35,092 nucleotides of DNA from Pseudomonadota bacterium (GTDB lineage: Bacteria; Pseudomonadota; Gammaproteobacteria; Burkholderiales; Burkholderiaceae_C). Shown piece by piece: positions 1 through 35,092 of the stretch (positions are counted from its first letter, which is position 1; the number at the start of each line of letters is the position of its first letter). The DNA is taken from contig JAKAHP010000003.1 in assembly GCA_021825505.1 (NCBI GenBank), positions 1-35,092 of the forward strand, read 5' to 3'. The notes beneath the pieces are model-generated. The model did not search any database, was not told where the DNA came from, and saw only the letters and a program-made list of their open reading frames with translations. The position numbers and the translations under genes were made by a program.

Positions 1-2665
1 CCGATCTGTGCAGGTCGGCCAGCCGCTCGATGCTGCTGTAGCCGGTGCCGAGGTCGTCCATCGCCAGGCGCACGCCGAGCGCGCGCAGGCGCTCGATCGC
101 GGCGCCGTGGGCCTGCGTGTCGAACGCCTGCGCATCCAGCAGCTCCAGCGTCAGGCGCTGCGGCGCGACACCGTGGCGCTGCAGTGCCACGGCGATCCAG
201 CCGGCGCAGTCCGTGTCGAGCAGCGTCGACGCCGGCAGGTTGATCGACAGCTCGACCGCGGCGTCGGCCAATGTCCCCAGCGCCTGCTCGAGGCCGAGGC
301 GGAACAGTCGGTCGAGTTCGACGCCGCCCAGCGACGGCAGGAACGCCGCCGGCTCGACCAGTCGCCCGTCGGGCATGCGCAGCCGTGCGAGCGCCTCGAT
401 GCGCACGGTGCGTGCATCGCGCAACGCGACGATCGGCTGGCCGTGCATTTCCAGCCCGCCGCCGAACAGCTGCAGTTGCAGCGCGCGCGCCTGATCCTGC
501 GACAGCACCGCGGCGCCGGACGGCGTCGTGCACTGCGCCCAGATCGCTTCGAGCCGGCGTTGCAGGCCCACCGCCCATTGCCGCATCCAGGCGCTTGCGA
601 ACTGCGCGCCCTGTTCGCCGAACAGGGTCAGCACGCCGGCGGCGCGCCCGTCGCGGCCGACGAACGGCACCGCGACTTCGGCGCGCACATGCAACGCGAT
701 GCCGGCGTCGCGCCACGGCGCCACGCGGGCATCGTGCGCCCAGTCGTCGATGCGCTGGGTCTGCCGCGTGTGCCAGGCGTCGGCTGTCGCGCTGCGCCCG
801 CGCGGCGTTTGCAGATCTAGGCTGGGCAGGCGGGCGCGCGCGAACAGTTGTGCGACCTGGGCGTCGCCGGCGCGTGCGGCGCTGCGTTCGACCACCAGTT
901 CAGCGTCGTGGTTCGGACGGATCAGCGCGACCGCGACGATGCCGGGCAGCGCGGCGATGAACTCGACTTCGCGTTGCGCCGCGTCGCTCCAGCGCGTGCC
1001 GGGATCCGGTCGCGGCCGCGACAACGTTTGCAGATACATCTGCGTGACATCCTCGGCGGCGGCGAACTCGGCTTGCAGCTGGTCGTGCGTGCGTGCGTCG
1101 ACGATGCGCAGCAATTGCCAGCGGCGGCTCGCCGAAAGCCGCGCGCTGCCCAGTGCATCGGCCAGCAGCGTGCGATACAGCACCGAGGCGCGTGCCAGCA
1201 TCGAGCCGCTGACGCCGGCCAGACAGTGCAGGGTACCGAGCTGGCGCGCCTGCTGCAGCACGGCGTCGCGCGTGGCCTGCGGCGCCACCCGCAGCTGCAA
1301 TTGCTGCAACTGCTGGCGCCTGATCTCGTCGCGCTGCGCGGCGTCCAGCCCGGCCAGCAGCGCGCTGCCCTGGGCATCGGCGCGCAGCTCGCGCTCGAGC
1401 GCTTCGAGGTAGCTCGCATGGATGCGCTCGGCCCACGCCGTGTGCTCGCCGAGCACCGCGGCAGCGTCGGCACCGTAGGGCGACAGCTCGCGCTCGGGCG
1501 CGTCGACAGCGTCGCTGACGCCGAACTGCCACCAGCTGTGGCGCGTTTCCTTGTGCTGCTTGAGCTGGTACATCGACGCGTCGGCCACGCGCAGCAGCAG
1601 GTCGGGGTCGGTGGCGTCGAGCGGGTAGCGCGCCACGCCCAGCGTCAGGCCGACCTGGGCGCTGGCGCCACCGGCCAGCGCCACCGGCGCGGTGCCGGCG
1701 TCGTGGATGCGCGTGAACACCGCGCCAAGTTGCGCCGTGGCGTGCACTGGGTCGAGATCCTCGATGACGACGACGAATTCGTCGCCGCCGAGCCGGGCGA
1801 TCAACTCGCTGGCGCGCTGCTGCGCGGCCCAGCGGTGCGCCAGCTCGCGCAGCAGCGCATCGCCGGCTTCGTGCCCGTGGCGGTCGTTGACCTCCTTGAA
1901 ACCGTCGAGGTCGATGTAGCCGACCGCGACCTGGGTGCCGCCACGGCGCGCGCGCGCCAGCGCGTCGTGCAGGCGCAGCTGCAGCGCGAGGCGGTTGGGC
2001 AGCCCGGTCAGGGCATCGTGCAGTGATTGGTGCGCAGCGCGCGCGCGCAGTCGTGACAGACCGACGAAGGAGGACTCGGTGCGCACGCCGGCCAGCGCCA
2101 GATAGCCGTAGTACAGCAAGGCCAGCGCGCCGATCGGCTGCAGCGTCGGGTCACCGCTGGTGAACAGCCGCAGCGTGCTGCTCAGCGCCGCCGGCAGCAT
2201 GAACAGGAAGGACGAGGTCGCATCGGACGACTGCTGCGCGGCGCCGGCGCCGCACACCGCGGCGATCACCGCAGCCACCAGCAGTTCGTCGAATGCCGAC
2301 GCCTGTGCCGGCAACAACGGCAGCGCCGCCCACACCAGACCCAGCACGAATACGCTCAGCCGCAGCCGGCGCAACCAGCGCGCGCCATGGCGGCCTGCTT
2401 CCAGATCCTCGCGCGCGGCAAACCAGATGCCCAGTCGCAGCATGTGGCCGGCCAGAACCGCGCCGACCCAGGCCGTCAGGCCTGCCGTCGAAGCGTGCGC
2501 GTGCAACTCCCAGGCGAGCAGCATGGCCGGCAGCACGCTGCCGACGAGGCCGATCGGAATGGTCGGCAGCAGCGACGCAGCCTGGTCGAGCGCGCTGAGC
2601 TCGGCTTCGGCAGCCGGCAAGGGCAGGCCGGGGTCGCGGGGGCCCGGGGAGGGCGAGGAGGACAT
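1..2665 (-). CDS. Membrane GGDEF - protoglobin-like - GAF-like - EAL protein, C-terminus truncated by the window edge
   Basis: Minus-strand reading from ATG (cat at 2663-2665): MSSSPSPGPRDPGLPLP..., about 6 TM segments, LTGLPNR...ARLGGDEFVVV, LGTLHCLAGVSGSMLARASVLYRTLL (GCS-like F-helix His), IEALARL, NLPAST, LTLELLDAQ, MDDLGTGYSS. The plus-strand ORFs here are antisense. Confidence 0.85.
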   Translation of the reverse strand, partial: MSSSPSPGPRDPGLPLPAAEAELSALDQAASLLPTIPIGLVGSVLPAMLLAWELHAHASTAGLTAWVGAVLAGHMLRLGIWFAAREDLEAGRHGARWLRRLRLSVFVLGLVWAALPLLPAQASAFDELLVAAVIAAVCGAGAAQQSSDATSSFLFMLPAALSSTLRLFTSGDPTLQPIGALALLYYGYLALAGVRTESSFVGLSRLRARAAHQSLHDALTGLPNRLALQLRLHDALARARRGGTQVAVGYIDLDGFKEVNDRHGHEAGDALLRELAHRWAAQQRASELIARLGGDEFVVVIEDLDPVHATAQLGAVFTRIHDAGTAPVALAGGASAQVGLTLGVARYPLDATDPDLLLRVADASMYQLKQHKETRHSWWQFGVSDAVDAPERELSPYGADAAAVLGEHTAWAERIHASYLEALERELRADAQGSALLAGLDAAQRDEIRRQQLQQLQLRVAPQATRDAVLQQARQLGTLHCLAGVSGSMLARASVLYRTLLADALGSARLSASRRWQLLRIVDARTHDQLQAEFAAAEDVTQMYLQTLSRPRPDPGTRWSDAAQREVEFIAALPGIVAVALIRPNHDAELVVERSAARAGDAQVAQLFARARLPSLDLQTPRGRSATADAWHTRQTQRIDDWAHDARVAPWRDAGIALHVRAEVAVPFVGRDGRAAGVLTLFGEQGAQFASAWMRQWAVGLQRRLEAIWAQCTTPSGAAVLSQDQARALQLQLFGGGLEMHGQPIVALRDARTVRIEALARLRMPDGRLVEPAAFLPSLGGVELDRLFRLGLEQALGTLADAAVELSINLPASTLLDTDCAGWIAVALQRHGVAPQRLTLELLDAQAFDTQAHGAAIERLRALGVRLAMDDLGTGYSSIERLADLHRS

Positions 2666-2733
2666 CAGAGCTGGGGCACGAGGCGTAGGAGGAGTATCTA
2701 AACGTTCTTGAATACGTCGGTTTTGTTTGATAC

Positions 2734-2758
2734 CTCGATTTTCATACAGGTAATCGAG
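2734..2758. promoter_or_regulatory. Inverted repeat CTCGATT-N11-AATCGAG in the divergent intergenic region between two GGDEF/EAL genes
   Basis: Perfect 7-bp arms in a locally AT-rich region between the gene starting at 2665 (-) and the gene starting near 2831 (+). Confidence 0.35.
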
Positions 2759-2830
2759 CTATGAATTGATCCAATCGCTAGACACTGGCAATTTGATCGA
2801 CCTCCGTCAAGCTGGGGCCCGAACCCGTGC

Positions 2831-5800
2831 ATGGTGCGACGACGATGTGTCCCAGCACGATCGCACTCGCCTAACATCGGATTACGCTCCCTTAGGCGGG
2901 TGCCCGCCACGGCGAGCGCCGCACACTCGAAAAGGTCTGGACTGCAATTGCGCGCGCACCGCACCCTGTTGATCAACGCCGCTACCGCCGCCGCCTATCT
3001 GGCGCTGGCGGAATTGCCGGCGCTGGTGTTTCGAGGCGCATCGCCGCTGTGGCCGCCGGCCGCGCTGGCCGCGTTCGTCGTGCTGCGCTGCGGCTGGAGG
3101 GCGGCGCCCGGCGTGTTCATCGGTTCGCTGCTGGCCAATCTGCTGGCGTCGCGCCTGGGGCCCGGCGCCGCGCTGGTCGCCTCGCTGGGCAACGTCGGCG
3201 CACCGCTGCTCGGCCGTGCCCTGATGCGCCGCCTGGGCGGCACGCTCGAGGCCTGGTGGGAAAGCCCGCGCGCCGAACTCGCCTTCCTGTTCGCGATGGG
3301 GGCGGGGCAATCGCTGCTGTCGGCCGCGGTCGGCACCGGCGGCATGGTCGTGTTCGGCCGCCTGCCGCACGGCGCGGCTGACGCGCTGCTCGGCTGGGCG
3401 GTCGGCGACGCCAGCGCGGTGATGATGCTGACGCCGCTGATGGAAATCGCCTGGACGCGCTGGCGCGGCACCGAGCAGCCGCCGCTGGGTCCGCCGCTGC
3501 CCATCGCCGCGGCGTTCGCGCTGGTGCTGGTGATCTGGGCGCTGGCGGCGGGCGCCGGGGCGTTGACGCCGGCCCAGCGCACCGGGCTGCTCGGGCTGAT
3601 CATGTTTCCGTTGATCGGCTCGGTGTTCGCGCTCGATGCGGCGGTCACTGCGGGGCTGCTGGCGTTCGTCTTCGTGCTGTTGACCACATCCGCCGCGGTC
3701 GGCGTGCCGATCGTCGCCCAGGTATCGTCGGCGCAGACCATCGTCGCGCTCGAGTTCTTCCTGCTCTCAGTCGGCGGCGCGGTCAGCTTCGCGTCGGCGC
3801 TGCAGCACGCGCGGCGCGGTGCGCTGCGCCGCTTGCAGCAGCAGGCCGCGCAGCTCGACACGCTGGCGCGCGAACGCGCCGACACGCTGCTCGAACAGCG
3901 TGAACAGTTCCACGCCCAGATCGTGCAGCTGTCGGAGCTGACCACGGTGCTGGCCGCGGTCAACCAGCTGATCGCGCAGGCGCAGGACGACGCCGGCCTG
4001 CTGCAGCGTTTCTGCGACCGCGTCGCCGCGTTGCGCGGCGTCGCGCTGGCCTGGATCGGCCGCCCCGACGACGCCGGGCGCTTCGCAGTGCTGGCCAGTG
4101 CCGGCCAGGCGCGCGCCTACCTGGACGGCATCACGATCGTCGTCGATCCCGCATCGGCGCTGGGCCAGGGGCCGACGGGCCAGGTCTGGCTGCGGCAGCA
4201 GGCGGTATTCGTCGGCGACCTCGCGGCCGACCCCGCACTGGCGCCGTGGCGCGAGCGCCAGCATGCCTACGGCATCCTGGCGGCGGCCAGCCTGCCGCTG
4301 TTCCGCGGCGGCCGCATCTGGGCCGTGCTCAATCTGTACCTGACCGCGACCACCGCGTTCGATGTCGAGCTGCGCAAGGTCGCCGAGCGCATCGCCGCCG
4401 ACATCTCGATCGGGCTCGATCGGCTCGACGCGATCCACACCGAGCGCGCGCAGTCGCGCATCAACGCCGCGCTGCTGTCGAACCTCAGCGTCGGCGTGAC
4501 CGTGATGCGCTACCCCGAACGCGTGTTCGAGCACGTCAACGAGCGCCTGCTCGAAATGGCCGGGGCCGCCGACCTGGCCGAGTTGCAGAAGTATCCGGCG
4601 TCCGATTTCTATGACGATCCGGCCGACTACGCGCGGGTCGGCGAGCTCGCGCGCGAGGTGCTCGAGCATGGGCGCGGTGCGCTGCAGGACGTGCGCTACC
4701 GCCGCCTCGACGGGCGCGCGCTGATGCTCGACACCGGCGGCGTCAGGCTCGACCTGGGCGACGGCGTGCAGCGCATCCTGTGGACCCAGGTCGACGTCAG
4801 CGAGCGCCACCGCCAGGCCCAGCAGCTGCGCGCGGCGACCACGTCGCGCGCCGCGCTGCTGGCCAACACGGTCGCGGCGATCGACATGGTGCGCTATCCC
4901 GAGCGCGTCATCACCGAAGTCAACCAGGGCTTCCTCGACATCTTCGGCTATGCGTCGGCCGACGAAGTGGTCGGCCAGTCGACCGCGATCATCTACGCCA
5001 AGATCACCGAGTCGCAGCGCATGGCCGAGCTGTCGCAGCGCATTCTCGAGGTCGGCGAGGGCAACCTCGACGAACTCGAGGTCTTGCGCCACGACGGCAC
5101 GCTGGTCTACCTCGACGTGCACGGGCGCCGCCTGGACGGCGACGACCCGAGCCACCCGCTGATCGTCTGGACTTCGATCGACGTGACCCGGCGCCGCGCA
5201 CTCACCGAGGAGCTCAAGCGGCTGGCGATGTTCGATGCGCTGACCGGGCTGCCGAACCGGCGCGCGGTGGAGGCGCATATAGGCCGCGCCATCGAGCGCG
5301 CCAAGCGCCACGGCAGCGCGGTCGCGGTCGGCATGATCGACCTCGACGACTTCAAGCCGGTGAACGACCGCCTCGGCCACGAGGCCGGGGACCGCCTGCT
5401 GCAGCAGCTGGCGGCGCGCCTGCAGGGGGTGATGCGCACCATCGACCTGGTCGGCCGCTTCGGCGGCGACGAGTTCGTCATCGTGCTCGAGGACCTGAAG
5501 CCCGACGCGGTGGCCGCGCAGCTCGAACAGATCCTGGCGCGGGTGCACGAAGCCGTCGAGACGCCGTTCACGCCTGGCGACGGCTCCGGCGTCTACATCG
5601 AGATGAGCCTGGGGCTGGCGGTCTACCCGATCGACTCGGATCAGCCCGACGCGCTGCTGCGCGCCGCCGACGCGGCGATGTACCAGGCGAAGAAGAACAA
5701 GGTCGAGCGAACCAGCTGGTGGATGATGGGCGCCAGCGCGCCGAGCGTGACGGAGGCTCCGTTCGACCCGTTCAGCGAGGAGTCGCAGAAGAACCTGGCC

Positions 5801-7744
5801 GGCATCGCGGGGCAGATGCACGAAATCGCCGACGAGTTCACCTCGGCGTTCTACGACGAACTGGGCAAGCGCGACGAGGGTGCGAAAGTCCTCGCCGCGC
5901 TGACCGAGGACGAACTCGCCGAGCTGAAGGCGATCCAGGCGCGCCACTTCGCCTTCCTGCTCGCGCCGGACACGCGCGCGCACCAGATCGCCGCGCGCGG
6001 ACGCGCGGTCGGGCGCATCCACGCCCTGAGTGGGCTCAGCGCGGCGACCATGAGCGACGCCTACGCGCTGTACCGCGAATTGCTGCGCTGGCACCTCGAC
6101 GCCTGGGGCATGCAGACGCGCGTGCGCTACCGTACGCTGCGCGCTGCCGACGAGCGGCTGCAGATCGAGATGCAGGCCGAGCTCGACGCGATGCAGGGTG
6201 TGGTCAACCAGTACAACGAAGCGCTGGCGCGCCCGGGCGCGGCGCAGGCCCCGATGGTCGAGCTGGTGCAGCGTGAGCTCGACATCGTCGCCGCGCTGCC
6301 GGGCATTGTCGCGGTGCTGGTGATGCGCCCCCAGGCCGACGGGCTGGTGCACGCCGAACTGGCCGCCGGCGAGTCGGCCGAGGCGGTGCTCAAGGTGCTC
6401 GGCGATCCCTCGATGATGCCGACGCTGGACGCCAGCAGCCCGGCCGGGCAGGGCCTGGTACGCGCCGCCTGGGTGTCGGGCAATATCGAACGCATCGACT
6501 CCTACGGGCGCGACGCGCGCTCGCTGCACTGGGCGCAGCCCATGCTCGCGCTGGGCGTGCGCAGCATGGTCGCGGTGCCGGTGCAGGGCGCGCGCAGCCA
6601 GTTCGTGCTGGCCCTGCTCGGCGGCTTCCGCAGCCAGTTCTCGGGGAGCTGGGTGCAGACCTTCCTGGTCTCGCTGCAAAGCCGCTGGATCGGCATCATG
6701 AGCCGCACCGCGTCGACCCTCGAGGTCACCGAGCCGGACCGCGTCGCACGCTACCGCGAGCTGCTCTATGCGCGCAGCCTGAGCATGCATCTGCAGCCGG
6801 TGGTCGACACGCGCAGCGGCGAGGTCGTCAAGGTCGAGGCCCTGGCGCGCCTGCTCGACGGCGACGAAGTCATCGCGCCGGGGCGCTTCCTGCCGGCGCT
6901 GCGCTCGGCCGACCTCGACGTGCTGTTCCGCGCCGGGCTCGATCTCAGCCTGGCCTGGTTGCAGCAATGCCGCGGGCGCGGCCGCGCGCTGGGTATTTCG
7001 CTGAATCTGCCGCCGTCGATGCTGGTGCACGCGGAATGCGCGCAGTGGATCGACGACGGCCTGCGCCGCTTCGAGCTGCCGCCGCCGGCGCTGACGCTGG
7101 AGCTGCTCGAGTCGCAGGAGTTCGACGACGTGCAGCACGACCGCGCGATCCGCGCGCTGGGCGACCTCGGCGTGATGCTGGCGATCGACGATCTGGGCTC
7201 CGGCTACAGCAGCCTGAGCCGGCTGGCCAGTCTCCCGTTCGACGTGATCAAGGTCGATCAGAGCATCACCGCCGAAGTGATGCGCGCGCCACTGAAGGTG
7301 CTCAGCCTGATTCGCACCGTGGTGCAGATCGGCAAGGACCTCGACCGCGACGTCATCGTCGAGGGTGCCGAAACGCACGATGTGCTCGACGCGGTGACCG
7401 TGCTCGGCGCGCATCACGTGCAGGGCTACGCGATCGCGCGCCCGATGCCGCCCGAGGCCTTTTTCGACTGGGAACGGCAGCACCGGGCGGCGTGGCAACC
7501 GGTCGGTGGCGTCGACACCTGGCTCGGCGCGCTGGCCTATGGCTGGCTGTACATGCACAGCGAGGGCGGGCGTTACCCGACCCCGCATGCGCAATGCCCG
7601 CTGACGCGCTTCCTGGGCGCGCAAGGGCTGGCGCACGCCGATGCGGCGGCGTGGCACGCGCAGTTGCACGGCGAGGTCGCGCCGCAGGAACGCCGCGCGC
7701 TGCAGGCCCGGCTGATCGACTGGCTGGCGCGGCGCATCGGCTGA
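2831..7744 (+). CDS. MASE1 - GAF - PAS - PAS - GGDEF - protoglobin - GAF - EAL - Cys/His-tail protein, about 1600 aa; start codon uncertain
   Basis: MASE1-like [45 protein letters not shown] with RTID I-site; VGRIHALSGLSAATMSDAYALYREL; VEALARL, NLPPS, ELLESQ, DDLGSGYSSL, IKVDQS, VEGAET, QGYAIARPMPP. MASE1 begins about 45 aa after the first ATG, so a later start is possible. Confidence 0.92.
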   Translation: MVRRRCVPARSHSPNIGLRSLRRVPATASAAHSKRSGLQLRAHRTLLINAATAAAYLALAELPALVFRGASPLWPPAALAAFVVLRCGWRAAPGVFIGSLLANLLASRLGPGAALVASLGNVGAPLLGRALMRRLGGTLEAWWESPRAELAFLFAMGAGQSLLSAAVGTGGMVVFGRLPHGAADALLGWAVGDASAVMMLTPLMEIAWTRWRGTEQPPLGPPLPIAAAFALVLVIWALAAGAGALTPAQRTGLLGLIMFPLIGSVFALDAAVTAGLLAFVFVLLTTSAAVGVPIVAQVSSAQTIVALEFFLLSVGGAVSFASALQHARRGALRRLQQQAAQLDTLARERADTLLEQREQFHAQIVQLSELTTVLAAVNQLIAQAQDDAGLLQRFCDRVAALRGVALAWIGRPDDAGRFAVLASAGQARAYLDGITIVVDPASALGQGPTGQVWLRQQAVFVGDLAADPALAPWRERQHAYGILAAASLPLFRGGRIWAVLNLYLTATTAFDVELRKVAERIAADISIGLDRLDAIHTERAQSRINAALLSNLSVGVTVMRYPERVFEHVNERLLEMAGAADLAELQKYPASDFYDDPADYARVGELAREVLEHGRGALQDVRYRRLDGRALMLDTGGVRLDLGDGVQRILWTQVDVSERHRQAQQLRAATTSRAALLANTVAAIDMVRYPERVITEVNQGFLDIFGYASADEVVGQSTAIIYAKITESQRMAELSQRILEVGEGNLDELEVLRHDGTLVYLDVHGRRLDGDDPSHPLIVWTSIDVTRRRALTEELKRLAMFDALTGLPNRRAVEAHIGRAIERAKRHGSAVAVGMIDLDDFKPVNDRLGHEAGDRLLQQLAARLQGVMRTIDLVGRFGGDEFVIVLEDLKPDAVAAQLEQILARVHEAVETPFTPGDGSGVYIEMSLGLAVYPIDSDQPDALLRAADAAMYQAKKNKVERTSWWMMGASAPSVTEAPFDPFSEESQKNLAGIAGQMHEIADEFTSAFYDELGKRDEGAKVLAALTEDELAELKAIQARHFAFLLAPDTRAHQIAARGRAVGRIHALSGLSAATMSDAYALYRELLRWHLDAWGMQTRVRYRTLRAADERLQIEMQAELDAMQGVVNQYNEALARPGAAQAPMVELVQRELDIVAALPGIVAVLVMRPQADGLVHAELAAGESAEAVLKVLGDPSMMPTLDASSPAGQGLVRAAWVSGNIERIDSYGRDARSLHWAQPMLALGVRSMVAVPVQGARSQFVLALLGGFRSQFSGSWVQTFLVSLQSRWIGIMSRTASTLEVTEPDRVARYRELLYARSLSMHLQPVVDTRSGEVVKVEALARLLDGDEVIAPGRFLPALRSADLDVLFRAGLDLSLAWLQQCRGRGRALGISLNLPPSMLVHAECAQWIDDGLRRFELPPPALTLELLESQEFDDVQHDRAIRALGDLGVMLAIDDLGSGYSSLSRLASLPFDVIKVDQSITAEVMRAPLKVLSLIRTVVQIGKDLDRDVIVEGAETHDVLDAVTVLGAHHVQGYAIARPMPPEAFFDWERQHRAAWQPVGGVDTWLGALAYGWLYMHSEGGRYPTPHAQCPLTRFLGAQGLAHADAAAWHAQLHGEVAPQERRALQARLIDWLARRIG

Positions 7745-7765
7745 CGCACGGCCGGCGCCGCGGCT

Positions 7766-8191
7766 TCAGCGCGCCGAGGCCCGCGCGCGCGGCGCTGCGC
7801 GCCCCTGGCGCTGCATTTCGCGGCCGAGCTGGAACACCGAGGCGACGCGTCCGTAATCGATCGCCGGCGGCGCGTGGGACGCGTCGTCGAGCTCGCGCTC
7901 GACCGCGGCTGCCAGCGCGGCGCCGTCGAGCGCGCAGTGCGCACGGCGCCCGGGGCCGTAGCGCGTTACGCGCCCGGCGTGGCGCTGCAGTTGCTGCTGC
8001 GCTTCCAGTGCGGCGCACAGCGCGGCCATCTGGCGCCGCGAGACGACGATGTCGGCGGCATCGTCGAGCAGGCTGCGCAGCACTTCGGGCGCCAGCGGCA
8101 GCCGCGCGCAACGCACGAAGCTGCACAGGCGTATCGCCGCCTGCCGCAACTGCGCGGCATCGAGCGCCTTGCGCTGCGCGCGCGTGGGCAT
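7766..8191 (-). CDS. Uncharacterised 141-aa protein immediately downstream of cbbM
   Basis: ATG-initiated ORF MPTRAQRKALDAAQLRQAAIRLCSFVRCARLPLAPEVLRSLLDDAADIVV..., 24 bp after the cbbM stop on the same strand; no family recognised. Confidence 0.65.
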   Translation of the reverse strand: MPTRAQRKALDAAQLRQAAIRLCSFVRCARLPLAPEVLRSLLDDAADIVVSRRQMAALCAALEAQQQLQRHAGRVTRYGPGRRAHCALDGAALAAAVERELDDASHAPPAIDYGRVASVFQLGREMQRQGRAAPRARASAR

Positions 8192-8215
8192 GGCGGGGCG
8201 GCTCGACGTCGCCGC

Positions 8216-9601
8216 TCAGCCGCCGACGCCGAGCCGGCTGCGCCAGCCCGGGTACAGCGCGTCGGCGTCGTGCGGGAACGATTCGAAGGCGCGCGCGAAT
8301 TCACGGTGCTCGCGCGCCCAGTCCAGCGGATCGGCGCCGGCCTTCCAGCATTCGTAAGCCTGGCGCAGCGAGATAGCGCCGGCCGCCGGACTGTCGAGGT
8401 GGCCGTAGGAGCCGCCGCCGGCGGTGTTGATGATGTTGCCGTGGCCGAGGTTGTCGAAAAAGCCCGGCAGGCGCAGCGCGTTCATGCCGCCGGAGATGAT
8501 CGGCGTGGTCGGCTTCATGCCGAACCACTTCTGGAAGTAGACCGGGCCCTGGCACTCGTCGCGCTCGATCATGTAGGCGATGATGCGGTCGTCGCCTTCG
8601 CCTTCCATCTTGCCGTAGCCCATCGTGCCGACGTGGATGCCCGAGGCGCCCTGCAGCCGCGCCATCTTGGCCAGCACGAAGGCGGTATAGCCGCGCCTGG
8701 ACGACGGCGAGGTGATCGCGCCGTGGCCGGCGCGGTGGTAATGCAGGTACTGGTTCGGATACTGGCGGCGCGCGGTCGTCACCATGCCCGGGCCGCCGAC
8801 GTAGCCGTCGACCAGGAAGGCCAGCTTGTCGGCGTCGGGGCCGAAGGTCTCGAGCGCGAAGTCGGCGCGCGCGCACATCTCGTAGTGATCATCGGCGGTG
8901 ATGTTCATCGAGAACAGCTTGGCCTGGCCGGTCTCGTCCTGCGCGCGCTTCAAGGCGTCGTAGACCAGCGGCAGCGTTTGCTTGATCGGTGCGAACACCT
9001 GGTTGCCCTGCGGCTCGTCGTTCTTGATGAAATCGCCGCCGAGCCAGAACTGGTAGGCGGCGTCGGCGAAGGGCTGCGGGCGCAGACCGAGCTTGGGCTT
9101 GATGATCGTGCCCGAGATGTAGCCGCCGTCGCGTACCGGGCGACCGAGGATGCGCCACAGGTCGGCAATGTCCTTGGACGGTCCGTCGAACATCTGGATC
9201 ACGCGGTCGGGCATGTGGAAGTCGATCATCTTCGCGTGCGCGATGTCGCCCATGCCCTGGTTGTTGCCGATGGTCAGCGTCAGGAACGACACCAGCATGA
9301 AGCGGCCGTCGATCACGTTGCGGTCGAACAGCTCGATCGGATAGGCGATGCGCATGTCCTCGCTGGCCTCGTCGATGTGATAGACGAGGGCGTCGACGCC
9401 GCGCGTGAAGTCGTCGGTGGTCGACACCTCGACGTTGGTTCCGGTCGACGATTCGGCAGCGAAGTGCGCGGCAGCCTCCAGATAGGCGATGCCGCCCTTC
9501 GGCTTCATCTTGTACGCGACGAGGATGTGACGGCCACCGGCGATCAGGTCCTCCTCGCGGAGGCTGAGGTCGGCGTAGCGGTGGGATTGATCGTGGGCCA
9601 T
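8216..9601 (-). CDS. cbbM: Ribulose-1,5-bisphosphate carboxylase/oxygenase, form II
   Basis: 461 aa; [26 protein letters not shown] (carbamylated Lys motif), [63 protein letters not shown]. Confidence 0.98.
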
Positions 9602-9646
9602 GACGGTGCGGGATAGGGGAGCGGGACAAACGGGAACGGTATAAAC

Positions 9647-9661
9647 CTTACAAGAAATAAG
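9647..9661. promoter_or_regulatory. Candidate LysR/CbbR-type half-site pair CTTA-N7-TAAG upstream of cbbM
   Basis: CTTACAAGAAATAAG, 46-60 bp upstream of the cbbM start; contains TNA-N7-TNA as described for CbbR sites. Confidence 0.35.
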
Positions 9662-9679
9662 CTTTTACACATTGTGGGG

Positions 9680-9696
9680 CGTCAATATTGCTGACG
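9680..9696. promoter_or_regulatory. Inverted repeat CGTCA-N7-TGACG with inner palindrome CAATATTG
   Basis: CGTCAATATTGCTGACG in the divergent cbbM / 9790 intergenic region. Confidence 0.3.
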
Positions 9697-9789
9697 ACCT
9701 GCTGACTAAGGAAAACCCTGATCTGGCGCGGGCGTGGCGGCGCGCGCCGCCCATGCACTAAGCTGCGTGACCTTTGCGCGAAGCCACCG

Positions 9790-10356
9790 ATGAATCTGCT
9801 CTGCCCACGTCTGCGCCGCGCCCTGGTCGCGCTGGCACTGCTGCCGCCCTGCCTGGCCGCCCCCGCGCTGGCGCACGCGCGCTTTGCCGGCGACGCCCCG
9901 GCGCCTGCCGTGCCGCTGGCGCTGGCCTTGCCGCGCCCTGCGCTGACGCCCGGTGCCATCGACCCCGCGGTGACCCAGGCCGATCTCGACCGCACCATCT
10001 GCGTGCCCGGCTACAGCCGCGCGGTGCGCCCGCCCGAGCGCTACACCGAGCGTCTCAAGCGCCGGCAGATGCGTCAGTACGGCTGGGCCGACCGCCGCCT
10101 GCGCGATTACGAGGAAGACCACCTGATCAGCCTCGAGCTCGGCGGCAGCCCGACCGATCCGCGCAACCTGTGGCCGCAGCCGCACCACGTCGTCGGCGGC
10201 TGGGGCAGCTACGCCAAGGACAAGCTGGAAAACCGCCTGCACGCGCTGGTGTGCCGCGGCGCATTGCCGCTGCGCACCGCGCAGCAGGCGATCGCCACCG
10301 ACTGGATCGGCGCCTATCGGCGCTGGGTCGGCGGGCAACCCGACACGCGGCGCTGA
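9790..10356 (+). CDS. Predicted secreted protein with HNH-like DH...N...H motif
   Basis: N-terminal signal-peptide-like MNLLCPRLRRALVALALLPPCLAAPALAHA; core YEEDHLISLELGGSPTDPRNLWPQPHH...AKDKLENRLHALVCRG. Confidence 0.75.
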   Translation: MNLLCPRLRRALVALALLPPCLAAPALAHARFAGDAPAPAVPLALALPRPALTPGAIDPAVTQADLDRTICVPGYSRAVRPPERYTERLKRRQMRQYGWADRRLRDYEEDHLISLELGGSPTDPRNLWPQPHHVVGGWGSYAKDKLENRLHALVCRGALPLRTAQQAIATDWIGAYRRWVGGQPDTRR

Positions 10357-10379
10357 GCGCTGCGCGCCGGCTCAGCGCC
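10349..10379. terminator. Candidate bidirectional terminator hairpin between convergent genes
   Basis: GGCGCTGAGC (10349-10358) / GCTCAGCGCC (10370-10379), perfect 10-bp stem and 11-nt loop, covering both stop codons; no U-tract. Confidence 0.4.
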
Positions 10380-11952
10380 CGCTCAGCCAGCGCGCGGCCA
10401 GCGTGTCCACGTCGAGCGGCCGCGCGGCATCGACCACGAGGCTGGCGGCACGCTCGTCGCTGCCCAGGGGTTCGCACCACGCGAACTGGCGCTCGAGCAC
10501 CGCCACATCCGCTTCCGAGGCGTCGTCGCCGCGGCGCTGGCGCGCCGCCACGCGCGTGCGCAGCAGCGTGGCGTCGGCGCGGCAGTCGAGGATCGCGAAC
10601 GGCACGCCGAGCCGGCGCGCCAGTTGGTGGAAGGCGTCGCGCTCCGCCGCGCGCAGGAACGCGGCGTCGACGATCACCGGCCAGCCCGCGCCCAGCGCGA
10701 GCGTCGCCGCCTCGTGCAGCCGCGCATAGGTGCGGCGCGTCGCGTCGGTCGAATAGACCAGGTCGCGCCCGAGCGCGGCGCTCGAGGCCAGCGCGTGCAG
10801 GCCGAACAGGCGTTTGCGCACCACGTCCGAGCGCAGGCGCACCGCGCCGGCGGCTTCGAGCAACTGTGCGCTGACGTGGCTCTTGCCGGAGCCGGACACA
10901 CCGTGCGTGATCAGCAGCCGCGCCCCCGGCGATTCGCGCAGCGTGCTGGCTGCCGCCAGGTAGTCGGGGCCGGTCGCGGTCAGGCCTTCGGCGCCGCCGA
11001 TGGCCGCGACCAGCGCGCGCACCACCGCACGGTACACCGCGTAATAGCGATGCACCGCGAGGCCGGCGTAATCGTCGGTGCCTTCGAGCCAGCGGTCGAG
11101 CAGCCGCGCGGCGAGGTCGGGGCGGCCGTGCGCGTGCAGGTCCATGGTGGCGAACGCGAGGTCGGCCTGCACGTCGATCCAGCGCAGCGCCGGATCGAAC
11201 TCGACGCCGTCGAACGCGGTGACGACATCGCCGAGCACGACCAGATTGTCCAGATGCAGGTCGCCATGGCCCTCGCGCACCCACCCCTGCTGGTGTCGCT
11301 GCGCGAAGGTCGGCAGCAAGCGCCGCCCGCTGGCCTCGCACCAGCGCGCCAGCGCCGGCACGCGCGGGTCGTCCAGGCGCGCGGCGAGGCGCTCCAGCGC
11401 GTCGGTGGTGGCACCGACGACGGCGCGCGGTGTGCCATGGGGCGAACGCGCGGCGGCACGCGCCGCGTCGTTGTGGAACGCGGACAAGGCGCTCGCGAGG
11501 CAGTCGATGGTCGCGCCGTCGAGCCGTCCGGCGGCCAGGCGCCGGCCGAGCAGCGCGTCGTCGGCGAACTGGCGCATGCGTACCGCCCAGTCGATCGAAG
11601 CGCCGCTGCCGTGCAGGCGTGGTGCCGCGGCGCTGCCGCGCACCGCGACGACGTCGAGGTACAGATCGGGCGCCAGTCGGCGGTTCAGCCTGAGCTCATC
11701 GAGGCAGGCGCGATGGCGGTGGGCGCGGTCGCTGAAGTCGAGGAAATCGAGCTTGACCGGCTTCTTGATCTTCCATGCCTGCTCGCCGTCGAGCAGCACC
11801 CAGGAGATGTGGGTCTCGATGCAGCGCACCACGCGTCCGGTATGCGCCTGCAGCGCGCGTCGCAGCGCATCGATGTCGAGCGGCGGCGGCGGTGCGTCGC
11901 CTGCGGCCTGCGCGGCGTGCAACGGATTCGCGTGCTGGGGCGATGGCTGCAT
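10372..11952 (-). CDS. Fused aminoglycoside-phosphotransferase-like and P-loop (AAA/zeta-like) kinase protein
   Basis: WVREGHGDLHLDNLVVLGDVVTAFDGVEFDPALRWIDVQADLAF (APH-type) followed by THGVSGSGKSHVSAQLLE (Walker A). Internal ATG at 11952 preferred over the ORF start at 12090. Confidence 0.85.
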   Translation of the reverse strand: MQPSPQHANPLHAAQAAGDAPPPPLDIDALRRALQAHTGRVVRCIETHISWVLLDGEQAWKIKKPVKLDFLDFSDRAHRHRACLDELRLNRRLAPDLYLDVVAVRGSAAAPRLHGSGASIDWAVRMRQFADDALLGRRLAAGRLDGATIDCLASALSAFHNDAARAAARSPHGTPRAVVGATTDALERLAARLDDPRVPALARWCEASGRRLLPTFAQRHQQGWVREGHGDLHLDNLVVLGDVVTAFDGVEFDPALRWIDVQADLAFATMDLHAHGRPDLAARLLDRWLEGTDDYAGLAVHRYYAVYRAVVRALVAAIGGAEGLTATGPDYLAAASTLRESPGARLLITHGVSGSGKSHVSAQLLEAAGAVRLRSDVVRKRLFGLHALASSAALGRDLVYSTDATRRTYARLHEAATLALGAGWPVIVDAAFLRAAERDAFHQLARRLGVPFAILDCRADATLLRTRVAARQRRGDDASEADVAVLERQFAWCEPLGSDERAASLVVDAARPLDVDTLAARWLSGR

Positions 11953-12104
11953 CGTGCGGCCTCCTCGGTGCATTGTCGGGGCCGCGACGGGCCGCGTCCA
12001 GCAGGGCGTGGTGTGGCGCCCAGACCACGGGTTTTCACCAGCGGCAGGTGATGCGCCACGCGCAATAAATGGCGGATATAGTCTGACCAAAACGAAAACT
12101 GGCC

Positions 12105-13700
12105 GTGCACAAGCTCCCTGAATTGCGCTGGGACGCGTCGATTGCGACCGGTGTGGCCGAAGTCGACGCGCAGCACCAGCATTTGTTCGACGTGTTCAAT
12201 GCGGCGGCGCGTGCGCAGGCCGCCGGCAGCGCGCAGGCCGATGCGCTGATCACCGAGCTGATCGACTACACGCGCGAGCATTTCCGCACCGAAGCCGAGC
12301 TGATGCGGCGCTGGCCGGTCGATCCCGCGGGCAAGGCCGCCCACCTGGGCGCGCACCAGCGCTTCGTCGACTTTCTCGACCAGGCCCAGGCGGTGGCGGC
12401 CGATCAGCCGGCCGAAACCGTGCTCGACCTGCTGGCGTTTCTCGCACAATGGCTGCTGCACCATGTCGCCGGGGTCGACGCGCGGCTGGCGCGCGAAGTG
12501 CGCGCGCTCGAGGCCGGTGCACCGTTGCCGCCGCTCGAGACTGACGCGCCGATGCAGCGCCTGAGCGACGCCATGGGCCAGCTGACCGACGCGCTGGTGC
12601 AGCGCACCTTCGAGTTGCTCAGCGAGCGCGAGCGCCTGGCCAATCTGCAAAAGCTCTACCGCGTGCTGCTGCACTCGGGGGACGTGCTGATCCAGAGCCG
12701 CAGCGAGCAGGAGATGCTCGACAGCCTGTGCAGCAAGATCGTGCAGCACACGCCGTTCCATGCCGCGTGGATCGGCCGGCCGCGCGGCGAGGGCGAGCTG
12801 TTCGAGGTGCTGGCCAAGTTCGGCGAGGGTACCGGGCAGGTCGATGCGGCGACGCCGCGCATGACCCCCGAGTACCGCAATTCGATGACGGTACGCGCGT
12901 GGACCGGAGGCCAGCTGCTGTACAGCAACGACACGCTGGCCGATGTGCTGCTCGAACCCTGGCACGCGGGGCTGGCCGAACACCGCTGGTTCAGCGCGCT
13001 GGCGGTGCCGATCCTGCGCGGCGGGGCGATCTGGGGCGTGCTCACGCTGGCGTCGCCGCGCCGCGGCACCTTCGACGACGCGACGCTCGACGTGTGCGCG
13101 CGCATCGCCGCCTTGCTCGGTTACGGCCTCGATGAACTCGACCTGAAGGCGCGCATCCAGTCCCTGCAAAGCGTCGAGGCCACGCTGGCGCGCACCGACG
13201 CGCTGACCGGTCTGCCCAACCGCTACGCGCTGGACGAGCATCTGCGCGCGGTGATGCCGCAGGCGCGGCGGCAAGGTCTGGTGCTGGCGCTCGGGCTGCT
13301 CGACCTGGACGATTTCAAGCAGGTCAACGATCAGCACGGCCACGACGCCGGCGACGCACTGTTGCGCGAGTTCGGCCGCCGCGTGCGCGAAGGGCTGCGC
13401 AGCGCCGACTTTTTCGCCCGGCTTGGCGGCGACGAGTTCGTCGTCGTGTTCGAGCGGCTCGACGCCGGGGCGCAGGTCGAGAGCGGGCTCGAGCGTTTGC
13501 ATCGCGCCGTCGAAATCCCCTTCATACTCCAAGGTGGGCAGCGTGCAACCGTAGGAATGACGATGGGTTTGGCGCTATACCCAGCCGATGGCGATTCCGT
13601 GCGGGAGCTGTTGCGCAGCGCCGACGCGGCGATGTACCTGGCCAAGCTGCACAAGCGTGAGCGCACCCACTGGTGGCGCTTCGCCGCGTCCGCGGCCTGA
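12105..13700 (+). CDS. Bacteriohemerythrin - GAF - GGDEF diguanylate cyclase
   Basis: Hemerythrin ligand pattern: VDAQHQHLFDVFN, EHFRTEAELM (HxxxE), HLGAHQRF (HxxxH), LLHHVAGVD (HxxxxD). GAF with FHAAWIGRP; LRSADFFARLGGDEFVVVFE. Confidence 0.92.
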   Translation: MHKLPELRWDASIATGVAEVDAQHQHLFDVFNAAARAQAAGSAQADALITELIDYTREHFRTEAELMRRWPVDPAGKAAHLGAHQRFVDFLDQAQAVAADQPAETVLDLLAFLAQWLLHHVAGVDARLAREVRALEAGAPLPPLETDAPMQRLSDAMGQLTDALVQRTFELLSERERLANLQKLYRVLLHSGDVLIQSRSEQEMLDSLCSKIVQHTPFHAAWIGRPRGEGELFEVLAKFGEGTGQVDAATPRMTPEYRNSMTVRAWTGGQLLYSNDTLADVLLEPWHAGLAEHRWFSALAVPILRGGAIWGVLTLASPRRGTFDDATLDVCARIAALLGYGLDELDLKARIQSLQSVEATLARTDALTGLPNRYALDEHLRAVMPQARRQGLVLALGLLDLDDFKQVNDQHGHDAGDALLREFGRRVREGLRSADFFARLGGDEFVVVFERLDAGAQVESGLERLHRAVEIPFILQGGQRATVGMTMGLALYPADGDSVRELLRSADAAMYLAKLHKRERTHWWRFAASAA

Positions 13701-13716
13701 GCCGCGGACGCGGCGA
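13681..13716. other. Perfect 16-bp stem / 4-nt loop hairpin spanning the stop codon of the hemerythrin-GGDEF gene
   Basis: TCGCCGCGTCCGCGGC-CTGA-GCCGCGGACGCGGCGA; TGA of the CDS is 13698-13700. Confidence 0.8.
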
Positions 13717-13768
13717 TACACTGCGCGCCTATGCTGGACCCGCGCCCAGGCGGGCTGATTGCCGAACG

Positions 13769-16700
13769 ATGCCACCACCGATGAACTCCGGGGCCGCGCC
13801 GCGCGAGCGCGCCGGGCCACGCGACGCCCACGCCGACCGGGTGCGCCTGCTCTACGCCGGGGTGGTGCCGGCGGCGATCGGCGGCGTCGTCGTGCCGCTG
13901 GCGGTCGCCTGGCTGCTGCGCGCGCATGCCCCCGCGCATTGGCTGCTGGCGTGGATTGCGGCACAAGCGCTGGCGCACGGCGCGCTGCTGGGAGTCGCAC
14001 GCTGGCGCGCGCGCCACGCCGAACCCGACGCCGAGGTCTGGCTGCGGCGCTTTCGCGCCTGCGCGCTCGCGGTCGGCGCTGCCTGGTCGCTGCTGCCCCT
14101 GGCGCTGTTTCCGTCGACGGTGCTGCTGCAGCTGCTCGTCACCTGCGTGCTGATCGCGTCGGCCGGCGTGGTGCTGGCCAAACTGGTGCCCGACCTGCCG
14201 TCGGCGCTGCTGTTCCTGGCGCCGTCCGGGCTCGCGCTCACCGCCCAGCTCGCGGCGTCGGCGCACCCGATGATGCACGTCGTCGCGTTGCTGGCGGCGC
14301 TGTACTTCATCGCGATCGGCGTCGCGATGCGCGCCACCAGCGCGGCGTTCGACGAGAACGCGCGCATGCGTGCGCTCAACGCCAGGCTGGCCGATTACAA
14401 CGCCTTCCTCGGCCAGGTCCACCGCACCATCGCGCTGGCGCAGGACGAGGCCGACCTGCTGCAGACGATCTGCGCGCTCGCGGTGCGCTACGCCGGCGTG
14501 CGCCTGGCCTGGGTCGGCCGGCCCGACGCGCAGGGGCGCATCCGCTTCGTCGGCAAGTCCGGGCCGGCGCTGGCGGTGCTCGACACGCTCGAACTCAGCG
14601 TCGACGCGGCGCCCGACGGCAGCGAAGGCAGCGTCGCACGCGCCTGGCGCGAGCAGCGCGCGCTGTTCAACGTGGCGCGGCCGGCGGCGATCCGGCCGTG
14701 GCTGCAGCGCGCCGCGGCGCAGAACCTGGACACCAGCGCGGTGCTTCCGATCCGGCGGCGCGGCGAGGCGTGGGCACTGCTCGCGCTGTACGCGGCCAGC
14801 TCCGATCCCTTCGACGAGGCGCTGCAGCGCGTGCTGCTCGACCTCGCCGACAGCGTCTCGCACGGGCTCGACGTGATCGAGGCGCGACGCTGGACCGAAA
14901 CCCTCAGCGAGCACAGCGAGGCCGGTGTCGCGCTGGTGCGCCAGCGCCGCATCGTGTCGGCCAACCGGCGCTTCGCGCGCATGTTCGGGTTCGACACGGT
15001 CGATGCGCTGGTCGGCATGCCCACGCGCGAGCTCTATCCCGATGCGGCGACCTACCAGGCGGTCGGCGCGCACCACGCACGCCTGGCCGACGGCGAGACG
15101 GTGCGCCTGCAGTCGATCCCGTTCCGCCGGCGCGACGGCCGCACGCTGCCCTGCGACCTGACCGGCTCGCGCATCGACGCCGAGCAGTCGATCTGGACCT
15201 TCGTCGACGTCGAGCGGCGCGACGAGGAACATCGCCAGTTGCTGCAGCTCGAGCGGCTGTACCGCGCGCTGCTCGGCGAAGCCGACGTGCTGCTGCAGGC
15301 GCGTACCGAGCAGTTGATGCTCGAGCAGACCTGCGCCCGGCTGGGCGGCGAGGCGATTTTCCACGCCGCGTGGATCGGCCGCCCCGACGCCGCCGGGCGC
15401 ATGCAGGTGCTGGCGCGCGCTGGAGCTGGCGCCGGCGCGCTCGACCAGATGGCGATCACCATCGACGATCCGCAATCGCTGGTGGCGCGCGCCTGGCGCG
15501 AAGGATCCGTGGTGCATATGAACGACGCGGCGCGGCGCGCGAGCCCCTGGGTGGCGGAGTTCGAGCGCCACCGCTGGGGCTCGGCACTGGCGGTGCCGGT
15601 GCAGCGCGGCGACGCGCGCTGGGGGGTGCTGGCCTTCGTGTCGCTGGACGCCGCTGCGTTCGACGCCAAGACCATCGAAGTCTGCACCCGCGTCGCGGCG
15701 TTGCTCGGCCACGCGCTCGACGAGCTCGACCTGAAGCAGCGCATCTCGCAGTTGCAGGCGGAGGAGGCGCACCGCGCGCGCCACGACGTGCTGACCGGCC
15801 TGCCCAACCGACGTGCGCTCGAGCAGCACCTGCCGCAGGCCATCGCTCGCGCCGCGCGCGCCGGCACGGCGCTGGCGCTGGGCATGATCGACCTCGACGA
15901 CTTCAAACCGGTCAACGACCGCTACGGCCACGAGGCCGGCGACACCCTGCTGCGCGAGCTCGGCGCGCGGCTGCAGCGCGTGTTGCGCGCCACCGATCTG
16001 GTCGTGCGGCTCGGCGGCGACGAATTCGTCGTCGTGCTCGAGCAGCTCGACCGCACGCAACATCTGGCCGAGCTCGACGCCTCGCTGCAGCGCCTGCACC
16101 AGGCGGTCGAGACGCCGTTCGACCTCGGTGGCGGCCGGCGCGCCGAGGTCGGCATGAGCATGGGCGTGGCGCTGTACCCGATCGACGACGTCGAGCCCGA
16201 TGCGCTGATGCGTCGTGCCGACGCCGCGATGTACCGCGCCAAGGCCGACAAGGTCGGCCGCCTCGCCTGGTGGAGCCTGGGCGATGAAGCGCCGCGCGCG
16301 CCGGCGCGCGAAGCACCGTTCGACGCGTTCGGCGACGCCGCGGCGGCGCTGCTGGGCGCGGTGTGCGCGGAGCTGGCGCCGGTCAGGCAGCAGTTCATCG
16401 AGGACTTCTACGCCGAGCTGACGCGCCACGACGAGACCGCCGCGGTGCTGGCCAGTCTGTCGGCCGAGGAATTGGTGCGGCTGCAACAGGCGCAGGCGCA
16501 GCATCTGGCGTTTCTGCTCGACCCGTCGAGCAGCGCGCTGGCGATCGTCGAACGCGCACGCCACCTCGGCGAAGTGCATGCGCTGATCGGCGTCAGCCCG
16601 TCGTGGCTGACGCGTGCGACCAACGTCTACCACGATCTGTTGCAGCGCCACGTCGACCGCAGCGCGCTGGCGGCACGCGAGCGCTACCACACGCTGCGCG

Positions 16701-18349
16701 CGGCCGACGCGCGCCTGCAACTGGACCTGCACACCGAGCTCGACGCGATGCAGGCGGTGGCCGACACCTACAGCGCGCACGCGGCGCGCGCCTTGCCGCC
16801 CGCCGGCGCCAGCTGGGCCAGCCTGGTGCAGTCCGAACTCGACGCACTCGGTGCGCTGCCCGGCGTGCGCGCCTGCCAGCTGCTGCGCCCGCGCGACGAC
16901 GGCTCGTTCGCCATCGAGTTCAGCGGCGGCCCGGCCGCGGCCTCGATGGAGCGCGTCGCGCAGACCGCGGGCCTGACGCCGCAGCTCGACGCGCGCCAGC
17001 GCGCCGGCCAGGGGCTGAACCCGCTGGCCTGGCACAGCGAGCAGATCCAGCACAGCGACGCCTACGCGCTGGATGCGCGCACCCAGGTCTGGCACGAGGC
17101 GCTGGCCGCGCTGGGCATACGCAGCATCGTCGCGATTCCGGTGCTCGGCGGGCACGGCCCCGAGTTCGTGCTGGCCATCGAAGGCGCGTTCCCGCATCAA
17201 TTCTCCAACCGCTGGGCGCGCGACCTGTGCGTGGCGCTGCAGAATCGCTGGAGCCAGATCGCGCGGCTGACACAGCCCGGCGCAGCGACGCCGCTGACGG
17301 TCACGCAGGCCACCGAATTCCGCCGCCTGTTCCATTCCGGTGCGCTGTGCATGGACATGCAGCCGGTGATCAACCTGCGCGACGGCCGCCTGGTCAAGCT
17401 CGAGGCGCTGGCGCGGCTGCGCCGCGCCGATGGCGGCATCATCGCGCCGGCGCAGTTCCTGCCGTCGCTGCGCGACAGCGACCTCGACGCGCTGTTCCGC
17501 CAGGGCCTGGAAATCGCACTGGGCTGGCAGCGCGCCTGGCGCGAGCGCGGCCTCGACGTCGAGCTGGCGCTGAACCTGGCCCCGTCGACGCTGGTGCACG
17601 CCGACTGCGCGGCGTGGGTCGCCGAGGCCTTGCAGCGCCACGCCATCGAGCCGCAGCGCCTGACGCTGGAACTGCTCGAGAACCAGCAAGTTGCCGAAGG
17701 GCGACGCGACGAGGCGATCGCTGCATTGCAGCGTGTCGGCGTGCGCCTGGCAATCGACGACCTGGGGTCGGGCTACAGCAGCCTGAAGCGGCTGGCCAGC
17801 CTGAACTTCGACGTGATCAAGGCCGACCAGTCGCTGGTGCGCGACGTCGCCGCCGATCCGGTGAAGACGCTCAGCCTGGTGCGCACCATCGTGCAGATCG
17901 GACGCGACTTCGATCGCGAAGTGGTCGTCGAGGGCCTGGAAACCGCACCGTTGATCGAAGCCGTGATGCGCCTGGGCGCCAGCCAGGGCCAGGGCTGGGG
18001 CCTGTCGCGGCCGATGCCGCCGGAGACGGTGCTGAACTGGGCCGCGCAATGGCGCTGGAATACGACGCCGCAGGCCGGCATCGCCAGCTATCTCGGTGCG
18101 CTGGCCTATCACTGGCGCTACATGCACGAGGACGTCGGCCGCTTCCCGCTGCAGCACGACGCGTGTCCGCTGAGTGCCTTCCTCGAGGCGCGCGGGCACG
18201 GCGCGGAGGACCCCGGCCACTGGCACCGCGCGGTGCACGAGGCGGCCGACGCGCAGGCACGCACCGCGGCCAGCCGCCAGCTGCTGGCCTGGCTGGCCGC
18301 GCGCGTGCGCATCGAGGCGGGGCACACGCCCCCTGAGGCCGCAGGCTAG
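13769..18349 (+). CDS. 6TM - GAF - PAS - GAF - GGDEF - protoglobin - GAF - EAL - Cys/His-tail protein, about 1526 aa
   Basis: LRATDLVVRLGGDEFVVVLE; HLGEVHALIGVSPSWLTRATNVYHDLL (close to GCS F-helix VHxRIGxxPxW); LEALARL, NLAPSTL, LTLELLENQ, IDDLGSGYSSLKRL, IKADQS, VEGLET, QGWGLSRPMPP. ATG at 13769 (MPPPMNSG). Confidence 0.92.
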   Translation: MPPPMNSGAAPRERAGPRDAHADRVRLLYAGVVPAAIGGVVVPLAVAWLLRAHAPAHWLLAWIAAQALAHGALLGVARWRARHAEPDAEVWLRRFRACALAVGAAWSLLPLALFPSTVLLQLLVTCVLIASAGVVLAKLVPDLPSALLFLAPSGLALTAQLAASAHPMMHVVALLAALYFIAIGVAMRATSAAFDENARMRALNARLADYNAFLGQVHRTIALAQDEADLLQTICALAVRYAGVRLAWVGRPDAQGRIRFVGKSGPALAVLDTLELSVDAAPDGSEGSVARAWREQRALFNVARPAAIRPWLQRAAAQNLDTSAVLPIRRRGEAWALLALYAASSDPFDEALQRVLLDLADSVSHGLDVIEARRWTETLSEHSEAGVALVRQRRIVSANRRFARMFGFDTVDALVGMPTRELYPDAATYQAVGAHHARLADGETVRLQSIPFRRRDGRTLPCDLTGSRIDAEQSIWTFVDVERRDEEHRQLLQLERLYRALLGEADVLLQARTEQLMLEQTCARLGGEAIFHAAWIGRPDAAGRMQVLARAGAGAGALDQMAITIDDPQSLVARAWREGSVVHMNDAARRASPWVAEFERHRWGSALAVPVQRGDARWGVLAFVSLDAAAFDAKTIEVCTRVAALLGHALDELDLKQRISQLQAEEAHRARHDVLTGLPNRRALEQHLPQAIARAARAGTALALGMIDLDDFKPVNDRYGHEAGDTLLRELGARLQRVLRATDLVVRLGGDEFVVVLEQLDRTQHLAELDASLQRLHQAVETPFDLGGGRRAEVGMSMGVALYPIDDVEPDALMRRADAAMYRAKADKVGRLAWWSLGDEAPRAPAREAPFDAFGDAAAALLGAVCAELAPVRQQFIEDFYAELTRHDETAAVLASLSAEELVRLQQAQAQHLAFLLDPSSSALAIVERARHLGEVHALIGVSPSWLTRATNVYHDLLQRHVDRSALAARERYHTLRAADARLQLDLHTELDAMQAVADTYSAHAARALPPAGASWASLVQSELDALGALPGVRACQLLRPRDDGSFAIEFSGGPAAASMERVAQTAGLTPQLDARQRAGQGLNPLAWHSEQIQHSDAYALDARTQVWHEALAALGIRSIVAIPVLGGHGPEFVLAIEGAFPHQFSNRWARDLCVALQNRWSQIARLTQPGAATPLTVTQATEFRRLFHSGALCMDMQPVINLRDGRLVKLEALARLRRADGGIIAPAQFLPSLRDSDLDALFRQGLEIALGWQRAWRERGLDVELALNLAPSTLVHADCAAWVAEALQRHAIEPQRLTLELLENQQVAEGRRDEAIAALQRVGVRLAIDDLGSGYSSLKRLASLNFDVIKADQSLVRDVAADPVKTLSLVRTIVQIGRDFDREVVVEGLETAPLIEAVMRLGASQGQGWGLSRPMPPETVLNWAAQWRWNTTPQAGIASYLGALAYHWRYMHEDVGRFPLQHDACPLSAFLEARGHGAEDPGHWHRAVHEAADAQARTAASRQLLAWLAARVRIEAGHTPPEAAG

Positions 18350-18462
18350 TTCTTTCGAACGAGGGCGGTGCGCCGTCCTTTCGGCGAATTCCCAGGGCGT
18401 CGGCGCTCACCTAGAGTGGCCGCTCCGACCCGACACGCGCCGTTGCGCTGCGCGACCGAACC

Positions 18463-19107
18463 ATGCCCGACGACCTCATCGCGCGCTTGCGCGACTTCCG
18501 CCAGCACGCGTTCCCCGGCTACGCCGACGCATTTCAGCAGTTGGTGGCCGACGGGCAGCATCCGTCGACCCTGTTCATCGGCTGTTCCGACTCGCGCGTG
18601 GTGCCGCACCTGCTGACCGGCGCGGCGCCCGGCGAGCTGTTCCTGGTGCGCAACGTCGGGGCCTTCGTGCCGCCGTTTCACGGCGACCACGGCCATCACG
18701 GCACCTCGGCGGCGATCGAGTTCGCGGTGCTGAACTTGCGCGTGCGCAACATCGTGGTGTGCGGCCACAGCCATTGCGGCGCGATTCGCGCGCTGTACGC
18801 GGATTCAAGCGACGAGGCGGTGAACCTCAACGCCTGGCTCGGCCTGGGGCGCGACGCACGGCTGCCGGTGCACGCACCCGATGCGGCCATGTTGCGGCGC
18901 ACCGAGCAGCGCTCGGTGGTGCTGCAACTCGAGCGCCTGCTCGACTACCCGATGGTGCGGCGCCGCGTCGACGCCGGCACGCTGACCCTGCATGGCTGGC
19001 ATTACATCATCGAGGACGGCGAAGTGCACACCTTCGACATCCGCGACGGCCGCTTCATTCCGGCCGCGCTGGCCGAGCACAGCGGCATCGGCCTGGCCCC
19101 GGTCTGA
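18463..19107 (+). CDS. Beta-class carbonic anhydrase
   Basis: MPDDLIARLRDFRQHAFPGYADAFQQLVADGQHPSTLFIGCSDSRVVP...LVRNVGAFVPPF...VVCGHSHCGAIRALY: conserved CxDSR and HxxC. Confidence 0.95.
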   Translation: MPDDLIARLRDFRQHAFPGYADAFQQLVADGQHPSTLFIGCSDSRVVPHLLTGAAPGELFLVRNVGAFVPPFHGDHGHHGTSAAIEFAVLNLRVRNIVVCGHSHCGAIRALYADSSDEAVNLNAWLGLGRDARLPVHAPDAAMLRRTEQRSVVLQLERLLDYPMVRRRVDAGTLTLHGWHYIIEDGEVHTFDIRDGRFIPAALAEHSGIGLAPV

Positions 19108-19180
19108 TCGCCCGCTGTCGCACAGTTTTACCTTGCGGAAACGGTTCGGCAACGTCGATGCGTTAGGCTAGCCGCCGCTC

Positions 19181-20374
19181 CTAGCTAGAGCACGTTTCTT
19201 GACCCGGCCGCGTGCCGGGTTCCTTTTGCTCGCTGCGCGCGTCGCGCCGACGCGCCTTGGCCTGGTACATGCGCGCATCGGCGCGCGCCAGCAGCGCCGC
19301 CCGGTCGTCGCCGTCGGCCGGGAAGCAGGCCATTCCCAGCGACATCCCGATGCGCGCCGCGCCGCCGTCGAGCGCGAAGGCGGCGTCGGCGACCTGTTCG
19401 ATGCGTGGCAGCAGCGCGGCCGCGGCGTCCGTCTGCGCGGCGACATCCTCGACGATCACCGCGAATTCGTCGCCACCGACCCGCGCCGGGCGCTCGTTGG
19501 CGCGCAGCACCGCGCGCAGGCGCTGGGCGAACTCGCGCAACACACGGTCGCCGCCGGCGTGGCCGTGACCGTCGTTGACGCCCTTGAAGCCGTCAAGGTC
19601 GATGAACACCACGGCCACCGCCGCCGCGCGGCGGCGTGCCCGGTGCAGCGCGGCGTCGAGGCGCTGCTCGAAGCCCATGCGATTGGCCAGCCCGGTCAGC
19701 GGGTCGGTCAGGCTGCTGCGGATGGCGTCGAGCCGCCATTGCGACTTGTCGCGCAGCATGGCGCGCATGCGCCGCGACACCAGCAGCAGGAAGCCGATGT
19801 AGACGAAGGTCAGCCAGCCGGCAGCGCGCAGCAGCGGATGGTGCGCAAGCAGCAATTGCGCGATCAAGGGCAGCAGCACCGGCAGCATGTAGCACAACGC
19901 GCCGATTGGAGCGGCCGCCAGCGCCGCCATCGCCGCGCTGGCGACGGCCAGCAGTACCGCGGTCAGGAACAGGCGCCACAGGTCGTCGTGCGCGAAGAAC
20001 CACAGCGGCAGCGGCGTCCAGGTCAGTCCGGCCAGCAGCGCCGCGCCGTGCAGGCGGCGCAGGCACGCGCGCGGCCTGGCGCACAGCGCGTCGCCGCGCA
20101 GCACCTGGCGCCAGATGGCCAATCGGGCACCGAACAGCGGTAGCGCGAACGCGATCCAGCCGGCGATGCGGGGCCACGCATAATAGCGCCGCAGCAGCGC
20201 AGCGCAGGCGGCCATCACGACCACGGTGGCGATGACCGCCGACGGGATCGAACGCAGGATCAGCTCGGCCTGCTCGCGTGCCAGCGCCGTCGCCGGAGTG
20301 TCGTCGGCCAGCGCCATGCGCAGGGTGGGGTCGAGCACCGCGTGCGCGCTCGCGGCTGGCGCTGGAACACTCAT
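19181..20374 (-). CDS. Membrane GGDEF protein with about 6 TM segments
   Basis: MSVPAPAASAHAVLDPTLRMALADD...; TM helices; LTDPLTGLANRMGFE...LRANERPARVGGDEFAVIVED; MSLGMACFPADGDDRAALLARADARMYQAK. Confidence 0.88.
   Translation of the reverse strand: MSVPAPAASAHAVLDPTLRMALADDTPATALAREQAELILRSIPSAVIATVVVMAACAALLRRYYAWPRIAGWIAFALPLFGARLAIWRQVLRGDALCARPRACLRRLHGAALLAGLTWTPLPLWFFAHDDLWRLFLTAVLLAVASAAMAALAAAPIGALCYMLPVLLPLIAQLLLAHHPLLRAAGWLTFVYIGFLLLVSRRMRAMLRDKSQWRLDAIRSSLTDPLTGLANRMGFEQRLDAALHRARRRAAAVAVVFIDLDGFKGVNDGHGHAGGDRVLREFAQRLRAVLRANERPARVGGDEFAVIVEDVAAQTDAAAALLPRIEQVADAAFALDGGAARIGMSLGMACFPADGDDRAALLARADARMYQAKARRRDARSEQKEPGTRPGQETCSS
19202..19228 (+). terminator. Weak rho-independent-like terminator downstream of the carbonic anhydrase gene
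   Basis: ACCCGGC-cgcgt-GCCGGGT followed by TCCTTTTG; lies inside the 3' end of the convergent CDS. Confidence 0.35.
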
Positions 20375-20533
20375 CAGGGCGGTGTCGGTGGCGTCGGTCG
20401 GCTTCGGGGGCTTGCCGATGGGTCCCGAATGTGGAATTGGCAAATAACCGCCCACTATACCCTATGCGGCTTACTGTCAAGCAGGCCTCGCGCGCCGTAT
20501 TGACAAGCGTCATGCGCCATAAGGCACAACAAA

Positions 20534-20545
20534 CTGTTGCAACAG
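20534..20545. promoter_or_regulatory. Perfect 12-bp palindrome CTGTTGCAACAG upstream of an Aer-like MCP
   Basis: Direct reading; in the AT-richer intergenic region between the 20374 (-) and 20655 (+) starts. Confidence 0.35.
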
Positions 20546-20654
20546 AAACAAAAATGATGTTGCGCGACCGAAATGTTTTACGGTGCGCTTGGATTGACGG
20601 AGCCGATTGGCCCCCCTAGGATCGCCCGATCCAAAAAGGCGCGGGTGCCCTTTC

Positions 20655-22178
20655 ATGCGAAAAAATCTGCCGGTCATCGACAAGGAACGCGTTCTCAAGG
20701 ACGACGAATTCATCGTTTCGAAGACCGATCTGAAAGGGCGCATCACTTACTGCAACCACGCTTTCGTCGAGATCAGCGGGTTTTCCGAGAGTGAATTGCT
20801 GGGGCGTGCTCACAACATCGTGCGCCACCCCGATATGCCCCCCGCCGCGTTCGCCGATCTGTGGCGTGCGCTGCAGGCCGGCGAGCCCTGGCAGGGCATG
20901 GTCAAGAACCGCTGCAAGGACGGCAGCTTCTACTGGGTGCTGGCCAACGTCAACCCGATCTGGGAGGACGGCAAGAAGGTCGGCTACATGTCGCTGCGCA
21001 CGCGCCCGAGCCGCGCTCAGGTCGAGGCCGCCGAAGCCTACTACCGGCGCTTGCGCGAGCGTCCCGAGGGGGGCTGGACGGTGCGCGACGGTCGCCCCGC
21101 GCGCGCCGGCGTGGCCGGTGCGCTGGCGCGCCTGGCGGGCCTCGCGACGCGTCGGCCGATGCGCAGCCTGCTGCTCGCCGGATTGGTCTTGCTGCTGCTG
21201 CAGAACGCGCTGCTGCTGAACGCCGCGCTGGGGCATGAGCCGGCTTACGGCGGCACGGTCGCGACGGTGCTGGCCGAGCTCGTGCTGGTGGTGTTGATGG
21301 TGGGGCGCCTGCGCCGCGAGCGGCGTGAGCTGCAAGCGATCGAGCAGCAACTCTCGGCGATCGGCGCGGGAAATCTGACCGTCAACATCAACGAATACGT
21401 GCCGAGCCCGCTCGGGCGCATCGATTTCGCGGTCAGCGTGGCGGTCGGCAATACCGCGAGTGCGAATCACGAGGCCGAACATGCGCTGCAGCACATCGGC
21501 GGCGCGATCGCGCAGATCACGCAGACCGCGCACGCGCTGTCGGACAGCGCGGCCAAGCAGGCCGCGGCGGTCGACGCGGCGGCCTCGGCGCTCGAACAGT
21601 CGACAGCGTCGCTCAAGCACAGCTCGGACAACGCGCGCCAGACCGCGCAGGTCGCGCACGAGGTGGCGCAGCAGGCCCAGGCCGGCGGCGACGCGGTGCA
21701 GCGCACCGTGACCGATATGCACGCCATCGCCGAGCAGGTCGGCATCATCGACGAGATGGCCTATCAGACCAATATGCTGGCGCTGAACGCGGCCATCGAG
21801 GCCGCGCGCGCCGGCGAGCACGGGCTCGGTTTCGCGGTCGTGGCCACCGAAGTGCGCCATCTGGCCGAGCGTGCGCAACAGGCGTCGAAGGAAATCGGTG
21901 TGCTGGCCAAGGGCTCGGTCGGCAACGCCGAACAGGCCGGACAGATGCTCGGCACGATCGTCCCCGCGGTGGCACGCACCTCGTCCCTGGTGGAGGAAAT
22001 GCAGGCTTCCGCCGACGAGCAGTCGACCGGCATCCAGCAGCTCAACGACGCGGTCTCGCAGATCAACGCGATGACGCAAAGCAACGCGGCGTCGATCGAG
22101 GAACTGGCCGCCACCGCCACGCAGATTGGCCAGGCGCTGCGCCAGACCCAGGAGGCGGTCGCGCGGCGCTGGGCCTGA
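20655..22178 (+). CDS. Aer-like PAS - TM - methyl-accepting chemotaxis protein
   Basis: [70 protein letters not shown]...; MCP hairpin [42 protein letters not shown]. Confidence 0.92.
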
Positions 22179-22196
22179 GCGCTGCGTCGGTACACG

Positions 22197-23102
22197 TCAA
22201 CGACCGTTGGCGGCCTCGCTGCCCAGCGCCTCGACCAGGAAGTCGATGAACACCCGCACCTTGCGCGGCAGCAGGCGCTGGCTCAGGTAGACCGCGTACA
22301 GATTCAGGTCGAAGGTGCGGTAGGACTCGAGAATCGGCACCAGGGTGCCGGCCCGCAACGCGTCCTCGACGATGAAGCGCGGCTGCAGGATGATGCCGGC
22401 GCCGCCGATCGCGAGCTCGCGCAGCAGCTCGCCGTTGCTCGAATGCACGGCAGGGCGTACCCGCACCTGTTCGCGCCGGCCGCTGGCGTCGGTGAACGGC
22501 CATTCGTCGCCGGCCCACAGGTAGCTGAAGCTCAGCGTGTCGTGCGCGGCCAGCTCGGCCGGCGTGCGCGGCGTTCCGCGTCGCTGCAGATAGCCCGGTG
22601 CGGCGCAGACGACGATGTCGAGCGCGACGATGCGGCGCGCCACCACGCCGGGATCGAGCCGGCTCGTGATGCGCAAGGCGACGTCGACGCCTTCGTGCGC
22701 CAGGTCGACCAGGCGATCGCTGAGGTCGACGTCCAGGCGCAACTGCGGATAGCGCTCGCGAAAGCGCGCCAGCACCGGCGCCAGGTGCGAGATGCCGTAG
22801 GACAGCGGCGCCGACAGCTTCAGCAGGCCGACGGGGTTGCGCGCGCCCTGGGCGGCGACCGCCTCGGCCTCGGCGACCTGCTCGAGGATGGCGCGGGCGC
22901 GCGCATGGAAGTCCTCGCCGGCGTCGGTCAAGGACATGCGCCGCGTGGTGCGGTTGAGCAGGCGCGCGCCGAGGTGGGCCTCGAGCGCGGCGACCTGGCG
23001 CGTGACCACGGCATTGGACAGGTCCAGCGCCTCCGCGGCGCGCGCGAAGCCGCCCGCGTCTACGACCTGAACGAATACCCGGGTTGCAGCCAGCAGATCC
23101 AT
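22197..23102 (-). CDS. LysR-family transcriptional regulator
   Basis: MDLLAATRVFVQVVDAGGFARAAEALDLSNAVVTRQVAALEAHLGARLLNRTTRRMSLTDAG: N-terminal wHTH of LTTRs. Confidence 0.95.
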   Translation of the reverse strand: MDLLAATRVFVQVVDAGGFARAAEALDLSNAVVTRQVAALEAHLGARLLNRTTRRMSLTDAGEDFHARARAILEQVAEAEAVAAQGARNPVGLLKLSAPLSYGISHLAPVLARFRERYPQLRLDVDLSDRLVDLAHEGVDVALRITSRLDPGVVARRIVALDIVVCAAPGYLQRRGTPRTPAELAAHDTLSFSYLWAGDEWPFTDASGRREQVRVRPAVHSSNGELLRELAIGGAGIILQPRFIVEDALRAGTLVPILESYRTFDLNLYAVYLSQRLLPRKVRVFIDFLVEALGSEAANGR

Positions 23103-23116
23103 CGTGACTCAAGTTT

Positions 23117-23133
23117 ATTTCGTTTCGCGAAAT
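23117..23133. promoter_or_regulatory. Candidate LysR operator ATTTCG-N5-CGAAAT containing palindrome TTTCGCGAAA
   Basis: Directly upstream of the LysR start in the divergent region with the 23263 gene; fits T-N11-A. Confidence 0.5.
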
Positions 23134-23262
23134 AGTTCATTGCGAGGCAAGCCATTTTTTTGCTCTTCATGCGTGCCTACAGTGTCGTTCATGGCCCGGC
23201 CCGATCGCGCAACACCGCGCGACCGGGCCGGCAGATCGCAGCAACTCTCAAGGACATCGATC

Positions 23263-23886
23263 ATGAACGTCACCCTCCTCGGCACCGGCAACATGGGCAC
23301 GGCCTTCGCGCAACAACTGCACGCCGCCGGGCACAGCCTCAACATCCTCGGGCGCGACGCGGCGAAGACCCAGGCATTGGCCGAGCGCTTCGGCGCGAGT
23401 TCGCAGCGCCCGCTGGCCGCCGCCAGTGACGTCGTCGTGCTGGCCACCGGCTACGGCGACGCGGTGCAGGCGCTGCGTGACGCGGCGCTGCCCGACGGCG
23501 CCGTAGTGATCGACATCACCAACCCGCTGAGCGCCGACTACATGAGCCTGACGCTGGGGCATACCAGCTCGGCCGCCGAGCAGATCGCCGCCGCGTTCCC
23601 CGCGCTGCGCATCGTCAAGGCCTTCAACACGGTGTTCGCGCAACGCCTGGCCGCGGGTCCGCGCGTCAGCGCCACCGAGACCGTCCCGGTGTTCATTGCC
23701 GCCGACGCTGAAACCGCCCGGCAGCGCGCCGCGGAACTGGCGCGTTCGATGGGCTTCGACGTCATCGACGCCGGCCCGCTGCGCAACGCCCGCTACCTCG
23801 AGCCGCTGGCCGGGCTCAACATCTACCTCGGCTACGGCGCGGGCCTGGGCACCTCGATCGCACCGACCTGGCTGCGCCAGTCCTGA
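23263..23886 (+). CDS. NADPH-dependent F420-reductase-type oxidoreductase
   Basis: MNVTLLGTGNMGTAFAQQLHAAGHSLNILGRD (Rossmann), VIDITNPLSADYMSL, IVKAFNTVFAQ, LEPLAGLNIYLGYG. Confidence 0.88.
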   Translation: MNVTLLGTGNMGTAFAQQLHAAGHSLNILGRDAAKTQALAERFGASSQRPLAAASDVVVLATGYGDAVQALRDAALPDGAVVIDITNPLSADYMSLTLGHTSSAAEQIAAAFPALRIVKAFNTVFAQRLAAGPRVSATETVPVFIAADAETARQRAAELARSMGFDVIDAGPLRNARYLEPLAGLNIYLGYGAGLGTSIAPTWLRQS

Positions 23887-23913
23887 ACCACCGCCTCAAA
23901 CCCGGAGACCACC

Positions 23914-24324
23914 ATGATCCGCTCATCGACCGCACCCTACGGCATCGCGCTGCTGCGCGTCAGCCTGGGCATCCTGTTCCTCGCCCATGTCGGCCTGAAG
24001 GTGTTCGTGTTCACCGTGCCCGGCTTCGTCGGCTACTTCGCGTCGCTGCACCTGCCGGCGGTTCTGGCCTACGCGACGATCGCGCTGGAGTTGTTCGGCG
24101 GCATCGCGTTGATCCTCGGCATCTACGCGCCCTGGGTCGCGATTCCCCTGGCGCTGGAAATGCTCGGCACCATCGTCCTCGTGCATGGCGCGAATGGCTG
24201 GCTGTTCACCAACAAGGGCGGCGGCTGGGAGTACCCGGCATTCTGGGCCGTCGCGCTGGTCGTGCTGAGCCTGTCGGGTGACGGTGCGTTCGCGCTGCGC
24301 CGCGCCTCCGCGCAGGCGGCTTGA
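23914..24324 (+). CDS. DoxX-family membrane protein
   Basis: MIRSSTAPYGIALLRVSLGILFLAHVGLKVFVF...ALELFGGIALILGIYAPW...; four TM helices. Confidence 0.88.
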   Translation: MIRSSTAPYGIALLRVSLGILFLAHVGLKVFVFTVPGFVGYFASLHLPAVLAYATIALELFGGIALILGIYAPWVAIPLALEMLGTIVLVHGANGWLFTNKGGGWEYPAFWAVALVVLSLSGDGAFALRRASAQAA

Positions 24325-24364
24325 GCGCCAGCGCAGCTCGCTATGCTGTCGGCCTGCATCGAGG

Positions 24365-25168
24365 ATGTCGACCGTGAGTGCATTCCCAACGCGTATCGTC
24401 TGCCTGACCGAAGAGCCGACCGAGGTGCTTTACGCCCTCGGTGAGCAGGCGCGCATCGTCGGCATCTCCGGCTTCACGGTGCGGCCGCCGCAGGCGCGGC
24501 GCGAGAAGCCGCGCGTGTCGGCGTTCACCAGCGCGAAGCTCGACGCCATCCTCGCGCTGCAACCCGACCTGGCGATCGGCTTCTCGGACATGCAGGCCGA
24601 CATCGCGCAGGCCCTGATCCGCGCCGGTGTCGAAGTCTGGATCAGCAATCACCGCAGCATCGAGCAGACGCTGGGCTACGTGCGCCGGCTCGGAGCGCTG
24701 GTCGGCGCGCCGGCGCGTGCCGACGCCTACGCCGAGGAACTCGAAGCCGGGCTGCGCGACATCGCGCAGGCCGCGGCCCGGCTGCCGCGCCGCCCGCGCG
24801 TCTATTTCGAGGAGTGGGATGCGCCACCGATTTCGGCGATACGCTGGGTCAGCGAGTTGATCGAGGTGGCCGGCGGCGACGACATCTTCCCGCAGCGCGC
24901 GAGCGCGTCGCTGGCGCGGCAGCGCATCGTCGAAGATCCGATGGACGTGGTGCGCGCCAATCCCGACATCATCATCGGCTCCTGGTGCGGCAAGAAGTTC
25001 CGTCCGGAGCAGGTCGCCGCGCGCCCGGGCTGGGACGCGATCGCCGCGGTGCGCGACGGCGCCATCCACGAGATCAAGTCGCCGCTGATCCTGCAGCCGG
25101 GTCCGGCCGCGCTGACCGACGGCGTGCGCGCGCTGCACCGCATCGTCGCCGCCTGGGCGACGCGCTGA
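24365..25168 (+). CDS. Cobalamin-binding (BtuF-like) periplasmic-binding-protein fold, no evident signal peptide
   Basis: RIVCLTEEPTEVLYALGEQARIVGISGFTVRPPQARREKPRVSAFTSAKLDAILALQPDLAIGFSDMQ...; MDVVRANPDIIIGSWCGKKF. Confidence 0.8.
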   Translation: MSTVSAFPTRIVCLTEEPTEVLYALGEQARIVGISGFTVRPPQARREKPRVSAFTSAKLDAILALQPDLAIGFSDMQADIAQALIRAGVEVWISNHRSIEQTLGYVRRLGALVGAPARADAYAEELEAGLRDIAQAAARLPRRPRVYFEEWDAPPISAIRWVSELIEVAGGDDIFPQRASASLARQRIVEDPMDVVRANPDIIIGSWCGKKFRPEQVAARPGWDAIAAVRDGAIHEIKSPLILQPGPAALTDGVRALHRIVAAWATR

Positions 25169-25203
25169 GTTGCATTCGCCGCGCGCTTGCGGCAGCGCCG
25201 CGT

Positions 25204-25893
25204 TCAGGGCGTGATCGGGGCCAGCAGCGGCGGCAGTTCGGCCAGGTTCGGGATCACGTGGTCGGGCTTGCCCGGCAGGCGTTCGGCGCGCTGCCCGTAG
25301 CGATTGCACCAGACCACGCGCATGCCGAAGTCCGACGCGGCAAACGCGTCCCAGCCGTTGGACGACTGGAACGAGATCTGCTCGCGCTCGAGCCCGAGCT
25401 GCTGCAATGCGTACTCGTACACCCGCGCATCGGTCTTGAACACCTGCACGGCCTCGGCCGACAGCACCGCGTCGAACAAACCCTGCAGCCCGGAGGCGCG
25501 CACCGCGGCATCGAGCATGGACGGGGTGCCGTTGGACAGGATCGCGGTACGGAAGCCGGCTGCGCGCAAGCGGCGCAAGGTCTCGGCAACCTCGGGAAAG
25601 GCCTGCAAGGTCTCGTACAAGCCCATCAGCTGCGCGCGCAGCGCAGGGCGTGCCAGGCCCAGGCTGTCGAGCGTGAAATCGAGCGCATCGCCGGTGACCT
25701 GCCAGAAATCGGCGTGCCGGCCTTGCAGCGAGCGCAGCCAGGTGTACTGGAGCTGCTTGTCGCGCCACAGGGTGGTGAGCGCCGCGCGCTGGTCGTCCGG
25801 GATGTCCGGGCAGCGTGCGGCGGCCGACGCGAAATCGAACACCGTGCCGTAGGCGTCGAACACACAGGCGCGAATTCCCTGCAGCGGTGTCAT
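25204..25893 (-). CDS. Haloacid dehalogenase type II (HAD superfamily)
   Basis: ACVFDAYGTVFDF, TAILSNGTPSML, SSNGWDAFAASDFGMRVVWCNR. Confidence 0.92.
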   Translation of the reverse strand: MTPLQGIRACVFDAYGTVFDFASAAARCPDIPDDQRAALTTLWRDKQLQYTWLRSLQGRHADFWQVTGDALDFTLDSLGLARPALRAQLMGLYETLQAFPEVAETLRRLRAAGFRTAILSNGTPSMLDAAVRASGLQGLFDAVLSAEAVQVFKTDARVYEYALQQLGLEREQISFQSSNGWDAFAASDFGMRVVWCNRYGQRAERLPGKPDHVIPNLAELPPLLAPITP

Positions 25894-26165
25894 GGTGGCG
25901 TGCCTCGAATCGGATGGTGGCGCTGGATCGCGAAGCGCAGCCTGCTCACCGGCCTGGGGTAGGATAATGGAACGATAAGTTCATTTCAGCCGACGCCCAC
26001 TGCGTGAAATACGCACGAAATCGCCCGCGGCGAGCGCAGCGAACCATGGACTTCGGCGGCGGCGCCACCTAGATTGCAACTGCCGTCGATCCACGTCGAC
26101 GGTATGCGCCGGCGGTGCCCGCACCGGTCGTGCTCCTTCCTTCTCTGTGCCCGAAGCCGCTCGCC

Positions 26166-27863
26166 ATGCGAATCCATCTCGACATCCGACGCAGTCTGCT
26201 GCTGCTGTCCGGCCTGTTCATCGTCAGCATGGGCGTGATCACGCTGCTCAACGTCGACCGCCTGCGCAGCGCGATCCTGAGCGAGCGCGAAGTCATGCTG
26301 CGCAACGCCACGCAGACCGCCCTGGGCACGGTCGAGCATTACGCGGCACAGGCCGAGGCCGGGCGCATGACGCAGGCCCAGGCGCAGGCGCAGGCGCTGG
26401 AGGCGGTCAAGACCATGCGCTACGGGCCCAGACACGACGGCTATTTCTGGGTCACCAACGACACCGACCCGGTGCCCGTGATGTTGATGCACCCGATGGT
26501 GCCGGCGCTGGACGGCAAGACCCCGGCCGGGCCCAAGTTCGACGATGCGACCGCGTATCGTCCCGGCCTGCACGCCGCGCGCGTGCGCACCGACGGCAGG
26601 ATGAACATCTTCACGGCGCAGAACCGTGCCGCCGCGGGGCCCGACGGCGGTGTGTTCGAGTACAGCTTCCCCAAGCCGAAGGCCGGCGGCGGCGTGACCG
26701 CGGAGGCGTTTCCGAAGGCCGCGTACGCGATCCGCTACGCGCCGTGGCACTGGGTGATCGGCACCGGCGTCTACATCGACGACGTCAGCGCGGCCGCCTG
26801 GCAGTACGTGCTGCGCTCGCTGCTGGCCTCGGCCGTGGCCGGGCTGATCCTGGTGGCGCTGGCCACCGTGCTGATGCGCCGCACCCAGCGCTCGATGGAC
26901 AGCGCGATCGGCGCCTTCGCGCGGCTCGAACAGGGCGATCTGACGGTGCGCATGGGGGCACGTGGTCACGATGAGTTCGCGCGCGTGATGACGTCGGCGC
27001 AATCGATGATCGATCGCTTCAACCGCGCGATCGGCAGCATCCGCGACGCCGCCGATCAGATCCAGTCCTCGTCGAGCCAGGTCTCGGCGACGTCGCAGAG
27101 CCTGTCGCAGGCCGCCTCCGAGCAGGCCGCGTCGGTCGAGGAGACCTCGGCCACGGTGGAGCAGGCGGCGGCGTCGATCAAGCAGAACGCGGCCAATGCC
27201 GGCGCGGCCGACGCGCTGGCGCAGCAGGTGCTGCAGCGCGCCAAGGACAGCCAGGGCGCCGTCGGCGAGACCGCCAGCGCGATGCAGCGCATCGCCGAGC
27301 GCGTCTCGGTGATCGACGACATCGCCTACCAGACCAATATGCTGGCGCTGAACGCGGCGATCGAGGCGGCGCGCGCCGGCGATCACGGCAAGGGCTTCGC
27401 GGTGGTTGCGGGCGAAGTGCGCAAGCTGGCCGAGAAGAGCCAGGCCGCGGCGCGCGAAATCGGCGAGCTGGCGACCTCGACGGTGCGGCATGCCGACGCG
27501 GCGCGCACCTTGCTGGCCGAGCTGGTCGACCTCAAGACGCGCAACTACGGGCTGGTGCAGGAGATCGCCGCGGTGAGCGAGGAGCAGTCGACCGGCATGC
27601 AACAGATCAACCAGGCGGTCGCCCAGCTCTCGACCGTCACCCAGCAGAACGCGTCGTCGTCCGAGCAGTTGGCTGCCACCGCCGAGGAAATGAGCGCGGA
27701 GGCGCAGGCACTGCAGCAGGCCGTGGCGCGCTTTCGCATCAACGCCGACGTCGATGCGGAAGCGGCAGCGCAGCGCACGCGGTCGACGCCGGTGCCGCCG
27801 TCCCGCCCCGCGGTGGCGCTGGCGCAACCCGCCGCCACGGGTGGAGAATTCGTGAAGTTCTGA
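26166..27863 (+). CDS. Single-Cache methyl-accepting chemotaxis protein
   Basis: [34 protein letters not shown]...[17 protein letters not shown] (sCache_2-like), [48 protein letters not shown]. Confidence 0.93.
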
Positions 27864-27905
27864 GCGCCCCCACAGGGCCGGGCTGCGGCGAGCGGTCGAC
27901 ACGGA

Positions 27906-29126
27906 GTGCACAATATGTTGAAGAAAATTCCGGTCGACGAACTCCGGATCGGAATGTTCATCCAGAAGCTTGGCGGCGGCTGGCTCGCTCATCCGTTCTG
28001 GCGCAGCTCCTTCCTGCTCGACAGCGCCGATGACCTGGCGCGCATTCGCGCCAGCGGCATCACCGAGGTCTGCATCGACACGGACAAGGGCTGCGACGTC
28101 GACGCCGCCACCGGCCCGGAGCAGGCACCGGCGCAGTGCACCGTCGAGCCGGGCGAACCGGCTGCAGCGGCCCGGCCGCGCGCGGCCCGCGTCGAATTGG
28201 CCGAGGAAATCGGCCAGGCGCGACGCCTGTACGAGCGCTCGCGCCCGCAAGTGCGCGCGATGTTCGGCGAAGCCCGGCTGGGACGCGCCATCGATGCCGA
28301 GCGCGCGCGTGCGCTGGTGCAGGACATCGCCGATTCGCTCGACCGCAACCCCTGGGCCATGATCAGCGTGGCGCGCCTCAAGACCGCCGACGAGTACACC
28401 TATATGCACTCGGTGGCGGTGTGCGCCCTGATGGTGGCGCTGGCGCGCCAGCTCGAGCTGAGCGAGGACGAGACGCGGCAGGCCGGAATCGCCGGCCTGC
28501 TGCACGACATCGGCAAGGCGCGCCTGCCCATGGACATCCTGAACAAGCCCGGTCGGCTCACCGAGGCCGAGTTCGCGGTGATCAAGACCCACCCCCGGCT
28601 CGGCTGGGAGTTGCTGCGCGAGCTCGGCGATGTCGGCGACATCGCGCTCGACGTCTGCCTGCACCACCATGAAAAGCTCGATGGAACCGGATACCCGGGC
28701 GGCGCCATCGACCAGGGCATCTCGGTGTACGCGCGCATGGGCGCGGTGTGCGACATCTACGACGCGGTGACCTCGAACCGGCCCTACAAGAAGGGCTGGG
28801 ATCCGGCGGCATCGCTGCGCAATATGAAGACCTGGACCCAGGGCCACCTGGACGAGCGCATCTTCGCCGCCTTCGTCAAGAGCGTGGGCATCTATCCGAT
28901 CGGCAGCCTGGTGCGCCTGGAGTCCGGCCTGCTCGGAGTGGTCGTCGAGCAGGCGGAACACTCGCTGCTGACGCCGCGCGTGCGCGCGTTCTATTCGGCG
29001 AAATCGCGCGGCTATGTGCAGCCGCGCTTCGTCGATCTCTCCAGCGCGGCCACGCAGGACCGCATCGTCGGGCCCGAGAACGCCGCCGACTGGGGCATCA
29101 CGAACGTCGACGAATACTGGCAGTGA
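27906..29126 (+). CDS. HD-GYP domain c-di-GMP phosphodiesterase with DUF3391-like N-terminus
   Basis: KIPVDELRIGMFIQKL; GLLHDIGKARLPMDILNKPGRLT; HHHEKLDGTGYPGG; ARMGAVCDIYDAVTSNRPYKKGWDP. Confidence 0.95.
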   Translation: MHNMLKKIPVDELRIGMFIQKLGGGWLAHPFWRSSFLLDSADDLARIRASGITEVCIDTDKGCDVDAATGPEQAPAQCTVEPGEPAAAARPRAARVELAEEIGQARRLYERSRPQVRAMFGEARLGRAIDAERARALVQDIADSLDRNPWAMISVARLKTADEYTYMHSVAVCALMVALARQLELSEDETRQAGIAGLLHDIGKARLPMDILNKPGRLTEAEFAVIKTHPRLGWELLRELGDVGDIALDVCLHHHEKLDGTGYPGGAIDQGISVYARMGAVCDIYDAVTSNRPYKKGWDPAASLRNMKTWTQGHLDERIFAAFVKSVGIYPIGSLVRLESGLLGVVVEQAEHSLLTPRVRAFYSAKSRGYVQPRFVDLSSAATQDRIVGPENAADWGITNVDEYWQ

Positions 29127-29131
29127 CGCCG

Positions 29132-29148
29132 GCCGCGCCAGGCGCGGC
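29132..29148. terminator. Candidate bidirectional terminator between convergent HD-GYP and MCP genes
   Basis: GCCGCG-CCAGG-CGCGGC, 6-bp perfect GC stem, no U-tract. Confidence 0.35.
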
Positions 29149-29154
29149 TCGACC

Positions 29155-30795
29155 TCAGACGTGCTCGAAGCCGATGCGGAAATTGCCCCAGAGACGCTGG
29201 CCGAGATAGATCGGGGCGTCGACTTCGTGCACGATCTCGCCGGTGTCGCGAGCGTAGACCTGGCACAGCAGCGGCTTGGTGTTGCGTGCCGCGCCGAGGC
29301 CGGCAGGGTCGCCGAAGATGCGCTTGACGCGGCTGCGTGAAATGTCCTGCGCGTCGTTCCCGGTCAGCGGCTGGTCGAACTTCGAGTTGTGCGTTGCCGC
29401 GTAGCCGTTGCGGTCGGTAGCCAGCGCGAAGCGAAAGTCCGGCGAACGCGCCAGCACTTCGTCGTACAACGGCTGCATGTGCTCGGCGAACAGCTGCGTG
29501 TGCTGAGCTTCGAACCGCATCGATCCGGCCACGACGCCGAGCTTGCGGTATTGCTCGTCGAACAGCGCGTCCATGCTGGTCTGGCCCGACTCGATCAAGC
29601 CGAGCATGCGCTGCCGCACCCGGTTCGCGCCGTCGATCGCGGCGGCGCTGGCCGCGGTCAGCGGCGACGCGCCATCCAGCTTGTCGAGCACGCCGCGTTC
29701 GTCGCGCTGGCGCTGCTGCGCGGCAATCGCGTCGGCGGCAATGCGAAAACGCCCGAGCGCACGCCCCAGGGCGTCGGTGTAGCTGCGGATCGACTCGGCC
29801 GCCACGGTCAGTTCCTCCGACGCCGCCGCGCTGCGCTGGGTCGCGCCGCTGATGTCGTGGATCACCGACGTGATGCGGCCGATGCCGCTGGCCTGTTCGC
29901 CGTTGGCGGCGTTGATTTCGCCGAGCAGGTCCGAGGTGCGTTGCACAGCGGGAACGATCGCGGCGATGCGCTCGCCGGCGGCTTGCGCCCGTTCCAGCGA
30001 TCCGGCGGCGAGGCCACCGATTTCACGTGCCGCCACTTGCGAGCGCTCGGCGAGCTTGCGTACTTCCGCCGCGACGACGCCGAAGCCGCGCCCTTGCTCC
30101 CCGGCGCGCCCGGCCTCGATCGCGGCATTGAGCGCGAGCATATGCGTCTGCTCGGCGATGTCGCTGATCACCGAGATGCGCTCGGCGATCGTGCGCATGT
30201 GCGCCAGCGTATCGTCGACCGACGCGCCACCCTGTTCGGCGCGCGCCGCGGCGTCGGCCGCCAGCGTCGCGGTCTGCTGCGTGTTCTGCGCGGTATCGCG
30301 GATGGTCGCTTCGAACTCCTGCAGCGTGGTCGACGTTTCGACCACCGAACGCGTCTGCTCGATGGCGCCGCGCGACAGCGCCTGCGATGCGTCGAGGATT
30401 TCCTGGGCGATGCGGCGCAGGTCGTCGTGCGCGACATGGACCTCGGCCATCGATTCGGTGACGCGGCCGGTCAGCGCATGCACCGCACCCAGCACGCCGC
30501 GCGGCGCCGCCCCCGTCGCTGCCTGCACGGTCAGGTCGCCGCTGGCGATCGCCCGCGTCTGGCGCAGCAGTTCGGCCGGTTCGGCGCCGAGTGTGCCGAC
30601 GATCAGGGCCCGGACATACCCGCCGGCCAGCGCCGCGGCGAGCAACGCCGCCAGCGCGTAGCCGGCGCAGACCCACGCCGACTGCGCGAGCCCGGCATGT
30701 GCGGCGACGGCGAACGCCACCGCCATCACGGCCGGTACGCCACAGGCGCCAGCCAGGCGCCACCGCAGGCGGTGCGCGCCCTCGGGCTTGATCAT
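29155..30795 (-). CDS. Methyl-accepting chemotaxis protein with an additional C-terminal Cache/PAS-like domain
   Basis: [14 protein letters not shown]..., two TM helices, [44 protein letters not shown], then [93 protein letters not shown]. Confidence 0.9.
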
Positions 30796-30965
30796 GCGTG
30801 TGTCTCCAGGTCTTCTAGTTCCGCGCGCGTCATCGCCGCGTGCGTTCGCCTTGATGCCAGGATCGGGCGAATTTCGAACGGGCATTCTGAAAGATCGGCC
30901 TGACAACACACTGTCGGTGCATGGAGCGCCGGGCCTTGACGCTGCGTCCGTCTGACCGTCGACCG

Positions 30966-33900
30966 TCAGAGGCCTCGTTGCTCCGCGAGCTGCGCTTCGA
31001 ATTCGGCCAGCGCCATCGGTCGGCCAAAGCGGAAACCCTGAAACCCGTCGCAACCATGTTCCATCAGAAAGGCCCACTGCGCATCCGTTTCCACGCCTTC
31101 GGCGACCACGTTCAATCCGAGGCCCCGGCCCATTGCGATGATCGTCTGCGCCACCATGGCGTCCTGGGGATCCTGCGGCAGGTCGTCGACGAACGATTTG
31201 TCGATCTTGAGTTGATCGAGCGGCAGGCGAGTGAGGTAGGACAGGGACGAGCTTCCGGTCCCGAAGTCGTCAAGGGAGAAGGAAATGCCGCGGGCCTTCA
31301 GCGCCCGCATCTTGCCGAAGGCGCCGTCGATGTTGTCCAGCACCGTGCTTTCGGTAAGCTCGATCTTCAGGCGTGACGGATCGGCGGCAGCCGCCTGCAG
31401 CGATGCCTCGACCCTGTCGACGAAATCAGCCTGGGCGAATTGGCGCGCACTGGCGTTGACCGCCAGCACGAGCTGCCTGGTGAGCCCGGATGCGGACCAG
31501 GCAGCAATTTGTGCGCAGGCCGCGTCCAGAACCCACTGGCCGAGTGCGACGATGATGCCGGTTTCTTCGGCCAGGCCGATGAATTCACCCGGCAGCAGCA
31601 GCCCGCGTGTCGGATGGTTCCAGCGCACCAAGGCCTCTGCCCCAATGGGCATTCCGGCGCGGTCGACCTGGGGTTGGAAGTGCAGGACGAACTGCGCCTT
31701 GGCCAGCGCCACGCGCATCTCCGATTCGAGCGAGGTTCGCTTGGCCAGCTCGACTTCCATGTTCTGCTCAAAGAAGCGCAGTGCGTTGCGCCCATCCTGC
31801 TTGGCTCGATACATGGCCAGGTCGGCGTGCATCAGGATGCTCTTGACCGAGTCGGTGCCACCGCGGAACACCGTCGCGCCGATGCTCACGCTTGTATAGA
31901 ACGACTGTTCGGCGAGGTCGAATCCCTCGGTCATGCTGGTGCGGATTTTTTCGGCGATGTTTCCGGCCTGTACTCCCGCGACGCCGGGGTCATCGCCCAA
32001 CCTCTCCAGAACGATGACGAACTCATCCCCGCCAAAACGTGCCACGGTGTCTTCCTCGCGCACGTTGAGGCGCATCCGCTGCGCGACGCCGACCAGAAGT
32101 TGATCACCCGCATGGTGGCCCATGGTGTCGTTGACGCGCTTGAAGTTGTCCAGGTCGACGAAAAGGATCGCGCAGTATTCCTGATTGCGCACGCTGCGCG
32201 ATAGCGCAAGCTCCAGGCGGTCGTACAGCAAGGTGCGATTGGGGAGATCGGTCAGGGCGTCGAAATACGCCAGTCGCTCGGCTCTCGATTCGGCGTCGCG
32301 CTGCCCCGTGATGTCCGCAAAGGAGCCCACGTAGTGCGTGACCTTGCCCGCGGGGTCGGTGACCGCTGAAATCGTCAGCCGCTCGGCGTAAAAGTCCCCG
32401 CCCTTGCGCCGATTCACCAGCTCTCCCTGCCAGAAGCCGTTGCGAGCGATGTCTGCCCACATCTGCTCGTAGTAGGCAGCGTCCTGCCGCCCGGAGTGCA
32501 AGAGCGCGGGGGTCTTGCCGATGGCCTCGTCCGCGTCATAGCCGGTGATGCGCGTGAAGGCCTGATTGACGCGCTGGATGATCCCCGCCGCATCGGTCAC
32601 CATGATGCCATCCTGTGCCTGGAACGCCGTCGCCGCGATTCGCAAGTCCTCTTCCGCCTTGAGGCGCTCACTGACATCCAGGCCTATGCCCAGCACCGCG
32701 GGCCTGCCGTGGTAAGCAAACGCGCTGCTGAAGACTTCGAACTGGAACGGCGTACCGTCCTTGCGCAGGGCAGTGAACATGTGATGCGAGCTCTCGGCTT
32801 CGCCGCTCAGGCGGTGCTCGATGCGGGCACGCATGTGCTCACGGTCCGGCTCGCTGACCAGCGCTTCGGCCTTGACCCGATCCACGATTTCCGCAGGCGT
32901 GGCAAAACCGTGCATCGCGGCAAATCCAGGGTTGACGTAGCGGAAGAGCCCGTCCTGGATGATGTAGATGGCCACGATCGATTGCTCGACCAAGGCACGA
33001 AAGCGCGCTTCGCTCTCGCGCAGCGTGGCCTGCGCCTGTACCCGTTCCGTGATGTCCTGGATCGTTCCGTGCATGCCGATCGGCTCGCCCGAGGCATCGA
33101 GCGTCAAGCGGCCAAGCCCGTGAACCCAGCGCCGGGCGCCGTCGCTCGGCCGCACGATCCGGTACTCCCGATCGAATGGCCGCTTCGCGCGGATGACGTC
33201 GTGCATGAAATACGACGCCATGGCTTCCCGATCCTCGGGGGCTACCAGCGACACCCAGCCCGCGACCGAGCGGTCATCGCTTGCGGCAATCCCGAGCAGC
33301 CTGTCGAGCACCGCGGAGCTCTGCCAGAGGCCCGCTCTGATATCCAGGGTATAGCTGCCGACCCCCGCGATCTCCTGCGACTCCTGGAGTGCGTCCAGCG
33401 CCTGGGCCACCTGTCGCTGCGCGACCCGACGTTCGGTGATGTCACGCGAGGAATTGAACAGAAGGCGCCGGCCGAGGATGTCCATGGGTCGTCCGGAAAT
33501 CTCGACGGGGAATTCGCTTCCGTCCTTGCGTCGGTGGCGCGTCTCGAACTGGTTTCGCGACGCGGACGCAAACTGCTTCACCACGGCGGCGTCGAGCTGT
33601 GCCGCCGACAGGCCCGCATCCCAGAACGACGCGTGCTTGCCGAGCAGTTCGTCTCTTGGGTATCCGAGCATGGCGCAGAACTCGTCGCTGACGAACACGA
33701 GCCTGGCGTCGGCATCGAGCACGTGAAGCCCATCGCTGGCATACCTGAGCAGACTCTGCGCTTCTTCGCCGGCTCGGTCCGACCTGCTGATCTGTCGCCA
33801 CAGCCGCCAGGCACCGAGCGTACTCAACCCGACAAACGAAAGCAGGAAGCCCAGTACCCAGGCGACTTCGCGGCGCCAGGGCGCCAGGTAGTCCGATTGC

Positions 33901-34757
33901 GCGCGACCGACGATCAGGCTGAAAGGAACGCCAGACAGACGCCGGTAGGTCTCGATGCGCGCAATGCCGTCCCCCGTTCCCGCGGTGAAATAGGTGAGCG
34001 CAGGTCGCCCGGACGCGATGGCCTCGTGCAGTTGGCGCGAGAACTGGCGCTTGCCCGATTGCTCGTTCGCATTGCTCGACGGCGGCACGCGTGTGATGAG
34101 TGCGTCGGTCGCATCGCGCAGCATCACGACGCCCTGGGGTCCGACCGCTGCCTGTCGAAGCAGTGCCGTGAAATGGCTGACCGGAACCGCCACCGAGACG
34201 ACTCCGGCGAAATTACCCCGCGCGTCGGTGTAGCGGCGCACGAAGGCGATGATGGGGCGATGCGACATCCTGCCCAGGATCGGATTGGTCACCCAGGGGC
34301 CGTGCTGCGCCCCGTTGCGCAAGGCGCGAAAAAAGGCCCGATCCGCCCAGCTGACCTCGGTTGCGGAATCCACCCCCGGTCCCAGGACAACGCGGCCCGT
34401 CGCGTTGGTCGCCCGTATCGTGCAACCGGGGATCAAGCGCAAGCGCTGGCGCGCGAGAAGTGCGTTATCGCGACCGGGCTCGAGCGATTTGCCGCTGCGC
34501 AAGGCACGTTCGAGCTCGTCCGCGGTGAACTGCAGCGTCAGGTCGATGCGCCCAACTTCGCTGGCCATGCTCTGCTGCAGGATCCGGGCAATGGCCTGCG
34601 TCGACGCCGCGGCATTGGCCTCGTGGGTCTCGCGGCTGTGCACCAGGAAATAGGTCGCCGCGAGGACCGCAGCGATGTTCATCGCCACGGCTCCGCCAAA
34701 CAAGGTCAGAGCGACACGCTGGGGATGACGGAACAGATTCAAGTCAAATCTGGCCAT
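30966..34757 (-). CDS. Cache/PDC - multiple PAS - GGDEF - EAL protein
   Basis: [60 protein letters not shown]...; PAS repeats; [65 protein letters not shown]. Start at 34757 chosen over 34868, which overlaps tnpB. Confidence 0.93.
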
Positions 34758-34850
34758 ATCGTGCCAACAGGTGAACGATGGTGCCGAATCGATCTGACGC
34801 AGATCGACGCGGGAATGCATGATCGCATCGTACCGTTCCGTCAGACTTGC

Positions 34851-34874
34851 TCGATCATGCGCGAACATGATCGA
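34851..34874. repeat. Hairpin TCGATCATG-cgcgaa-CATGATCGA over the tnpB stop codon, probable IS right-end / reRNA structure
   Basis: Perfect 9-bp arms. A third copy, GCATGATCG at 34817-34825, can alternatively pair with CGATCATGC at 34852-34860. Confidence 0.5.
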
Positions 34875-35092
34875 AGCTGACTTCCTGCTTCCATGAGGAC
34901 GGTTTCACGCGCACCTTGCGGCGCGCGTCAGAGCCTTCCTCTCCACAGGCTGAAACCGCAGAACTTGCGGCCAGATTCATGAGGTTCACAGCGGCGTTGA
35001 CGTCGCGGTCGTGATGCGCGCCGCAGGCCGGGCAGTCCCAGGCGCGCACCGACAGCGGCAGCACGTCCAGCACATGACCGCAAGCCGAGCAC
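34855..35092 (-). mobile_element. tnpB: C-terminal part of TnpB/OrfB (IS200/IS605 or IS607 group), truncated by the window edge
   Basis: Minus strand: CSACGHVLDVLPLSVRAWDCPACGAHHDRDVNAAVNLMNLAAS...: four-Cys zinc ribbon plus DRDVNAAVN RuvC-III motif. Confidence 0.88.

Follow-up and report, generated by a model that had tools for sequence, protein, structure and literature searches.

A globin-coupled-sensor globin between the GGDEF and EAL domains of a Burkholderiales protein belongs to a lineage-expanded family

The DNA analyzed here (the window) comprises 35,092 nucleotides of contig JAKAHP010000003.1 from a bacterium of the Burkholderiaceae_C (assembly GCA_021825505.1). An open reading frame on the plus strand (2831 to 7744) encodes a protein of 1637 amino acids, termed W1, for which the frame and Pfam searches gave the architecture MASE1-GAF-PAS-PAS-GGDEF-Protoglobin-GAF-EAL followed by a helical tail; all features of W1 described below lie on the same strand. 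The MASE1 membrane sensor domain (residues 53 to 314; positions 2987 to 3772) was recognized by Pfam with 49.5 bits and the N-terminal GAF domain (residues 388 to 530; 3992 to 4420) by the Pfam model GAF_2 with 75.6 bits. Two stretches of the protein matched the Pfam model PAS_9, the better one covering residues 692 to 786 (4904 to 5188). The GGDEF domain (residues 799 to 957; 5225 to 5701) was detected by Pfam, and a residue check showed an intact motif at residues 878 to 882 and the I-site residues R869 and D872. It is followed by a linker (5702 to 5770) of low pLDDT with WW and PF motifs that are conserved in the alignment, and then by the Protoglobin domain (residues 981 to 1115; 5771 to 6175). 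In the AF2 model a long helix (residues 1096 to 1133; 6116 to 6229) leads from the C-terminal end of the globin towards a second GAF domain (residues 1142 to 1296; 6254 to 6718), which remained below the cut-off in Pfam (14.7 bits, E = 0.044) but was clear in the AF2 model and in its Foldseek matches to GAF domains. The EAL domain (residues 1308 to 1538; 6752 to 7444), found by Pfam, has a complete set of catalytic residues (E1336, N1392, E1424, D1453, D1454, K1474, E1511, and Q1531). According to the model and the alignment, the protein ends with a helical tail (7463 to 7741) containing a conserved Trp and a conserved Cys. Within this tail, a conserved LGALAY.W motif, the Cys, and frequent His positions form a layout resembling that of a zinc-binding (CZB-like) domain. 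We rejected an identity as CZB domain, as positions 7529 to 7741 gave no CZB match in Pfam up to an E value of 10.

The original prediction, made from the DNA sequence, placed a Protoglobin domain inside this GGDEF-EAL protein, with a candidate proximal His at 6020 to 6022 and an FY at the distal-pocket position, and all three elements were recovered. The Pfam Protoglobin model (PF11563), whose curated cut-off is 25 bits, gave 27.8 bits for the complete W1 sequence; for the isolated segment the score rose to 32.1 bits (E = 1.4e-7). A search of the PDB with the single W1 globin sequence gave weak matches (best 8h17, E = 0.19). With a profile of ten paralogous globins, 8h17 (2.1e-6), 2w31 (7.5e-5), 5ohe (0.0029), and 7o0i (0.0071) were found, and the matches with E < 0.01 were exclusively globin-coupled-sensor (GCS) globins in which FY and His were aligned. 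An AF2 model of residues 958 to 1308 built from 14 sequences reached a mean pLDDT of 85.6 and a pTM of 0.80. In a Foldseek search its first half matched 8h17 (TM 0.79 of the target, 2.1 Å, 147 columns), while its second half fell among GAF domains. The candidate distal (B10-type) residue is Y1008 (5852 to 5854), which is aligned with the FY of 8h17 and conserved in the family, and the candidate proximal haem ligand is H1064 (6020 to 6022), which is aligned with the His of 8h17 that is conserved among GCS globins. The two residues are 56 positions apart in W1, compared to 55 for Tyr43 and His98 of Escherichia coli DosC (PMC5549716) and 54 for Tyr49 and His103 of GCS-HD-GYP (PMC10882959). The Pfam score, the residue spacing, the profile matches, and the match of the AF2 model to 8h17 put the assignment of the segment as an internal GCS globin well beyond chance, and on this sequence and model evidence we regard it as confirmed. 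That W1 binds haem, which gas it senses, and in which direction it responds are what we infer from there. A further histidine in the E-helix region, H1039 (5945 to 5947), is a His in 88% of the family, and the aligned solved GCS globins seem to have Trp or Tyr at this position.

With the GGDEF domain upstream and the EAL domain downstream, the globin of W1 (residues 981 to 1115 of 1637) does not occupy the N-terminal position that is usual, though not strictly defining, for GCS proteins. In an AF2 model of 850 amino acids the stretch between GGDEF and globin appeared as low-confidence coil, whereas the last helix of the globin extended over 38 residues (1096 to 1133) towards the GAF domain; with a pTM of 0.55, the relative domain placement in this model is not to be trusted. 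The closest ortholog, L020 of the metagenome-assembled genome (MAG) LL7.bin22, is 93% identical to W1 in the globin-GAF part. In this comparison dN/dS was lowest in the globin (0.057) and higher in GGDEF (0.139), EAL (0.187), the second GAF (0.215), and the N-terminal sensors (0.25 to 0.46); these values are rough because they derive from a single ortholog pair.

The genome (3.1 Mb, 81% complete) contains 13 Pfam Protoglobin domains, and a family profile recovered 18 globin-GAF modules, three of which lie in the window. W2 (13673 to 18349, plus strand) has the same design as W1, with GAF domains, PAS, GGDEF, Protoglobin (16328 to 16729), GAF, and EAL. W3 (2 to 2665, minus strand) is likewise of this design, is divergent from W1, and is cut by the window edge; its globin (about 1061 to 1468) was not reported by the Pfam search and was recovered with the family profile. 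We therefore discarded Pfam alone as a census of the family, as it misses members. Thirteen of the 18 modules are part of GGDEF-globin-GAF-EAL proteins (in one of which a contig end truncates the GGDEF), while the remainder comprises two globin-GAF-EAL proteins, two GGDEF-globin(-GAF) proteins without a visible EAL (one of them contig-cut), and one globin-GAF protein. The genome has 38 EAL matches in total, and 15 of them lie in globin-GAF proteins. The proximal His is present in 16 of the 18 modules and absent in C303 and C393.

The globin of W1 thus belongs to a large, lineage-expanded family. Each of 12 genomes of the same genus contained 1 to 12 Protoglobin matches, compared to none or one in each of eight genomes from other families of the order. 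Protoglobin was present in 126 of 398 Pseudomonadota genomes; among the matches listed for these and outside the genome studied here, no open frame exceeded 891 amino acids, so that long multi-domain carriers appear to be uncommon. A scan of 369 genomes of the class identified GGDEF-globin-GAF-EAL relatives in five further families, one of them (L116) confirmed by Pfam. Uniqueness, which the original prediction implied, was rejected: this genome has 18 modules, two further copies lying in the window, and proteins with the same domain order also occur elsewhere in the genus, among named MAGs, and in the five other families. The named relatives, found with an alignment of four closer paralogs as the query, are MAGs that carry the deposited names Proteobacteria, Burkholderiales, Ferrovum sp., and Thiomonas sp.; these names suggest an origin from acid mine drainage and a likely acid, iron-rich habitat. 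A phage or virus origin was rejected because the viral contigs contained no relatives, and spread by plasmids was rejected because the single globin-bearing relative on plasmids was a globin-GAF-EAL protein of Caballeronia (WP_244817502.1), whose globin lies below the Pfam cut-off.

The proximal His was found in 95 of the 111 rows of a family tree, on which it changed nine times. In independent pairs, the distal Tyr changed in the same direction as the His in about five of nine cases and in the opposite direction in 0.1 (median p 0.06). Since the Tyr tends to be lost where the His is lost, these sequence comparisons hint, at borderline significance, at a shared function of the two residues, as haem binding would predict. 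Across the family the distal residue is Tyr, Trp (in one clade), Glu, Phe, His, or Leu. In one clade (L077, L070, L094, L084, and L107) Gln replaces the proximal His and the distal Tyr is present (e.g., GVKQALMG). In the classic N-terminal globin-GGDEF proteins of the genus (L037, L043, L060, L065, and L080) Tyr or Phe is aligned in place of the proximal His, several of them having the motif GALYYRWGL, whereas most embedded globins have the His.

As to the enzyme that the globin serves, the EAL catalytic residues were complete in 107 of 110 EAL-bearing members, W1 included, and one of the three exceptions is truncated at the end of its contig. In the same 110 members, which had been selected for having an EAL domain, GGDEF was intact in 65, absent in 28, degenerate in 16, and contig-cut in one. 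Outside this selection about eight globin-GAF proteins lack an EAL, and in five of these a GGDEF domain precedes the module; some of the eight may be contig cuts or duplicates. The existence of GGDEF-globin-GAF proteins without EAL (C105/L017, L036, and L052) shows that the module can also sit behind a cyclase only. A quickly built tree with 111 rows needed only four changes to account for the presence of GGDEF, and stand-alone globin-GAF-EAL proteins occurred in at least two of its clades; several stand-alone globin-(GAF)-EAL proteins were confirmed by Pfam. The stand-alone proteins, the nearly always intact EAL, the frequent loss or degeneration of GGDEF, and the predicted long helix on the EAL side as opposed to a coil on the GGDEF side favor globin-GAF-EAL as the working unit, with GGDEF as an upstream, separately sensed partner; a backward effect of the globin on GGDEF is possible. 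Of the idea that a haem sensor is inserted between two opposing enzymes, the internal position between GGDEF and EAL with both pocket residues was thus retained, whereas the family comparison and the model favored a coupling to the downstream GAF-EAL part over an action on both enzymes. Frames of 814 amino acids in four genomes (L078, L079, L081, and L112) follow a GGDEF-globin-GAF-EAL gene as a second gene of this kind; they have lost the haem-pocket residues as well as the GGDEF motif (GADSI), with the EAL intact.

Taken together, W1 is probably a protein in which a GCS globin precedes a GAF-EAL phosphodiesterase, this unit being fused behind a membrane-anchored and separately sensed GGDEF cyclase. 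O2 or another diatomic gas would bind to a haem on H1064, with Y1008 stabilizing the bound O2, and the signal would pass through the long helix at the globin end to the second GAF domain and set the activity of EAL. The activity of GGDEF would be set by the MASE1/GAF/PAS region. By analogy with DcpG, GCS-HD-GYP, and Chp1, O2 would most likely raise phosphodiesterase activity and lower the c-di-GMP level.

A two-way switch, in which the embedded globin signals in both directions and, depending on its ligand state, favors either GGDEF or EAL, appears rather unlikely. It would fit the intact motifs of both enzymes in W1, the WW and PF motifs of the linker, the GGDEF-globin-GAF proteins that lack EAL, and the precedent of DcpG, where one globin is reported to control both activities (PMC10882959). 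Against this stand the predicted lack of structure in the low-confidence linker, the persistence of globin and EAL where GGDEF is absent or degenerate, and the sensors that GGDEF has of its own upstream. Still less probable is a globin without haem that acts as a helical scaffold or dimerization element between the enzymes. The 16 of 111 relatives that lack the proximal His and keep the domain and the enzymes show that the fold is able to survive loss of the ligand, and the Pfam score of W1 barely exceeds the cut-off, but W1 retains both His and Tyr, the His is present in most relatives, and no other segment of W1 is as constrained as the globin. That haem is bound and the signal is the redox state, NO, or CO instead of O2 seems very improbable: ligand responses do differ among GCS globins (PMC10882959), and the presumed acid, iron-rich habitat of the named relatives suggests strong redox variation, but the distal Tyr that stabilizes O2 in DosC (PMC5549716) is present in W1.

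To our knowledge, the characterized globin-coupled c-di-GMP enzymes carry their haem at the N-terminus and usually number one or few per genome. The globin of DcpG from Paenibacillus dendritiformis is N-terminal. Like W1, DcpG combines one GCS globin, GGDEF, and EAL in a single chain, and its O2 form is reported to degrade c-di-GMP and its NO form to make it (PMC10882959). In W1, unlike DcpG, the globin lies between GGDEF and GAF-EAL, and GGDEF has its own MASE1/GAF/PAS input. DosC/YddV of E. coli and BpeGReg of Bordetella share with W1 a GCS globin with proximal His and distal Tyr and a role in c-di-GMP signaling (PMC5549716, PMC8846402); in contrast to W1, their N-terminal globin drives a C-terminal GGDEF domain, and EAL, MASE1, PAS, and GAF domains are absent. 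A link of the globin to c-di-GMP breakdown is found in Chp1, an O2-activated protoglobin phosphodiesterase of Azorhizobium (PMC8846402, Table 3), and in the O2-activated GCS-HD-GYP of Vibrio fluvialis (PMC10882959), the latter differing from W1 by an N-terminal globin, a different hydrolase domain, and the lack of GGDEF. According to a review of 2022, the protoglobin O2 sensors of c-di-GMP proteins are often located at the N-terminus (PMC8846402). In the acidophile group Acidithiobacillus, Protoglobin was reported in 80 of 387 GGDEF-EAL proteins, some of them on mobile elements, and AFE_1712 is listed globin-first as Protoglobin-GGDEF-EAL-CZB, an order that is given by the listing alone; the passages of this paper on the Acidithiobacillus proteins contain no discussion of an internal globin (PMC6416229). 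Our literature search, which left subscription papers mostly outside, found no description of a globin between GGDEF and EAL, and because of this coverage the result is weak evidence of novelty.

In this genome of 3.1 Mb the sensor has moved into bifunctional enzymes and is present 18 times, and there are natural variants in which the haem ligand, the motif of the cyclase, or an entire enzyme half is missing. Such a set lends itself to studying how a sensor decides between c-di-GMP synthesis and breakdown, and it bears on how bacteria read gas levels in steep O2 and iron gradients. Tentatively, the genus may possess as many as 18 embedded haem sensors, connected in this genome to about 40% of its EAL enzymes. 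With their diverged distal pockets and different upstream inputs, these sensors could control c-di-GMP through a series of graded thresholds for gas or redox state instead of through one O2 sensor.

Several other genes are located among the globin proteins of the window. A RuBisCO large chain of 461 amino acids, form II-like by its length, is encoded at 8219 to 9601 (minus strand), a carbonic anhydrase at 18463 to 19104 (plus strand), and a LysR-type regulator at 22200 to 23102 (minus strand). The link between RuBisCO and the globin proteins is by position only. We rejected a conserved link to W1, as among 11 genomes of the genus this second RuBisCO match was clear only in this genome and its closest relative, and in the latter the comparison is limited by contig ends. 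A RuBisCO-bearing element of A. ferrooxidans is reported to carry c-di-GMP proteins with a globin (PMC6416229). Directly upstream of W2, a Hemerythrin-GAF-GGDEF protein (12105 to 13700, plus strand) represents a second type of O2/redox sensor in the cluster, and its neighborhood is conserved in MAG LL7.bin22 (L024/L040).
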